The position numbers and the translations under genes were made by a program. From Psychrobacter immobilis (lineage in GTDB: Bacteria; Pseudomonadota; Gammaproteobacteria; Pseudomonadales; Moraxellaceae), in assembly GCF_904846225.1 (NCBI RefSeq), contig NZ_CAJGZJ010000001.1, forward strand, positions 248,001 to 312,000: 64,000 nt of DNA. The letters run 5' to 3'. This document shows positions 1-64,000 of the stretch, piece by piece. Under the pieces are notes generated by a model, which was not told the DNA's origin, made no database searches, and was given only the letters and a program-made list of their open reading frames with translations. The number at the start of each line of letters is the position of its first letter. The first letter of the stretch is position 1.

Positions 1-885
1 TTTTAGCGTGATGTTGTACTCTTCTAAGTGCTTGATAAAATTGGTCGATAAGTCGCTACCATTGGTTAAAGGCACAGAGATTAAATTCTCGATATCCTGT
101 GTGTCTTTGACTTGACCACCGATACGATCAGCGACCATGGTCACTTTTAGACCTTTACGAGCGGTATAAATAGCCGCCGCGACTCCTGCAGGGCCAGCAC
201 CAATGATGGTCACATCTTGTTGCTCTAACTGCTCAGTATCTTCTTCGCTGGCATCATTTAACAAGTCAGGATATTGATCTTGTAGCTTTTCGATCAACTT
301 GGCTGTGTCAATTTTACCATTCGCAAAAGGTTTCCCGTTCAAAAATACCGCTGGGACACCTTGGATATTATTGGCATCAACTTGTTCTTGGAACAAGGCA
401 CCATCGATCATCTCATTACTGACGCCGTCATTTAGCAGCGCAAATTGGTTCAACGCTTGTACTACTTCAGGGCAGCTGTGGCAAGACAGTGACACATAAG
501 TCTGAAACTGTAGCGGCTTATTAAAACGCTTCACCAGCTTTTGAACGCCTTCGTCCAGCTTCAAGGTGTGGCCACCCGCTTGCAAAATTGCCAAAATCAA
601 TGAGGTAAACTCGTGCCCACCTGGAATACCACTAAAAACGATACCAGTATCGGTCAAAGCACCATCAATATGACTGCGAACCGCAAAGCTGATCGGGCTT
701 GGCAAGCTGTTTTCAGTGGCTGTGCTATCAAAATTAATTTTATCAGTCGTACCCGCGATTTTACTCAAAAAATCGATCAATTCGGCGCGCTTGCTATGTT
801 CACCACTACCCAATACAAAGGTAATAGGACGGGTCATATTTTCGCTATAGGTTTTTACCGCATCTAATAAACTTTGATCTATCAT
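1..885 (-). CDS. ahpF: Alkyl hydroperoxide reductase subunit F (C-terminal part cut by window edge)
   Basis: Reading the minus strand from the ATG at 885 gives an open frame of 295 codons that runs off the left edge. It starts MIDQSLLDAVKTYSEN. The N-terminal thioredoxin-like region carries the redox motif CHSCP near residue 135, then the FAD-binding motif GAGPAGVAAAIYTARKG near residue 225. This is the AhpF layout: an N-terminal disulfide domain passes electrons from the NADH/FAD domain to AhpC. The C-terminal CxxC and NAD-binding part lie outside the window. AhpF regenerates reduced AhpC in the cytoplasm. ahpC lies about 1.1 kb away on the same strand, separated by a ydcH-like gene and a MITE, so the two are probably not one transcript. 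The upstream 490 bp would hold its own promoter. Identification is confident; only the end is missing. Confidence 0.95.
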   Translation of the reverse strand, partial: MIDQSLLDAVKTYSENMTRPITFVLGSGEHSKRAELIDFLSKIAGTTDKINFDSTATENSLPSPISFAVRSHIDGALTDTGIVFSGIPGGHEFTSLILAILQAGGHTLKLDEGVQKLVKRFNKPLQFQTYVSLSCHSCPEVVQALNQFALLNDGVSNEMIDGALFQEQVDANNIQGVPAVFLNGKPFANGKIDTAKLIEKLQDQYPDLLNDASEEDTEQLEQQDVTIIGAGPAGVAAAIYTARKGLKVTMVADRIGGQVKDTQDIENLISVPLTNGSDLSTNFIKHLEEYNITLK

Positions 886-1374
886 GTTTGTTCCTCATTA
901 TTATTCAATATGTAACGGCAACTAAGCGATTGCACGTTTAAAGATGGAAAATTTGGAGTCAGTAATATTGTTTAAAATGTTATTTGAATAAGGCTTATGC
1001 CTTTTGATGTCCCTATTATCATAGGTTTGATAGATTTGAGCAAGCTGAGAAACTCAAACCTTATGTTTTATAAAATAAATCATTAATTGATTTTTATTAT
1101 TAAATTTAAACTTATAAGAAGATTATTATCATAGTATCGAGATGATTTTTTCGCTACAATCAAATAAGACCAATAGGAATAATTCCTGTTTGCCTAGCAG
1201 AAGATTGGCTTTTATGCGTCATTATCAAAGCCAATCTCTGCTTATAGTAAGCCTTATCACTATTGAGCGTAATAGCGGTTTGGTTCAATAATAATCAAGT
1301 CTCACAATCATAAATCTTAACGACAATGCGCCGATGCTGATCGCAAGCTTGCGCTTCATAACAAGGATGACCAG
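886..1374. promoter_or_regulatory. ahpF upstream region with a weak OxyR-like motif
   Basis: This is a non-coding stretch between ahpF (leftward) and the ydcH-like gene (rightward). At 1013-1033 there are CTAT and ATAG tetranucleotides around ATAGGTTTGATAG, which resembles OxyR half-sites but does not match the full four-tetrad spacing. It lies about 130 bp upstream of the ahpF start. The rest is AT-rich with no open frame I would call a gene. Confidence 0.25.
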
Positions 1375-1623
1375 ATGAGAAAGACTGATACAAGGCTAGA
1401 TAACAAAGAGATTATTGCCGAACTTAAGCAAAAAGACAGTCATTTTGCGAGTATTTTTGATGAACATACTCAGCTCGATGAAAAAATCAATTATCTTGAA
1501 AAAGATTTGATTAAACATGCTAGCCGTGATGATGAAATAGAACAAATGAAGCGTCGAAAACTGCATCTTAAAGATGAGATTTATAAGATAATTGATAAAA
1601 ACAAAATTCAATCTCACGCTTAA
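1375..1623 (+). CDS. YdcH-like DUF465 small coiled-coil protein
   Basis: This is an 82-residue, highly charged helical protein. Its pattern (HxxLDxxIxxLE, then KRRKLHLKDEIYKII) is typical of the YdcH/DUF465 family. The segment HTQLDEKINYLEKDL and the C-terminal KRRKLHLKDEIY match the family core. The family usually has 70-90 residues, so this is full length. No biochemical role is established for the family. An AAGGAT Shine-Dalgarno lies about 8 nt before the ATG. The gene is alone on the plus strand, with a MITE starting 17 bp after its stop. Confidence 0.8.
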   Translation: MRKTDTRLDNKEIIAELKQKDSHFASIFDEHTQLDEKINYLEKDLIKHASRDDEIEQMKRRKLHLKDEIYKIIDKNKIQSHA

Positions 1624-1640
1624 TGCTTCATTTATTACTA

Positions 1641-1809
1641 GGGCGTGTCCTCATTTTAAAAATGGTCATAAAAATGAGATAAATTGCCGTCAAACGAGGA
1701 AAATAGCGCAAATAATATCGGGATATTAATCAGCTATTTAACGATGTTTGGCAAAATTTAGCCATTTTTAGCCCATTTAGATATTATCGTTTGAATTGAG
1801 GATATGCCC
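1641..1809. mobile_element. MITE copy 1 (GGGCGTGTC family)
   Basis: This non-coding element of about 169 bp has imperfect terminal inverted repeats (GGGCGTGTCCTCA at the left, the complement of GGGCATATCCTCA at the right). It is flanked by TA on both sides (1639-1640 and 1810-1811). It differs at only about ten positions from the inverted copy at 17584-17752 and is related to 29401-29570. It has no coding capacity. The ends resemble IS5-group (IS427-like) termini, so a transposase supplied elsewhere could have moved it; that part is inference. Confidence 0.8.
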
Positions 1810-1849
1810 TAATAGACATAACTAACAGCACTGATTAAAAAATGATATA

Positions 1850-1886
1850 AAAAGACCCCATCAACTTAGGCTGATGGGGTCTTTAT
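1850..1886. terminator. Bidirectional rho-independent terminator downstream of ahpC
   Basis: The stem AAAGACCCCATCA/TGATGGGGTCTTT encloses a short loop and is flanked by A and T runs on both sides. It lies 80 bp past the ahpC stop on the minus strand and can also stop rightward transcripts leaving the MITE. Confidence 0.85.
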
Positions 1887-1966
1887 TTTTAGCGACAATC
1901 TAACTTACTGTATTACAAATAACCTATAAGTCGTTAGATTGCTAAGCAGATTCATGAATCAACGGC

Positions 1967-2533
1967 TTAGATTTTGCCAACAAGGTCAAGACTTGGCTTT
2001 AATGTATCGCCGCCTTGTTCCCAAGCTGCTGGGCAAACTTCACCATCGTTTTCACGAACGTATTGGGCTGCTTTTACTTTACGTAGCATGTCTTTCGCAC
2101 TACGGCCAATACCGCCAGCATGAATCTCAGCAACTTGAATCAAGCCATCTGGATCTACTAAGAATGTACCGCGCTCAGCCAAACCAGCTTCTTCAATCAT
2201 GACGTTGAAGCCACGAGTAAGTTTACCAGTAGGATCGCCGATCATTGGGTAGTTTACTTTGCCGATAGCGTCTGAAGAGTCATGCCATGCTTTGTGCGTG
2301 AAATGTGTGTCAGTTGATACTGAGTAAACTTCTACGCCCAAACCTTGTAGCTCTTCATAATGGTTTGCCATGTCTTCAAGCTCAGTTGGGCAAACAAAAG
2401 TAAAATCAGCTGGATAGAATAAGAAAATCGCCCAGTTGCCTTTTACGTCTTCTGATGTGATGGTTTTGAACTCACCGTTTACATACGCATCTGCTGAAAA
2501 TTCTGGGATTTCTTGATTGATAATAGACGCCAT
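1967..2533 (-). CDS. ahpC: Alkyl hydroperoxide reductase subunit C (2-Cys peroxiredoxin)
   Basis: This is a 188-residue typical AhpC. The peroxidatic cysteine lies in [12 protein letters not shown] near residue 49, and the resolving cysteine in [10 protein letters not shown] near residue 168. It reduces hydrogen peroxide and organic hydroperoxides in the cytoplasm and is re-reduced by AhpF. Family length and both cysteine motifs are intact. The start is supported by an AAAGGAG Shine-Dalgarno 7-8 nt upstream of the ATG. It is divergent from oxyR across 341 bp, the usual setting for OxyR-controlled ahpC. A strong terminator follows the gene. Confidence 0.97.
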
Positions 2534-2874
2534 GATTGGCTCCTTTATAGTTAAGTTGATTGAAACTTTATTTATATATTTATCTTAATTATGACCTTTA
2601 GCATTAATTATGCCTTTAGCCTTAATTAGACCTTTAGTACTTTGGCCTACTCGACAAACTATACGCGAATTCTATGGTTAATCCAGTTAAAAGTTTTTAA
2701 TGTGATGTTTTGTTTTATTAAACTTGTTAAACTATTATCTCTACTTTTTATCATCAATAACCGATGCGTCAGTGACTATCTATTAGAAACCTCGCTATTA
2801 AGTCGTATTGAATAATTACATCAAACGAAGCAGCATAAAAATTTGCGTTAAAAGCCCATTAACAGAGAGATCTT
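2534..2874. promoter_or_regulatory. Divergent ahpC-oxyR promoter region
   Basis: This is a 341-bp AT-rich spacer between two divergent peroxide-response genes. CTAT tetranucleotides occur near 2777-2803 (in CTATCTATTAG and CGCTATTA), as expected around OxyR sites. I cannot assemble an unambiguous full operator by eye. No small open frame is convincing. Confidence 0.35.
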
Positions 2875-3783
2875 ATGATTACTTTACGTCAGCTTGAGTT
2901 TGCCTTAGCCGTTGCCAAACACCGTCATTTTAAACGTGCGGCAGAAGATTGTAATATCTCTCAGTCTGCGCTGAGCTTGGGTATCGCAGAGCTAGAAAAG
3001 CAACTGGATACTCAGATTTTTGAACGTAACAACAAGCAAGTTTTGATCACCCCTATTGGTGAGGACATTTTAACGCGGGCGCAGCGGGTATTTTCTGAAG
3101 TGAACGATTTGACCACGCGCGCGCACAGCCATCAATCACCACTTGCTTATCCGATGACGGTTGGCATTATTCCCACGATTGCCCCGTACTTACTGCCTAA
3201 AGTATTGCCTGCCCTACGAGAGCACTATCCGGAGTTTCGTATGAGCATCGTTGAGCAGCAAACGGAGCGCTTGCTCGAACAAGTTCGTTACGGTCATATT
3301 GACACGGCTATCATTGCGCTACCTTATCCAGTAGATGGATTGCATAGTTTTGAGTTTTGGAGTGAGGATTTCTTTGCCGTTTTTCCAAAAAACGATGTAC
3401 ATGCCAATCTTGAAACCATTAACGCTGATGAGTTGGCCACTGCCAATCTCATGTTATTGGGTGAAGGCCATTGCTTGACTGACCAAACGCTGTCTGTCTG
3501 TCATTTTGACCGTGCACAAATGAAATCCAGTTTTTCTGATGCCAGCTTGAACACGCTTATCCAGATGGCACTTGCCAACATGGGTACGACATTAGTGCCT
3601 GAGATGGCGTTGAATCAATTACATTTGCAAAATCAAAATGCGGTCGCGGTACCACTGGCGGAACAAGGGCCACATCGTCATATCGCCTTTGTCACCCGTC
3701 TAAATTATGCCCGTGTCGATGATGTCAATTTACTCGGTAAGGTATTTAAACAAGCTTTTGAAGAGGCGGCTGACAACAGCTGA
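2875..3783 (+). CDS. oxyR: Hydrogen peroxide-sensing LysR-type regulator OxyR
   Basis: This 302-residue LysR-family regulator begins MITLRQLEFALAVAKHRHFKRAAEDC, a winged helix-turn-helix of the LysR type. The redox pair is visible as GEGHCLTDQTLSVC near residues 200-210. It matches the sensing cysteines of OxyR, whose disulfide activates DNA binding. Length equals the family norm. It is divergent from ahpC, its classical target, and ahpF lies nearby, so this looks like a local peroxide regulon. An AGAGAGA purine run precedes the ATG. Confidence 0.95.
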   Translation: MITLRQLEFALAVAKHRHFKRAAEDCNISQSALSLGIAELEKQLDTQIFERNNKQVLITPIGEDILTRAQRVFSEVNDLTTRAHSHQSPLAYPMTVGIIPTIAPYLLPKVLPALREHYPEFRMSIVEQQTERLLEQVRYGHIDTAIIALPYPVDGLHSFEFWSEDFFAVFPKNDVHANLETINADELATANLMLLGEGHCLTDQTLSVCHFDRAQMKSSFSDASLNTLIQMALANMGTTLVPEMALNQLHLQNQNAVAVPLAEQGPHRHIAFVTRLNYARVDDVNLLGKVFKQAFEEAADNS

Positions 3784-3851
3784 TTTGAAGGTTCATTTGA
3801 AAGTTAAAAATTATGATGAGCGGTAAGTGTTTTTAAAAAGGCAGGATAAAT

Positions 3852-4523
3852 ATGGACGAGCTTTCGCAAATAAATACTGAGCTAGGCAATCGTTTTGCAC
3901 GGTATTTATTTGCTATTAACTCTGATGTCACGCCAGCAAAAGCAAAAACGCTTTGGCTGGATGTCGCTGCTCGTTACAACGACACTCAGCGCGCTTATCA
4001 TAGCTTAGATCACATTCAGCAGTTATTTGCCCAGTTCGACCAGATTATGGCATATCTTTACGAGCCACATCTTATCGCTTTAGCGCTATATTATCATGAT
4101 GTCATATATGATCCGATGCGCTCAGACAATGAGCTAAAAAGCGCAGAGTATATGGTGGATAAATTAAAGTGCTATCTGAGCGATGACCAACGTCACACTG
4201 TCTACGCGCTTATCATAATGACAGCCACTCATCAACTTGATGGGTTGACAGACAGCGATAAATGCAGCGATGCGGCGTATTTATTGGATATGGACTTAAG
4301 TATTTTAGGTACGCCTTGGCCTCAGTATGAACGCTATGCACAAGCCGTGCGCCAAGAGTATGCCCATGTTTCAGACATAGATTACCGAGTCGGACGAATA
4401 GCTGTATTAAAAAAGCTACTAACGCACCCAAAAATATATCTGACTCAATACTACTATAAACGGTTAGAACGACAGGCTCGAGAAAATATGGCGCATGAGA
4501 TTACTCTTTTACGCGCATCTTAA
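3852..4523 (+). CDS. HD-superfamily metal-dependent phosphohydrolase
   Basis: This 223-residue protein of the predicted metal-dependent HD phosphohydrolase type has the HD pair in ALYYHDVIYDP near residue 80. YHSLDHI near residue 53 gives another likely metal ligand. Such proteins are annotated as hydrolases acting on phosphate esters, but the substrate is unknown. A CAGGA ribosome site precedes the ATG. Its 3' end overlaps the convergent methyltransferase gene by 23 bp (4501-4523), so the two transcripts are antisense at their ends. Confidence 0.8.
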   Translation: MDELSQINTELGNRFARYLFAINSDVTPAKAKTLWLDVAARYNDTQRAYHSLDHIQQLFAQFDQIMAYLYEPHLIALALYYHDVIYDPMRSDNELKSAEYMVDKLKCYLSDDQRHTVYALIIMTATHQLDGLTDSDKCSDAAYLLDMDLSILGTPWPQYERYAQAVRQEYAHVSDIDYRVGRIAVLKKLLTHPKIYLTQYYYKRLERQARENMAHEITLLRAS

Positions 4524-5106
4524 TAAACAACTCACTGCCCTGCCGTGCTGGATGTGAGTTATAACTAGGCTCCATGATTTCGATATCAAAATTGGTCTCA
4601 AAACGCTGCTGATATTCATCTTTTGTCCCACCAAACGGTGGTTCATCTCGACCAAAATCTTTATCAAATAGCAAGCCAATGAGTTTGCCTTTAGGCTTAA
4701 TCAACGCCGCCATCTGCTTAACATACTCATCACGGCGTGACGGATTTATCGCACAAAAAAACGTCTGTTCAAGTACCCAATCAAACTGGTATTGCTCAAG
4801 TGATAAACTAAAAAAATCAGCGCAAATTAAATGCGTAGAGGGAAAATCTGGATAACGCTCAGTAAAAGCCTCAATCGGCGCAAGTGCAAAATCAACCAAC
4901 GTCACATTGGTAAACCCTTGCTCATGTAAGTAGCCGACTTCATAAGCATTACCAGCACCCGGTACTAAAATGGCCTGATCTTTAGCCGACTCAGGTAGTT
5001 GGTCGATATAGGCTTTGAGTGGTGGCGACACCGCACCCATATCCCAACCGATACTGTCTTGTTCATAACGCTGCTGCCAAAATTCGGCTTGATTGACTTG
5101 TTCCAT
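4501..5106 (-). CDS. TPMT-family SAM-dependent thiol methyltransferase
   Basis: This 201-residue methyltransferase carries the TPMT signature near the N-terminus: FWQQRYEQDSIGWDMG followed by SPPL. The SAM-binding glycine motif is ILVPGAGNAYEVGYL near residue 48. The acidic residue LVDFA near 73 contacts SAM. Bacterial relatives methylate thiols, selenium or tellurium compounds, but the substrate cannot be read from sequence. An AAGGAT ribosome site lies 7 nt before the ATG. It is convergent with and overlaps the HD gene. Confidence 0.85.
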   Translation of the reverse strand: MEQVNQAEFWQQRYEQDSIGWDMGAVSPPLKAYIDQLPESAKDQAILVPGAGNAYEVGYLHEQGFTNVTLVDFALAPIEAFTERYPDFPSTHLICADFFSLSLEQYQFDWVLEQTFFCAINPSRRDEYVKQMAALIKPKGKLIGLLFDKDFGRDEPPFGGTKDEYQQRFETNFDIEIMEPSYNSHPARQGSELFIKMRVKE

Positions 5107-5214
5107 ATGACATCCTTGTCTATCTAACTGTATTATCGAAATAACATCGTGTGTATTGTCACGACGTATCTTATCAGGCTTACTGAAATTTTTTATATTG
5201 TTTACGTGAGAATT

Positions 5215-5880
5215 CTAATCAAGCTGACCTGTTTTGCCCGCCAGCATATTATGCCAGCGCTGATAGTCTGGCATCGCTGTCGCTACCGTTTGCCAAAAAG
5301 CAGGACTGTGATTGGCATGATGCAAATGACACAGCTCATGGACAATGACGTATTCGGTGCATTCAATCGGATAAGCGGGCAGATAAACAGACAACCAAAT
5401 TCGGCGTGCACGAGTATTGCAACTGCCCCAGCGCGTGTGCATTTTTTTTAGGCGTATCTCATTGGCTGTCGCCCCAACCACTGGCTGCCACTTTGCAAAT
5501 AATGAGGGCGTTACCTCATCAAGTTGCTGCCGATAATAAGTTATTTTTTCATCAAAATTTAAAGTAAACGATTGAGTGATACCCCACAAGCTAACGGAAC
5601 GGTCTGCGGTTGAATCTTCAGGTTTTGGGGTTTGTTTGCGGTGGTGACGCGCCAACACTTGCGGATGGTTATCTATCGCCCATGACACGCGCTTATCGAC
5701 AGCTTGGGCAATTTGGCTAGCGCTGATAGACATCGGTACAGAAACCATGAGCGCATAAGGCTTTAGGCGAAAATTGATATTTTTGACGCGCTTTTTGGTC
5801 ACATGTAGTTCAATACCCGCTTGTGCCAGCTGATGTCTTGCCATATCTGATACTAACGACTTACTCTGTTGCGGCATCAT
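5215..5880 (-). CDS. YgjP-like metallopeptidase (M48/DUF45)
   Basis: This 221-residue protein has the zinc-metallopeptidase signature HELCHLHHANHSPAFW near residues 182-197. The HExxH pair plus a downstream His are the family ligands, and KMHTRWGSC precedes them as in YgjP/DUF45 proteins. No signal peptide is seen, so it is probably cytoplasmic. Physiological substrates are unknown for the family. Two adjacent ATGs (5880 and 5877) follow a GGGAG ribosome site. The gene lies 19 bp beyond the end of the DUF1513 locus but its start points away from it, so they share strand without an obvious functional link. Confidence 0.88.
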   Translation of the reverse strand: MMPQQSKSLVSDMARHQLAQAGIELHVTKKRVKNINFRLKPYALMVSVPMSISASQIAQAVDKRVSWAIDNHPQVLARHHRKQTPKPEDSTADRSVSLWGITQSFTLNFDEKITYYRQQLDEVTPSLFAKWQPVVGATANEIRLKKMHTRWGSCNTRARRIWLSVYLPAYPIECTEYVIVHELCHLHHANHSPAFWQTVATAMPDYQRWHNMLAGKTGQLD

Positions 5881-5899
5881 GACTTCTCCCTTATACCGC

Positions 5900-7591
5900 T
5901 TATGCTAAAACTGCCTGTAAATGGTTGTCAAAGGACATGTTATGTAATTGACTGTCTTGCACAATGGCGTAGCTTTTGTCCTTCAAATCTAGCTCCCTGG
6001 AATCTAGCTCCCTGGAATCTAACTCCCTTGAATCTAACTCCGCTAAATCTGTCGTTTCTGAGCCAATCCCTTTCAAACCCATTTTTTCTACTGATATATG
6101 ATTGACTTGCAATCTCGTTAGCTGCCCCAGTCCATCGCTGACGATAAAACCTGATATTCTATCCTTGCGTGCAGTACAAGAAGCTACCTGACTAGAGACC
6201 TGACTGGATAGTGATAAAGAAACGCCCGCACAATCTGGCAAACGCACCTCATCAATCAGCATACGCGTATTCAAATCATAAATAGCCGCACAGTCGCCAA
6301 TCGGTGTGGCTACACACAATAGATTATGCTCACTATCAACCGCGACACTCGCAATGTATTGGTGGAAGCGTTGCCATTGATTGCCGGGCATAATCAATGG
6401 TTTAAAGTCAAAATCACCGCGATTATGGGTCAATACTAACGGCACATTGATATGCTTTTCGCCTTGGAATTGAATGCCAATCATGACAGTACCATCGTCA
6501 TGTATGGCCAAATGACGCACACTCATCTGATTGTGTTCAGGGATGATTTGCTCAAGCAGCGTCCCGTCATGACGGTTAAGATAAGCTAACGATGGGCGCA
6601 TGGTATCTAGATTCAGCTCCTCGCGAGAGGCTTGTTCGGTTTTGATACCGCCGTTAGCGATGATCAACGTCTCGCCATCTGGATGCATAATTAGCTCATG
6701 CGGCCCAATACCTTGTGAGTCAAACTCGGTTATTTTTTGATAATTATGAAGAGCATCATAAATACCAATTTTACCCGTTAAGTTTATCGTATCATTCTCA
6801 GTGACGTATAGCTTTGAGCCATCGAGGCTGTAGCAAGCATGCCCATAAAAATGGCGATTATCGGCTGCTGTAATAGCAAATTGTACTTGTCCTGTCGCCG
6901 TATCTAATACCCAAAAACTTTCACTGGGGCGACGACCCATTACCACGACATGGCGATAACCGTTATTATTAAGTGCATTGTCAGTTTTGGCTATTGGGTT
7001 TTTAGTATCGGCTATTGGCTGAACAACGATATCGTGGACACGCTCAGGCATGGTCGTTTGCCAAACGATCTGTCGGTCTGTGTCAATGCCGACCACTCCA
7101 AAACCATTTTCATTATGACTATCATGGTCATTGGTCAACGAGATGTCTTTTGGCATCGACGCTACGCCACTGACCCAGCATACTGAGCGCGCCAGCATAG
7201 TGGTGCTATGCATTGCCGTAAAATCCGCTGCGGTATTTTTACTATAATCGTTTTTATTCTCGATAGGATCATGATAAGCCTGTTGCCACGCCGCAGACGC
7301 TTGCTGATAAGCATAGCAAAAACGCGCTAGCTGCGGTTTGGGCGACGATTGCAATACCTGTAGCTGAGAACGCACACCCATCACATAATCTTGCAACCTT
7401 GCCTCAGGCTGATGTCGTTTGCGATGGTGATGATGCAAACCGATCAGTGTCGCCGTACCCAAAACGCTACCAAACAGGGTCAAAGCCGACGCCACCAGAA
7501 GCTCATGATTTGAGTGCTTGTCTGCTGGTGTAGACGATGCGCTATTATTTTTAGCTATTGTGGCGGCTGTACGGGCGTCTGTGGTTTGCAT
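5900..7591 (-). CDS. DUF1513 beta-propeller protein of an iron-linked locus
   Basis: This 563-residue protein has a hydrophobic segment near residues 30-52 followed by a His-rich turn (HHHHRKRH). A long region of short beta repeats follows, with family-like blocks such as GIGPHELIMHPDGETLIIANGG and RHLAIHDDGTVMIG. This is the DUF1513 (YncE-like propeller) family, usually found beside imelysins and a di-haem oxidoreductase. Exported localisation is inferred from the N-terminal membrane segment; no clear twin-arginine motif is seen. The start lies 3 nt after the imelysin stop, so they are translationally coupled. The C-terminal tail contains ELDSR repeated in tandem, encoded by 15-bp DNA repeats. 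No enzymatic role is known. Confidence 0.85.
   Translation of the reverse strand: MQTTDARTAATIAKNNSASSTPADKHSNHELLVASALTLFGSVLGTATLIGLHHHHRKRHQPEARLQDYVMGVRSQLQVLQSSPKPQLARFCYAYQQASAAWQQAYHDPIENKNDYSKNTAADFTAMHSTTMLARSVCWVSGVASMPKDISLTNDHDSHNENGFGVVGIDTDRQIVWQTTMPERVHDIVVQPIADTKNPIAKTDNALNNNGYRHVVVMGRRPSESFWVLDTATGQVQFAITAADNRHFYGHACYSLDGSKLYVTENDTINLTGKIGIYDALHNYQKITEFDSQGIGPHELIMHPDGETLIIANGGIKTEQASREELNLDTMRPSLAYLNRHDGTLLEQIIPEHNQMSVRHLAIHDDGTVMIGIQFQGEKHINVPLVLTHNRGDFDFKPLIMPGNQWQRFHQYIASVAVDSEHNLLCVATPIGDCAAIYDLNTRMLIDEVRLPDCAGVSLSLSSQVSSQVASCTARKDRISGFIVSDGLGQLTRLQVNHISVEKMGLKGIGSETTDLAELDSRELDSRELDSRELDLKDKSYAIVQDSQLHNMSFDNHLQAVLA
5987..6044. repeat. 15-bp tandem repeat coding for ELDSR
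   Basis: About four near-identical units of CTAGCTCCCTGGAAT lie within the 3' part of the DUF1513 gene and encode repeated ELDSR. The unit is a multiple of three, so copy-number change keeps the frame. Confidence 0.85.
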
Positions 7592-7594
7592 GAC

Positions 7595-8746
7595 TTAATC
7601 GCCATCGTTGCTGTTAAAGCCAACACGGACACCAAGTGTCGGAATCAACTGGCGTTTCATCAGGCGAGTAATGGTCGTAAAATGATCAAACAATTCTTGC
7701 TGTTTGGCTTTATCAGCGGTCGCTAAATCTTCTGGCATTTGCGCCAATAGCGTGGTGGTATCCGCAAGCTCGCTTGATAGGCTATCAGCGATGGCGTTTT
7801 CGTTATTGCTACCAAGAATGGCAATCAATACAGGGTCAGTCAGCGTTTTATTGAGGGTCGCCAGCTTAGCATTGATAATAGCGCGGCTTTGTCCAGCGGT
7901 AGCGGCTGGCAGATGACCTTTGGCTTTGCCTACGAGCCCTAATGGTTCAGCAATGGCGTTAGTCTTCATCGTCTCAAGCAATGAGAGTAGAGAATTAAAC
8001 CACTGATTTAACCCTTGATCGCTATCAGCTGTTTTATCAATGGCTAATAAAGTCGTGGCGTTCTCCTGCCAGTTACTTTCGATAGCTTTTAAGCGCGTGC
8101 TTAGTGCGGCGCTAGCGCTAACCATGTAAGCACATTGAGCAGCATTCAAGCTGTCATTGACAAATAACGCCTCTTCCAGCCCTGGTACGCCTTGTACAAT
8201 GGCACTTTCATCAGCCAACTGCTCTGCGGTCAATGAGGGATTGGCAGCGATTAACTCTGCGACGCCACTGTGCACCAGTCCACGCTCATCAGGATAATAA
8301 TTAATATATAAATTACTCATACTAGCAGTCGCGGGACCGAAGTTGATCATCTCAGCACTTGCCCACGCTTGCGCCAATACCAGCCACTGAGCACGCAACG
8401 CTTGTAACTCATCACCACTGACAGGCGCTTGCTGACAATGCTTCTGCGCCAAATCATGTAACAAATCACTTTGCTTTACGGCATCGGCATACGCGGGAAT
8501 GACAATGTCTTTTGCCACATGAGTCAGATACGTTTTTTCGGTATCAGCGCTGATATCTATGGCGACAATCTGTTCGGCACTAGCACTATCGGTAGCGGCT
8601 GTACTGTTTGAGGCAGCGCTATCTGGCGCGATGGCTTGGCTGTCCACCTCTGCGGCTTTATTTTCGTCGGCAGGCTTGACACAACTGATGAGCAATCCAG
8701 CACTGAGTGCCGATAAGGCCATCGCTAATGCATGGTTTATTTTCAT
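7595..8746 (-). CDS. Imelysin-family lipoprotein lacking the GxHxxE motif
   Basis: This 383-residue predicted lipoprotein has a signal sequence with the lipobox LLISC near residue 22. The mature part matches imelysin/insulin-cleaving-peptidase-like (M75) iron-associated proteins: helical, Ala-rich, with WNxxL-type helices and a C-terminal GVRVGFNSNDGD typical of the second imelysin in such loci. Where imelysins usually have GxHxxE, this one reads GVPGLEEALF, so the metal-binding His is absent. It sits between the di-haem oxidoreductase and the DUF1513 gene on the same strand. A role in periplasmic iron or haem handling is inferred from context. The upstream ribosome site is weak (CGAGAAA). 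Confidence 0.82.
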   Translation of the reverse strand: MKINHALAMALSALSAGLLISCVKPADENKAAEVDSQAIAPDSAASNSTAATDSASAEQIVAIDISADTEKTYLTHVAKDIVIPAYADAVKQSDLLHDLAQKHCQQAPVSGDELQALRAQWLVLAQAWASAEMINFGPATASMSNLYINYYPDERGLVHSGVAELIAANPSLTAEQLADESAIVQGVPGLEEALFVNDSLNAAQCAYMVSASAALSTRLKAIESNWQENATTLLAIDKTADSDQGLNQWFNSLLSLLETMKTNAIAEPLGLVGKAKGHLPAATAGQSRAIINAKLATLNKTLTDPVLIAILGSNNENAIADSLSSELADTTTLLAQMPEDLATADKAKQQELFDHFTTITRLMKRQLIPTLGVRVGFNSNDGD

Positions 8747-8870
8747 AAATTTCTCGGTAATGGGCTAAGTAATTTTTAAATTATTCTATCTGGCACTTGA
8801 TTGCTTATCACTTGATAAGGTGGATAAACTTATCAACATCTCTTGCTTAAACCGCTACTTTGTAACTCAT

Positions 8871-8982
8871 AATATCAGTCATTTCTAATACAAGTCATTT
8901 TCAATACGAATCACTTTTAATATCAGTCATTTCCAATATCAGTCACTTTTAATATAAATCATTTCCAATATAAGTCACTGGG
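8871..8982. repeat. 16-bp tandem repeat, seven units, upstream of imelysin 2
   Basis: Seven consecutive 16-bp units of the form AATATCAGTCATTTCC run from 8871 to 8982 with scattered substitutions. They fill most of the 257-bp gap between the oxidoreductase stop and the second imelysin start and would lie in that transcript's leader. Confidence 0.9.
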
Positions 8983-9003
8983 AATCAATCCATCATCTCA
9001 TCC

Positions 9004-10671
9004 TTACAATGATTTTAAGAAAGCGTTTAATTCAGCGCGTCCTTGCTTGTCTAACATCAATACTTTTTGCCGTTGTTTTTCTGCTTCACCGCCATGCCAT
9101 AGCACCGCTTCCATCAGTGTGCGCGCGCGACCATCATGTAAAAAAGTCGCTTGGGGATCGACAGTTTGAGCCAGACCAATACCCCACAATGCCGGAGTTC
9201 GCCACTCATATGAGTTGGCCAAAAACTCGACTTGCGCGTCTTTTGACGGTAGCTTGCCCGCTATCGTGCGATCAGCAAGATCATTGCCCATATCATGCAG
9301 CAGCAAATCCGTATAAGGATAAATCACTTGTCCATGCTGCTCAAGATGATCGTCATCGGTTTTTGGCAACTGATATCTTGGCGTATGACAACTTTGGCAA
9401 CCCATATCATAAAAACGTTTTTTACCAGCCAGCACCAGTTTATCATCAGCATTGCGGCGATGTGGCACGGCTAAATTGCGGGTATAAAACTCTACGAACT
9501 TAACCACGTCATCATTTACTTCGACGGGCGGCTTACCGTTACCTTGCTCGTCAGCGCCTGTAGTCGCTTTAATACAAGCAGTTTGGCTCGGCATACAGGA
9601 TTCATGGGGACGGATATTTGAGGTCAATCCCATGTCTTCATTAAAAGCGCTTTGGTTTTGGGTGATCAGTTTGGTTTGACCTGCTTTCCAGCCAAAACGA
9701 CCGAGTGCATGCTTGCCCGTTTGTGGATCCATCACCCAATTAAACTTACCACTGATACCGCTATTTTCTTTGCTTGTACTGTTTTTATTATTGCGAACGG
9801 CTTGTTTCTTAATATCCTCATCTGGAATCTGCTCTAGCAGCCCAAGCCCAATCATGGGCAAAGCAATACGCGGTGACACCATGAGCTCATTATCAAACGC
9901 ACCATAACCTGGATTGGTTAATGTAAAAGTGGGCGCACGCAATGTCTCGACATGACCGTCAGCAAACGTCACTGGTTTGGCTGTCCACTGCACTGCAATT
10001 CGCGCTTCGGCAGGAACGCCTTGAATACCACGATCTTGTAGCTGACCACCATACATGGGATGCACAACCTTTTCGATCAGAGAATTTTGCAATTGCTGAC
10101 GCTGCTCATCGCTCGTCGCTGGCATAGCAAGGCGAATGAGCAAGCTGTCGGCATCATCCTCGCTGCTCATCGGTGCATGACCACGACCATCTTTTATGTG
10201 GCATGATTGGCAGGCAGCAACATTGAATAACGCGCCAAGACCATCACGGCTATCCGTGCTAGCAGGCGCAACCACCCACGGCTGCTGAAAGAATGCATTA
10301 CCAATAAAAAAAGAGCCTTTGCGGGAGGCGGGGAGATTTGATGAGGGTTTTGAGTAACTCTCCGCACTGGTAATACTAATACCCGTGTCACCGCCTTGTT
10401 TGATTTCTTGTGGGTCAAAGGAGACAAGCTGCTGCATTGGCACCCCAGCCAGCGCTTCGATATCTTGACTGCGTTTAGCAGACAATGCCTTATCTTGCTT
10501 ATCAGAATTGGCGTCATCCTTACTAGCGGCTGAGCCATCATTTGGCTGACAAGCCGTCAATGACAGTGCACACAGAATGCCAAGCGTCAGTTTTAATGGC
10601 GTATGTTTGGGGGTGCAAGAATAAAAAAACGAGGCAGATTTTTTGAATTTTAAGACATTCGAGGCGTTCAT
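9004..10671 (-). CDS. Di-haem thiol oxidoreductase-like protein (DUF1111)
   Basis: This 555-residue exported lipoprotein has the signal and lipobox LSLTACQ near residue 41. Two c-type haem motifs are visible: AACQSCH near residue 157 and GCQSCH near residue 426. The rest matches the DUF1111 di-haem oxidoreductase family, including LLRLAMPA-like and LHDGRARTLMEAVLWHGGEA segments. Its haems would be attached in the periplasm by the Ccm system, part of which is encoded at 42140-45721. In imelysin loci it is thought to act in iron redox chemistry, but this is not demonstrated. An AAGGTA ribosome site lies 6 nt before the ATG. Confidence 0.9.
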   Translation of the reverse strand: MNASNVLKFKKSASFFYSCTPKHTPLKLTLGILCALSLTACQPNDGSAASKDDANSDKQDKALSAKRSQDIEALAGVPMQQLVSFDPQEIKQGGDTGISITSAESYSKPSSNLPASRKGSFFIGNAFFQQPWVVAPASTDSRDGLGALFNVAACQSCHIKDGRGHAPMSSEDDADSLLIRLAMPATSDEQRQQLQNSLIEKVVHPMYGGQLQDRGIQGVPAEARIAVQWTAKPVTFADGHVETLRAPTFTLTNPGYGAFDNELMVSPRIALPMIGLGLLEQIPDEDIKKQAVRNNKNSTSKENSGISGKFNWVMDPQTGKHALGRFGWKAGQTKLITQNQSAFNEDMGLTSNIRPHESCMPSQTACIKATTGADEQGNGKPPVEVNDDVVKFVEFYTRNLAVPHRRNADDKLVLAGKKRFYDMGCQSCHTPRYQLPKTDDDHLEQHGQVIYPYTDLLLHDMGNDLADRTIAGKLPSKDAQVEFLANSYEWRTPALWGIGLAQTVDPQATFLHDGRARTLMEAVLWHGGEAEKQRQKVLMLDKQGRAELNAFLKSL

Positions 10672-10731
10672 AAAAAGTACCTTAGCTCTAGCATAGAACC
10701 ATTAAAATCGCGTGCTATTTTAATACGGTAT

Positions 10732-10766
10732 AAAAAACACGTTGCCAACAGCGGTCGACAACGTGT
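10732..10766 (-). terminator. Hairpin with T-run between imelysin 1 and the di-haem gene
   Basis: An 8-bp stem, ACACGTTG/CAACGTGT, is followed on the minus strand by six T. It lies 110 bp after the imelysin 1 stop and could end or attenuate transcription before the oxidoreductase gene. A weak AT-rich Fur-like stretch lies at 10793-10811. Confidence 0.6.
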
Positions 10767-10875
10767 GTATTATACCTAGATTATTTTTCTATAAAAATAA
10801 TTCTCATTAGCTTATAGCAACTTATCAGGTACTATAAATAAATACAACTGCTGCGAATAAGCGTATAAGGCTGAT

Positions 10876-12336
10876 TTAAAACTGTGAGCCTGCATCTGCA
10901 TCCAGATTGTCAATACCAACCGCTTTTGCCGCGCCTTCGATACCAGTTGTCAACTCCTGTAAGCTGGTAATGGCACTCTCAATCCAACCACGACGCGTAT
11001 TTTGCTCTTCAGCAGAGACGCCTTGTTTGCTGGCTTGACCAACGGTCGCAATCATTTGATCAATCTTTATACCTTCTTTTTCGCCTTTCTCTACGATGAT
11101 ATTGAAGTCACTTTCTACCTTGCTAAAGTCAGTAGTCAGCTTATCAGCAACGTCCTGATGACCAGTATCAATCAGGTAGTTTTTAAGGCCATAGCCACCA
11201 ATGTTTTTACCAGCAACGGTCTGGTAGCTACCATTAAAGACGTTCTGAATACCGCGAGCATTATTGGCATAGCTTAAGTGAGTCAAATCACTAAAGCACT
11301 CATGTTCATCTTCGGTAGAACCAGTGACAAAGGCGACCTGCATACGCTGAGAAGCCAGCTCACCAAGTGCCAAGCTGCCCATTTGATACATAATTTGGCG
11401 CAGACCGTTATTGTCTTTGCGTGCCACCATATCACTGCGCAAGGTATGTTCACTGTTAGGCTGCCACTGCGCTTCCATTGCCGTCAAGTCATCAACCAGT
11501 AATTGCGTAGCCGCTTTTAAGTACTCGCCGCGACGCTCACAAATGCTCGCATCTGCATTGGTATTCTCACCACTGGTACATTTACCATCAGTCGTATTAT
11601 AGTCGGTAACCGGACGGTCGCCTGCGCCCTCGCCGACGCCATTGGTATCTTGTCCCCATAGCATAAACTCAATCGCATGATAGCCGGTCGTCACGTTGGC
11701 TTCGCTGCCCCCGATTTCATTCATGTCTGCTAACAGTTGCGGCGTAATTTTGCTGGTATCTTGCTTGGTACTACCGACGGCGATGCTATCACTATTGATG
11801 ATATTATCTTGACTGTTGTATTCGCCCTCATACTCGTCGCTGACGTAATCGATGAGCGCCTCATCAAGCGGCCATGCATTAATCTGTCCTTCCCAGCCAT
11901 CAACACTGCCAATCACACGCTTGTCATCAGCGGTCACAAACGCTTCATCAAAACGAAAAACTTCCGTTTGCGAGTAAGGCTGACGCGCTATTTTATAGGC
12001 AGCTTTTGCCGCTTCAAGATTTTTATCAGTTGGTGCATCGACGTATGTATTCACCGCTGTCTGCAACGTTTTTGCGGTATCTAGTGAGTCTTTATAAGCG
12101 GCGTGCGCCATATTTGCATAGCTGATTATGAGTCTATCAATATGGGCTTTATCCGCAGCTGACAACTTTGTGCTATCAGCCGACTCTGTATTTTGTACCT
12201 CTGTTTGCGTGTCAGTATTAGTGGACGTGTCTTCTGTGGTTTGCTTGGTACAACCCGACACCATTAATAACCCTGCAAGCGCAGCAGCTAAAGTAGTTGG
12301 CAAAATCTTACGGCGCGTTACTGTGGTCATCGTCAT
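10876..12336 (-). CDS. Imelysin-family iron-regulated lipoprotein (IrpA-like)
   Basis: This protein of about 486 residues belongs to the imelysin (M75) family. The signal sequence ends in the lipobox MVSGC. The family motif GxHxxE is intact as GYHAIEFMLWGQD, and SYANMAHAAYKDSL and WPLDEALIDYV are typical IrpA blocks. I chose the ATG at 12336 because a GAGG Shine-Dalgarno lies 6 nt before it; an upstream ATG at 12360 in the same frame has no ribosome site. Relatives are periplasmic or outer-membrane iron-associated proteins induced by iron limitation. It is the first gene of the locus, and a consensus Fur box lies about 180 bp upstream. Confidence 0.92.
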   Translation of the reverse strand: MTMTTVTRRKILPTTLAAALAGLLMVSGCTKQTTEDTSTNTDTQTEVQNTESADSTKLSAADKAHIDRLIISYANMAHAAYKDSLDTAKTLQTAVNTYVDAPTDKNLEAAKAAYKIARQPYSQTEVFRFDEAFVTADDKRVIGSVDGWEGQINAWPLDEALIDYVSDEYEGEYNSQDNIINSDSIAVGSTKQDTSKITPQLLADMNEIGGSEANVTTGYHAIEFMLWGQDTNGVGEGAGDRPVTDYNTTDGKCTSGENTNADASICERRGEYLKAATQLLVDDLTAMEAQWQPNSEHTLRSDMVARKDNNGLRQIMYQMGSLALGELASQRMQVAFVTGSTEDEHECFSDLTHLSYANNARGIQNVFNGSYQTVAGKNIGGYGLKNYLIDTGHQDVADKLTTDFSKVESDFNIIVEKGEKEGIKIDQMIATVGQASKQGVSAEEQNTRRGWIESAITSLQELTTGIEGAAKAVGIDNLDADAGSQF

Positions 12337-12515
12337 ACACATCCTCAAAAAAGATAGCAAAAGAAAATTGGTTTTGATTGAATAGCATCCATTATATTAA
12401 TCACTTAGACCACATGACAGCAATATATCTTAGCTAAGCGTCTTGATTATTTATCATACATGAAATAATGTTTATTATTGGAGTAATAGAAAATCCCTAT
12501 AAATTATAAGGTTAT

Positions 12516-12530
12516 TGATAATCATTATCA
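12516..12530. promoter_or_regulatory. Fur box upstream of the imelysin locus
   Basis: TGATAATCATTATCA is a perfect 7-1-7 inverted repeat identical to the Fur consensus TGATAATnATTATCA. It lies in the AT-rich leader of the imelysin operon, so iron repression of the locus is a strong inference. Confidence 0.85.
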
Positions 12531-12644
12531 ATATATAATTTCATCTTGCTGTTATTCTTTAGGTATTCCTCATACTTTTCATTCCATTGCCGCTACAACT
12601 GATTGAGTTATCCTTACAACGGCTGTATTTAATTCAACCTATAG

Positions 12645-12757
12645 TCAAAGCACCCTAAAAAACGCCACAGTACTGCTGATATCAATTTTTTGCAGCCTCT
12701 GTCTGCGCAGGCACAGTAAGCAAGAAAAATTGATATCAGCAGTGCATGATGTATCGA
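12645..12757. repeat. Long-hairpin repeat, copy A
   Basis: Perfect 19-bp arms (12672-12690 and 12725-12743, ACTGCTGATATCAATTTTT and its complement) enclose a 34-bp core at 12691-12724. The core begins TGCAGCCTCTGTC and ends AAGCAAG. Flanks (CACCCTAAAAA at left, TGATGTATCGA at right) match copy D at 63309-63420 in the same orientation, but the core of D is inverted. A MITE fragment begins 4 bp after the right flank. Confidence 0.9.
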
Positions 12758-12761
12758 ACTA

Positions 12762-12816
12762 GGGCAGGTCATCAATTAGCACACTTAATCATTTAGTGGT
12801 CTTAAAATGGCTAAAT
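12762..12816. mobile_element. MITE half copy
   Basis: About 55 bp match the right end of the MITE at 29401-29570 in inverse orientation: GGGCAGGTCATCA, then AATTAGCACACTTAATC. The other half is missing. It directly follows hairpin copy A. Confidence 0.75.
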
Positions 12817-12841
12817 ATTCAAACGGCTAAATTTAAACCAT

Positions 12842-12873
12842 AAAAAAAGACCAGCAATCAGCTGATCTTTTTT
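12842..12873. terminator. Terminator downstream of the OmpA-like gene
   Basis: The hairpin GACCAGC/GCTGATC is flanked by seven A on one side and six T on the other. It lies 68 bp past the stop of the minus-strand OmpA-like lipoprotein gene. Confidence 0.8.
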
Positions 12874-12940
12874 ATAAGTATGACTAAAACGTATCGTAAC
12901 AGTGGCTATTTAAAACGATTGATTCGTTTAAAACGACTGA

Positions 12941-13597
12941 TTAGTTAACGCTCTGTGGTGAGTTGATAGTCAACTCAACACGGCGGTTTTGCTGACGACC
13001 CGCATCTGTGTTGTTATTAGCGATTGGACGCGATTCGCCATAAGCAACAACGTTAACACGGTTAGAAGAAACACCGCGAGCGGTTAGATAATTGGCAACT
13101 GAGTAAGCGCGATCACGTGACAAGCCCATGTTATAAGAGGCAGAACCTTGGCTATCAGTATGACCTGCGATGTTTACCGTGGTTTTGTTATATTGGTTCA
13201 TGGTTGAAGCCAATTTATCAAGCGTTGGCTTGAACGATGAGTTCAGCGTTGCATCATCGAATGAGAAAGTGATGCTACCTGGCATAACCAAATCAATATT
13301 ACCAGTGGTTGGATTCTGTTCAACTGACACACCAGTACCAGCCATTTGTTGCTCAAGCTGCTTGGCTTGACGCTCCATGTAATAACCAACACCAGCACCT
13401 AAAGCGGCACCGATAGCAGCATCACGGCCTGTGTTATCGCCACCTGTTGCTTTTGAGATCGCACCGCCACCTAAAGCGCCTGCCAAGGTACCGATAGCCG
13501 TTTTGTTCAAGCGTTGTTGTCCAGTGTTTGGATCAGTAGCACAACCGCTAAGAGCCAAGCCTGATACTACTGCTGCAACTATTAATTTATTACGCAT
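12941..13597 (-). CDS. OmpA-family peptidoglycan-binding lipoprotein (YiaD-like)
   Basis: This is a 218-residue lipoprotein with signal peptide and lipobox LALSGC at residue 19. A glycine-zipper segment follows at about residues 33-73 (GTLAGALGGGAISKATGG and GAALGAGVGYYM). The C-terminal half is an OmpA domain with NIAGHTDSQGSASYN near residue 142, LSRDRAYSV, and GRQQNRRVEL near the end; these bind peptidoglycan. It resembles YiaD-type outer-membrane lipoproteins that tie membrane to wall. A GAGGA ribosome site precedes the ATG. It is transcribed alone, with a terminator downstream. Confidence 0.92.
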   Translation of the reverse strand: MRNKLIVAAVVSGLALSGCATDPNTGQQRLNKTAIGTLAGALGGGAISKATGGDNTGRDAAIGAALGAGVGYYMERQAKQLEQQMAGTGVSVEQNPTTGNIDLVMPGSITFSFDDATLNSSFKPTLDKLASTMNQYNKTTVNIAGHTDSQGSASYNMGLSRDRAYSVANYLTARGVSSNRVNVVAYGESRPIANNNTDAGRQQNRRVELTINSPQSVN

Positions 13598-13943
13598 GAT
13601 GATTCCTCTTAAACTAAAAAAGTTATAAATAAATTGTGCTTTTTATAAATAATTACTGTTAATTGTTTCTAGATGTATATATGTATTCGTGATTATTATG
13701 GCAACTACGATTCAATCGTGTGTAATATTTTGTCACATCTATGTATAAAAAGTGCAGATAGCTTGCCACCAATTTGACGTATTAAACTTAGCATTTGTTA
13801 TTGCAAGTCACGTTTACCCTCGTACACGAGAGCGCGTTTCTGCTAAAATCCCAACATTATATGACAGCATTAATATATTCAAAAAAACGCCTCCAGCGAT
13901 GGATAACTCATAAACTAGTATGATTGACTGACAAGGATTTAGC
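13598..13943. other. Intergenic region between divergent OmpA-like and acyltransferase genes
   Basis: This 346-bp AT-rich spacer must hold both promoters. I see no repeat, hairpin or small gene that stands out. Confidence 0.5.
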
Positions 13944-14906
13944 ATGCTATTAGCGCCCACTATTCAAAAAATACATAAACGCGCGCCCAAGTTAGGAAAA
14001 GCTGTTTCATTAGCGGCGGCAACTGGAGTCATCGCGGCTAACAGCTTCAGTTGTAGCATTCCTTTATGGCTGATGGGCGTTGGTAAAATTTTTACAGGTG
14101 CGGCTATTGCTGATAAAACAGTCATCAAAATCACCAATCACTGGATCGGTAGTAACAATGCTTTGATCGACAACATACTACCGCGTAAAGATTGGCGCAT
14201 CAGCTTACCGGACGACGTTCACATTGATGGTAAATACTTGCTCGTCAGCAACCATCAATCTTGGGTAGACACCAGTATCGTCCAGTACATTAGTGAAAAA
14301 CGCCTACCGTTAACACGTTTTTTTACCAAATTTGAGCTGATTTATATTCCTATTGTTGGTCAAGCTTTTTACTTTTTAGATTTCCCAATGATGCGGCGAT
14401 ACTCAAAAGAAGCCATTGCGAAAAATCCTGCCTTAAAGGGCAAAGATATCAATGAGGCGAAGCGTGCCTGCGCGCTATTAAAAGATAAGCCGTTTACGTT
14501 GCTAAATTACTTAGAAGGCACACGCTTCACCAAAACCAAGCGCGATCAACAACAGTCACCTTATACGCACTTGCTACAGCCACGCGCTGGCGGTCTGTCA
14601 CTAGCCATTAATGCGCTCGGTGCAGATATCGATGGCATATTAGACATGACCATTGTTTATCCTGATGGTGTACCAACTTATAGTGACCTGTGGAAAGGAA
14701 ACATTGCACGCTTAGGCGTTAACGTTAGACATATCAACATACCTGAATCATTATTCGCGGGCATTCAAAATGGTGGCTACGAAAACGATGCGGTCGTCAA
14801 AGCACAAATGTTTGAGTGGATTGAGCAAATATGGCGCGAAAAAGACCAACTGATTACCGATATGCTGGCAGACTTTGCAGCAAACCCTCAACTTGAAGAT
14901 ATTTAG
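13944..14906 (+). CDS. YihG-like 1-acylglycerol-3-phosphate acyltransferase family protein
   Basis: This is a 320-residue PlsC-family acyltransferase. The catalytic motif NHQSWVD (NHxxxxD) lies near residue 101. The acyl-acceptor motif EGTRFT lies near residue 195. A hydrophobic stretch near residues 20-55 would anchor it in the inner membrane. The block MRRYSKEAIAKNP is typical of the YihG subgroup, which acylates lysophosphatidate with particular chain lengths. An AAGGA ribosome site lies before the ATG. In a cold-adapted lineage such an enzyme could tune phospholipid composition, but that is inference. Confidence 0.9.
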   Translation: MLLAPTIQKIHKRAPKLGKAVSLAAATGVIAANSFSCSIPLWLMGVGKIFTGAAIADKTVIKITNHWIGSNNALIDNILPRKDWRISLPDDVHIDGKYLLVSNHQSWVDTSIVQYISEKRLPLTRFFTKFELIYIPIVGQAFYFLDFPMMRRYSKEAIAKNPALKGKDINEAKRACALLKDKPFTLLNYLEGTRFTKTKRDQQQSPYTHLLQPRAGGLSLAINALGADIDGILDMTIVYPDGVPTYSDLWKGNIARLGVNVRHINIPESLFAGIQNGGYENDAVVKAQMFEWIEQIWREKDQLITDMLADFAANPQLEDI

Positions 14907-15158
14907 CCTACAAGTTTGCAGGGATTGTTTAGAACGTTAATTTTAAATGATAAGTGGTCATGCACAATTATAATGAAAGATGGGTTGTTTTTTAGCCCTA
15001 TTCATTGATAATGTGAGTAGTTATATGGCTGTTACTTTTTGACGGTCAATTACTGATTTGACCATAATTACCTAGCTTTTTGACCATCAATTACTCAATA
15101 GTCATGCATTCTATCTACGCCGCTATTTTTTGTCCTTTATCATTTATAAGGTTTGTCT

Positions 15159-16250
15159 GTGACCGCCTCTTCTTCTAGCTCGCATCTAAACTCAGCGCCA
15201 ATGCCGAATCAGTCATCTCGCCTATCAGATGATAAGCCACCACGAGCAGATCGTCCGAAGCCCAGTCGCTTGAAGCTGACTTATGATATTGTGATGATTA
15301 TCGCCATCAGTATTGATCTATTAGTAATTAGTATTGACGCGATTTTGATGAGTGATTTCATTCATAGTGCCGCAGAATGGCTGGCTGTTAGTGATACGCT
15401 CAGCTGGTATCAAAATACCTTGCATGACCCTCTACGTACGGTTGGCGGGTTTTTTACTCTATTTTTAATCCTTGAGCTCCTGCTACGTTGGGCCGTTGCA
15501 ATCAAACAAAAATCCTATTATCGCTGGTTCTTTTTTCCTTTTGTACATTGGTACGAAGTATTAGGATGTTTTCCGCAGCTGCGAGCCTTGCGTTTGTTTC
15601 GCGTGGTGGTCATTGGCAGACGCCTCTATCAACTCGGCTACCAAGTGCTTCCCGAGCTATGGATCAATCGAATTAAATTCTATATCAATTTACTGTTAGA
15701 AGAATTATCCGACCGTGTCATACTAACCACTATCCAAAATTTTCGGCAGCAACTGACTGATCCTGAGACCCACAAATCATTTATTGAGTCCACTATAGCT
15801 CGCAATCGTAATGAGATTGAGGCAGCATTATTGTCTGTACTACGCACCGAGCTTGCGCCCAAATTACAAGAGCTGACGGCATCATCAGGTGGCGGTAGTA
15901 TATTAGCGAGTGAGATGGGCAACGCTATTGAAGAAGGTTTGGCCAATACCCCTGAGTTACGCCGATATCTACGCATGATACCTATCGCTGGCAGCTTGAT
16001 TGAGTCGCAACTGCAACATGTCGGTCATAATATAGGCGAGAACGTTGTCAACGCATTGAATAAACGTCTTCTTGATCCTGAGCGTCTCGATGTATTGATG
16101 GTTGCTATTGCCAGTGGCGTTGCAACCATCAATACTGACAATACAGCGCTGGATATTTTGATTTCCAGTATCATTGAGGACAGTTTGACTGAATTTGAAG
16201 CCCAAGTAAAAGTACAGCATTGGAAACATCAAGACATGCTTAATTTATAA
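15159..16250 (+). CDS. Membrane protein with a voltage-sensor-like N-terminal half
   Basis: This protein of about 363 residues has a polar N-terminus (residues 1-45, Ser/Pro/Lys-rich). Hydrophobic segments follow, near residues 46-66 (IVMIIAISIDLLVISIDAI) and 90-115 (FFTLFLILELLLRWAVAI). Next is ALRLFRVVVIGRRLY near 145, which looks like a short S4 helix. This resembles the voltage-sensor part of ion-transporter proteins, but no pore selectivity filter is seen. The C-terminal half is soluble and helical. GTG at 15159 is preferred because AAGG lies 7 nt upstream; an in-frame TTG at 15153 is the alternative. Function is unknown. Confidence 0.6.
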   Translation: MTASSSSSHLNSAPMPNQSSRLSDDKPPRADRPKPSRLKLTYDIVMIIAISIDLLVISIDAILMSDFIHSAAEWLAVSDTLSWYQNTLHDPLRTVGGFFTLFLILELLLRWAVAIKQKSYYRWFFFPFVHWYEVLGCFPQLRALRLFRVVVIGRRLYQLGYQVLPELWINRIKFYINLLLEELSDRVILTTIQNFRQQLTDPETHKSFIESTIARNRNEIEAALLSVLRTELAPKLQELTASSGGGSILASEMGNAIEEGLANTPELRRYLRMIPIAGSLIESQLQHVGHNIGENVVNALNKRLLDPERLDVLMVAIASGVATINTDNTALDILISSIIEDSLTEFEAQVKVQHWKHQDMLNL

Positions 16251-16326
16251 CCTATATTTCTAATAATAATTAAAAATAGAACAAATTATAGAACTCAATA
16301 ATAAAAGCGGCACCGTTAATACAGTC

Positions 16327-16459
16327 AATTCACTCTGGAAGCGATACAGTGAGACTGGTATGAATTTTTCGCAGCCTCTGTATTAGCAGCAAGCAAGGAA
16401 AATTTATACCAGTCGCACGTGACTATTAATATATCGACTTTATTTAGAACAGCCTATAC
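16327..16459. repeat. Long-hairpin repeat, copy B, upstream of minC
   Basis: Arms GACTGGTATGAATTTTT (16353-16369) and its near complement (16398-16414) enclose a core beginning CGCAGCCTCTG and ending AGCAAGG. Outer flanks ATTCACT..., CGATACAGTG and TATCGACTTTATTTAGAA match copy C at 44110-44244. It ends about 30 bp before the minC start and would lie in or near its leader. Confidence 0.85.
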
Positions 16460-16490
16460 AGCGACAAGATTATCTTTTGAGGATTTATAT

Positions 16491-17324
16491 ATGACAGTTT
16501 CAGATAAAGACAACCAGACTGCAAGCGCCGCACCAGCGTTAGCATTTTATGGCAAAATGCTGACCTTTTCACGAGTACAGTTCAGCACAGATGATTTGGG
16601 TGCTATTGAAGCCCAGCTTGCTGAAACGCTGAGTAACAAATCGAGCAACATTCCTATCCTCATCGATAGCGAAGTGGAGCAAGACCTACCAGCCCTGATA
16701 GAATTGTTATGGTCATGGGGTTTACAGCCTATCGGCGTGGTAACAGGGACACTAGATGTGCAAGCACGTGCACAGCGCTTGGCTATATTTCCTGCTGACG
16801 GCAAACGTATCGAGCGTATTTTACCCAGCAAAAAAACGGCGGCTCAAGTCAGCAAAGCAGTAAATACTAATGGCACAGACTCTGCCAGCAATGATGACCA
16901 TAATAATGCCACTGCTATCAGCGAGACAGCGACTGAAACGACGATATCTACGGTCACTGCAGAGACATTGATAAGCGCTGAGCATATTACTAGCCTATTT
17001 TATGATCAAATGTTACGCTCAGGACAAAGCCTTAACCACGTAGGTGGCGACTTAATCCTGACCAACAGTGTCAATAGCGGAGCCGAAGCTATTACTGACA
17101 ATAGCTTGCATGTTTATGGTCGTGCCCAAGGTCGCTTGGTTGCTGGTGCAACGGGTGACAAAGACGCCCGTATTTTTTGTCAGGTTTTCAATCCTTCATT
17201 GGTTTCAGTCGCTGGCACTTATTGCTTGCGAGATAACTTACCCGAGCATGTGATTGATAAATCGGTACAAGTAAGATTTATAGAAGGCGAAGGCTTGGTA
17301 TTTACTGTGATGGATAACGCATAG
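16491..17324 (+). CDS. minC: Septum site-determining protein MinC
   Basis: This 277-residue FtsZ-assembly inhibitor has an N-terminal MinC_N domain at about residues 20-110. A polar linker rich in Asn, Thr and Ser (about 118-165) follows, then the beta-helical MinC_C domain from about 175 with the hallmark DLILTNSVNSGAE and VYGRAQGRLVAGATGD. I chose ATG 16491: GAGG lies 8 nt upstream, while the longer frame would begin with a GTG inside the hairpin repeat. MinC acts at the poles with MinD to block Z-rings. minD lies 573 bp downstream, an unusual gap that holds a MITE. Confidence 0.95.
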   Translation: MTVSDKDNQTASAAPALAFYGKMLTFSRVQFSTDDLGAIEAQLAETLSNKSSNIPILIDSEVEQDLPALIELLWSWGLQPIGVVTGTLDVQARAQRLAIFPADGKRIERILPSKKTAAQVSKAVNTNGTDSASNDDHNNATAISETATETTISTVTAETLISAEHITSLFYDQMLRSGQSLNHVGGDLILTNSVNSGAEAITDNSLHVYGRAQGRLVAGATGDKDARIFCQVFNPSLVSVAGTYCLRDNLPEHVIDKSVQVRFIEGEGLVFTVMDNA

Positions 17325-17583
17325 ACTGCTATCGTATTAACAGCCATAAACGTTCAAGTGGTTTTTAGAAAAATAGAAAGACTGCGCTGAAGGCTGATTA
17401 AATGACTTCATTCATTACTATAGTAAGTTTATTTAACAAAAATGCTCTATGATGAATCCATGGCTCTGCCACTATTCACCTTATGCATTAGCGTCTATTT
17501 TATTATTCAAAAAGGCAGTATTAGTAAATAAATTTTATATCGTAAAGCCTTATCACCCATATATAGGCTGTTTTTCTGCTTTA
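17325..17583. other. Non-coding spacer between minC and the MITE
   Basis: These 259 bp of AT-rich sequence after minC contain no convincing gene, terminator or repeat. Together with the MITE and the next 145 bp they separate minC from minD. Confidence 0.5.
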
Positions 17584-17752
17584 GGATGTATCCTCAATTC
17601 AAGCGATTGTATCTAAATGGGCTAAAAATGGTTAAATTTTGCCAAACATTGTCAAATAGCTGATTAATATCTCGATATTATTTGCGCTACTTTCCTCGTT
17701 TGACGGCAATTTATCTCATTTTTATGACCATTTTTAAAATGAGGACACGCCC
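17584..17752. mobile_element. MITE copy 2, between minC and minD
   Basis: This 169-bp element is the near-identical inverted counterpart of 1641-1809, differing at roughly ten positions. It ends in GGACACGCCC and is flanked by TA at 17582-17583 and 17753-17754. It is non-coding and interrupts the usual tight minC-minD junction. Confidence 0.85.
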
Positions 17753-17762
17753 TAGTATAGAC

Positions 17763-17790
17763 TTGCTATAAATTTTTATTTATTTATGCT
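17763..17790 (+). promoter_or_regulatory. Possible minDE promoter just after the MITE
   Basis: TTGCTA (17763-17768) and TATGCT (17785-17790) are separated by 16 bp and resemble -35 and -10 boxes. They lie 10 bp beyond the MITE end and about 108 bp before minD. With minC so far upstream, minDE probably needs its own promoter; this assignment is by eye only. Confidence 0.35.
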
Positions 17791-17897
17791 AGGCTACCTT
17801 CGCAGGTAGTGCATGTACAGTAGGTGGATAATATACGTTTGCGCTATTCATTATTCATATTAAAAGATATCCCATTGATTCATAGGAGTGTGCCATT

Positions 17898-18710
17898 GTG
17901 GCGAAGATAGTTGTGATCACTTCAGGTAAAGGCGGTGTGGGTAAAACCACGACAAGTGCCTCTTTTGCTGCTGGTTTGGCGTTGCGTGGCTATAAGACAG
18001 TCGTTATCGATTTTGATGTGGGTCTACGTAATCTAGACTTAATCATGGGCTGTGAGAACCGAATCGTTTATGATTTTGTTGATGTCATCACCGGTAATGC
18101 ACGCTTGTCGCAAGCACTTGTCAAAGACAAACAGCTTGAAAACTTGTACATCTTACCTGCCAGTCAAACACGCGATAAAGACGCATTGACGGATGACGGT
18201 GTGGCAGAGGTAATGGATGAGCTGTCCAAGCAGTTCGATTATATTATCTGTGACTCACCAGCAGGTATCGAGCGCGGCGCACAGTTGGCCATGTATCACG
18301 CTGATGAGGCGATTATCGTCACCAATCCTGAGATTTCTTCAGTACGTGACTCTGATCGTATTATTGGTATTTTACAGAGCCAAACTAAGAAGGTCGAAGA
18401 AGGTCAAGGCTCTGTTCGCGAGCATTTGATTATTACTCGTTATAATGCTGAACGTGCTGCGGCTAATGAGATGATGGATATCGATACGATCTCTAACGAT
18501 ATCTTGAAAGTTCCACTACTTGGTGTTGTTCCTGAAAGCCATTCGGTTCTTGAAGCATCTAACCATGGCGAGCCAGTCATTCACTATACCGACTCTGTTG
18601 CTGGTCAATGTTACGATGACATCGTCGCCCGTTTCTTAGGCGAAGAGCGTCCGCTACGTCATATTGACGTGAAGAAAAAGAGTTTATTACAGCGCTGGTT
18701 TGGGGGTTAA
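17898..18710 (+). CDS. minD: Septum site-determining ATPase MinD
   Basis: This 270-residue MinD has the deviant Walker A motif GKGGVGKTT at residues 10-18 and switch regions [17 protein letters not shown] and [12 protein letters not shown]. Its C-terminal amphipathic membrane-targeting helix is [11 protein letters not shown]. It cycles on and off the inner membrane with ATP, recruits MinC and is released by MinE. The start is GTG at 17898 with AGGAG 9 nt upstream. minE follows with a 1-nt overlap. Confidence 0.97.
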
Positions 18711-19003
18711 TGATGACTAAGAAAAAAGGATTTTGGAGTAGCCTATTTGGTACTGATGACAGTAGTAGTTCAGGTAGCGCCAATTTGGCTACTGAACGGC
18801 TTAAAGTAATTGTGGCTAGCGAAAATCGCTTAAACAATCGCTTAACTGCTGACCGTATCGAAAAGATGAAACGTGAAATATTAGAAGTGGTCAATAAATA
18901 CGTCAATGGTGTGCAGATAGATGATGTCAATATCAATCATCGTTCTGAGGATAGCCTAGATGTATTAGAGATGAATATCAGTTTACCTGAGCACAAAAAG
19001 TAA
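18710..19003 (+). CDS. minE: Cell division topological specificity factor MinE
   Basis: This 97-residue MinE starts in the TAATG overlap with minD (a second ATG follows at 18713), with GGGGG upstream as ribosome site. The N-terminal membrane-binding part is [10 protein letters not shown]. The MinD-activating helix is [13 protein letters not shown]-like and includes [13 protein letters not shown], followed by the dimerisation domain to [10 protein letters not shown]. It stimulates MinD ATPase and drives pole-to-pole oscillation. A terminator follows 48 bp downstream. Confidence 0.97.
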
Positions 19004-19050
19004 TGTGATAAAAGCCATTCTATCGATTAACTCTTTTGTCGCTCATCTAA

Positions 19051-19082
19051 AAAGCCTTAAGTATCCTACTTAAGGCTTTTTT
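19051..19082 (+). terminator. Terminator of minDE
   Basis: A 13-bp perfect stem, AAAGCCTTAAGTA/TACTTAAGGCTTT, with a 3-nt loop is followed by a T-run. It lies 48 bp after the minE stop. Confidence 0.92.
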
Positions 19083-19143
19083 GTGGTTTGCTCTAGCCTG
19101 CCATTATTGAAGTCGTCACACTTTTCTTATCGGATATAATCGA

Positions 19144-19240
19144 TTCACTATAAAAAAGTGCTACTGAAATAAGTTTTGCGCCGCATCAAACAGCAACGGC
19201 ACAGCAAGCAAGTAAAACTAATTATTTCATCCGTGCTATT
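19144..19240. repeat. Long-hairpin repeat, diverged copy E
   Basis: Flank ATTCACTATAAAA then AGTG, imperfect arms around TGAAATAA...GTTTT (left) and AAAAC...TTATTTCA (right), and a core ending GGCACAGCAAGCAAG match the other copies. The right arm overlaps the last codons and stop of the cytochrome b561 gene. Confidence 0.65.
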
Positions 19241-19749
19241 AAATTGTCTTTTTTGACAAACTGATGGTATAAAGCCGCGCCAATATGAATAAGCGTAAAC
19301 GCAATAATGGTTGGCCAAATAATATTGGTATGCAAATTATTATAAAAGCGTGCCAAACCCCGATCTGGCGTGACAAAAACAGGAATTTGGAACAAGCCAA
19401 AAATATCAACAGGTCGACCGCCGTAGACCGACATCAACAAGCCCGCCATTGGCATTGCAATTAATAGAGCATATAGCCCAAAATGCGACAATTGTGATAA
19501 TAACTGTTGCCACTTCGGCATGGTTACCGATGGCGGCGCTTTAGTCACTACGCGGTTAATCACCCGTGCTATCATCCAGCACAGCAAGCTGATACCAAAC
19601 GATTTATGCAGTCCGATATAAAGGTTGCTATCAAGATTTTCATGCAACAACATCATTATCCACGTGATCAGTAATAAAAGCGCGCTAATCCAGTGAAATA
19701 TGCGGCTACTGACGGGCCACTTTGATATGTTTGAATCTATATTACTCAT
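19222..19749 (-). CDS. Cytochrome b561 family protein
   Basis: This 175-residue four-helix membrane protein has a haem-ligand pattern. RIFHWISALLLLITWIMMLLHE lies in helix 1 (His near residue 18). GLHKSFGISLLCWMIARVINR is in helix 2. LSHFGLYALLIAMPMAGLLMSVYGG is in helix 3, and IAFTLIHIGAALYHQFV in helix 4. Such di-haem proteins oxidise quinol or carry electrons in the inner membrane, often to superoxide or to periplasmic partners. It is a single gene on the minus strand. The final codons and TAA lie in the right arm of hairpin repeat E, so the C-terminus NLIARMK may have been shaped by the repeat. Confidence 0.9.
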   Translation of the reverse strand: MSNIDSNISKWPVSSRIFHWISALLLLITWIMMLLHENLDSNLYIGLHKSFGISLLCWMIARVINRVVTKAPPSVTMPKWQQLLSQLSHFGLYALLIAMPMAGLLMSVYGGRPVDIFGLFQIPVFVTPDRGLARFYNNLHTNIIWPTIIAFTLIHIGAALYHQFVKKDNLIARMK

Positions 19750-19885
19750 TCGCTGCCTTATTAAATATCAATATTAGTCATATATAATCAATGTTATGAA
19801 CAAAACGGCGACTCATTCAGCGATTAAAAATAATCGAATTTACGGGCCAACATCTTTATAGAAAAACCCAAACGTAGGCGAGAAT

Positions 19886-20383
19886 CTAGCTGTCCAAGTC
19901 AATTAACTGATGCGCGATTTTATCTAAATCCGGCACTAAATAAGCGGTATTATTGATCATAACTGTCTGAAAAAGATAGGATAGCATAACGTTTTCGTTA
20001 ATAGGTATTACTGTTTCATCGATTTCTGTATTATTTACTTGCTCAGTAAGTTCAATATCTTTGACCTCAGAAATACGAACTTGTAATTGCCTTAGCTCGC
20101 CTGCCGTTTGCAATGCCAAACGGTGATCTGAGGTATTACCTTCTAACACAATTATCTTATCAGGCAGCTCATCCTCTTGCAGTAGATGGAATACCACCAC
20201 CTCATGTTGCTGCCAATGATAAGTGGACGTACGCTCCTCGTAGTTATCCACACTCAAAATCAGGCTGCTTGGAATGATCCAATCGGGTTGATTAAATGCT
20301 GGAACAATAGTCACATCAAGCATACCTTTGTTCGTAGTCAGTAAGCTTACTGCCTCAAACGAATGTTTCAAAATTTGTTTCAT
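19886..20383 (-). CDS. chpC: Twitching chemosensory protein ChpC (CheW-like)
   Basis: This 165-residue protein is last in the Pil-Chp cluster, 17 nt after chpB. It shows CheW-like features: MLDVTIVPAFNQPDWIIPSSLILSV near the N-terminus, RTSTYHWQQHEVVVFHLL in the middle, and AYLVPDLDKIAHQLI at the end. Position after a CheB gene matches chpC of Pseudomonas. Similarity is weak by eye, so the assignment rests largely on synteny. It would act as an accessory adaptor linking receptors with ChpA. The ribosome site is weak. Confidence 0.72.
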   Translation of the reverse strand: MKQILKHSFEAVSLLTTNKGMLDVTIVPAFNQPDWIIPSSLILSVDNYEERTSTYHWQQHEVVVFHLLQEDELPDKIIVLEGNTSDHRLALQTAGELRQLQVRISEVKDIELTEQVNNTEIDETVIPINENVMLSYLFQTVMINNTAYLVPDLDKIAHQLIDLDS

Positions 20384-20400
20384 ACATTGCTCACAATAAG

Positions 20401-21405
20401 TTAATGTGAAGAGGCTGCCTTTGCCCTTTCACCAATATAATCCGTCAGTTTTTTTGCTAGATCCACTGGACTACCGATAAAACTGCAATAGCCTGAATCA
20501 ATGATAGCCTGAGGCTGGCTCGAGCAAGCACTCAAGCTTGGATCTTGCGCCCACAGTTGACTGTTATTACCTTGAATGAGGTCCAAGTGTTGTGAACCAT
20601 CATGACCCATACCTGAAAATATAATATTGATCAACTCATTACCATAAACATCGCTGGTATTTTTGAGGATCTGACCAATAGAGGGCTTATATTCACCACT
20701 CCAAGCTTGCTCTAATAATATTATCCGACCTGTCGAATCACAGACAATCTGTTTATCGATGGGTGCTATGAGACACTGACCGACACGTAATCGCTGCGAA
20801 TAGGTAATAACCTGACAATGCCAATCATTATGACGGTTAAGTATGCGCGGCAACGTGCCAATCATGGTTTGGTTAAAATGATGAGCCAATAAGATACAAA
20901 CTGGTAGCGTGGGCGATAAGTTATCCAAAAATTCTTTTATGGCGCTAGGTCCACCCATAGAAGCGCCTAAAAATACCACGTAGCGCCAATTCGTCTCATT
21001 TTTATCATTGTTTTGAGCGGGAGTATCTATTAAGATCGGCAACGCAAATATGTCCGCAAATTTACGTGTCAATTTACGCTGCCATTTGGCGTATTGCCAT
21101 GCTTCATTGAGATAAGGTGCTTGACTAAAACCTATCAACACGGCGGCTGGTTTAGAAGTAGTCGTCGCGGCAATCATGTCATCATCATAGTCACTGTCTA
21201 TCAGCCAGATATCAATCACTGCATCAGCCAAATCAGTTTTTCTTTGCAATTGTGCTCGTGACATACAGCCAACAAGGGTAAACCCACAACTACGTACCGT
21301 ATCCGAAAAAGCCATACGCTGATGATGATCTTCTGCAATGACCATCACCTTAATATCGTCTTTGTTTTTTGCTTTCAATGCTAAAATGCGTGCATTATCC
21401 TTCAT
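20401..21405 (-). CDS. chpB: CheB-type methylesterase ChpB
   Basis: This 334-residue protein has a degenerate receiver-like N-terminus (about 15-110) and a C-terminal CheB methylesterase domain. The catalytic serine lies in LGASMGGPSAI near residue 142, the histidine in LAHHFNQTMIGTLPRIL near 172, and the aspartate in FSGMGHDGSQHLDLI near 275. It removes methyl groups from PilJ. The receiver half shows IDIWLIDSDYDD but no clear phospho-acceptor pocket lysine, so phosphorylation control may be weak. It overlaps chpA by 11 nt, so they are translationally coupled. Confidence 0.88.
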   Translation of the reverse strand: MKDNARILALKAKNKDDIKVMVIAEDHHQRMAFSDTVRSCGFTLVGCMSRAQLQRKTDLADAVIDIWLIDSDYDDDMIAATTTSKPAAVLIGFSQAPYLNEAWQYAKWQRKLTRKFADIFALPILIDTPAQNNDKNETNWRYVVFLGASMGGPSAIKEFLDNLSPTLPVCILLAHHFNQTMIGTLPRILNRHNDWHCQVITYSQRLRVGQCLIAPIDKQIVCDSTGRIILLEQAWSGEYKPSIGQILKNTSDVYGNELINIIFSGMGHDGSQHLDLIQGNNSQLWAQDPSLSACSSQPQAIIDSGYCSFIGSPVDLAKKLTDYIGERAKAASSH

Positions 21406-24400
21406 GAGTGAGGCTGACCTCTTTACCCAGTATGCTCTGGATTTTGTTCAGCAACTCTTGTTCTTGGAATGGCTTACCCATATAGTCGTTCACGCCAATC
21501 TCTAGCGCACGCTCACGATGCTTCTCTCCAGTACGTGACGTAATCATGATGATTGGAATATGCTTCAAGCGCTTATTGTACCTAACTTGAGTAGCTACCT
21601 CAAAACCATCCATACGTGGCATTTCAATATCTAACAAGATCATGTCTGGTGTCATGTCTTGTAATACCTCAATCGCATCGATCCCATCTTTTGCAACAGC
21701 CACCTTAAACCCTTGGCGCTCCAAGAAACGTGACGTCACTTTACGTACAGTGACTGAGTCATCGACGACCAATATAGTGGCTTTCGACTCTATACGTCCT
21801 CGTTTAACATCAACCGACTTGGATAAATTTTTGCCTAGCTGTGCATTACGCATTAAAGCAATCAAATCTAGGATAAGCATGACCGAACCATCACCCATGA
21901 TAGTCGCTGCAGAAATACCAGGAATATGTGATAGCTGTTGACCTAAGGGTTTTACAACCACTTCGATGCGCGATCCTGCAATTTGATCTACCTGTAAAGC
22001 AATATTGTGTCCAGTACGATTCTTAATAAGAATGAGCGGTAAGCTGGTATTGGTGTTGACGACAAGCTCGTTCAGTTTATTGCCTGATAGAATCTCATTT
22101 AAATAACGCACCCGATAATCAACGTCTTCAAAGCTTAATGTTGCCTCATCTGACTGATAATAGTCATACAGCTTTTCTGGATTAACACGAACCACACGCT
22201 CGATTTGTACCAATGGTATAGCATAATAACGATCTGCTGCACGCACAACCAACGCATCAGATACCGCCACAGTCAGTGGCAGGCGCATTGTAAAGTGCGA
22301 TCCCTTACCTAGCTCTGAGACAACCGATACAACGCCACCTAATTGACGAATCTCGCTAATAACCACGTCCATGCCCACGCCGCGTCCAGAAATCTGCGTC
22401 ACTTGTTTACTGGTACTTAATCCAGCATTAAAGATGTATTGCATGATATCTAGATCGGTTAGACTCGTATCATCTGCGTCAATAAGACCTTGTGAGATGG
22501 CTTTGTGACGTACTGCCTCTACATCGATTCCGCGTCCATCATCTATCAGCTCAATGACAATCTCACTACCCTCACGGTTTACTTCGAGAGTAATATGGCC
22601 ACTACGCTCCTTGCCTGCTTTTAGACGTGTTGACGTGTTTTCGATACCGTGATCGACCGCGTTACGAAGCATATGCTCAAGTGGTGACGTAATGCGCTCT
22701 AGGATGGTTCTATCCATCTCATCATCAGCGTTGATAATCTTTAGTTCAACAGACTTGTTAAGTTCATTGGCAGTCTGACGCACGATACGCTCAAGACGCG
22801 GGGTCAAACGCGTAAATGGTACCATACGCGAATTCATCAGACCGTCTTGCAATTCTGTTTGCGTTCGCGATAGCTGCAATAAAAGACTTTCACTATCACG
22901 TGTTTTTTCTAACAATGTATGGTTAATATCTACCAAATCTGATGCCGATTCTGTCAAAGATTTTGATAGCTGATTTAAAGAAGAGTATTGATCCATTTCT
23001 AGAGGGTCAAAATCTTCATTAGTAATCAACTCATCATCTATTTGCGATAAAATCTGCGCTTCAAGCTCGATTTCCATACGGCGTAACTGATCGGCCAATC
23101 GCTGTACCGTCGTTCCCATATCTTCGATACTACTAGTCAAGCTACTGATACCCATATCTATGCGAGCACGGTTAATGGCTGATTCGCCAGATAAGTTGAT
23201 CATATGTTCAATCACACCCCCTGAAATACGAATCATCTCATTGTTACTGGCACTCTGATCTTCTTCAGCCATACTGCTAAGCATAGAAGGCATTTCACTA
23301 ATATCTTTTGCCAGATATTGTGAGTCTTGCTGTTCTTTTGCAACAAGGATCGCCTCACGCTCGGCTTGTAGCGACTCTTTGGGTACGTGTTTTAAGCTCT
23401 CAGGATTTTTGCCAAATTGTTGTAACGCCTCAATTAATAATGTAGGTGTGGGCGGATTGATATTCTGTCTAAGGATAGATACTGCGTCAGCAAGCCAGTC
23501 ATGACTTACTACTAGTAGCTCTAAGACTTTTTTGGTAACAGGACGGCGGCCAGCCACAAAGTCACCATAAACGGACTCCATCTCATGAGCCAGATCGGCG
23601 ACACCCGTGGCCGCAACCATTCGCGCACCACCTTTGATGGTATGCAAATCATGCTGAAGCGCTTGTAGCACGGTGATATTACTCGTGTCTTTTAAGAATA
23701 CAGGCAGATATTTATTACGATGGGTAAGCTCTTCTGCTTCTTCTAAAAACACGGCTAAGATATCAGAGTCAGGTAAACTATCCGCCCATGATTGTTTAAT
23801 CATCGTGCTTAAGCTTAAGGAATCTGTTACTTCATCGCTACTATCAGTATTTTCATTAGACCTGTTTTCAGTCGCAATGCTTTGAGTATCAGGTTCGAAA
23901 TATTTGCTCGGCACTGGTATGACCAGCTCTACCGTTTCTGGTAACGATTTTGCCTTTTCAAGCTGTTGTAGCTGCTCAATAAGCTCTGAGGTAAAAAACG
24001 ATTTTTTATAATTCACGATATGCATGATTTGCAATGACATTGTGTCTTGCACCATCTGCATAATCTCTAACCACTGCGCTGTCGGCACTCTTTTGTTATC
24101 TACAAATGCTTCATAGACGCTTTCGGCTTCGTGAGTCAGATCGCCAATACTACGAATACCAGCCATCCGCGCGCCACCTTTAATAGTATGCAGATGACGC
24201 TGCAAGACTTTCAACGCATTAATATTGGTTATATCAGCACGCCATTTATTAAAACTCTCGTCTAACGCAGCATCAAGCTCTTGAGCTTCTTCTAAAAATA
24301 TTTCTAATAGCTCAGCATCCGTGTCGATAGACTCAAATTGCAGCTTAGCGGCTGGCACAGCTCGAACGATAAAGCCTTTCTCATTGCGACCATCATCCTC

Positions 24401-27400
24401 TTGATAAATACTTTGCAAATCTTCGAGAACTTGTTTGTCTATTTTTAATGAGGTACTACCAGCCAATGCATCAAACAAACCAACGAGTTGAGCATGGCCA
24501 GCATGCAATACGGCTTGAACATCTGTATCCCTCGCCTTACTAGGATTGCCCTGCAAGTACTTATAAGCATTGCCCAACTCATTGAGAATGGCAGTGAATT
24601 TCGGAAATTTTTGTGCTTTATTGGCCAAATATTGTATTTGTAAAATTTGCTGCGCTATATAGCTCTTAACACGCCCTGCCTCAGTGCTATTAAGCGCATC
24701 ATCCAATTCCCATTCGGCATCCAGTAATTCATCAATATTATTATCTAATAACTGTTCTATCGTCGGTTTGCTATCAGCTATTATATGACCATCACTAGTA
24801 ATAGATTGCTCACCCAGCATGGCTTGCAACGATGCTACATCTTGTTGGCTTTGCGTCTCTTCCATTGATAGGTCTTGTGGCTGAATGTTTTGTTTGTAAT
24901 TATTCAGATAACCATCTATCAGCGTAGCAGACGTGGCTAATGCCTCTAAATGTTGAGCATTCATGGTAGTGTCTTGTTGTTGTAGCACCTCCAAGCTATG
25001 CTCTATGGTTGCGCTGACTTCGCTGATAGCAACCAAAGCACTAGAACCAGATGCCCCTCTCAACGTATGAAAAGCCCGCACAATCTCATCGGTTACTTCA
25101 ACATGAAGCTGGTCTTGATGCTCATCAACAAACTGATCAATATCTTGTAACAAGCCTTCTGCTTCTTCGATAAAAATCTCAAAAAATTCTTTTTCTTGTT
25201 CGGTTTGAGGCGCTAAGAGAATCGGAGCTTCTGCTATCATGTCATTGACAGAGTTAATGAGCTGCAGCGTAATGTCGACCTCTTCGTGACTATCATCAAA
25301 ATTAGTCGTCTCACTTGAATCGGAAGACGTTACTAAACCATGATTTGACTCATACTCAGACCTATTTACTGCTTGCGTATACAAGGCGATGTAGCTAAAT
25401 TTATCACCTTGCTGCTTACTATATCCCTTAGCACAGGTAATCCATAATGGCACCATAGCTGGATAATTTTGACGGTTATTTTCAAATACCGTTAGCATCG
25501 CAGGATAAGCAGCCAATACATCGGTAATGAGCCGACAGATATCTGCTGAGGCAGTAATACTATGATCCAAAATGCGATTCAGCATGTCTTCTATAGACCA
25601 CGCCAACTCAGCCGTATAATGAGCGCCTACCATACGACCTGAGCCTTTTAAGGTATGAAACCCACGACGAATATCCTTCAGTTCACTTAAATCGGTTGAT
25701 GACAGTCGCCAAACCTCATATAAAGGGACGATTTCAGCCAATACCTCATTGGCCTCTTCTATAAATATCTCTTTAATATCAGGGTCTGCATCGTCTGCAT
25801 CAGCAGGTAGTTGCTCGGTCTCCGCCATAAAAGGAATAAGTACCGCTGGAATCTCTAAACTAAATGACAATACCGATATCTCTTTCTTTTCACTATTATC
25901 ACTTGTCTCGTTGGACTCATAATTAATAGTGTCGAGACCGTCTAATGACTCAGCGTCGTCAAGCATTGCGTTTGTTGTTTCTAATTCTGTGCTGCTTTCT
26001 ACGTCAAAACCATCTATCTCAAACACTGTTGCAGTTTTGGTTGTTGTAGGCTCAGGTTGGGTTAGCCCAGCATTGATAGGCTGATTCGTCATTAAGTTCT
26101 GACTTTGTACAATGGTTATCGCAGGATCCAAACTTGGGGGTCGTTGCGCTTCAAAATCCGTAATCATTACTGGTAAACGTTTGGTTGTTTCTATTACTAA
26201 ATTTACCACATCATCTGTAACAGGTAAGGTCTTATCTAAGAGACGATTCAGTAAGTTTTCGATTGCCCACGCCATCTCGCTAATGCTAAAAGCACTGACC
26301 ATACGGCCTGAGCCTTTTAGGGTATGAAAATTTCGGCGCACTTCTGTTAGCGGGGTTAAATCCTGAGAATCCTGCTGCCAAATAGGCAAGAAGTCTTCTA
26401 GATCACCGATTACATCCGTCACCTCGTCAATAAAGATCTCACGAATATCTGCATCCATCTCAAAACTATCAGGCTTAACTTGTTCACGAGCGCGTGTTAA
26501 CACCGCACTTTCTGTAACATTATCAATAGTGTGGCTACTCATGTCAGCAATATTTTGCTCCGACGTCGTCTCATTATCTACATTTGCATCGGTTGAAACT
26601 TGAGCGTTAAAAGGCTGGTCACTAGCAGGTGCAATTTCACCACTATCATCGTAACGAACTACATTTGCTGCTGGCTTTTGCGCCAAAAAAGTATCGTTAA
26701 TCGTCTCTGGTGCTTCGATATAAGTAGTAAGAAGCTGTGCGGCTTTAGCAGTGTATTCATTTGCCTGTGTTAATAATTTTTGATCAAAAACCTGCTGCGC
26801 AAGACAATCTAATAACAACTCAAGAGAGGTTAATGCTTCAGCCACTGCTTGAGTGATATTCCAGCTGAGTGCTTCAACCTTATGAGTTACCAATTGCGTA
26901 AATACGCTGGCCATATCGTTTATGGTTTGACTAACTTCTGACAAACCCATATCCGCAAAATTATTACTAATTTTGGTAAAATCTGCAGCCGTTGGTAACA
27001 GATGAATGTCTTGGCGCTGTATATAATCGTTGAAACTTTGCTTTACTTCTTCTACCGCAATACGCAACTCACGCCAATCTTTAACCGTAGAGGCAGTCGC
27101 ATGATTGTCATCCAGTGGCGCACCAACATTATCGAGCGCTTCAGACAATGTAGCAAAAAATCCGGACTCTCCTATCTTAAGAGATATTGCCTGCTCGGTA
27201 TTATAAATAGCGCTATATAGCTCTTGCAGTTTGTGCTCAATCTGCCTCTGCTCTGGTATAAAGCCTTCGCTTGATGATAAAGCATATTCTATATCCGTCA
27301 CGATTGACTCGACTTGCGACACATAATATGTCCAGCCTCGCCCTTCAAGTTGACGTTTTATTTTCTGTAAAGGGTTTAAAAGTGTATCGGGCTTATCTAG

Positions 27401-28372
27401 ATTAAAAATAACTGTTTCGAGCTCACTCAGCATGCGCGGCAAGAAACGAGCTGTCATCGTGGGCGATAAATCATGCAGTATAGATTGAGTGCGTTCGCTA
27501 TGTTTTGCCAGACCCTCTAAATCGATGTAGACCCTTATAGTTAAGTATCTAATAAAATTTGATGGCAGCCCAGATTGTTGAACACAAGACTCTATTACTT
27601 GCTCAAGCTGACTCAAAAGTGCTGCATAATGTTCAGGAAGGGGTGTGTCGTTATGAGGGATGTCTTTTAGCCACAATTCGGTTAAGTACCAAAGGCGTTG
27701 TAAATCATCATCCTGAGTGGTTTGCCACAAGTATTGGCTGACCCTATCTAATACTTTCAGTAAAGAAGATTGATTAGTATTGGCAATCAGTAGCTCTTGT
27801 ACTTTCTGTCGCCAAACCAGTAATAACTGTCGATAGTGATGATCCGTCAAATGAGTGGCAACTCTATTTGTTGGTATTATTACCTCGATATTATCGATAA
27901 TACTGTCGCTGATAGTACCGTCATCGATATCGTTACTGTATGAGTGCTCATGCTGACTACCGATAGAACTTGCAGATAATTGTGCCGCTGCACCCAGTCT
28001 TGACAATAGGTGAGTAAGCTCGTCAGTCGCTTTACGAATCAAAGAAGTATGACAGCTATTTGTAAGCGCGTATTGATTTAGCTCACGTTGTAGCAAACGA
28101 TGAGAAAACTGCCCGATACGGCGGTGATAAGTAGAAACGCCATCACGGCTACCTGCTTCTGCCAGCAAGCTCAGATTATTGGTAAGGCTTGCTAGCAACG
28201 GAAGGCGGATCATGGTGAGTGCGCCGCTAACTTGATGGTAACTCTGCATCATCTGCTCATAATTAGTGCTATCAGCATCTAATTGCCAGCCATCAGATAC
28301 CTGTGATAATTGCTGATTAAACAGTGGTAATAACCACTCAAGCGGCACTATGTCATTGGGCTGGTTTTTCAT
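21395..28372 (-). CDS. chpA: Multi-Hpt hybrid histidine kinase ChpA of twitching chemotaxis
   Basis: This 2325-residue kinase is at the centre of the Pil-Chp pathway. An N-terminal FimL-like region is followed by Hpt motifs near residues 682 (HTLKGSGRM), 905 (HTLKGSGRM), 1101 (HTLRGASGSS), 1393 (HTIKGGARM) and 1576 (HTIKGGARM). The CheA-type ATPase lies near 1900 (LRNAVDHGIE, then DDGRGID and SGRGVGMDVV). A CheW-like domain comes next, and a C-terminal receiver (ILVVDDS near 2199; phospho-Asp in LLDIEMPRMDG near 2244; MGKPF). It passes phosphate to PilG and PilH to set pilus extension and retraction. P. aeruginosa ChpA is about 150 residues longer with more phosphotransfer sites. An AGGAT ribosome site precedes the ATG. 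Confidence 0.96.
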   Translation of the reverse strand: MKNQPNDIVPLEWLLPLFNQQLSQVSDGWQLDADSTNYEQMMQSYHQVSGALTMIRLPLLASLTNNLSLLAEAGSRDGVSTYHRRIGQFSHRLLQRELNQYALTNSCHTSLIRKATDELTHLLSRLGAAAQLSASSIGSQHEHSYSNDIDDGTISDSIIDNIEVIIPTNRVATHLTDHHYRQLLLVWRQKVQELLIANTNQSSLLKVLDRVSQYLWQTTQDDDLQRLWYLTELWLKDIPHNDTPLPEHYAALLSQLEQVIESCVQQSGLPSNFIRYLTIRVYIDLEGLAKHSERTQSILHDLSPTMTARFLPRMLSELETVIFNLDKPDTLLNPLQKIKRQLEGRGWTYYVSQVESIVTDIEYALSSSEGFIPEQRQIEHKLQELYSAIYNTEQAISLKIGESGFFATLSEALDNVGAPLDDNHATASTVKDWRELRIAVEEVKQSFNDYIQRQDIHLLPTAADFTKISNNFADMGLSEVSQTINDMASVFTQLVTHKVEALSWNITQAVAEALTSLELLLDCLAQQVFDQKLLTQANEYTAKAAQLLTTYIEAPETINDTFLAQKPAANVVRYDDSGEIAPASDQPFNAQVSTDANVDNETTSEQNIADMSSHTIDNVTESAVLTRAREQVKPDSFEMDADIREIFIDEVTDVIGDLEDFLPIWQQDSQDLTPLTEVRRNFHTLKGSGRMVSAFSISEMAWAIENLLNRLLDKTLPVTDDVVNLVIETTKRLPVMITDFEAQRPPSLDPAITIVQSQNLMTNQPINAGLTQPEPTTTKTATVFEIDGFDVESSTELETTNAMLDDAESLDGLDTINYESNETSDNSEKKEISVLSFSLEIPAVLIPFMAETEQLPADADDADPDIKEIFIEEANEVLAEIVPLYEVWRLSSTDLSELKDIRRGFHTLKGSGRMVGAHYTAELAWSIEDMLNRILDHSITASADICRLITDVLAAYPAMLTVFENNRQNYPAMVPLWITCAKGYSKQQGDKFSYIALYTQAVNRSEYESNHGLVTSSDSSETTNFDDSHEEVDITLQLINSVNDMIAEAPILLAPQTEQEKEFFEIFIEEAEGLLQDIDQFVDEHQDQLHVEVTDEIVRAFHTLRGASGSSALVAISEVSATIEHSLEVLQQQDTTMNAQHLEALATSATLIDGYLNNYKQNIQPQDLSMEETQSQQDVASLQAMLGEQSITSDGHIIADSKPTIEQLLDNNIDELLDAEWELDDALNSTEAGRVKSYIAQQILQIQYLANKAQKFPKFTAILNELGNAYKYLQGNPSKARDTDVQAVLHAGHAQLVGLFDALAGSTSLKIDKQVLEDLQSIYQEDDGRNEKGFIVRAVPAAKLQFESIDTDAELLEIFLEEAQELDAALDESFNKWRADITNINALKVLQRHLHTIKGGARMAGIRSIGDLTHEAESVYEAFVDNKRVPTAQWLEIMQMVQDTMSLQIMHIVNYKKSFFTSELIEQLQQLEKAKSLPETVELVIPVPSKYFEPDTQSIATENRSNENTDSSDEVTDSLSLSTMIKQSWADSLPDSDILAVFLEEAEELTHRNKYLPVFLKDTSNITVLQALQHDLHTIKGGARMVAATGVADLAHEMESVYGDFVAGRRPVTKKVLELLVVSHDWLADAVSILRQNINPPTPTLLIEALQQFGKNPESLKHVPKESLQAEREAILVAKEQQDSQYLAKDISEMPSMLSSMAEEDQSASNNEMIRISGGVIEHMINLSGESAINRARIDMGISSLTSSIEDMGTTVQRLADQLRRMEIELEAQILSQIDDELITNEDFDPLEMDQYSSLNQLSKSLTESASDLVDINHTLLEKTRDSESLLLQLSRTQTELQDGLMNSRMVPFTRLTPRLERIVRQTANELNKSVELKIINADDEMDRTILERITSPLEHMLRNAVDHGIENTSTRLKAGKERSGHITLEVNREGSEIVIELIDDGRGIDVEAVRHKAISQGLIDADDTSLTDLDIMQYIFNAGLSTSKQVTQISGRGVGMDVVISEIRQLGGVVSVVSELGKGSHFTMRLPLTVAVSDALVVRAADRYYAIPLVQIERVVRVNPEKLYDYYQSDEATLSFEDVDYRVRYLNEILSGNKLNELVVNTNTSLPLILIKNRTGHNIALQVDQIAGSRIEVVVKPLGQQLSHIPGISAATIMGDGSVMLILDLIALMRNAQLGKNLSKSVDVKRGRIESKATILVVDDSVTVRKVTSRFLERQGFKVAVAKDGIDAIEVLQDMTPDMILLDIEMPRMDGFEVATQVRYNKRLKHIPIIMITSRTGEKHRERALEIGVNDYMGKPFQEQELLNKIQSILGKEVSLTHEG

Positions 28373-28402
28373 AGATTTATCCTAACTCGTCTAGGCACTA
28401 AT

Positions 28403-29350
28403 TTAGGCATTTATTTTTTGCCACACATTAACCTGTGGGTGCGCAATACGGCGCATATTCGAAGGACGCCAAAATAACGCCTCACCTGGAGCCAATATAA
28501 TATACCCACCCAACATGCACTGTTCTGATAGCCGCGCTAAAATATCGCGTTGATCAAACTTACGAAAATATAGCAGCATATTTTGACAGATAATCACATG
28601 CTGAAGATGCGAAGTGGGTGGTCTTTTTTCAATAATATTATGTAAAGCGAAGCGAACATATGGCCGCAAGATTGGCGCAATTTGCCAATGAACCTGAGTA
28701 CCAGTGACCGCTTCTTTTGCCGTATATGAATCATAAAGATTCGATTTATCGATCACACTTTCAGCTTTTAGTGGCCGAACAAACTGCTGATAACGTTGTG
28801 GCATGAATAGCTGCTGGCGCTTATCATACTGTCCTAGTCGTGCTTTTAAAATGGCTTGTTGGCTGACATCTGTAGCCAATATCGTATAATTTGTCAGTTG
28901 CTCCGATGACAAGCTCATCGCCAGTGACCAAGGCTCCTGCCCACTTGCGCAACCAACGCTCCAAATACGAAATAACTTATTAGCACCATCGTCATTAACG
29001 CCATCGTTACTAATGTCATTAGCAATACTGTTATTAGCAATATTGTCATTACTCATGTCAGTATTGGCTGTTAGCTGATGCTGCTGCGCGTACTTTGTGA
29101 CAAAATCTACAGACGGCATGTGGCGAAAGAAACGACTTTCATGAATGAGTATGTTATCTAACAATTGCTGACGTAAATCCTCATTACTTGGTAGCTGATG
29201 CCATAAACTTTTAGCGGTTATCCCATGCGATAAGGCTGTATGATAAATTGCATTTCTCAACCACTGCAGCTGGATATTTGGTAGAACAAAACCAGTCTCT
29301 TGCTCTATATACCGTTGCCAGTGCTGCACATCAATATTGTCTTCTTGCAT
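28403..29350 (-). CDS. pilK: CheR-type methyltransferase PilK
   Basis: This CheR-family protein of about 315 residues methylates glutamates of PilJ. The SAM motif is SVGCASGQEPWSLAMSL near residue 130. The N-terminal helical domain includes LLDNILIHESRFFRH, which contains the conserved ETxFFR-like block. HNIIEKRPPTSH and VIICQNMLLYFRKFDQ are the usual C-terminal blocks. A low-complexity Asn/Asp stretch (about 90-117, NDNIANNSIANDISND) is inserted before the SAM motif. I prefer ATG 29350; the longer frame starts with TTG at 29365. It lies 31 bp upstream of chpA and is separated from pilJ by a MITE. Confidence 0.9.
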   Translation of the reverse strand: MQEDNIDVQHWQRYIEQETGFVLPNIQLQWLRNAIYHTALSHGITAKSLWHQLPSNEDLRQQLLDNILIHESRFFRHMPSVDFVTKYAQQHQLTANTDMSNDNIANNSIANDISNDGVNDDGANKLFRIWSVGCASGQEPWSLAMSLSSEQLTNYTILATDVSQQAILKARLGQYDKRQQLFMPQRYQQFVRPLKAESVIDKSNLYDSYTAKEAVTGTQVHWQIAPILRPYVRFALHNIIEKRPPTSHLQHVIICQNMLLYFRKFDQRDILARLSEQCMLGGYIILAPGEALFWRPSNMRRIAHPQVNVWQKINA

Positions 29351-29400
29351 AAAATCTGTAACCAAAGGAGTTTTGATTGTCTTAACTGGATTGCCATCTA

Positions 29401-29570
29401 GGGCGTGTCATCATTTAGATTGTGAGGCTTAAAATGAGATAAATGGCAGTTAAACAAGGAAAATAATGCAGGTAATATCGAGATATTCACCAGTTATTTG
29501 ACGATGTTTAGCAAAATTTAGCCATTTCAAGACCACTAAATGATTAAGTGTGCTAATTGATGACATGCCC
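29401..29570. mobile_element. MITE copy 3, between pilJ and pilK
   Basis: This 170-bp non-coding element has near-perfect ends GGGCGTGTCATCA and TGATGACATGCCC, flanked by TA at 29399-29400 and 29571-29572. It is related to copies 1 and 2 over the whole length but is more diverged. It splits the pil-chp transcription unit. Confidence 0.85.
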
Positions 29571-29701
29571 TAGTTGAGTAAAATTATTCACGTCACCTGC
29601 TATTATGATTGCAGCACATCATCACTACTCGTACCGTATTTTTATTCGCGTATTAATGAGAGGTTATAAGCGATTCATTATTTAAGGAGCGCTGAGATTT
29701 A

Positions 29702-31114
29702 TTAATAAGCGCTTTCTGACAATAATTTATCATTATTTAGCATGCCATTATCTAATAGCTCATCATCCGTTACTTTAAAACCAGTCACTGATTCTTGTAG
29801 TGCTGCGGCCATTTCGCTTAGCTCGCCAATAGAGCGTGCTGTGGCCATCGTACCGGATGATGTTTGTGAAGTAATGTCTTGAATAATATTCATGGTATGA
29901 GAGATGTGTCCAGCAGATTCAGCCTGCTGCATTGCTGCGTTTGAGATGTTTTGAATCAAATCAGCCAACGTATTAGAAACATTCTGTACCTCTTCTAGTG
30001 CTTCACCAGCATCTTTCGCCAAACGCGCACCACGTATAACTTCCGAGGTTGTAGACTCCATCGACATGACCGCTTCGTTGGTATCTGCCTGAATCGTTTT
30101 TACCAATGTTTCAATCTGTTTGGTCGCATTAGCAGAGCGCTCAGCAAGGCGTTGAACCTCATCGGCAACAACCGCAAAACCTCGCCCCGCTTCACCAGCC
30201 ATCGATGCTTGAATAGCAGCGTTCAATGCCAACACGTTAGTCTGATCAGCAATATCATTAATCAAACCAACGATATCTCCAATTTCTTGCGATGACTCGC
30301 CAAGGCGTTTGATACGCTTGGAGGTCTCTTGAATTTGATCACGAATAACGTTCATGCCCTCAATAGAGCGCTGTACAACCTCTGCTCCATTGTAAGAAAT
30401 AGCCACTGAACGCTGGGCAACTGTCGCCGACTCTGAAGCGTTGTTTGAAACTTGGTCGATCGACATCGTCATCTCATTGATAGCTGCTGACACACCAGCG
30501 ATTTCCTGCGCTTGATGCTCAGATGCTTCAGCAAGTTCAATAGCATTCATCTGTGTTTGCTCTGATGATTGCGAAACGCGGTCGGCCGTGTTGTTAATAA
30601 CCAATACCAACTGACGCAGTTGGTCAATTGCAAAGTTCACTGAGTCAGCAATCGCCCCAGTAAAATCTTCTGATACAGTTGCATTCACCGTCAAATCACC
30701 TTCTGCCAAATCCCCTAACTCATCAAGCAAACGTAGAATAGCAATCTGGTTACGCTCGTTTTCTTCTTGAATTTGACGCGCACGCTCAGATTCTGTTTCT
30801 GCTTCTTGGCGACGACGTAGGGTTTCTTTCTCAATAATGAATCGCTCTGAGCCACCCTTCTGTTTCAGTAGCTGGTACAAAGCAAAAATAATACCGAGTG
30901 TAGCGACTACAAATATAACTGCTGGTAGAACAATCGATTCATTGAAGTTGGCGAAGTCTTGGCTCACCGATGATACTGAGTTAATCAGCCAAACCGCACA
31001 CGCCACACTTAATAAAACAAAAAATCCTAATAACAAATTCCATGTTTTGTTAAGATTTTTGTCATCTGTTTTTTTTGTCATAGCAGCTACCGGTTTTTTT
31101 ATAACATCACTCAT
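29702..31114 (-). CDS. pilJ: Pilus chemoreceptor PilJ, almost without a periplasmic domain
   Basis: This is a 470-residue methyl-accepting protein. Transmembrane helices lie at about residues 26-47 ([20 protein letters not shown]) and 62-82 ([19 protein letters not shown]), joined by only about 14 residues. A linker helix, HAMP-like region and a full cytoplasmic signalling hairpin follow. The hairpin tip reads [27 protein letters not shown], the variant typical of PilJ. P. aeruginosa PilJ is about 680 residues with two periplasmic sensor modules; these are missing here. Start ATG 31114 has GGAAGGAA upstream; the longer frame begins with a TTG inside that ribosome site. Confidence 0.93.
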
Positions 31115-31301
31115 CTTGCGTATTCCTTCCAAACAATCATCAAAGTCTTCTCGTGACTGACTTTGACAATCTTATTGTTATCGAAACAATGATTAGCAAA
31201 GCCTGTATGAATGCTGACATCCAACCGTACTGTGTCAGTCGCTATTATGCTGTCGTTACTAGTCTGTCGTTACTTCACAAACCAGTATTTATTACCAAAA
31301 A

Positions 31302-31832
31302 CTATATCGCAGCATCTATATACTGTAGATCTTGCGTGAGTAAGCTTGGCATAAAAACATACCACTCCTGCTCATTTTTTAAAAACTTACCGTGATTATA
31401 AGGGGCAAAAGGCGAATTAGGCTCGATAGCTTCTGCGCGGTATTGATCGTGAGTGAATTGTTCAATACCAATCACTTGATCGACTAGCAATCCTGAAAAG
31501 AAATTGCCATGATCAATGACCATAACTTTACGCTGACTCAGTTGTGCTAAGCGGCTAGGAACCTGTAAAAACTGAGACAAATCTGTAATGGGCAATAAGC
31601 GTCCACGGATATTGGCGATACCTAACATCCAAGGCTTTACTAAAGGTAAGCTTGTATATTCTGGCATGGCGAGCACTTCTGATACCTGACCCATAGGCGC
31701 AACCAATCGTTGGCCACCAATCTCAAATACCACACCTTGCCAATCGTACTCTTTTCCACCGCGGCGGCCACTTTTGCGCGCGCGTGCCAAATCTGCCAAA
31801 CGCAGCAGCTCAATGAACCCTTTAGAAGCCAC
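31302..31832 (-). CDS. pilI: CheW-like adaptor PilI
   Basis: This 176-residue CheW-domain protein links PilJ to ChpA. Recognisable blocks are VVFEIGGQRLVAPMGQVSEVL (about residues 30-50), PWMLGIANIRGRLLPITDLSQFL (about 65-87) and MVIDHGNFFSGLLVDQVIGI. This is close to the PilI consensus. The start is GTG at 31832, 3 nt after the pilH stop, indicating coupling. The 187-bp gap to pilJ holds no obvious signal. Confidence 0.93.
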   Translation of the reverse strand: MASKGFIELLRLADLARARKSGRRGGKEYDWQGVVFEIGGQRLVAPMGQVSEVLAMPEYTSLPLVKPWMLGIANIRGRLLPITDLSQFLQVPSRLAQLSQRKVMVIDHGNFFSGLLVDQVIGIEQFTHDQYRAEAIEPNSPFAPYNHGKFLKNEQEWYVFMPSLLTQDLQYIDAAI

Positions 31833-31835
31833 AAG

Positions 31836-32198
31836 CTACCCCATTACTTTTTGAATAATGTTGACCAATTCATTTTCATTAATTGGCTTAGTCATATATT
31901 CTTTAGCACCTTGACGCTTACCCCATACTTTATCTGTTTCTTGGTTCTTGGTACTGATCATGATCACAGGAATATGGGCGGTGGTTTTGCCGCGCGTTAT
32001 TTTTCGAGTGGCTTGAAAGCCATTCATTTCAGGCATGACTATATCCATTAGGATAACATCGGGTAAGTGATCAGCTGCCATCTGACAGCCTTGCTCGCCA
32101 TTCATCGCCTCTAATACTTTAAAGTTATGTCGAGCAAGCATGTCGCGAAACTTTGCCATTTCAGATGGCGAATCATCAATGACTAAGACAGTAGTCAT
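31836..32198 (-). CDS. pilH: Twitching response regulator PilH
   Basis: This 120-residue single-domain receiver has acidic residues DDSPSEM near the N-terminus and the phospho-acceptor in ILMDIVMPEMNGFQATR (Asp near 52). The conserved Thr/Ser is in MISTKNQETDKVWG and the Lys in YMTKPI. It is a CheY-like output protein of the Chp system, associated with pilus retraction. AAAGGAA lies before the ATG. It is first in the tight pilH-pilI pair, 267 bp after pilG. Confidence 0.93.
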   Translation of the reverse strand: MTTVLVIDDSPSEMAKFRDMLARHNFKVLEAMNGEQGCQMAADHLPDVILMDIVMPEMNGFQATRKITRGKTTAHIPVIMISTKNQETDKVWGKRQGAKEYMTKPINENELVNIIQKVMG

Positions 32199-32465
32199 AA
32201 GAATTTCCTTTATTTTGAAAATATCAATGAGAGCATATTGATAGATAGTTGAGAAAAACCGTATGAAAACGACACGTCCAAAAGCAATGGTAGCGTGACT
32301 TTATTCACAGTTATGCTTAAATACTAGGCCATTGTCAGTAATGTTACTGAAATTAGCAATCTTACCGAATGATGACATTTACCTTGTACGCTAATCTGTA
32401 TAAATACGCATCAACTACCTAAGCTTGCAAGTTTGAGTTTAGCCATACTTTTACAGATATTCCTG

Positions 32466-32843
32466 CTAGCGATACTGATTAATGGCATCAAATAGCTCAT
32501 CTTTACTGAACGGTTTTGTCAAATACTCATCAGAACCAACAATGCGACCTCTTGCTTTGTCAAACAAACCATCTTTAGACGACAGCATAATCACTGGCTT
32601 ATTGGCATAATCAGGGTTGTTTTTTATCAGCGCACAAGTCTGATAGCCATCTAAACGTGGCATCATGACGTCAACAAAAATAATATCTGGGTTGTTATCG
32701 ACGATTTTTGCTAACGCATCAAAACCGTCAATCGCAGTTACTACTTCACAACCTGCTTTTTGCAACAAAGTTTCTGCAGTACGGCGGATGGTTTTTGAGT
32801 CGTCAATCACCATCACTTTTAAGCCATCAAAATTATTTTCCAT
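32466..32843 (-). CDS. pilG: Twitching response regulator PilG
   Basis: This is a 125-residue CheY-like receiver. Features are MVIDDSKTIRRTAE at the N-terminus, IIFVDVMMPRLDGYQTC with the phospho-Asp near 56, MLSSKDGLFDKARG, and YLTKPFSKDEL with the conserved Lys. The sequence is typical of PilG, the regulator that promotes pilus extension and cAMP signalling in Pseudomonas. An AGGAC ribosome site precedes the ATG. It is the promoter-proximal gene of the minus-strand cluster. Confidence 0.94.
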   Translation of the reverse strand: MENNFDGLKVMVIDDSKTIRRTAETLLQKAGCEVVTAIDGFDALAKIVDNNPDIIFVDVMMPRLDGYQTCALIKNNPDYANKPVIMLSSKDGLFDKARGRIVGSDEYLTKPFSKDELFDAINQYR

Positions 32844-33496
32844 TATATTGTCCTATAAACGACTATTTGTTCGTAATACTATCCATCAATACAAAATTTT
32901 AACTGTCACTTCAACCTGTCATATCACTTATTATGTGATTGATACCAACGGCTAAGCTTGCATTGCCATAAGTGATGACAGCGAACGGATCATCTGTCAG
33001 TATCTACCTATCAAACACGGCGTCAACATAAGTTACTATACGCACTTTATTATTCATAAGCTTACTAAATTGAACCTGATTTTTAGGGCTTTTTGGACGA
33101 ACGCTTACGTTTTTATTACCGCTAACGGTAATATTATTTGTTTTAGTACGTTCTGCCATGGATCATGAAAGTATCCGCCAAAAACTCAACTCAGAAATGT
33201 CATTAAATTTATGATATTTCTGCATTATATAGAAACAAAGCGCACATTACTGAATAATTCTACTTTGTAATAAAAGTGTATAATTATGTGTGTTTTAGCA
33301 CAGTTATCGATTCTTTTCCAGCGATTAACCTATCAATATTTGTACTGTCTAGTAATATTACTAATCACGCTTGGCTATGTTTGCTACCAATCATTCCTAT
33401 TAAAACTTTATTTTTGTAGGAATAGGTAGGAATAGTAAGTAATAGGCAGTCGTTCCACCTCGTTATAATTCACTATATAATAAAACAACGATTACT
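32844..33496. other. Intergenic region upstream of pilG with one possible small ORF
   Basis: This 650-bp AT-rich region separates pilG (leftward) and the adaptor gene (rightward). Apart from the possible small frame at 33004-33159 (minus), I see no repeat or RNA gene. In Pseudomonas gshB lies upstream of pilG; here it does not. Confidence 0.45.
33004..33159 (-). CDS. Possible 51-residue basic protein
   Basis: A frame on the minus strand starts at ATG 33159 and ends in TAG at 33004. It begins MAERTKTNNITVSGNKNVSV and continues with a Lys/Arg/Pro-rich stretch (RPKSPKNQ). There is no strong ribosome site, which weakens the case. It has no recognised family. It could be chance in AT-rich DNA. 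Confidence 0.25.
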   Translation of the reverse strand: MAERTKTNNITVSGNKNVSVRPKSPKNQVQFSKLMNNKVRIVTYVDAVFDR

Positions 33497-33508
33497 ATGG
33501 TGCCTGCT

Positions 33509-34720
33509 ATGACTCTTTCTAAATTTTTAAAAAACAGCACCTATTTGCTAAGTGCTTTGCTACTTGTTGCCTGTCAGCCATCCCCGCCTACCGATGAGCC
33601 CATAGAGGCTGAAAACAGCGCAGCCGCAGAGACGCCACTTATCATTACTAATGATAGTGTAACCATGGCACCTGATCATATATTGAGCATAAAGCCTTCA
33701 CGTTATCAGCCAAGCCTTGGCTTGCAGGGTAGTATCGAACCTGTTAAAAAAACTGAGCTCATTTCAGCACATCCTATTACTGTCGAAAAAATACTGGTCA
33801 GTGAGGGTCAATGGGTAGAAAAAGGGATGCCTTTACTCATTGTTCGACGTTTGGATACAGAAGACAGCGTATCTCCACAATCAGGAAGTTCTACCCAAGA
33901 GAGTGAGTTGACGGTTGATGCCAAACAGAAAGATCAACCAGACACCAGCCCAAACTCCGCTCAATCCACATCGGATAGCAAAGAGCTATCAAAAGCAAAG
34001 CCATCTGTAGAAAATGCTAACGTCGATCCTAGCAGTAATGTGGCAACTAACAGTAATGTGGCAACTAGTACCGATAGCGCAGCAGACTCAAAACCACTAT
34101 ATAACTTGGCGACAGTGCGGGCCAGTTTTTCAGGGCGAGTAGAAAATATAGAAGTAGCAGCAGGACAAAAGCTAGCGGCTCAGACGCGGTTATTACATCT
34201 TAGCGATGAGTCTAAACTGTACTTTATCGCCACGCTGCCTATTCAAGCGAAACCTCAGCTTTCGATTGGCCAAACGGTTAATTTTACGGCTCAAGGTATA
34301 TCAGACAACTTTACGGGTCAGGTCAGTAAACTCACCGTAACCCGTCAGCCTAAAAAACTCTTAGTCTATGTAGAGGTGATTGACAATAAGGTAAATCGCG
34401 GCAAATTATTGTCAGATACGAAGGTGACGGGACGCGTCAACTACGGTCAAATAGATGTGGGTACTATTGTGCCCGAGCGCGCGCTCCATGATGTTGACTT
34501 AACAGAATTAAGAATGCCACCATATAAGCCGCTCAGACCTTTGACCGCCAATGTATGGATTATTGGGCAAGATCAGCGTTTGAAAGAGCGACCGATTGAG
34601 GTAGTTGAATACAATCCAACGACGCAGCAATATTTAATTGCGGGTATCAGTAATGATACCTTGATTTGTTTGGCTGATTTACCTGTTGATTCTAAAGGCA
34701 AAAAAGTTATTGTTTCATAG
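33509..34720 (+). CDS. RND/HlyD-type periplasmic adaptor lipoprotein, orphan
   Basis: This lipoprotein of about 403 residues has lipobox LLVAC near residue 20. Two lipoyl half-motifs, VEKILVSEGQWVEKGMPLL and FSGRVENIEVAAGQKLAAQTRLL, are typical of efflux adaptors. They should be joined by a coiled-coil hairpin, but here about 80 low-complexity Ser/Asn/Asp/Thr residues (about 115-197) take its place. Beta-barrel and membrane-proximal domains follow. No transporter or outer-membrane channel gene lies next to it. The two-component system 290 bp downstream may regulate it. I chose ATG 33509 (GGTG upstream); ATG 33497 is also possible. Confidence 0.8.
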   Translation: MTLSKFLKNSTYLLSALLLVACQPSPPTDEPIEAENSAAAETPLIITNDSVTMAPDHILSIKPSRYQPSLGLQGSIEPVKKTELISAHPITVEKILVSEGQWVEKGMPLLIVRRLDTEDSVSPQSGSSTQESELTVDAKQKDQPDTSPNSAQSTSDSKELSKAKPSVENANVDPSSNVATNSNVATSTDSAADSKPLYNLATVRASFSGRVENIEVAAGQKLAAQTRLLHLSDESKLYFIATLPIQAKPQLSIGQTVNFTAQGISDNFTGQVSKLTVTRQPKKLLVYVEVIDNKVNRGKLLSDTKVTGRVNYGQIDVGTIVPERALHDVDLTELRMPPYKPLRPLTANVWIIGQDQRLKERPIEVVEYNPTTQQYLIAGISNDTLICLADLPVDSKGKKVIVS

Positions 34721-35011
34721 TAATCAGCGATGACAGTTACATTGCGTAGAAACATTAACAAAGGTTATCTTGCTTTGTAACAGCCTAATTAGGCAATATG
34801 TCTATATCATATATAGCGGTAACCGAGTACTTGTATCATTTGACCTTAAATCGCTAAATAGCTTAAAAACTTTTAGCGAGCACTTTAAGGCTCAGAGGCT
34901 TGATATCTTAAATATTTGAGAAGCTAAGGTCATTAATGTAGTTATCATGATTGAAATATCAACACACATGAGATTTTTTTTAAACCATAACAACAACTAA
35001 AGGACAAAACC

Positions 35012-35734
35012 ATGAGCAAGCAAATTCTATTGATTGAAGATGATCCAGATTTAGCTGAGTTAATCAGCGACTACCTGACGATGAATTATTATGATGTACA
35101 TCATGCAGGACTTGGTCAGGAAGGGCTTGACTTATTGGACACCAAAGAGCGTGATATTGATTTGGTCGTGCTTGATTTGATGCTGCCTGACATGGACGGT
35201 ATGCAAGTATGTCAAAAAATTCGCGGCAACAAAAATAACATGACCAATAAAGTGCCGATCATCATGCTAACCGCGAAAGGCGACACAACGGATCGCGTAT
35301 TGGGTCTTGAGATGGGTGCTGATGACTATATCTCTAAACCTTTTGAGCCACGTGAGCTTCTCGCTCGCATCCGTGCGGTTATTCGTCGACACGAGCAACC
35401 CAATCAAGCGGACAGCCAATCAGACAGCTTGACTTTCGGTCGTTTGAGCGTATTCCCTGATAGCCATGAAGTGACTATCGATGATGAAGCAGTACGTTTG
35501 ACGACGCATCAGTTTCAACTATTGCATTATTTTGCCACTCATTCTGGTAAAGTACTGAACCGCGAGCAACTTTGGCAAGCCATGCCAAACGACGACAGCT
35601 CCGACAACATCGATCGCGCGATTGACGTTCATATTTCACGTTTACGTGCTTTGATCGAAGACAATCCACGCCAGCCAAAACGTATTATTACCGTGCGCGG
35701 CGTTGGCTATCAATTTGCAACCGATCAGGTATAA
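35012..35734 (+). CDS. OmpR-family response regulator
   Basis: This 240-residue regulator has an N-terminal receiver (IEDDPDLAE; phospho-Asp in LVVLDLMLPDMDG near residue 54; MLTAKGDTTD; ISKPFEPREL). The C-terminal winged-helix DNA-binding domain runs from about 140 (LTTHQFQLLHYFATHSGKVLNREQLW ... RAIDVHISRLRALIEDNP ... RGVGYQF). An AAAGGA ribosome site lies before the ATG. It forms a pair with the histidine kinase 24 bp downstream. It resembles the RstA/CpxR-like branch, but I cannot name its target. Confidence 0.92.
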   Translation: MSKQILLIEDDPDLAELISDYLTMNYYDVHHAGLGQEGLDLLDTKERDIDLVVLDLMLPDMDGMQVCQKIRGNKNNMTNKVPIIMLTAKGDTTDRVLGLEMGADDYISKPFEPRELLARIRAVIRRHEQPNQADSQSDSLTFGRLSVFPDSHEVTIDDEAVRLTTHQFQLLHYFATHSGKVLNREQLWQAMPNDDSSDNIDRAIDVHISRLRALIEDNPRQPKRIITVRGVGYQFATDQV

Positions 35735-35758
35735 GCGTCTGATAATAGAGATGGTTTA

Positions 35759-37918
35759 ATGCAGCAGTTAGGATTTCGTTCCGTCTTTGCCAAGCTATTT
35801 GCCAGCGTCATGCTGGCACTTATCTTATTTGCCGTCGCTATGGTACTACTGACGCAACTTGTGCATGATAAAGATGCGGGTATTCGCTCAGAAGTATTAG
35901 CCACACAGATTTTGGGTCAAATAGACCCATTTTTGCATGAGCTTAATATCTCTATTAGTAAAGACAGTCGTTTACAGTCACGCTTTATGCTAGCAGTGGT
36001 CAAGAAAAGTTTTGATATCTTTGATGAATCATTACAGGCAAAAATGGGATTATATGACAGCGAAGGTCATTTACTCATGCAAACTGACAATAGTGACTTA
36101 CCCTTAGTACTACCAGCACCTCCTTCTCTATTTTCACGCGTTTTTCCTTCATTTGCAGACACCTCCCCTACCAAGCAAGCCCAAGTATATAGTAGCACTG
36201 GCTACACACTCTTGTATGAGTCGCGCTTGCCTCCCAAAAAACCTGTACTCTCTGCCGCACTCAATTTATTTACAGGTACGCTACTACTCCTACTTATTAT
36301 GGCGGGTGTACTGTGGTGGATTGCTCGTACCATTACTTGGCGTATCAATCAGATGAGCCAGCAAATGACGCAATTGGGTGATGGCGACTTTACGGTACGC
36401 GTGAATGCTCATGGTAATGATGAGATTGCCTCATTAGCCCGTGGCTTTAACCAAGCAGCACAAAAAATCGAACACCTGATTGATGCCAATAATTTATTAC
36501 TGGCACATGCGTCTCATGAGCTACGCACGCCCATCACTCGTATTCGCTTACAGATTGAGATGATGGATATGCTAACTGGCGCTCTGCCATCTGATACCAA
36601 AGCAAAATTTGATAAACGCGCGCACGCCATTAATCGCGACTTATCAGGGCTCAATGATTTGGTAGAGAGCATCTTATTGGTCAGCCGTCTAGATGCGGGT
36701 CATGCTTTACAGCAAATTGAGAGCTTAGACTTGTATGATCTAGTCAATCAAGAACGTCAACATTATCCTGAAGCCACATTGATTGGTGAGCACCTCGTGA
36801 TTGATGGGCAGTCAGCGATGCTGACCCATTTAATTCGTAACTTATTGACCAATGCTATGCTGCACGGTAAACCCCCAGTGACCGTATTGTTGTATGGCGT
36901 TCAGACTGTTGAGGAAGCAGATGCCGTACCTGACTATCTGTTACAAACGGTGCTCTGTAGCAGCTTTATTGATTATAATAGTTCTGATTTTGAGTCTTAT
37001 GATGAGCTGATTGATGTCAACGAAGAAACAATGCAGAGCACCTCAAATCTAAACGATTCATCCATCACTACTGATAAGGTTAAATCTGAAACAGTTGATA
37101 CGATGGTCATATTGCCAGCCCCCGATATCTATCAAAACGGCGAAAATATTACTGTCGATAGCGATGCCAATCCCGATACAAATATAGATACTGATGTCGA
37201 TAGCATTGAAACCAGTGTGCCTGCGACAGAATCTACCGCTCAAATCAATTTAGGCACTGTGACAAGCTCAACAAACAGTAGCGACATACCTAAAACCACT
37301 ACTGACTCATCATTGCTTGCTAACTATTATAGCTTTACCAATGATTTGACTGACAGAATTAAAAAGGTCATTTGGAAGGCCGTCCCTGAGTCTAAATCGG
37401 TTTCTGAAGCCATTGACCCTAATAAGGTCGCTGCTAACAGCAAGGCGACTGATAGCAAGGCGAATGCGACTTCCAAAGATGTAGAAAAGAGTAGCAGTAT
37501 CGATAACGAGACGCACACTGCTGATAAAGCAGATGTTGGTTCAACTGTCATCAAAAAGGATAGTAAAAACGGTGTTCAAAATGACAGTGAGACGACTGGT
37601 ACACCGCGCAAAGAAAGCTTATTTTCCAAACATCTAAAAAAATCCAAAGCCGAACCCGTACGCCCACTGCCAAAATATGCAGTGTTAGCAGTGATCGATG
37701 AAGGCACAGGAATTCCTGAAGACAAACGCGAAGAAGTCTTTAGCCCATTTGTACGTTTGCAGCAAAAGAACAAAGGCTCTGGTTTGGGTTTATCTTTGGT
37801 TTCACAAATTGTCACCGCTCATCAAGGCCGCATCAGCACCGATACTATAAATGGTCATACTAGATTTTTAGTCGTTATACCCATCAAACACGACCCTCAT
37901 TATAATCAGTACGATTAA
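35759..37918 (+). CDS. HAMP sensor histidine kinase with a large insert in the ATPase domain
   Basis: This is a 719-residue sensor kinase. Two membrane helices (about residues 12-35 and 173-192) bracket a periplasmic domain. HAMP follows (MSQQMTQLGDGDFTVRVN), then the H-box LLAHASHELRTPITRIR with His near 252. The N-box is LIRNLLTNAMLHGKPP near 360. The G1 box (VIDEGTGIPEDKREEVFSPF) appears only near 645 and the G2 box (GSGLGLSLVSQI) near 680. Between N and G1 there are about 250 residues of Ser/Thr/Asn/Asp/Lys-rich sequence (about 385-635); normally this distance is about 30. It is translated directly after the response regulator, presumably its partner. Confidence 0.9.
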   Translation: MQQLGFRSVFAKLFASVMLALILFAVAMVLLTQLVHDKDAGIRSEVLATQILGQIDPFLHELNISISKDSRLQSRFMLAVVKKSFDIFDESLQAKMGLYDSEGHLLMQTDNSDLPLVLPAPPSLFSRVFPSFADTSPTKQAQVYSSTGYTLLYESRLPPKKPVLSAALNLFTGTLLLLLIMAGVLWWIARTITWRINQMSQQMTQLGDGDFTVRVNAHGNDEIASLARGFNQAAQKIEHLIDANNLLLAHASHELRTPITRIRLQIEMMDMLTGALPSDTKAKFDKRAHAINRDLSGLNDLVESILLVSRLDAGHALQQIESLDLYDLVNQERQHYPEATLIGEHLVIDGQSAMLTHLIRNLLTNAMLHGKPPVTVLLYGVQTVEEADAVPDYLLQTVLCSSFIDYNSSDFESYDELIDVNEETMQSTSNLNDSSITTDKVKSETVDTMVILPAPDIYQNGENITVDSDANPDTNIDTDVDSIETSVPATESTAQINLGTVTSSTNSSDIPKTTTDSSLLANYYSFTNDLTDRIKKVIWKAVPESKSVSEAIDPNKVAANSKATDSKANATSKDVEKSSSIDNETHTADKADVGSTVIKKDSKNGVQNDSETTGTPRKESLFSKHLKKSKAEPVRPLPKYAVLAVIDEGTGIPEDKREEVFSPFVRLQQKNKGSGLGLSLVSQIVTAHQGRISTDTINGHTRFLVVIPIKHDPHYNQYD

Positions 37919-38168
37919 AAAGCTATGTTCTAAGGCGTATCCTTTTAGTTATCCTCGCAATTTCCATTCAATATAATCATTTTCTCTAATAGCTATTAGT
38001 CATAAGCGGGTCACGGATCTGCATATCCAAAGTGCTTGATAATATGCTATATTAGCGCCCCTTCTCATAAGGTTATTGACGGTTGTTTTTGCATTGGCTT
38101 CTCACATTATAGTAGAGGCATGACAACGCGTTCATAACTATTAAAAATTATTGAATTTTGAGCCCTCC

Positions 38169-38939
38169 ATGAATGACATGATTGTCTTAAACGATGTGAC
38201 CAAAAGTTTTTTGAGCGACCGATCAATCAAAAACGAAGATGGCAAACCGCATTGGTTTACGGCCGTTGAGCCAACATCTCTCTCTGTCCAGCAAGGCGAA
38301 ATTTTTGGTTTAATGGGCTATTCAGGTGCGGGTAAATCGACGTTATTACGTCTGATTAATATGCTTGAGCGCCCAGATTCTGGCAACGTCATTATCGATG
38401 GCACTGACTTAACCACGCTGTCTGCGAGCGAGCTGCGTATTGCTCGTCATAATATTGGTATGATTTTTCAGCAGTTTAACTTGATGTCCAATCGTACCGT
38501 CTTTGACAATGTGGCTTTTAACTTAACGGTTTCAGGCTACCCTAGCCGCGATATTCATAAACGAGTCATGGACTGTCTTGAAATCGTAGATCTGATTGAT
38601 CGTGCTGGCCATTATCCTGCTCAGCTATCAGGTGGACAGAAACAGCGCGTGGGGATTGCTCGAGCAATCGCTCCAAGTCCAAAAGTCCTATTGGCCGATG
38701 AGCCGACTAGTGCCCTTGATCCTGCGACGACTCGCAGCTTGCTAACCTGTTTACGTGATATTAATGAACAACTGGGCGTGACCATTGTGATTGTGACACA
38801 TGAGATGAGCGTCATTCGTAGACTCTGTGATCGTGCGGCATTACTGCATCAAGGAAAACTACTAGAAGTTGCAGAAGTAAGAGACGGTCTGATTCAAGCA
38901 ACTACCCCGATTGGCAAAGGCTTAGTACACGAAGATTAA
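38169..38939 (+). CDS. metN: Methionine ABC importer ATP-binding protein MetN, short form
   Basis: This ATPase of about 256 residues has Walker A GYSGAGKST, Q-loop IFQQFNLMSNRTV, signature LSGGQKQRVGIARAIA, Walker B VLLADEPTSALDP and switch His in VIVTHEMSVIRRLC. The block LLRLINMLERPDSGNVIIDG is typical of MetN. Enterobacterial MetN has about 343 residues with a C-terminal NIL domain that senses methionine; this one stops soon after the ATPase core. The start ATG 38169 is the first downstream of a TTG at 38151. It is encoded 19 bp before metI and followed by metQ, which supports the identification. Confidence 0.88.
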   Translation: MNDMIVLNDVTKSFLSDRSIKNEDGKPHWFTAVEPTSLSVQQGEIFGLMGYSGAGKSTLLRLINMLERPDSGNVIIDGTDLTTLSASELRIARHNIGMIFQQFNLMSNRTVFDNVAFNLTVSGYPSRDIHKRVMDCLEIVDLIDRAGHYPAQLSGGQKQRVGIARAIAPSPKVLLADEPTSALDPATTRSLLTCLRDINEQLGVTIVIVTHEMSVIRRLCDRAALLHQGKLLEVAEVRDGLIQATTPIGKGLVHED

Positions 38940-38958
38940 TGAGGCAGGAGAAATACAT

Positions 38959-39645
38959 ATGTTAACTGGTACTGAATTATCCGCCTCAATAGACAAGCTA
39001 TTTGTACTGCGCAAAGAGATTGTGAATGCGTTTATTGATACGTTCATCATGCTTGGTATTTCAACGACAGTCGCCATTGTGATCGGCGGGCTGTTTGGCA
39101 TATTCTTATTTTTATCCAGTGATCGCCAGTTTTTGCAAAACAAGACACTGTATGGCGTGCTTGGCAGCATCACCAACTTTATGCGTGCCTTTCCTTTTGT
39201 CATTCTAATGATTGCCATGAGTCCTTTTACCAAAGCCATTGTTGGTACCGGTATTGGCCCTATTGCTGCCTCACTAGTATTGGCAATCGCAGGTTCATTT
39301 TATTTTGCCCGCTTGGTCGAACAAAACTTACGTGAAGTACCGCGCGGTATTATCGAAGCAACCGAATCGATGGGCGCGCGTCCTTTGACAATTATCAAAG
39401 TGTTACTTAATGAAGCACGCTCAGGTCTGATATTGTCAGTGACGATTCTGTGTATCAGTCTGTTATCTTATTCAGCGGCGGCTGGTATGATTGGCGGTGG
39501 TGGTTTGGGTGATTTGGCCATTCGTTACGGCTATTATCGTTATCAAACTGAAGTGATGATTTTTATCGTGATTGTACTATCAATCATGGTGATTTCGATT
39601 CAAGCCACTGGTAATTGGTTAGCTACTCGTTTGGATAAACGCTAA
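38959..39645 (+). CDS. metI: Methionine ABC importer permease MetI
   Basis: This 228-residue permease has about five membrane helices. The ABC-coupling EAA loop is GIIEATESMGARPLTIIKVLLNEARSG-like near residue 135. SAAAGMIGGGGLGDLAIRYGYYRYQ matches MetI closely. It forms the inner-membrane channel with MetN. An AGGAG ribosome site lies 8 nt before the ATG. It is the middle gene of metN-metI-metQ. Confidence 0.94.
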   Translation: MLTGTELSASIDKLFVLRKEIVNAFIDTFIMLGISTTVAIVIGGLFGIFLFLSSDRQFLQNKTLYGVLGSITNFMRAFPFVILMIAMSPFTKAIVGTGIGPIAASLVLAIAGSFYFARLVEQNLREVPRGIIEATESMGARPLTIIKVLLNEARSGLILSVTILCISLLSYSAAAGMIGGGGLGDLAIRYGYYRYQTEVMIFIVIVLSIMVISIQATGNWLATRLDKR

Positions 39646-39867
39646 GAGCTGATTGGAGATAATGTCAAAACAAAATCAGTGAGCGCTAATAGTCATAACG
39701 CTCAAGGTCTAATGCCGATTCATCCTAAGCAAAATACTTGACTTTGTTACTGAGACCCTTTAGTTTTGTTACTAAATTAACACCCTAGCAGCATTGTTAT
39801 CCCCAATGTTGCTTTTTTAGCGATCCCACTTTGCCCTATATTCAATCTCTATTATTAAGGAAGTTCC

Positions 39868-40827
39868 ATGAAATTAACAGATATCAGTCGTCAATTAGCG
39901 ACTGCATTTGCGGCTGTTGGTGTATCAAGCTTGGTATTGGTTGGTTGCAACAATTCATCAGCACCAGAAGCGACGAAAGAACCCGTTACTGAAGGCGCAA
40001 CGGCAGAGACCGCTGCTAGTGATATCGATCCTGATCATACAAAAATCGTCATTGGTACTACCGAAGGCGATTTTGCTGATATGGTACGTAATCAAGTTAA
40101 AAGCTCACTTGAAGCTCAAGGTTATGAAGTAGAGCTGGTTGCCTTCACTGATTATGTTCGTCCGAACCTTGCATTGGCGGAAGGTGATTTGGATATTAAT
40201 ATCTTCCAGCATAAGCCTTACCTTGATAACTTCAAGAAAGAAAATAACCTTGATTTGGTTGAAGCGTTCCAAGTACCGACCGCGCCACTTGGCATATATT
40301 CAGGCAAAAAGACCAAATTAACAGAAGCTTATAAAGGTATGAGCGTCTCTGCACCAAACGATCCAAGTAACTTTGCCCGTGCATTGGTGATGATGAGTGA
40401 TCTTGGTTGGATTACCCTAAAAGACAATATTGATCCATTGACTGCATCAAAAACAGATATCGCTGATAACAGCAAATATGACATCAAAATCGTTGAATTA
40501 GAAGCGGCTCAGCTACCACGTGCTCGTGATGAAGTGGACTTCGCGGTTATCAATGGTAACTATGCAACGGACGCTGGTATCAATTTAACGGATGCTCTAT
40601 TCCAGGAGCCAAGTTTTGCTTACGTTAACTGGTCAGCCATTAAGTCTGCCGATGCTGGCAAAAAATGGGTTGAAGACGTGACTAACGCCTATAACTCAGA
40701 AGCCTTTAAAAAGTATGCGCATGAAACTTTCCCAGGTTATAAATATCCAAAAATCTGGGGCACTGCCCAAAGTACAAACACAGATACTGCTGCAAAAACA
40801 GCACCTGTAGAAGCACCTGCTCAGTAA
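39868..40827 (+). CDS. metQ: Methionine-binding lipoprotein MetQ
   Basis: This 319-residue lipoprotein has lipobox LVLVGC near residue 27, then an Ala/Thr/Glu-rich linker. The NlpA/MetQ binding fold follows: IGTTEGDFADMVRNQ, YVRPNLALAEGDLDINIFQHKPYLDNF, PNDPSNFARALVMM and FAVINGNYATDAG. These residues bind methionine. It delivers methionine (possibly D- and L-forms) to MetNI. AAGGAA lies before the ATG, 222 bp after metI. The C-terminal tail is a short Thr/Ala/Pro-rich extension. A terminator follows. Confidence 0.94.
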   Translation: MKLTDISRQLATAFAAVGVSSLVLVGCNNSSAPEATKEPVTEGATAETAASDIDPDHTKIVIGTTEGDFADMVRNQVKSSLEAQGYEVELVAFTDYVRPNLALAEGDLDINIFQHKPYLDNFKKENNLDLVEAFQVPTAPLGIYSGKKTKLTEAYKGMSVSAPNDPSNFARALVMMSDLGWITLKDNIDPLTASKTDIADNSKYDIKIVELEAAQLPRARDEVDFAVINGNYATDAGINLTDALFQEPSFAYVNWSAIKSADAGKKWVEDVTNAYNSEAFKKYAHETFPGYKYPKIWGTAQSTNTDTAAKTAPVEAPAQ

Positions 40828-41197
40828 GAGTAAATGTCCAAAATGCCCTGAAACATGGGTATCATGATAGTCATAAACGCTCAATGCTGGTTATAGACGC
40901 TCAATGCTTAACTGCTTTGGGCGTTTTTTATGGCGTGGCTTTTATGGCGTGGTTTTTATGACTGTGACCCTTTTAAACGACCCTTGCATAGCCTAACCAT
41001 TCCTAAAAATGACGTTACAACTTGTTTGTCCTTTGTAGGAAACCGTCACTTACCCTTCCAATTTTTGTGAATTTTTTCTATAGTAAGCGAGCTAATATAG
41101 TAGTCCGGCTAAACAGTTGCTCAATCAAACTGATTTCTGCTATCGCTGACACTAAGTTTTTAGTTCAAAACAAATTATAAAATATAAGGCTAATCAT
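40828..41197. other. Intergenic region after metQ
   Basis: This stretch contains the metQ terminator (40897-40930) and a short direct repeat of TTTTATGGCGTGG near 40925-40955. The next 200 bp lead to the aldo/keto reductase and show no gene. Confidence 0.5.
40897..40930 (+). terminator. Terminator downstream of metQ
   Basis: The stem ACGCTCAA/TTGGGCGT (one G-T pair) with a 12-nt loop is followed by six T. It lies 70 bp after the metQ stop. Confidence 0.75.
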
Positions 41198-42046
41198 ATG
41201 ACTTCTAAAAATTATAATATCCGTACTGCTGGACAAGCAAATATTCCCGTATTAGGACTAGGCACTTGGCAGTCCACCGGTCAGGACTGCGTAGACGTCG
41301 TCAAAAAAGCGTTGGAGATGGGCTATGAACACATTGACACCGCTCAAGCTTATGGCAATGAAAAAGAAGTGGGTCAAGGTATTAAACAATCAGGCGTGGC
41401 TCGTGATAAGTTCTTTTTGACCACGAAAATCTTTCCTGATGACATGAAATTTCAGCCAGAAAAGCTTGTTGAAGCTGCTAAGCGTTCGTTAGAGGATTTA
41501 GATACTGATTATGTTGATCTGCTGCTTTTACATTGGCCAGACGATCGCGTGCCACTATCTGAAACGATTCCTGCATTGTGTGAGCTACAAAAACAAGGAT
41601 TAACGCGACATATTGGTGTTTCTAACTTCAATATCGCGGATATCATTGAAGCAAAAAAATACGCTGACGTACCGATTGTCGTAAACCAAGTAGAGTTTCA
41701 TCCATTTATCAAGCAAGATACATTGCAAACGTTCTTGAATAATCATCATATTTTACTCGAAGCCTATTCACCACTAGCACGTGGCGATGTGTTCGATAAT
41801 GACATTATTAAGGAAATTGCTGATAAGCATAATGTGACGCCAGCACAGATATCGTTGGCTTGGATTTTATCAGACAAACACCGTGTTGCCATTCCAAAAA
41901 CCTCTAATCCTGATCACTTACAAGGAAATCTAGACGCAACCCGTATAGAGTTGAGTACAGAAGAATTAGAAAAAATTGGTGGATTGGCCAGCTCTGGCGG
42001 CCGAAAAATTGAACATCCTGATTATAGCCCTGTATGGGATGACTAA
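41198..42046 (+). CDS. Aldo/keto reductase (2,5-diketogluconate reductase type)
   Basis: This 282-residue TIM-barrel oxidoreductase has the catalytic tetrad visible: Asp and Tyr in HIDTAQAYGNE near residues 46-51, Lys in TTKIFPDD near 76, and His in LLLLHWPDD near 107. The NADPH site includes IPKTSNPDHLQGNL. It resembles the DkgA/DkgB branch, which reduces small aldehydes and ketones such as methylglyoxal. The substrate cannot be fixed from sequence. A TAAGG ribosome site lies 8 nt before the ATG. It is alone between terminators. Confidence 0.9.
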   Translation: MTSKNYNIRTAGQANIPVLGLGTWQSTGQDCVDVVKKALEMGYEHIDTAQAYGNEKEVGQGIKQSGVARDKFFLTTKIFPDDMKFQPEKLVEAAKRSLEDLDTDYVDLLLLHWPDDRVPLSETIPALCELQKQGLTRHIGVSNFNIADIIEAKKYADVPIVVNQVEFHPFIKQDTLQTFLNNHHILLEAYSPLARGDVFDNDIIKEIADKHNVTPAQISLAWILSDKHRVAIPKTSNPDHLQGNLDATRIELSTEELEKIGGLASSGGRKIEHPDYSPVWDD

Positions 42047-42076
42047 TTGCTAATTGCTATTAAAAATTAGCCATCA

Positions 42077-42107
42077 AAAAGGCCACCGATAATATCGGTG
42101 GCCTTTT
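42077..42107. terminator. Bidirectional terminator between aldo/keto reductase and ccmE
   Basis: A perfect stem AAAAGGCCACCGAT/ATCGGTGGCCTTTT with a tiny loop has A and T runs on both sides. It serves the two convergent units. Confidence 0.92.
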
Positions 42108-42139
42108 CTTATGAAGATTAGAAAGTCAATAATCTCATA

Positions 42140-42640
42140 CTATTGTTGCAGCGTCTTTGTCTCGTGAACTTTTTCGGCAGGATTGTATTGTTCAGAAGAA
42201 GGAGCCGCCCCACTACGGTTATTTTCTTTCATCGATTTGGCGACTTCAGGTGGCATATAGTTTTCGTCATGCTTGGCCAATACTTCCCCAGCGACAAAGG
42301 TATCACCCTGCATCTTACCTGTGGCGACGACGCCTGAATTTTCAGCAAACAAATCAGGCAAGATACCTTGATAAGTGACTGGAACTGTAGATTTAAAGTC
42401 GGTAATAGCAAACTCAACGTTCAGTGGATTGTCTGATGCCCGCTTCACGCTACCTGCAACGACCATACCGCCAGCACGAATACGCTTATCTTGTGGCGCT
42501 TCACCTTGAGCAATGGCGGTAGCATCAAAGTAGTAGTCGGTTTGTTGCCCAATGGCATAGAGAATCAGCACCACAGCTATCGCTGTTCCTGCAAGTGTAA
42601 ACATAACCCACATCAGTTTTTTGCGACGAACTGCGTTCAT
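42140..42640 (-). CDS. ccmE: Haem chaperone CcmE
   Basis: This 166-residue protein has a single N-terminal membrane anchor (about residues 9-28). A periplasmic beta domain follows: [35 protein letters not shown]. The haem-binding motif [11 protein letters not shown] contains the histidine that carries haem covalently (near residue 128). It receives haem from CcmABCD and hands it to the CcmF ligase, which is not in this window. GAGG lies 6 nt before the ATG. It is separated from ccmD by 254 bp, an unusual gap. Confidence 0.96.
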
Positions 42641-42894
42641 ACCACTACCTCATTGATGACTTGCTGTTTTACAAACGATCAACCTATAAAACAAAAAACA
42701 TTAAAGAAACTACCATTAGAAAAAATTTTAGGAATGTCTTTCTAATCGTACTTTTCTAATGGCTATATAATAGCATTTTTCGGACAAATCAATAAGCCGC
42801 ATCAACAAGCGGTATCGTTACTCATAATGTCATATATTTATAAATGAGACATACCAATGTTATGTGTTAACGCCATAATATTATGACAATTTTC

Positions 42895-43116
42895 TTAACT
42901 AGATTGCTTGGTTACAGGCATTGGTATCTTGGCAGTGCGCTGCGCTTGACGTGCTTGTTGAATAGTCAATTGCTTGATCAGTGCTTGTCGTTGCCGGCGA
43001 CTATAAATAATGAAAACCAGCATCACGCCAACCGCGATAGCCCAGCATGACCACACAAAAACGCCATGTTTACCCATGGCGAAAAACTCAGACATGCTAT
43101 AAAAATAGGGCTGCAT
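42895..43116 (-). CDS. ccmD: Haem exporter subunit CcmD
   Basis: This 73-residue protein has one membrane helix (about 19-39: VWSCWAIAVGVMLVFIIYS) after the CcmD-type start FFAMGKHGVFVW, followed by a basic tail. CcmD holds holo-CcmE release together with CcmABC. A TAGGAA ribosome site precedes the ATG. It lies 16 nt after ccmC. Confidence 0.88.
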   Translation of the reverse strand: MQPYFYSMSEFFAMGKHGVFVWSCWAIAVGVMLVFIIYSRRQRQALIKQLTIQQARQAQRTAKIPMPVTKQSS

Positions 43117-43132
43117 AATATTTTCCTAGCCG

Positions 43133-43921
43133 TTATTTGTGTTGACCACGGATGTATTCTTTCACCCAAGCTTTACCTTGGTCACGAGATAAAATCAAGG
43201 TATTGGTACGATAAATTGCCAATGTTGCGACCAATAAATAACTGCCGATAATCATGAGTAACAATGGCATCCACATATCTGCCGACATTTTTGGTGCGGC
43301 GGTTAAGGTAAAGGTCGAGCCTTGATGCAGGGTATTCCACCATTGTACTGAGTATTTGATAATGGGTAAGTTTACCGCGCCGACAATAGATAAAATAGCC
43401 GCAGCCTTACCACGATTGGCTGTGTGTTCAAAAGCGGCAAACAATGCCATAACGCCTGCATATAAAAACGCCAGAATCAGCATAGACGTCAAACGCGCAT
43501 CCCATACCCAGTAAGTTCCCCACGTGGGTTTTGCCCAAATAGAACCGGTTAGCAAACTAATCACACATAGCAAAAACCCTATCGGCGCAATTGCTTGCGC
43601 GACTAAACTGGCCGTCTTAATTTTCCACACCAAATAAATTACACCCAGCACGGCAAGGGAAAAATAGATAGAAATGGCGAGACTGGCTGCTGGTACGTGG
43701 ATAAAAATAATACGGTAACTATTGCCTTGCAAATAATCAGGTGGTGCAAAAGCAAGTCCCCAAATACTACCGATGAGTAGACAGATACTGGCTAATATCG
43801 CCAACCATTTAACCCAAGGTGTAAAAGTATGAAAAAACTGCTTGGTACCCACAGTCGTCAAGAAACCTTGCCAAATGCGTTGCCACAGGCTGGGAGATGA
43901 GACGTTATTCAGGTTGGGCAT
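43133..43921 (-). CDS. ccmC: Haem exporter permease CcmC
   Basis: This 262-residue protein has six predicted membrane helices and the tryptophan-rich WWD signature KPTWGTYWVWDARLTS near residue 130, which binds haem in the periplasm. Conserved histidines flank it (IFIHVPAASL and NTLHQGST). It loads haem on to CcmE. It lies between ccmB and ccmD, but a 339-bp gap with hairpin repeat C separates it from ccmB. Confidence 0.95.
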   Translation of the reverse strand: MPNLNNVSSPSLWQRIWQGFLTTVGTKQFFHTFTPWVKWLAILASICLLIGSIWGLAFAPPDYLQGNSYRIIFIHVPAASLAISIYFSLAVLGVIYLVWKIKTASLVAQAIAPIGFLLCVISLLTGSIWAKPTWGTYWVWDARLTSMLILAFLYAGVMALFAAFEHTANRGKAAAILSIVGAVNLPIIKYSVQWWNTLHQGSTFTLTAAPKMSADMWMPLLLMIIGSYLLVATLAIYRTNTLILSRDQGKAWVKEYIRGQHK

Positions 43922-44109
43922 GGGAATAAACCTATTACTCAGCTTACTGGGTGGGACAGATATTGCCCATTATGGGCGCTACGATCTGCTAGCCTGCTGG
44001 CGTTAAACACTGGATAGAATCTACAAAGAACGGTTTACCTACTTAATTGGCTATTATAGCAAAGTTGCCCGTTTTCATCATGATGTTAGTAAAAAGGGTT
44101 TTGATATAG

Positions 44110-44244
44110 TGAATTCATTTTAAAACCGATACAGTGCGACTAAGATCAATTTTTCGTAGCCTCTGTGATAACAGCAAGCAAGAAAAATTTATACTAGGGC
44201 GTGTCACTATTAACGTATCAACTTTATATTGAACAGACTACAAG
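44110..44244. repeat. Long-hairpin repeat, copy C, between ccmB and ccmC
   Basis: Flanks AATTCATTTTAAAACCGATACAGTG and TATCAACTTTATATTGAACAGACTACA correspond to copy B. Arms around GATCAATTTTT and AAAAATTTATAC are imperfect, and the core reads CGTAGCCTCTGTG to ACAGCAAGCAAG. It occupies most of the gap inside the ccm operon. Confidence 0.8.
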
Positions 44245-44260
44245 ATAAATGGTCTATTAT

Positions 44261-44998
44261 TTAATTCAACCAAGCCATTTTTAAGGTTAGCGCAATCACC
44301 CATGGCATGACTAAGACTGAAATAATACTACCTGCCAATAATAAGGCTAAGATAGGCAACCCATTAAGACCAGTCGCATATAAATCGACCGCGCCTGTCG
44401 CAAAAATCAATACAGGCAATTGCATAGGCAGTGCAATCAAAGGCACGAGCACCGCGCCATTCTTCAATGACAATGTCAAACTACTAGCAATCGCTGATAG
44501 CATTAATAGCATTGGGCTACCAGCGACAATAGACGCCATCAGTATCCACGCCTCGAACCAGCTAAGCTGAAATAAAGGCACAGCGAGTAAACTCAATGCT
44601 GCCACGATGCCACTGCTAAATACCCAATGAATCGCTAAGCGGATCAGCACCCATAATGGTAATGAAGCGTTGGCGACGACCAATTGTGCCAGCGTGCCAT
44701 TATCAAGGGCCGGTTTAAACAAACCATCCACTCCCATCACAAGCGATAGCAAAGCAGCAATCCACACAGCCGACACCCCCAATCGCTGTAATAGCGCAGG
44801 CTCACTACCAACGGCTAATGGAAACAAAGTAATAATTACCAAAAACAAGACCAAAGGATATAGCCACTGCACTGCCCCTTGCTGTTTTACTTGCCATTCG
44901 CGCGCCCATAATTGCCTAAAGCTAATACCACGCAAAGTCGGCACGATAGTCATTGAGCTGTTATTCATCGCTTGTGTCGTACTGTCTGTTTGTGACAT
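44261..44998 (-). CDS. ccmB: Haem exporter permease CcmB
   Basis: This 245-residue permease has six membrane helices. CcmB blocks visible are LWAREWQVKQQGAVQWLYPLVLF at the start, DGTLAQLV-like DNGTLAQLVVANASLPLWV near residue 100, and VLVPLIALPMQLPVLIF near 180. It forms the channel with CcmC and the ATPase CcmA. A GAGC ribosome site lies before the ATG. It is 93 bp after ccmA. Confidence 0.93.
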   Translation of the reverse strand: MSQTDSTTQAMNNSSMTIVPTLRGISFRQLWAREWQVKQQGAVQWLYPLVLFLVIITLFPLAVGSEPALLQRLGVSAVWIAALLSLVMGVDGLFKPALDNGTLAQLVVANASLPLWVLIRLAIHWVFSSGIVAALSLLAVPLFQLSWFEAWILMASIVAGSPMLLMLSAIASSLTLSLKNGAVLVPLIALPMQLPVLIFATGAVDLYATGLNGLPILALLLAGSIISVLVMPWVIALTLKMAWLN

Positions 44999-45091
44999 TT
45001 ATTTGCTCTTTCGATTGTACTTATACTATTTATCGTACTTATACTATAGTCGGCACGACATAAGATCGATACGTTAGTATCAGCGCGCTAC

Positions 45092-45721
45092 CTAAACCAT
45101 ATAGTCTGACAAGTCGAGCACTTGATTGGCCACACCGACTGCTTGGTGACTGGTCGTTAATATCGCGCCGCCCGCATTAGCAAAATCGCGTAACCTGTCT
45201 TCCATCCGTGCCACCATATCAGTATCAAGGGCCGTGAAGGGCTCGTCAAGCAACCACAAAGGGGTCACATTAGGCGTCAATAAATAGAGCCGTGCAAGGG
45301 TGATACGGCGTGTTTGCCCAGCGGATAAATGGCTTGAGCTGATGGTTTCAAACCCTTGCAGCCCCACCCAAGTAAGCGCATCATCAATGTCTGTTGCACT
45401 TGGTGTAATACCATATAAATTGAGCAAAAACGTCAAATTTTGTGCGACGGTGAGATTTGGATGGATACCCAATTGGTGCGACACATACAAGGGCTGAATG
45501 GGCAATCTTACTGTTCCTTGATAGATAATCTCACCAGTAAGCACCGGCAATAATCCAGCCAGCTGCATCAGTAGCGTCGTCTTACCGGTACCATTCGCAC
45601 CAATGAGATGACAAATACTACCAGCAGATAGATGAAGTGTCACCGCTTCACATAACGGAATTTCACCACGCTGAACGGTCAGCTCATCAAGCACAAGTAA
45701 GTGTGTATCCAAAGCCGTCAT
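45092..45721 (-). CDS. ccmA: Haem exporter ATPase CcmA
   Basis: This ATPase of about 209 residues has Walker A GANGTGKTTLL, signature LSAGQTRRITLARLYLL and Walker B LWLLDEPFTALD. Size and the block ICHLIGANGTGKTTLLMQLAGLLPVLTGEI fit CcmA. It powers release of holo-CcmE. ATG 45721 is preferred (AGAGG 5 nt upstream) over the TTG at 45724. It is the first gene of the ccm unit on the minus strand. Confidence 0.93.
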   Translation of the reverse strand: MTALDTHLLVLDELTVQRGEIPLCEAVTLHLSAGSICHLIGANGTGKTTLLMQLAGLLPVLTGEIIYQGTVRLPIQPLYVSHQLGIHPNLTVAQNLTFLLNLYGITPSATDIDDALTWVGLQGFETISSSHLSAGQTRRITLARLYLLTPNVTPLWLLDEPFTALDTDMVARMEDRLRDFANAGGAILTTSHQAVGVANQVLDLSDYMV

Positions 45722-45839
45722 CAAAACCTCTCATTATTTATCAAGCGGCAGTCAATATTCATCACAAACAAATACGCTGTTCATGGCATAATACTTTATG
45801 CTTACTACAAATACACAGTATAACAAATTGTCGATTACT

Positions 45840-46955
45840 ATGACCTCAAAACCTATGCAGACTTCAAAAGATAGCCTAAACCAGACGCCTCAAGTAGATA
45901 CTGAATATACGGTAGATACTGAAAATAGCCACTCTCAGGCAAGCTTAAGTAGCACCAGCCTAACCATAGACAGCTTAATCGATGCCCAAGTTGATTTTAT
46001 GCAGCAGTGGTTACGCAAACAAGCTGAGCCTCTGAGTATAGAAGCTTGGCAGTGGTTTGGTGAGCAACCCTTAAATAAATATCTCAGCCGCGACCATTTA
46101 CAACATTTAGTGAATGACTGGCTGCTCAATCAACCAATAAGCGAGGCAATGCGTACTGATATTCGCGATATCTTGCATACCGTTATTTATCATCCGGTCA
46201 ATGACAATGTGCCTTTGTCTGAATTGGTAGATGACACGCAGGTTGAGACACTTGCCAATTATGTCGGTAGTCATGAACAACAGCGCAATGGCCTAATTCA
46301 TACGCTGATCGGCAATGACACCTTTGCAGATTTGCTGACGCAAACGCTATATCACGCGATCAATGACTTTATGGAAACCACGCTAGATAAAGCAGGTGGT
46401 GTCGGTAAACTGATGAAGCTTGGGCGCAGCTCTTTTGAAAAGGCGACCAACAGAAATCTTGACGAAAAGTTGCAAGCATATTTGCATCGTAACATTAAAG
46501 ATTTGGCACGCCGAGCAGAAACCAATGCGCAAGAGCATCTATCAAATGAAGAAGTCGCGCGATTATTAGTCACAGGTTGGGCGCGGATCAAAGACCAACC
46601 TGTCAGCCATCTACAAACTTATTTGCGAGATGAGCCTGACAATAGTAGTATCGATCATATTGAAGCCAGTATCCAGCAAAGCTATAACCGCCTTCGACTG
46701 TCGCCTTACTTGCATAGCCTCGTGGCAGCCAGCATCGATACTTGGTATGGTAATCATCAAGCAGATACTATTGCTACCGTCGCCGCAAGCTTGTACATCG
46801 ATGAGCAGGCCATGACACAATTTAGCACGGCGCTATTGCCTGTTGTAAACGATGCCCTTGAAAGTCCTTGGTTCACGGCACATATTCGTGAAATGCTACA
46901 GGCGTTTTATAATCAGCCAACGATCAAAGACAACTTGACACTTAATAACGGGTAA
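45840..46955 (+). CDS. Uncharacterised helical protein
   Basis: This protein of about 371 residues belongs to no family I recognise. After a polar N-terminus (residues 1-40) it is mostly helical, with repeated patterns such as LIDAQVDFMQQWLRKQAE, LVNDWLLNQPISEAMRTDI and TLYHAINDFMETTLDKAGGVGKLMKLGRSS. No signal peptide or membrane segment is visible, so it is probably cytoplasmic. An upstream ATG at 45798 exists, but neither start has a clear ribosome site. It is divergent from ccmA and followed by the YbjN-like gene on the same strand. Confidence 0.6.
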   Translation: MTSKPMQTSKDSLNQTPQVDTEYTVDTENSHSQASLSSTSLTIDSLIDAQVDFMQQWLRKQAEPLSIEAWQWFGEQPLNKYLSRDHLQHLVNDWLLNQPISEAMRTDIRDILHTVIYHPVNDNVPLSELVDDTQVETLANYVGSHEQQRNGLIHTLIGNDTFADLLTQTLYHAINDFMETTLDKAGGVGKLMKLGRSSFEKATNRNLDEKLQAYLHRNIKDLARRAETNAQEHLSNEEVARLLVTGWARIKDQPVSHLQTYLRDEPDNSSIDHIEASIQQSYNRLRLSPYLHSLVAASIDTWYGNHQADTIATVAASLYIDEQAMTQFSTALLPVVNDALESPWFTAHIREMLQAFYNQPTIKDNLTLNNG

Positions 46956-47000
46956 TTTGGCGTTTAAGGGTATTTATCAGTCTTTGAGACTATTTATTTA

Positions 47001-47034
47001 TCAGAACCTATTTGTCAGAACCTATTTGTCAGAA
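47001..47034. repeat. 14-bp direct repeat upstream of the YbjN-like gene
   Basis: TCAGAACCTATTTG occurs twice in tandem and starts a third time immediately before the gene's likely ATG (47042). It may shift the spacing of the leader. Confidence 0.75.
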
Positions 47035-47041
47035 AAAGATT

Positions 47042-47905
47042 ATGAGCCAACGTAACAAACTCAGCTTATGGCAAAAAATTAGACGATTCCTGACGGCTTC
47101 TGCACCGCCGTCTATTGTCAATGGTACAAAAAAGCCATCGCCGTTGTCGCCAGATGACGCTAATACGCTCTACTCAGAAACCCATCATGCACTGAACAGT
47201 GATATCGGTAGTGAACGTCGGAGTCATCCTAACAGCGACGCCAATGCCAATGCCAATATTGATATTGATATTGATATTGATAGTACTGATCTTGGCTCTG
47301 AATCTGATGCTAAAAATGATCATAAGTATGGGCAAACGGTTTCCGCTAACCTGAACTCAGAACAACAAGCGTCTAATAACACCCCTATTATCGATGTGCT
47401 GAAACAATACTTTGATAGCAAACAATGGCACTATACTCACTATCAGCCCAAAACCAATGACAGCCACTTATCGCATCATTTGTCGCTAAGAATGCGCCAT
47501 AAGCAACTAAACTGTGGTTACCTATTCCGAGTTCAAGAAAAAACCAAGCTGCTCGCCGTCTATGGAATCTTGCCATTTTTGATACCAGAGAATCATCAAA
47601 ATGCAGCAATGCTATTAATCACTCAGCTCAATTATGACATGCTGATTGGCAATCTAGAAATGGATGTCAATGATGGCGAGATACGCTACAAAAACGCTAT
47701 CGATGTCGAAGTGGTTGGTATTAATGACGATACTATTGAACATTTACTGCAAAGCGTGATCGCCATGACCACGGTCGCTCATGAGTTGTTTTTTGATTTG
47801 GTCAACAATCCAAATCCTACCGAAGATTTACAAACACTGATGCTGAATCTACGGCAACAAGCAGACGCGCGTACGTTCTTTTTGCCTACGCAGTTTGTTC
47901 AATAA
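47042..47905 (+). CDS. YbjN-domain protein with a hexanucleotide repeat
   Basis: This protein has about 287 residues. The C-terminal two thirds (from about 115) resemble the YbjN/T3SS-chaperone-like fold: PIIDVLKQYFDSKQWHYTHY, LLAVYGILPFLIPE, MLITQLNYDMLIGNLEMDVNDGEIRYKN and LLQSVIAMTTVAHELFFDLV. The N-terminal part is basic then acidic and polar, with NANANIDIDIDIDS encoded by hexamer repeats at 47239-47283. YbjN proteins modulate stress and motility phenotypes by unknown means. I chose ATG 47042; the longer frame starts TTG at 47012 inside the direct repeat. Confidence 0.7.
   Translation: MSQRNKLSLWQKIRRFLTASAPPSIVNGTKKPSPLSPDDANTLYSETHHALNSDIGSERRSHPNSDANANANIDIDIDIDSTDLGSESDAKNDHKYGQTVSANLNSEQQASNNTPIIDVLKQYFDSKQWHYTHYQPKTNDSHLSHHLSLRMRHKQLNCGYLFRVQEKTKLLAVYGILPFLIPENHQNAAMLLITQLNYDMLIGNLEMDVNDGEIRYKNAIDVEVVGINDDTIEHLLQSVIAMTTVAHELFFDLVNNPNPTEDLQTLMLNLRQQADARTFFLPTQFVQ
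47239..47283. repeat. In-frame hexanucleotide microsatellite
   Basis: Three GCCAAT-like and four ATTGAT-like hexamers in a row encode NANAN then IDIDIDID. Slippage would change repeat number without shifting frame. Confidence 0.85.
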
Positions 47906-47957
47906 ATCCCTGATTTAAATATAATTAATTCACTTTAAAAAGAACTCATTTAACATT

Positions 47958-48872
47958 ATGCTAAAAATCGCTTACTCTGATATTTTTCGTTATTCGGTGC
48001 CTGAAAAACATCGCTTTCCAATGCAAAAATATACTATGATTCCTGAACGTCTATTGGCTGAAGGAACGATTAGTACCGACAACTTTTTTGCACCGACACA
48101 ATTGAGTGAAGAAGAGATCTTGACCACTCATACGCAAGAGTATTGGGATAACCTGAAAGCCCAAACGCTACCAAGAAAGGAGGCACGAGCCATCGGTTTT
48201 GAGATGACGCCAGCGCTGGTAGAGCGTGGTCGTTATATTGCTCATGCAACTTATGAATGTGCGTTATATGCTCAGCAATATGGCGTGGCGATGAATGTTG
48301 CAGGCGGCACACATCATGCGTTTGCCGATCATGGTGAGGGGTTTTGTGTCCTAAATGATGTGTGTATTGCCAGTAACTTATTACTCAATCGTGGTCAAGT
48401 GCAAAAGATTTTGATTGTTGATTTGGATGTGCATCAAGGCAACGGCAACGCCAGTATCATGGCCGATGAGTCTCGCGTTTTTGTTTTTAGTATGCATGGC
48501 GCCAAAAACTACCCATTTCGTAAGCAACAATCCGATTTGGATATTGAACTAGATAACGAGACTGGTGATGAAGAATATTTGCAGATTTTAGAAGCAACGT
48601 TACCAGGTTTAATAAATGATTTTGCGCCAGACATGATGTTTTACCAATCTGCTGTCGATGTGCTTGCGACGGATAAATTAGGAAAACTGGGACTGACCAT
48701 AGAGGGCTGCAAAGCGCGTGATGAATATGTATTACGTCAAGCAAAAAATGCCAATATTCCCGTCGCGATCGTGATGGGCGGCGGCTATTCAGAAGATATC
48801 GAAGATGTGGTGGAAGCACACTGTAATACCTTTCGTTTGGCACAACAGATTTATTTTGGTGAGGCTATCTAA
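47958..48872 (+). CDS. Histone deacetylase family protein (acetyl-amide hydrolase)
   Basis: This 304-residue protein of the arginase/deacetylase fold has active-site blocks GGTHHAFADHGEGFCVLND (His pair near residues 116-117) and VDLDVHQGNGNA (zinc Asp and His near 155-158). FYQSAVDVLATDKLGKLGLT gives the second zinc Asp, and VMGGGYS closes the site. Bacterial members deacetylate small molecules, polyamines or acetoin-pathway proteins; the substrate is unknown. The ribosome site is weak. It is convergent with the TauE-type gene. Confidence 0.9.
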   Translation: MLKIAYSDIFRYSVPEKHRFPMQKYTMIPERLLAEGTISTDNFFAPTQLSEEEILTTHTQEYWDNLKAQTLPRKEARAIGFEMTPALVERGRYIAHATYECALYAQQYGVAMNVAGGTHHAFADHGEGFCVLNDVCIASNLLLNRGQVQKILIVDLDVHQGNGNASIMADESRVFVFSMHGAKNYPFRKQQSDLDIELDNETGDEEYLQILEATLPGLINDFAPDMMFYQSAVDVLATDKLGKLGLTIEGCKARDEYVLRQAKNANIPVAIVMGGGYSEDIEDVVEAHCNTFRLAQQIYFGEAI

Positions 48873-48993
48873 AGAGCGAATGTGTGGCTTGGTTTGATTG
48901 GTTGCTACAAAGTAAAGCTGACGAATCGAATAATATTAGATCACTTATAAAATGCAAATTGTCCTTTACACCACAACCAATCTCGATATAACT

Positions 48994-49776
48994 TTAGAGA
49001 AATGCTGCAATACCTTGCCATGCTACTCGAATACCAAGCACCGTTAAAATCAATAAAATAAGCTGGCGAAAGCGAGCTTGTGGTAAATACCGACGCAAGC
49101 GAATACCGACTAAAAGTGCGACAATCGACATGACACTCAGCAGCGTAATAAGCTGCCACTCTCCATTACTCAGTGCCATGATAGGCTCACGTAGGACAAT
49201 GATTTGGGCTATTTTACCCAAGAAATAGCACATGTTACCGACTTTGGCGATGGTGTTTTTATCGTCACTTGCAGACAGTAAATACATCATTAGCACGGTA
49301 GACATGGCATTGGTTGCCCCGCCAATGACGCCTGCGCTAAACCCAACAATGATGAGTACGGGTTTGGTATCAGGTAACCGAAATTGCTTACCAAGTAGGC
49401 TACTTATTACGTAGAACCCAATGACAGCTGCCAGTACTAATAGGATATAAGCGCTGTCTACCCACAGTAGTAATTTTGCGCCTAAGATACTGCCAATCAA
49501 GCTGGTTAAAGCAAGCAACCAATAGCGTCTGCCGTAATAAATAAAGTTTTGCCAAATCGTGCGACCGCCACCAGCCAGCCACGTCATCGCATTGACAACT
49601 AAGGATGGAAAAATTACCAAGACAATGGCATGTGGCAGCGGATAAATACTAGCAAGCGCAGTGGTGGTAACCAAGGTTGCACCCAGCCCACTAATACCAT
49701 GCAGCAAGGATGCCAGCGCAAAGATTGCTATCAGCAATAACATCTGCATGTTATCGTCACCAGCCATACTCGTCAT
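48994..49776 (-). CDS. TauE/SafE (TSUP) membrane transporter 1
   Basis: This protein of about 260 residues has eight hydrophobic segments and the family's paired motifs GISGLGATLVTTTALA near the start and GFSAGVIGGATNAMSTVLMMYLL in the middle. TSUP members export sulfite, sulfoacetate or related anions; the substrate is unknown. ATG 49776 is preferred over TTG 49785. It starts about 20 nt after the coaBC stop on the same strand, so the two are probably co-transcribed, which need not mean a shared role. Confidence 0.87.
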   Translation of the reverse strand: MTSMAGDDNMQMLLLIAIFALASLLHGISGLGATLVTTTALASIYPLPHAIVLVIFPSLVVNAMTWLAGGGRTIWQNFIYYGRRYWLLALTSLIGSILGAKLLLWVDSAYILLVLAAVIGFYVISSLLGKQFRLPDTKPVLIIVGFSAGVIGGATNAMSTVLMMYLLSASDDKNTIAKVGNMCYFLGKIAQIIVLREPIMALSNGEWQLITLLSVMSIVALLVGIRLRRYLPQARFRQLILLILTVLGIRVAWQGIAAFL

Positions 49777-49797
49777 ATCACTCAAAGTTTCATATCT

Positions 49798-51213
49798 CTA
49801 ATTATGACCACATAACGAACCATTCTGACGCTGCCAGATTGTCTCACCAATAATACCCGCTAACTGCTCAGCAATCTCATCTTTGCTTGCTTTCTCAAGT
49901 ATCAGTGCATCACGCTCATAGCGCTCAGAGAAAAAAACCTGCATCGCATTGTCATCACTGGCAAAACCAATATCGGCGCGTGAGACATCATTACAAGCGA
50001 TCAAATCTAAGTTTTTAGACACAAGCTTACCGCGAGCATAATGCTCAACATCCTGCGTTTCTGCCGCAAAACCCACTACGAATAGCGCTGGATGGGCAAG
50101 CGAAATAGTCGCTAAAATATCAGGGTTTTTGACCAAACTGAGCGCCATCGTATCTTGTGTTTTTTTAATTTTTTGCGGAGCCGCCTGCTCGGTGCGATAA
50201 TCGGCCACAGCTGCCGTCGCAATAAAGATATCAGCGACTCTCACATTACTTTCATCGACAAAATCCTCATCGACAGAAGTCGCATGCATATGCTCTTCGC
50301 TATGTGCGTCATCGCAATCACAGCCGTCATGATGGTCGTGTTCATGTTCATGTTCATGAGAATGATCGTGCTCTTCTTCAGATAAAAACGCTAACTCGCT
50401 ATGCGTACCCGCCACACATTGCTGGGCCGCAAGCAACATCTCTTTAGCGGACAACACATCAATACGCGTGACATTAAGCGGTGTCGGTAACGCCACTTTA
50501 CCACCAGCAATTAAAACCACCTCGGCTCCAGCAGCCACACAAGCGCGTGCTAAAGCGAAGCCCATTTTGCCAGTAGAATGATTGGACAAATAGCGTACTG
50601 GATCAATGGCTTCAACCGTTGGGCCTGCGGTAATCACGACCCTTTTACCTGTCAACAACTGCGGCGTTGTTTGCATTGCAGTGAATAACAGCACTTCAGC
50701 CAATAGCTGTTCAGGCTCAGGCAGTCGACCTGCGCCCACATCGCCACACGCTTGCTCACCACTTGCAGGCTGAATAATGTAATAATTCATATCGCGCAGT
50801 GTTTGTACGTTAAGATGCACAGCCGGATGCGCCCACATTTGCTGGTTCATCGCTGGCGCAATCATGACTGGCGCCGTCGTTGCAAGACATACGGTCGTCA
50901 ACAAATCATCTGCCATACCCATTGCGAGGCGCGCGAGTGTATTGGCAGATGCTGGGGCAATGACGATTAAATCAGCCCATTTAGCCAGCTCAATATGCCC
51001 CATTCCTGCTTCTGCTTTCTCGTCAAGTAGTGAGACATGCACCTCATTACCCGTCAAGGCTTGCAGCGTTAAAGGCGTGATAAATGCCTGTGCACCTGTG
51101 GTCATAATGACACGCACATCAAAGCCCGCCTTAATCAATAAGCGGGCAAATATAGCAGATTTATAAGCGGCGATACCGCCAGTGATAGCAAGCACGATAT
51201 TTGACATAAGCAT
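49798..51213 (-). CDS. coaBC: Bifunctional CoaBC with a metal-binding-like insert
   Basis: This 471-residue fusion performs two steps of coenzyme A synthesis: phosphopantothenate-cysteine ligation (CoaB half) and decarboxylation (CoaC half). The CoaC half shows GGIAAYKSA, the substrate block APAMNQQMW and GDVGAGRLPEP. The CoaB half shows ITAGPTVEAIDPVRYLSNHSTGKMG, AAVADYR, KNPDILA and FAAETQ. Between a helix ending near residue 265 and ADIFIATAAVADYR there are about 50 extra residues. Residues 279-309 are dominated by His, Glu, Asp and Cys (EHDHSHEHEHEHDHHDGCDC). E. coli CoaBC has no such insert. An ATG at 51207 is also possible. Confidence 0.95.
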   Translation of the reverse strand: MLMSNIVLAITGGIAAYKSAIFARLLIKAGFDVRVIMTTGAQAFITPLTLQALTGNEVHVSLLDEKAEAGMGHIELAKWADLIVIAPASANTLARLAMGMADDLLTTVCLATTAPVMIAPAMNQQMWAHPAVHLNVQTLRDMNYYIIQPASGEQACGDVGAGRLPEPEQLLAEVLLFTAMQTTPQLLTGKRVVITAGPTVEAIDPVRYLSNHSTGKMGFALARACVAAGAEVVLIAGGKVALPTPLNVTRIDVLSAKEMLLAAQQCVAGTHSELAFLSEEEHDHSHEHEHEHDHHDGCDCDDAHSEEHMHATSVDEDFVDESNVRVADIFIATAAVADYRTEQAAPQKIKKTQDTMALSLVKNPDILATISLAHPALFVVGFAAETQDVEHYARGKLVSKNLDLIACNDVSRADIGFASDDNAMQVFFSERYERDALILEKASKDEIAEQLAGIIGETIWQRQNGSLCGHN

Positions 51214-51336
51214 GGCATCGATATAAAAAGTGGAAAGTTAAAATTGCGCTTATAGTAACAATTATGAGATAAGTTAGGTAAGATTTTCTATATTTAACTG
51301 AGCTATTTGCGACTAACTGATATTTAAGGAGAAATA

Positions 51337-52020
51337 ATGGCAATCAAAGATTGGCATGAAGAAGACAGACCACGCGAAAAAATGCTGAAATTTGGCGCAG
51401 CCCATCTTACCGATGCAGAAATTTTGGCGATATTTTTACGTACTGGAACCAAGTCGCAATCGGCACTTGAGCTGGCTCGTCATCTCATTGCGCATTTCGG
51501 TAGCTTGGCAGAACTTTTGGCGGCCCCTCAAGAAACCGTTCTTGCTTGTCACGGTATCGGCCCTGCTAAATACTCACAGATATTGGCATCGCTTGAGATG
51601 GGTACACGGTATTTGGACAGTCAGCTCAAAACAGGCCAAGCACTCGGGCGCTCACAAGTGGTCAAAGATTATATCAGTACGCAGCTGCGCGGGGAGCATC
51701 GAGAGGTTTTTGCGGTACTTTGTTTGGACAACGCACTCAATCTTTTAAACTTTGAGATCTTATTTACGGGCGGCATTTCATCGTGCTCAGTCTGTATTAA
51801 GCACGTATTACGCCATGCTTTAAATCATGCAGCCAGCCAGCTAATTGTTGCGCACAATCATCCTCATACCGATGCTCAGCCATCAATTGCAGACAACTTG
51901 CTCACCTATGAGCTAAAAAAAGCCTGTGATTTATTGGACATATCGCTTGTGGATCATATTATCGTCGGTCGTAATGACACATTGTCTTATGCCGAAAGCT
52001 GTCTTACGCCCTTTGACTAG
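51337..52020 (+). CDS. radC: RadC-family JAB-domain protein
   Basis: This 227-residue protein has an N-terminal helix-hairpin-helix part (PRNMLKFGAAHLTDAEILAIFLRTG-like, LACHGIGPAKYSQI). The C-terminal JAB/MPN metalloprotease fold has VAHNHPHTDAQPSIAD near residues 170-185, holding two metal His and Asp. Its role in DNA repair is disputed; the peptidase or nuclease target is unknown. AAGGAG lies 7 nt before the ATG. It is divergent from coaBC, a common pairing. Its stop codon lies within the first unit of a 15-bp tandem repeat. Confidence 0.93.
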   Translation: MAIKDWHEEDRPREKMLKFGAAHLTDAEILAIFLRTGTKSQSALELARHLIAHFGSLAELLAAPQETVLACHGIGPAKYSQILASLEMGTRYLDSQLKTGQALGRSQVVKDYISTQLRGEHREVFAVLCLDNALNLLNFEILFTGGISSCSVCIKHVLRHALNHAASQLIVAHNHPHTDAQPSIADNLLTYELKKACDLLDISLVDHIIVGRNDTLSYAESCLTPFD

Positions 52021-52086
52021 TTTCTATTTGACTAGTTTCTATTTGACTAGTTTTTATTTGACTAATTTTTATTTGATTAGTTTCTA
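52012..52086. repeat. 15-bp tandem repeat spanning the radC stop codon
   Basis: Five units of TTTGACTAGTTTCTA with few changes begin in the last codons of radC. Each keeps the same reading frame, so each later unit offers the same stop (TAG in four units; TAA/TAG variants in the diverged ones). Confidence 0.92.
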
Positions 52087-52420
52087 ACTTTAGGAGACAT
52101 TTGAGTCCATAAACTATCGAATCCCGATACATATTATAGACACAGCGTAGCATTTTAACTATTGATAGTGATTCACGACTGTTTCATATTGTTAGATAAC
52201 TTTATCTTTTACTCAGTGAGTTTTAATTGATGTAACTACCAAGAAGAAATTCACTTTTTAAATAAGTGTGGTAATTCGCTATAAAATCAATTATCGATAT
52301 CTACTTTGAGTTAATCATAGAACAAGCAAACATCAGAAAAAATAACAATTATATTTATTCAAAATTTTCTTATTCACATATTTTTTACGCTTTTAGTTCA
52401 GCGTTATAAAGGAGATAGTC
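52087..52420. other. Intergenic region upstream of fadE
   Basis: These 334 AT-rich bases between the tandem repeat and fadE have no gene. They must contain the fadE promoter; no clear FadR-like operator is visible by eye. Confidence 0.5.
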
Positions 52421-55372
52421 ATGGCAATTGGCTTATTTATTTTGGCAGTCATCATTCAATTAGCCATGGTTTTGGCCATCTTTTTGTTGTCCCTATCACG
52501 TGTCACTGGTAGCGTTGTCGCTCTTATTACCGTCATTATAACCGCCATCATCAGTCCTTGGTCGCTCATACTAGGCATACCGATAGCGCTACTTTGCTTG
52601 GTTTTACTCATTGCCCCGCTTCGCCAGTCTTTAATGACCAAGCCCGCCTATAAAGCATTGAGCGGCGCGATGCCTAGTATGAGCGATACGGAGCGTGAAG
52701 CGCTCGATGCGGGTACTAGCTGGTGGGAAAAAGAGCTGTTTATGGGTGCGCCTAACTGGGATACTTTTGCCAATTACCCTTACCCAGAGTTGTCAGAGGC
52801 AGAGCAAAGCTTTATTGATAACGAAGTAGAAACGCTCTGTGCCATGCTTGATGAATGGAAAATTCAGCATGAAGATAAAGATCTATCACCGGAAGCGTGG
52901 CAATTTATCAAAAGCAATGGCTTTTTAGGCTTGATTATTCCAAAAGAATTTGGTGGTCTAGCATTCAGCTCTTATGCGCAAAGCCGTATAATGAGTAAGA
53001 TTGCTTCTCGCTCACCGACTGCTGCGGTGACTTGTATGGTACCAAACTCGCTCGGCCCTGGTGAGCTGTTGATGCATTATGGTACGGATGAACAAAAGCA
53101 GCGTTGGCTACCCGGCCTTGCAAAAGGTGATGAAGTGCCTTGCTTTGGTTTGACGGGCCCCGAGGCAGGTTCCGACGCAGGCGCTATTCCTGATACCGGC
53201 GTGGTTTGTTATGGCATGCATGAGGGCGAGCAAGTGCTCGGTCTGCGTATGAACTTCTCGAAGCGTTGGATTACGCTAGCGCCTATCGCTACTGTCGTGG
53301 GCTTAGCATTTAAGATGCACGATCCTGAAGGCCTGCTTGGTGACCCGCAAAAAACTGATTACGGCATTACTTGTGCGCTGATTCCTGCTAGCCATAAAGG
53401 GGTAGTAACGGGCCCACGTCACAACCCAATCGGCTCGCCATTTATGAATGGTACGGTTGATGGTAAAGACGTCTTTATCCCATTAGATTACATCATCGGT
53501 GGTGTTGAAAATGCTGGTCGCGGTTGGCGCATGCTGATGGAGTGCTTGGGTGTTGGCCGTGGCATCTCTTTGCCTGCTCTATCAACTTCAGCGAGTGAAA
53601 TGACTTATTTATCTGTCGGCGCGTTTGCTAAAGTTCGCGAACAGTTTAAAATCTCAGTCGGTAAATTTGAAGGTGTACAGGACGCAACTAGCCGCATGGC
53701 AAGCAATACCTATATGCTAGAAGCGTTTCGTCATTTAGTCACTTGCGGACTGAATCAAGGTGGCACGCCATCAGTGATGACGGCAATGGCAAAGTACTAT
53801 GCGACTGAAACCATGCGTAATGTCGTCAATGACGGGATGGATGTCGTTGGTGGTCGTGCTGTACAAATGGGGCCACGTAACTTTTTGGCGACGCCTTATC
53901 AAGCGATTCCCGTATCCATCACGGTTGAGGGTGCCAATATTTTGACGCGCTCACTGATGATCTTTGGTCAAGGTGCCATGCGTTGCCATCCTTACTTATT
54001 TGATGAGCTACAATTGCTTCAAAGCGATGATAAAGAAGGCGCAATTAAAAAATTCGACACCCTTTTCTTCCGCCATTTGGGCTACACTTTTAATCGCGGA
54101 GCAAAAGCATTTATCGCAGGCTACGTCGGTGGTAGTAATAATGCACCAAGTTTCGCTGACAACTTCACTCGCCCTTACTATAAGCATATCAATCGCTTGA
54201 GTGCGAGTTTTGCTTTGACGGCTGATATGGCGTTGGGAATACTCGCTGGCGATTTAAAACGTAAAGAGATGCTCTCGGGGCGCTTAGCTGATATTCATGG
54301 TCATTTATTTATCACCACAGCTATTTTGCAATTTTATGAGCATGGTACCAAATCAGAGTCTGAACGCTTGCATGCCGAAGTGGCGCTTCAAAACAGCTTT
54401 TATACAATTCAAGAAGCCTTTTTATCACTCTTTGCCAATTTCCCAAATCGCATGGCAGCCAGTGTGGTTAGTTTTGTGACGTTCCCGAGTGGTCGTATCT
54501 TTACGCCACCAAGCGATGAGCTAAAGCGTCAGTTGGGTGATGTCTTTATGGACGATTTTGAGGCCAATCCATTTCGTGATTATCTCAAAACGATGGTTTA
54601 CTATAATACTGATGCAGACGATGTCACTGGGCGCATGGAACATGCTTATCAAACGCTGATCGCCATAGAACCTTTATGGCAGAAATTCAAAAAAGCAGAG
54701 CATAAAGACAGCTATGAAGGACTGACCTTTGAAGATCATGTGGTTTACGCCAGTCAAAACGAGGATATTACTCAAGAAGAAGCGGAAGTCCTCATTCAGT
54801 ATAATGCCTTACGCTTTGATTCGTTATTGACTGATGTATTTGACGAGCATCTCGCGCAAGCACTACAACGTGGCAATCCACACAGTCTTGATAATGCGGT
54901 ACAGCAGCTAACTGACTATGCCCAATTAAAAAATGAGGCGCAGGCCAGAAATGGTATTGTGACTGACAGTGATGTCGCGTCTGATAACTTGACAGCACCT
55001 ACGAGTACTGATGATAAGACTGGTGATGCCAATCCAAATCATGGTTATGAGAGTGATGGTGATGTGGAAATGGTGGCAGAGCAAGACACGGCTCAAGAAG
55101 TGCGGACTCAGACTAACTTTAGTGATTCTAATCCTGATGCCGAAGCGCTTGACCATCGCTACCGTGACGCAGAGTCACATTTGAGTGAGCGCATGAGTAA
55201 CAACCACAGTCAGAATAGATACAGTACGGGTCATCCCGAACAGGTAGACAATGCTGAAAAGCCTGAAAATGTAGAAGTCGCAAAAGACAAGGTAGAGAAT
55301 CCTTCTACCATTGATGCTAATAACAAGAAATTGCAAGACGGCCTACGTCGCGATGAAAGTGACAAGGTTTAG
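52421..55372 (+). CDS. fadE: Acyl-CoA dehydrogenase FadE with long C-terminal tail
   Basis: This 983-residue enzyme performs the first step of fatty-acid beta-oxidation. Three hydrophobic segments (residues 1-70) anchor it in the membrane. The dehydrogenase core includes SPTAAVTCMVPNSLGPGELL, CFGLTGPEAGSDAGAIPDTG, FSKRWITLAPIA and TVEGANILTRSL. The DUF1974 region covers about 500-780. E. coli FadE has 814 residues; here residues from about 845 form a Ser/Asp/Glu/Asn-rich tail with no recognisable fold. AAAGGAG lies 8 nt before the ATG. The stop codon lies in a 13-bp tandem repeat. Confidence 0.94.
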   Translation: MAIGLFILAVIIQLAMVLAIFLLSLSRVTGSVVALITVIITAIISPWSLILGIPIALLCLVLLIAPLRQSLMTKPAYKALSGAMPSMSDTEREALDAGTSWWEKELFMGAPNWDTFANYPYPELSEAEQSFIDNEVETLCAMLDEWKIQHEDKDLSPEAWQFIKSNGFLGLIIPKEFGGLAFSSYAQSRIMSKIASRSPTAAVTCMVPNSLGPGELLMHYGTDEQKQRWLPGLAKGDEVPCFGLTGPEAGSDAGAIPDTGVVCYGMHEGEQVLGLRMNFSKRWITLAPIATVVGLAFKMHDPEGLLGDPQKTDYGITCALIPASHKGVVTGPRHNPIGSPFMNGTVDGKDVFIPLDYIIGGVENAGRGWRMLMECLGVGRGISLPALSTSASEMTYLSVGAFAKVREQFKISVGKFEGVQDATSRMASNTYMLEAFRHLVTCGLNQGGTPSVMTAMAKYYATETMRNVVNDGMDVVGGRAVQMGPRNFLATPYQAIPVSITVEGANILTRSLMIFGQGAMRCHPYLFDELQLLQSDDKEGAIKKFDTLFFRHLGYTFNRGAKAFIAGYVGGSNNAPSFADNFTRPYYKHINRLSASFALTADMALGILAGDLKRKEMLSGRLADIHGHLFITTAILQFYEHGTKSESERLHAEVALQNSFYTIQEAFLSLFANFPNRMAASVVSFVTFPSGRIFTPPSDELKRQLGDVFMDDFEANPFRDYLKTMVYYNTDADDVTGRMEHAYQTLIAIEPLWQKFKKAEHKDSYEGLTFEDHVVYASQNEDITQEEAEVLIQYNALRFDSLLTDVFDEHLAQALQRGNPHSLDNAVQQLTDYAQLKNEAQARNGIVTDSDVASDNLTAPTSTDDKTGDANPNHGYESDGDVEMVAEQDTAQEVRTQTNFSDSNPDAEALDHRYRDAESHLSERMSNNHSQNRYSTGHPEQVDNAEKPENVEVAKDKVENPSTIDANNKKLQDGLRRDESDKV

Positions 55373-55396
55373 TGACAAATTTTAGTGACAAGGTTT
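55358..55396. repeat. 13-bp tandem repeat spanning the fadE stop codon
   Basis: Three units of AGTGACAAGGTTT run across the TAG stop of fadE (the middle unit reads AGTGACAAATTTT). Since 13 is not a multiple of three, unit changes upstream of the stop would alter the C-terminus. Confidence 0.88.
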
Positions 55397-55468
55397 AGAG
55401 AGGTTTAAAAGGGTTAAGACCATTAGCCTGCTTAAACTCTTAAATAATATCTTTTAATCCTTTATTCT

Positions 55469-55502
55469 TAAAAAGACTGTCCAGCTTGGGCAGTCTTTTT
55501 TG
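55469..55502 (+). terminator. Terminator downstream of fadE
   Basis: The stem AAAAAGACTG/CAGTCTTTTT has an 11-nt loop and a T-run. It lies about 100 bp after the fadE stop. Confidence 0.88.
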
Positions 55503-56066
55503 TTTATAAAATTTGTCCTTATCAAGTAAATTTCCCTTTAGAAAGCCTCTCTCAAAAATCCCCACCTCTCTTTAACAGGGTTATCTTATCTATAGTTTCT
55601 TGTTGAGCACCAAAATTTTTGGGGCTGAGCACAGAATATTTACGTTTTTCTTACATGATATTCTCGGTTACGATGATGCTACCTTATTTAGAAATAATGA
55701 AAAAAATTTATGAACTAATCGTCTTGTCATTTTTCTATACGATATGAAAGCCGTTCGCATCAAAAAACGCATTCTCTAACTAAAGAGGTATTGATAGTTT
55801 CAATACCTCTTATTGGCCCTGCTCTTTTCATTACTATTTCTACACCAATGAGACAGCACAATTTCTGATGTTTGATGAATAAAACTGACTGAATTTAATT
55901 TATATTTAAAAACTTATAGGAGTGAGTTGCGCTGCGTTCCGTTGACAAAAACATGATTGTAAGAGACTAATATATAAAAAGCCAAATCAATGGAAAGATA
56001 AGAGATAGCACAGTTGTATATAAAATATTGCACGACTTAACACTATAAACATCAAGGATCGAGGGT
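55503..56066. other. Long intergenic region with two palindromes
   Basis: This is a 560-bp stretch without a convincing gene. It holds CCAAAATTTTTGG between two GAGCAC copies (55605-55632). It also holds an 11-bp inverted repeat AAGAGGTATTG/CAATACCTCTT with a 7-nt loop at 55783-55811, not followed by a T-run. The last 100 bp should contain the symporter promoter. Confidence 0.5.
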
Positions 56067-57440
56067 ATGTGGAAAAATTTGGGGCTGACAGGTAAGATTA
56101 TTGTTGCAATGATACTCGGTATTATACTGGGTTTATTTATAAACTATTCAGGACTAAACGCTGAAGGCAGTTTCGTTAATACGTATATTACAAACGGTTT
56201 TCTCGCGATTGTTGGCAAGCTCTTTGTTAATTCACTAAAAATGTTGGTCGTACCTTTAGTACTTATTTCACTGATTTGCGGTGTTTGCGGCATTGGTGAT
56301 ATTCGCTTACTTGGTCGTATTGGTGGTAAGACGTTTTTCATTTATATGACGACAACGGCATTAGCAATTGCCACTGCGATTGGGCTTGGTATTGTGTTCG
56401 GTATCGGTAAAGGTATGGACATCGGTACTGACGCCGCGTTTGAAGCTCAGTCAGCACCACCATTATTAGATGTATTTTCTAATATTATTCCATCAAACCC
56501 CATCAGTGCGATGGCGAATGGCGATATGCTATCGATTATTTTCTTTGCTATCCTAATCGGTATCAGTATTTTGATGGTTGGTAAGCCTGCTAAGGGCTTG
56601 GTACAAAGCTTGGAGCTTATCAATGAAGTCATCCTAAAAATGGTGACAATCATTATGAACCTTGCACCATACGGTGTATTTGCACTATTGACTAAAGCGA
56701 TGGCTGAGCTTGGTTTAGACCTTATTTGGTCGTTACTTGGTTATGTTGCCGTACTGATTGGCTCATTGGCTTTCCACTTCTTTATCACCATGATGATTGT
56801 GCTCAAGCTTTTTTCAGGCTTATCGATCAAGACTTTCTTGACAAAAATGCGTGAAGTTCAAATTTTTGCCTTTAGTACGTCAAGCTCGAATGCGACGATC
56901 CCTATTACCTTGCGTACCGTCACCAAACGTATGGGGGTTGATAACTCAGTCGCGTCATTTACCGTTCCTTTTGGCGCGACCATCAATATGGATGGTACGG
57001 CCATCATGCAAGGTACGGCGACCATTTTCATTGCCAATATTTATGGTATTGATTTGGGCGTGACCGACTATCTGATTGTTATCCTTATGTCCGTCTTGGC
57101 ATCTGTTGGTACTGCTGGCGTGCCAGGTGTTGGTCTAATTATGTTGTCCATGGTATTTGCTCAAGTCGGCTTACCTATTGAAGGTATTGGTCTTATTTTA
57201 GGTGTGGATCGTATTCTTGATATGTTGCGTACCGCAGTGAACGTCGGTGGTGATGCAGCAGTGACGGCTATTGTGGCAAAGTCAGAAAACAAAATGGATC
57301 TGGCTATTTATAATGATCCTGATGCTGGTGCCAAAGACGTATTCGATGGTCATATCGATGAGGACAATGAGCGTGAATTCTCTGAAGTCTTTAATGATGG
57401 GATCATGGGTAGTGAGTACAATGATGTGGATCGTCGATAA
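56067..57440 (+). CDS. Dicarboxylate/amino acid:cation symporter (DAACS family)
   Basis: This 457-residue protein has the GltP/DctA fold. The serine-rich re-entrant motif AFSTSSSNATIPITL lies near residue 270. PFGATINMDGTAIMQG lies near 305, and ASVGTAGVPGVGLIML near 350. RILDMLRTAVNVGGDAAV supplies the substrate-binding Asp and Asn. It imports glutamate/aspartate or C4-dicarboxylates with Na+ or H+. I cannot separate these by eye. GAGGG lies 3-4 nt before the ATG, with GGATCGAGGG as a broader ribosome site. The C-terminal 35 residues are acidic. It is a single gene with its own terminator. Confidence 0.92.
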   Translation: MWKNLGLTGKIIVAMILGIILGLFINYSGLNAEGSFVNTYITNGFLAIVGKLFVNSLKMLVVPLVLISLICGVCGIGDIRLLGRIGGKTFFIYMTTTALAIATAIGLGIVFGIGKGMDIGTDAAFEAQSAPPLLDVFSNIIPSNPISAMANGDMLSIIFFAILIGISILMVGKPAKGLVQSLELINEVILKMVTIIMNLAPYGVFALLTKAMAELGLDLIWSLLGYVAVLIGSLAFHFFITMMIVLKLFSGLSIKTFLTKMREVQIFAFSTSSSNATIPITLRTVTKRMGVDNSVASFTVPFGATINMDGTAIMQGTATIFIANIYGIDLGVTDYLIVILMSVLASVGTAGVPGVGLIMLSMVFAQVGLPIEGIGLILGVDRILDMLRTAVNVGGDAAVTAIVAKSENKMDLAIYNDPDAGAKDVFDGHIDEDNEREFSEVFNDGIMGSEYNDVDRR

Positions 57441-57468
57441 TGATTCAAATTGAATAAATATTAATAAG

Positions 57469-57503
57469 AAAAAACCTCAGTCACATTGGCTGAGGTTTTT
57501 TTA
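57469..57503. terminator. Terminator between symporter and TauE-type gene
   Basis: The stem AAAAACCTCAG/CTGAGGTTTTT has a 9-nt loop with A-run before and T-run after. It could serve both convergent genes. Confidence 0.9.
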
Positions 57504-57573
57504 TGTACGACTATGTCGGCTAAACGATTTTGGCGCTGCTTATTATACTTTTCAGGTTTGATGTAGTGACTTA

Positions 57574-58329
57574 TCACCCCATCACGTATTTGGTTATCAT
57601 CGCCAAACACACCAGTACAATCAATGGTCGAATCAGCTTACTACCGCCTTTGACCACCATATGAGAACCGAAATATGCCCCTACGGCTTGCCCAACCATC
57701 ATCGCCAGTCCCACTTTCCACAAAACGTTGCCGCCCAAGATAAAAAATATCAGCGAGCCAATATTGGTAGAGAGATTCAACACTTTTGCAGCGCCTGTCG
57801 CTTCGATAATCTGACGACCACGCAAAGCCACATTACCCAGCGCAAAGAACATTCCGGTTCCTGGGCCGATATAACCATCATAAAAACCAATTAATGGCGC
57901 AGCGACTTTTTGCCATGTACTTTCTGAAATACGCGGTGTCGCCTCTACCTCGCCAAGTTTAGGAGCAAACAACGTATAAATACCAATAGCCGCAATCAAA
58001 AAAGGAATCAGCTTTTCAAGCAGATCCGGCGGTGACATTTGCACCGCAATCGTCCCGATGACCGAACCAATAAAAGCGGCAATAATAGCAACCTTGATGC
58101 GCTGAGGTTTGATGACGCCTTTTCTAATCATCGTAACGGACGCTGCTAATGCACCCGCAGCCGCTTGTAATTTATTGGTGCCTAGCGTCAAGACAGGTGG
58201 CACATTGGCAAGCAGCAAGGCGGGTATGGTCAACAAACCGCCACCACCAGCGATAGCGTCGATAAAGCCTGCCAACGCTGCCACAGCGGTGAGCATTAAA
58301 ATAATCTCTAAAGAGAGCGAGACGTCCAT
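57574..58329 (-). CDS. TauE/SafE (TSUP) membrane transporter 2, YfcA-like
   Basis: This protein of about 251 residues has eight hydrophobic segments. Its signature blocks are AALAGFIDAIAGGGGLLTIPALLL near residue 20, LGTNKLQAAAGALAASVTMI, and GFYDGYIGPGTGMFFALG near 150. This is the YfcA-like branch of TSUP, distinct from the copy at 48994-49776. The substrate is unknown. ATG 58329 is chosen because AAGG lies 9 nt upstream; the longer frame starts TTG. Confidence 0.88.
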   Translation of the reverse strand: MDVSLSLEIILMLTAVAALAGFIDAIAGGGGLLTIPALLLANVPPVLTLGTNKLQAAAGALAASVTMIRKGVIKPQRIKVAIIAAFIGSVIGTIAVQMSPPDLLEKLIPFLIAAIGIYTLFAPKLGEVEATPRISESTWQKVAAPLIGFYDGYIGPGTGMFFALGNVALRGRQIIEATGAAKVLNLSTNIGSLIFFILGGNVLWKVGLAMMVGQAVGAYFGSHMVVKGGSKLIRPLIVLVCLAMITKYVMG

Positions 58330-58344
58330 GACACTGACCTTCAA

Positions 58345-58784
58345 AATTTATAATAAAAAAGAAAAAGCTTTAAAAAGCCAAACGGAAATGTCGCTATTGG
58401 TTGGGCAGTAGCATTGCTAACTTGTATTAAAGCGCTCACTGAGCTTTATGTCACGTCGCTCATTATAAAGATAAAACCGTAAAAAAATCCAAAAACCCAG
58501 CAAATTCTGCTAAATTTGTTTAGGGCATGTTCAATATTCGACCTAGGCGGCGTTGACCTAAAAAATTTTAACGACTTGCAACTACTTTGTCGGTTATATC
58601 CCCTTTATAATATCGCTATCACGAATATATTCTGACGTACTGATAACTTTTGGTTAGTGTATTTTGTTGTCTATATGAATAAGAGTATGAGAAACTGTTC
58701 CTATCTGTCTGCCACCTCGTTATAAGCGGTGGCATAGATACTTGAAATTATTTTAATAAATTGTATTTAGCAAATGAGGATGAT
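58345..58784. other. Intergenic region upstream of nhaA
   Basis: This 440-bp stretch separates divergent genes. TTAGGGCATGTTCAATATT at 58520-58538 loosely resembles a MITE end but has no partner. No gene is visible. The nhaA promoter lies here. Confidence 0.45.
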
Positions 58785-59987
58785 ATGGCAATACGAAGGA
58801 TTAAGGCGTTTTTTCAATTTGAGGCAGCAGGCGGCATTGTTTTAGCATTGGCCGCCGTTGCTGCAATGATCGTTGCCAACTCCCCTCTCAATGTATGGTA
58901 CGAAAGCTTTATCCACGCACCTGTCGCCATTCAAATCGGCGAATTCGCGATTGCCAAAGATGCTCATCACTGGATCAATGACGGTCTGATGGCGATTTTC
59001 TTTTTCTTAGTTGGTCTTGAGCTCAAGCGTGAAGTTTTGATCGGTGAACTCTCTAACGTCAAACAAATCATTTTGCCAGCGGGTGCAGCACTGGGCGGCA
59101 TGATTATGCCAGCAGTGGTTTACCTGCTCTTTAATTATAATGAGCCTGAGTTTTGGAAAGGGTGGGCCATTCCTGCAGCGACTGATATTGCGTTTGCCCT
59201 CGGTATATTGAGCCTACTCGGTAACCGCGTCCCTAACTCCCTAAAAGTGTTTTTGGTATCCATCGCTATTTTTGATGATATTGGTGCAATTTTAATTATT
59301 GCCTTATTTTATACCAGTGATTTGTCGTTAGGGTCATTGGCAGTGGCGGGCCTATGTCTGCCGTTCTTGTATCTTCTTAATCGCCGCAACGTTACCAATA
59401 TCACGCCGTATCTACTCATCGGTGTCATCATGTGGATTGCAGTGCTCAAATCTGGTATCCATGCCACCTTGGCAGGGGTAGTCTTAGCTTTATTTATTCC
59501 GATGTTTGATCGTACCGATCCTGAGCATTCCCCAGTTGAAGAGCTGGAGCATGATTTACACAACACGGTGGCCTTCGGTATCTTGCCATTGTTCGCGTTT
59601 GCCAACGCGGGTATCTCTCTCAAAGGCGCAGGCTTCGCTGAATTATTCCATTCTGTGCCACTTGGTATTGCGGCTGGTTTATTCATCGGTAAGCAACTAG
59701 GCGTGATGATTATGTGCTGGTTGATATTTAAGCTTGGCCTCTCAACCATGCCAAAAGGTATGAATTACAAGCAAATCTACGGTGCTGCTCTATTATGCGG
59801 CGTGGGCTTTACCATGAGCTTGTTCATCGGTGGCTTGGCATTTGCTGGTGACACCCCAATGTTCGATGAGCGCCTAGGTATTATCATGGGCTCGATTGTC
59901 TCTGGTATCGCAGGTTATATCATGCTCAAGGTGAGCCTAAAAGACAATGTCAGCGGCACATCGGTAGATTTGACTCGTCCGCATTGA
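58785..59987 (+). CDS. nhaA: Na+/H+ antiporter NhaA
   Basis: This antiporter of about 400 residues has ten to twelve membrane helices. The key block [15 protein letters not shown] holds the Asp equivalent to E. coli D133. [19 protein letters not shown] holds the ion-binding pair of Asp (D163/D164). [15 protein letters not shown] and [15 protein letters not shown] are conserved. It exports Na+ in exchange for protons, suiting a salt-exposed host. Start ATG 58785 follows GAGG by 5 nt; the longer frame starts TTG. Confidence 0.95.
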
Positions 59988-60020
59988 GGCAAGGCCTAAT
60001 CATAAGAGCAATTGATAAAT

Positions 60021-61391
60021 ATGGATTCAATTAATATGACGAATAAAGAGTCTGCGAATACGTTAAACAAACAACCGCTAGCAGACTCTTATCAGCGTCA
60101 TGGACGTACCACTGCTGTCGATGACCATAGTGATCTGCAAGTTTTAAGGCGGATTAAGCGTTATTTATTGCCAAAAGACTTTGCTATCTCACAAGATTCA
60201 CTCAATGAGATGGTCGCCGGTTACGATATTGGCGACCCATTAGCAGATGCTTTAGCTGCCGATGGTATTCGTTTTGCCAATCCTTTGCAGCAACATATCA
60301 TTACTAGCATCAGTAATAATACCAATATCAGCAATAATACCAAGGACGATCTCAAAAACAATTCGTCTTTTAGCGCGTTAACCGAGCAGTTTAGTAGCCA
60401 CCCTGACTGGTTCGATCCCAAGCTTGCACAAATTGGTGCAGTCGCCTATCGACGCTACCCACTGATGTTGATTTGGCTCTTGCGTAATGTCGCGCTGATG
60501 GCAGGTTATAGTATTCCTGCGCTCTCGCTGCCACTGATTCAGACTGGCGCACTGATGCACGATGCTCTACCACGCCTGATGCGTACCTATGCTTATATCC
60601 TAGCCGTCTCTGAGCACCCACAATCGAATATGAGTGCGCGTCATGATCGCAAGCCTATTGAGCAAGTATTGGCCATTGGCTCTGAAGGATGGCGGCAATC
60701 TATCAAGGTACGTCAAATTCATACCTTAGTCCGTCGAAACCTACTCAACGGAAAAGGCAATGCTGCTAAAGGCGTCATAGCGGAGATCGATCAGCATCAC
60801 AATCCTGATGGTAGCTGGAATACGGCCTATTGGGGTGTGCCGATTAATCAGACCGATATGATTGCCACCCATTTGCAGTTTTCATTGTTGATTATGCGCG
60901 GACTACGGCTGCTTGGCGCACGCATTAGCAAGGAGGAAGCCGAAGGTATTTTGCATCTATGGAACCTTGCCAGCTATTGGATGGGAGTTGATCTACAGCG
61001 CCTACCAAAGAATGAGGCGGCATCTTGGGAGTGGTTATATACGTATTTATCCATTCAGCAGCTTGATTTTAAAATGGGACAACCATTGGCAAAAGCCTTA
61101 CATGACTTACCGCGTCAGCTTATGGGTGAGGACAATCGCCGAGGTCGCTTTGTGGAGATGGTCAATGCCAGCGTGACGCGTACCTTAGTCGGCGATGATA
61201 TTGGCGATGGATTGGATTTACCAAAATCAAAGATACGTTTTGGCGTACTGTCCTCCGTGCCCATCTTGTTTGCACTTGATACAGCACGCCAGCACAATCA
61301 AACTGTTGATAAAAAATTAGAAGCATTCCGTGCCAAACGCCAAGACAATATGAACTGGTGGCTAAAGAAAAATGATGACTACTATAAATAA
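60021..61391 (+). CDS. DUF2236/MpaB-type oxygenase family protein
   Basis: This protein of about 456 residues matches the MpaB/latex-clearing-protein-like DUF2236 family. Visible family blocks are IKVRQIHTLVRRNL near residue 230 and WGVPINQTDMIATHLQFS near 280, both carrying haem-ligand-type histidines, plus EAEGILHLWNLASYWMGVD. Relatives are haem enzymes, but no substrate is suggested here. An Asn-rich insertion (ISNNTNISNNTKDDLKNNSS, about 98-117) comes from local DNA repeats. It starts 33 bp after nhaA. ATG 60021 is preferred over TTG 60012. Confidence 0.82.
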   Translation: MDSINMTNKESANTLNKQPLADSYQRHGRTTAVDDHSDLQVLRRIKRYLLPKDFAISQDSLNEMVAGYDIGDPLADALAADGIRFANPLQQHIITSISNNTNISNNTKDDLKNNSSFSALTEQFSSHPDWFDPKLAQIGAVAYRRYPLMLIWLLRNVALMAGYSIPALSLPLIQTGALMHDALPRLMRTYAYILAVSEHPQSNMSARHDRKPIEQVLAIGSEGWRQSIKVRQIHTLVRRNLLNGKGNAAKGVIAEIDQHHNPDGSWNTAYWGVPINQTDMIATHLQFSLLIMRGLRLLGARISKEEAEGILHLWNLASYWMGVDLQRLPKNEAASWEWLYTYLSIQQLDFKMGQPLAKALHDLPRQLMGEDNRRGRFVEMVNASVTRTLVGDDIGDGLDLPKSKIRFGVLSSVPILFALDTARQHNQTVDKKLEAFRAKRQDNMNWWLKKNDDYYK

Positions 61392-61498
61392 TTATCGGTA
61401 TAAATAAGTACCGATATAGATAGATACAGAACCTAAGAAATAGCCCATCAAAGTTACCAACAAAACCTTCCGAGAGGCGACCATTAAGCAATAAAGAA

Positions 61499-61534
61499 TC
61501 AATTCAAGCGATTGTATTTAAATGAAGACACGCC
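61499..61534. mobile_element. Internally deleted MITE remnant
   Basis: TCAATTCAAGCGATTGTAT from one MITE end is joined at AAATG to GAAGACACGCC from the other end. The AAATG occurs at both breakpoints in the full copies, so deletion between short direct repeats explains the 36-bp remnant. Confidence 0.75.
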
Positions 61535-61547
61535 TAGTTAAGACCCT

Positions 61548-62285
61548 CTAAAGACGGGTATTCTGTATGCGGTAATACCATTCAAGCTGCCGATCAAAGC
61601 CTGTTTCTAGCAAACTGGCAATGACTCGCCCAGTCAGACCCCAGACTGTCTCACCATCAACTTGCCAGCTGGGGGTGAGCATGGTCGCGGTTTGATCTTG
61701 CATTGTGTACTCTACCGCATACTCGACCGTAGGCTGAGTAAGTAACGACTCAAAATCTGCCCAAAATATGCGTGAGATTTCTCCTGGTTCGGGCACAAGT
61801 ACCAAATCTGGTGCAATGAGCGCCACAATTGGGCGTACACTCATGCCACTTTTTGACGTTTGTATAGGCAGTTGACCGAGCAATTGGACTTTATTAGGTG
61901 GCAGCGCTGTCTCCTCGCAAGCTTCGCGTAAGGCAGTAACGACATTATTACCATCGCTTACTTCATACTTACCACCTGCACAGGACACTTCACCAGCATG
62001 GCTATTCATATGTGCGGCGCGGCGTGTCAGTAGTAGTTTAGGATGGCGTTCATGAGTGATAGCCACCAGTATTGATGCATCTGCAATCGGTGTCTGATAT
62101 AGGCTATCTAAAATTCGCGCACTATGAGAGGTATCATAAGCGTTATATAACGCTGGACTGGTAACTGCATTTAACGTCTCACATTGTATCCGCTCAGCCA
62201 ATTTTCTGAGCGTTGGATAACGAATAAACGTTGGCACAGCGACTGACAATTCATCAAAAATTATAGACTGTGTGGGAAGTAACAT
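61548..62285 (-). CDS. CoA-pyrophosphatase type Nudix hydrolase
   Basis: This 245-residue protein has a Nudix box GGKYEVSDGNNVVTALREACEETAL near residues 108-132. Before it comes the UPF0035-type block RRAAHMNSHAGEVSCAGG, which resembles NudL/YeaB enzymes that cleave coenzyme A and its derivatives. The usual FPGG of that block reads CAGG here. No export signal is seen, so it is cytoplasmic. It is a single gene on the minus strand. Confidence 0.85.
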   Translation of the reverse strand: MLLPTQSIIFDELSVAVPTFIRYPTLRKLAERIQCETLNAVTSPALYNAYDTSHSARILDSLYQTPIADASILVAITHERHPKLLLTRRAAHMNSHAGEVSCAGGKYEVSDGNNVVTALREACEETALPPNKVQLLGQLPIQTSKSGMSVRPIVALIAPDLVLVPEPGEISRIFWADFESLLTQPTVEYAVEYTMQDQTATMLTPSWQVDGETVWGLTGRVIASLLETGFDRQLEWYYRIQNTRL

Positions 62286-62702
62286 TATAATTGCCCTGTA
62301 TTTTTATCAGTGTTCCATCTCAACACGATAGGCTTTGCATAAATAAAATCTCAAAAAATAAAACGTATCGTGAGTCAAATATCTAAATTTATCAAATTTT
62401 ATTTAGTATGTGTTGATAGTCAAGCCTAGCGCAAACTGGCGACGACTGCCTACACTTTATGTGACTGAGCTGCTCTATAAGTTGCTCTCACCATTGCACT
62501 GTAAAACATAAATCACTAATATCGCAAAAATGTGCTGTTTTTGTCATCTATGTCAGTACGCTCAGAATTTGTGTTATCTTAAGATTAAAACCTATTGTTA
62601 GATAAAAGACCAATAGGCTGTCGTCATACTATTACTATAGAACGAAAACGATTATTCTCAAAATAACCCCATTCTCATTTGTCATTACATAAGGCAGCTT
62701 AT
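62286..62702. other. Divergent intergenic region between two Nudix genes
   Basis: This 417-bp AT-rich spacer holds the promoters of both divergent Nudix genes. No repeat or small gene was recognised. Confidence 0.5.
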
Positions 62703-63266
62703 ATGAGCTATTGTCTACAATGCGGTCATGAAGTAGAACGTAAAATACCACCCACGGATAATGCGCCACGTTTGGTGTGCCCAAATTGTCATTATATTCA
62801 CTATGAAAACCCAAAGGTGATTTGTGGTTCACTCGTCATTCATGAAAACCGAGTGCTGCTCTGTCGCCGTGCTATTGAACCGCAGTACGGGCTATGGACT
62901 CTGCCAGCCGGTTTTATGGAAAATGGCGAAACGATGGCTGAAGGTGCGGCGCGTGAGAGCTATGAAGAGGCAGAAGCTGTCGTGATCAATCCTCAGTTAT
63001 ATTGCCTATATGACATTCCTGATATCAGTCAAATCTATAGTATCTACATAGCAGAGTTAAAAGACGGCGCTTATGGTATTGGCTCTGAAAGTCTTGACTG
63101 TGCTTTATTTGCTGAAGAGGATATTCCATGGGATAAAATTGCTTTTGAAGCGGTGCGTCGTACCTTAAAAAGCTATTTTGAAGACCGTCAGCATCTCGGC
63201 AGTCATGATCAATTTCCGATTCATCAAGATTATATCGGCAAAGACCAAAGTATTAAACGCTACTAA
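62703..63266 (+). CDS. Zinc-ribbon Nudix hydrolase
   Basis: This protein of about 187 residues begins with a zinc ribbon, YCLQCGHEVER and LVCPNCHYIHYENP (four Cys near residues 4-34). The Nudix box GFMENGETMAEGAARESYEEAEA lies near 73-95. The layout resembles NADH pyrophosphatase-like proteins without the long N-terminal NudC domain. The substrate is likely a nucleotide diphosphate derivative. ATG 62703 is chosen because AAGG lies 8 nt upstream. Confidence 0.88.
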   Translation: MSYCLQCGHEVERKIPPTDNAPRLVCPNCHYIHYENPKVICGSLVIHENRVLLCRRAIEPQYGLWTLPAGFMENGETMAEGAARESYEEAEAVVINPQLYCLYDIPDISQIYSIYIAELKDGAYGIGSESLDCALFAEEDIPWDKIAFEAVRRTLKSYFEDRQHLGSHDQFPIHQDYIGKDQSIKRY

Positions 63267-63308
63267 AATGATTAAATACGACTAAAAAAACGCTTTGCAA
63301 CACTATTA

Positions 63309-63420
63309 TCAAAACACCCTAAAAACACTACGGCACTGCTGATATCAATTTTTCTTGCTTGCTGTGCCTGCGCAGACAGAGGCTGCAAAAAATTGATATC
63401 AGCAGTGCGTGATGTATCGA
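63309..63420. repeat. Long-hairpin repeat, copy D, with inverted core
   Basis: Perfect 20-bp arms (63334-63353 and 63388-63407, CACTGCTGATATCAATTTTT and its complement) enclose a 34-bp core at 63354-63387. The core begins CTTGCTTGCTGTG and ends GAGGCTGCA, and is the reverse complement of the copy A core with one mismatch. Flanks run in the same orientation as in copy A. Confidence 0.9.
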
Positions 63421-63467
63421 TCTTACTTTTCAATAACTGTAGCTATCAAGAATGACTATCAAAAATA

Positions 63468-63510
63468 AAACCGCCGCTTTCATTTCGAATAATGAAAGCG
63501 GCGGTTTTTT
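63468..63510. terminator. Bidirectional terminator
   Basis: A perfect 17-bp stem, AAACCGCCGCTTTCATT and its complement, with a 6-nt loop is flanked by A and T runs. It separates the convergent Nudix and M16 peptidase genes. Confidence 0.93.
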
Positions 63511-63542
63511 ATATCGCAGTTAAGTTATTAAACTTTCATTGA

Positions 63543-64000
63543 TTAGCTCTTAATTTTACAAACTTTAAAGCCAAGCTCTTTCACCTTGCTTTCTTTATCA
63601 TACGGCGCTAAGACCGCACGCACGTGTTTTTGACCTTGCAAGTACTGTTTCGCCACACGCTGTAAGTCTGCAACCGTCACGGCTAAAATTGCCGCTCGCA
63701 TTTTACGCTGCCAATCAACACCGCGATGATGCAAGTTAGCAAAGCAGGCTTTGATTGCCTCGCCCGCTGGAGAGCCTGGCTTATCCATACCTGAAACGAT
63801 ACCTAGAATGGCTTCTTCTAGCTGCTCATCCGTTTGCGGCTCATTTAATAGCCACTCAATACTGGCATCAAAGTGAGCAAAGGTTTCTGTACATTGTGGA
63901 TCACGGTAGCTAAAGAACTTGAACGCACAAGCATTGGCATCATAACCTGCACCGCCGCCATAAGCACCGCCGCGCTCACGAATGGCACTATGTAAATAAC
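63543..64000 (-). CDS. M16 (PreP-like) metallopeptidase, C-terminal fragment
   Basis: This is an open frame on the minus strand ending in TAA at 63543 and running off the right edge; about 152 residues are visible. LHSAIRERGGAYGGGA is the conserved M16C motif near the C-terminus of PreP-type presequence proteases. FFSYRDPQ and GMDKPGSPAGEA also fit. The zinc site HxxEH lies in the missing N-terminal part. These enzymes degrade peptides in a closed chamber. A terminator follows the stop. Confidence 0.88.
   Translation of the reverse strand, partial: YLHSAIRERGGAYGGGAGYDANACAFKFFSYRDPQCTETFAHFDASIEWLLNEPQTDEQLEEAILGIVSGMDKPGSPAGEAIKACFANLHHRGVDWQRKMRAAILAVTVADLQRVAKQYLQGQKHVRAVLAPYDKESKVKELGFKVCKIKS

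Follow-up and report, generated by a model that had tools for sequence, protein, structure and literature searches.

A sensor histidine kinase of Psychrobacter with a long insert between the N-box and the G1 box that carries four conserved islands in variable linkers

The sensor kinases of the EnvZ/OmpR and RstB/RstA pairs combine HAMP, HisKA and HATPase_c domains with an OmpR-family partner gene, and the loop between the N-box and the G1 box of EnvZ is short. The ATPase domains of histidine kinases count as compact modules; the kinases described below carry a conserved arm of 63-317 residues inside this fold. WalK of Streptococcus mutans and Staphylococcus aureus has a disordered C-terminal tail with a conserved tryptophan, part of a W-acidic motif, and this tail is needed for binding the response regulator (PMC9087282). 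In RNase E of gamma-proteobacteria, short conserved motifs lie within disordered sequence and were gained in particular clades (PMC4435900). MORC2 offers a precedent for a long insertion with a function in a GHKL ATPase module (PMC5811534): its CC1 is an 80-residue coiled coil located in the transducer-like domain.

Here, we have analysed a 719-residue sensor histidine kinase encoded in a 64,000-nucleotide stretch of Psychrobacter immobilis DNA (the window), to which coordinates refer unless another locus is named. Its gene, identified by ORF translation and Pfam, spans 35759-37918 on the + strand, as do all its parts given below. The HAMP domain (residues 187-238; 36317-36472; Pfam 51.3 bits), the HisKA dimerisation/phosphoacceptor domain (residues 244-314; 36488-36700; 43.6 bits), with His253 in the motif SHELRTP, and the HATPase_c domain all score over the Pfam cut-off, and the H-box and the N, G1, F and G2 motifs are present, as in HisKA-type membrane sensor kinases. 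The HATPase_c match begins only at profile position 36. EnvZ chains are the top sequence match among solved structures, and EnvZ and RstB lead the NCBIfam list, with 125.3 bits against the EnvZ equivalog cut-off of 415 bits and 125.4 bits against the RstB cut-off of 478 bits. We regard the protein as a kinase of known kind whose insert is a lineage-specific variant. We found no description of this insert among the open-access papers listed, some of the lists being cut short, which is weak evidence of absence.

Directly upstream lies the gene of the cognate OmpR-family response regulator (35012-35734, + strand; 240 residues; Response_reg 101.7 bits, Trans_reg_C 83 bits), which has an 89% identical counterpart in G113, a genome of the Moraxella-type genus g10. 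The same pair is found in Moraxella oblonga (locus L235), where the gene order is that of the window: a small response regulator on the opposite strand, an HlyD-like adaptor, the regulator, the kinase and then the ATPase, the permease and the binding protein of an ABC transporter. Apart from the adaptor, the regulator and the kinase, these names rest on our reading of the sequences. As a guess, the mesR system of Moraxella catarrhalis, mentioned in PMC8895709, may be the orthologous pair. The HlyD-like adaptor (33497-34720, + strand) contains a 71-residue, hydrophobic-poor segment rich in Ser, Asp and Lys. By eye, this segment seems shorter in the M. oblonga counterpart (L235, 1836-3023), and the adaptor of the window may have grown too.

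The N-box LIRNLLTNAMLHG (residues 358-370; 36830-36868) and the G1 box IDEGTGIPED (residues 646-655; 37694-37723), both read from the ORF translation and the orthologue alignment, are separated by 275 residues, as the former ends at residue 370 and the latter starts at 646. An initial annotation of this DNA had put the interval at about 280 residues, which our count bears out, and had placed the anomaly at 36910-37670, which falls inside the insert. It had taken about 30 residues as normal; loops elsewhere are indeed short, but that figure is slightly high, as the interval is 19-23 residues in 14 paralogues drawn from as many genomes of the family (L147, L148 and L150 yielded no row) and 19-39 residues in 15 kinases of G114, a genome of another genus. 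The richness in Ser, Thr, Asp, Asn and Lys that it had noted is seen in residues 381-638, which contain 14% Ser, 12% Thr, 11% Asp, 8% Lys and 7% Asn, and where hydrophobic residues (VILMFWYC) make up 24% compared with 37.5% in the remainder of the kinase. The catalytic boxes are intact, as it had stated: His253, N361/N365, D647/G649/G651, residues 661-667 and the G2 region (673-680) are invariant among 37 aligned orthologues, including the G2 box GSGLGLS itself (residues 673-679; 37775-37795). The kinase is probably active, as the annotation had also concluded. Its description of about 250 low-complexity residues is too uniform, since 99 of the 261 residues 381-641 belong to four conserved islands. 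These islands go further than the initial annotation, which offered no function.

Islands and linkers were defined on 69 of 115 distinct proteins, namely those of long-insert Psychrobacter (insert of at least 223 residues, locus number below 85). The observed clustering of conserved columns was reached by none of 2000 shuffles. Island 1 (residues 381-411; 36899-36991) has a mean conservation of 0.79 without gaps and a dN/dS of 0.093, and contains a predicted helix at 392-404. It is followed by linker 1 (residues 412-451; 36992-37111), which is variable (dN/dS 0.43 (0.434); 33 indel codons) and probably disordered, with pLDDT below 50 over most of its length. Island 2 (residues 452-462; 37112-37144; dN/dS 0.045) carries the motif LPAPxIYxNGE, predicted to form a strand pair with an NG turn. 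Linker 2 (residues 463-514; 37145-37300), acidic, variable and likewise predicted to be disordered, has a dN/dS of 0.46 and 84 indel codons. Island 3 (residues 515-543; 37301-37387; dN/dS 0.163) includes a putative amphipathic helix, FTNDLTDRIKKVIWKAVP, with the conserved Trp539, and this segment ends in KKVIWKAVP. The Ser/Asp/Lys-rich linker 3 (residues 544-613; 37388-37597; dN/dS 0.39 (0.391); 33 indel codons) is the most gapped part of the alignment, with a mean gap fraction of 0.26. Island 4 (residues 614-641; 37598-37681; dN/dS 0.088) is basic (RKESLFSKHLKKSKAEP..PLPKY) and leads into the strand before G1. No indels were observed in any of the four islands.

Islands 1 and 4 extend both strands of the hairpin; across 37 orthologues from three genera, conservation is 90% or more at P391 in island 1 and at F622 and K630 in island 4. 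Within the 69 long-insert Psychrobacter proteins, P455, N460, G461, E619, F622, K624, H625, K630 and P638 are identical in all, and position 539 is always aromatic, being Trp in 66 and otherwise Tyr or Phe. A regular-expression search recovered island 2 in 68/77 long-insert and 3/19 short-insert Psychrobacter proteins, and island 3 in 61/77 and 1/19, respectively; neither was matched in the 15 g10 or the two g7 proteins. Island 1 was matched in 8/19 short-insert Psychrobacter, 14/15 g10 and 0/2 g7 proteins and island 4 in 6/19, 8/15 and 0/2, although these two expressions miss many diverged copies. The ends of the insert are older; the hairpin motif of island 2 and the tryptophan helix occur mostly in long-insert Psychrobacter. 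The rarity of these two islands elsewhere means that the core function of the kinase in the lineage cannot need them.

The four islands are under purifying selection and free of indels, while the linkers evolve fast and vary in length. At larger distances synonymous changes approach or exceed saturation, and selection was therefore estimated on 19 disjoint pairs of close species. dN/dS was 0.025 in the ATPase fold, 0.108 in the islands and 0.427 in the linkers, and indel codons numbered none in the fold, none of 1872 in the islands and 150 of 2861 in the linkers. Because the islands had been chosen on the same alignment, they were set again from 31 sequences outside the pairs, giving 381-410, 454-462, 530-541 and 617-641. 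When these held-out islands were tested on the pairs, dN/dS was 0.075 against 0.40 for the rest, with 0 against 70 indels; this hold-out is partial, as the held-out and the pair sequences come from related species. None of 260 circular shifts gave a value as low. The two inner islands, which comprise 21 positions by the held-out definition, have a dN/dS of 0.072 without indels. The insert has the short conserved motifs, set in fast-evolving sequence of low pLDDT, that are expected of a disordered region with microdomains (short linear motifs).

We propose that the insert is a disordered, motif-bearing docking arm on the hairpin rather than junk, and would put the probability of this reading at roughly one half. 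We consider it the likeliest since the combination of fixed motifs with linkers free in length, as in RNase E, and the precedent of the WalK tail would both fit an arm that binds a partner. In this proposal, the hairpin between N-box and G1 of an EnvZ-like HAMP/HisKA/HATPase kinase would have grown into a long disordered arm in the Psychrobacter-Moraxella lineage. From the order of the motifs and from kinase structures, the hairpin loop should point away from the ATP site, which would explain why the enzyme tolerates the arm: the second hairpin strand, into which the arm leads, ends in G1, so that the base of the arm would be at the end of the strand far from the nucleotide. The islands of the arm could fold on binding and keep a partner near the catalytic domain, and the held partner could either be raised in local concentration or gate catalysis.

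A different account would be that the hairpin merely tolerates length and the lineage adds segments rich in Ser, Thr, Asp, Asn and Lys, in which case the arm would need only to be soluble and its base alone would be conserved by packing. What speaks for it most strongly is the length of the same loop in other kinases. Among the 13 measurable histidine kinases of the genome to which the window belongs, six, including the 719-residue kinase, have at least 40 residues between N-box and G1 (43, 45, 56, 65, 71 and 275), against none of the 15 measurable kinases of G114; these counts leave out rows that could not be parsed (L248, L251 and L254 in the former genome; L304, L308, L312, L316 and L320 in G114) as well as gyrase, MutL, Hsp90 and CheA-like rows excluded by eye, and take in a few rows (L244, L310 and L319) that gave no H-box match and were counted as kinases by eye. 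A longer hairpin at this point therefore seems to be a wider tendency of Psychrobacter, the 719-residue kinase being the extreme. The linkers, moreover, are under weak sequence constraint and unrestricted in length, the neighbouring adaptor has a similar segment, and internal polar segments are somewhat more numerous in a 400 kb stretch (11) than in that of a related genome (7). We nevertheless consider growth without a binding function rather unlikely. The strongest evidence against it is that islands 2 and 3, although no closer than 70 residues to either end of the insert, have the low dN/dS and the lack of indels reported above; the identity of P455, N460 and G461 in 69/69 proteins and the Trp539 of 66/69 also speak against it. 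The lineage may have a general tendency to lengthen its N-box-to-G1 hairpins, and neutral growth of the loop may supply the raw material for a docking arm.

The other kinases of the same genome (G000) with lengthened loops are at C1:93363-93848 (loop of 71 residues), C3:270804-271289 (65), C18:28037-28507 (56), C16:57171-57584 (45) and C7:54760-55143 (43). In G113, the orthologue of the 719-residue kinase has 122 residues between the boxes, and in the five further kinases whose H-box was recognised the interval is 19-32.

Structure prediction, one of the checks that the initial annotation had proposed, gave an intact ATPase fold around the insert. Two AlphaFold2 models were built, of the full length with 37 sequences and of the catalytic part with 88 sequences, and their mean pLDDT is modest (66.9 and 65.8, respectively). 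The catalytic-part model can be superposed on kinase ATPase domains of known structure; with ThkA it reaches a Z of 16.4 and an rmsd of 2.5 over 139 residues. As the fold is standard and the catalytic residues are invariant, the arm would be a tolerated addition rather than a disruption. In both models, islands 1 and 3 each form a helix and island 2 a strand pair (strands 457-459 and 462-464), with pLDDT of about 50 or below in the linkers. The island structures are suggestions, and the pLDDT of island 3 is either 60-67 or 47-58, depending on the model. In both models, the helices of the insert are single and short, with no pair of coiled-coil length. The insert thus differs from CC1 of MORC2, an antiparallel coiled coil, which moreover is neither located between the N and G1 motifs nor disordered.

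The full-length model also bears on whether the arm could fold back onto its own ATPase or dimerisation domain and thereby inhibit or pace autophosphorylation. Its pLDDT of 82-93 at residues 381-400 and 631-640 and of 74-86 at the strand-pair motif would fit such docking. On the other hand, shorter orthologues with the same catalytic residues seldom have islands 2 and 3, and we judge an intramolecular gate quite improbable.

It is also improbable, in our estimate, that the insert is a membrane tether, in which the tryptophan helix of island 3 and the basic island 4 would bind the inner membrane and restrain the catalytic domain, so that the state of the membrane could gate the kinase. A parallel is found in RNase E, where a membrane-targeting microdomain holds the enzyme at the membrane. 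The hydrophobic moment of residues 525-542 in island 3, 0.51, is the highest in the insert, and island 4 has a net charge of +6. The mean hydrophobicity of the helix is, however, about zero (-0.07), island 3 carries only +1 overall, moments of up to 0.67 occur within the first 380 residues of the kinase, and a tether of this kind leaves islands 1 and 2 unexplained.

The candidate partners of a docking arm are the response regulator, the membrane or the kinase itself, and we think that a protein is likelier than lipid. The cognate response regulator may be the single likeliest protein partner, because the disordered tail of WalK with its conserved Trp has been reported to bind the regulator. 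As in WalK, the conserved Trp539 lies in a disordered region, the flanks 470-516 and 539-620 having pLDDT below 50 in the full-length model. The likeness to WalK does not extend to the W-acidic motif: Trp539 is in the basic stretch RIKKVIWKAVP inside the ATPase domain, whereas the motif of WalK is acidic and belongs to a C-terminal tail. RNase E resembles the kinase insert in its motif-bearing disorder, but there the disordered sequence is the noncatalytic region of a nuclease and its partners are known. The basic surroundings of island 3 and its low pLDDT weigh against a docking arm. Islands 1 and 4, furthermore, may be conserved merely through packing on the fold, and long loops at the same point are common among the other kinases of the genome.

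A more specific form of the docking arm is that the insert turns the ATPase domain into a scaffold, on which islands 2 and 3, as recent Psychrobacter additions, would recruit the regulator or another protein and add specificity or feedback, with several other kinases of the same genome maybe at earlier stages. We put this forward tentatively, as possible rather than probable. If true, a new layer of a two-component system would have arisen by growth of a tolerant hairpin loop. The graded lengths of the insert and its selected motifs form a natural series for how a disordered loop gains binding motifs inside an enzyme, and this series also bears on whether kinases hold their regulators by such arms. 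The insert site, in addition, shows where loops or tags might enter the catalytic domains of kinases without loss of function.

The N-terminal part of the kinase is present in all 105 Psychrobacter genomes. Of these, 98 were read, and in 97 the insert could be delimited by the two boxes and has 127-317 residues, the exception being L098 with its broken frame; seven genomes (G042, G048, G052, G056, G058, G063 and G095) were left out of the measuring. It was also measured in 15 of 16 g10 genomes (63-121 residues) and in all four g7 genomes (about 106-126 residues), so that 116 genomes in all give a graded series of 63-317 residues; L128 gave no measurement, and L131 and L132 escaped the strict pattern and were measured with a looser one. 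The initial annotation had named insert-free orthologues together with an assembly error as what would overturn its claim, and the orthologues carry the insert. Since the insert is measured in 97 of 98 Psychrobacter genomes, assembly error or frameshift is excluded as its source, and with purifying selection at the codon level an artefact of assembly or annotation is extremely improbable, despite the N-terminal match being split in three of the 105 genomes. These split matches (G050:C49, G048:C46 and G075:C1) are in genomes with reported completeness of 86, 84 and 85%, respectively; as completeness is only 84-86%, sequencing errors seem likelier than real pseudogenes.

Other origins of the insert were considered. 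There is no tandem array that could be its source; three imperfect direct repeats of 15-22 nt, each in two copies (e.g. 37434-37463), occur in the region. No ORF of more than 79 residues overlaps it on the opposite strand. The G+C content of 0.42-0.43 is similar to that of the flanks and does not indicate horizontal gain of a known domain. No Pfam family was reported for the insert, its sequence has no credible match among solved structures (best E 0.36), and no second copy was found in the same genome, where the only other hit has an E of 0.6.

In a search of the family, 92 of 199 genomes matched the kinase at 1e-30, comprising 66 Psychrobacter, 21 g10 and five g7 genomes, and the other 107 had no match at this threshold; 20 of the 26 matching g10 and g7 genomes were fetched and six left out. 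Among the best 80 of 153 relatives in the relative search, 79 are Psychrobacter and one is Moraxella oblonga. When 13 genera of the same or other families, represented by one genome each, were searched by alignment, nothing matched at 1e-30, an empty answer that by itself shows nothing. The kinases found there instead have 27-36% identity over a HAMP-HisKA-N-box query and short loops, and are presumably BfmS-like. The g7 genome G125, unlike the five other g7 genomes, has no match at 1e-30; in this genome (L144), a short-loop kinase adjoins an ORF with a second kinase domain that has a 39-residue loop.

In a midpoint-rooted tree of 44 kinases, from which the insert was omitted and whose root is for drawing only, g7 has inserts of 122-126 residues, g10 of 63-121 and several Psychrobacter branches of 127-222. 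The largest Psychrobacter group mostly has 227-317 residues, with a few short inserts (164-181) inside or beside it. Nine short-insert Psychrobacter rows group with g10 (support 93/84), and lengthening therefore need not have been a single steady trend.

Elsewhere in the window, an ORF of 471 residues at about 49801-51213 on the - strand has an internal stretch rich in His, Asp and Glu, HDHSHEHEHEHDHHDGCDCDD, and perhaps encodes a metal-handling protein with a metal-binding loop.
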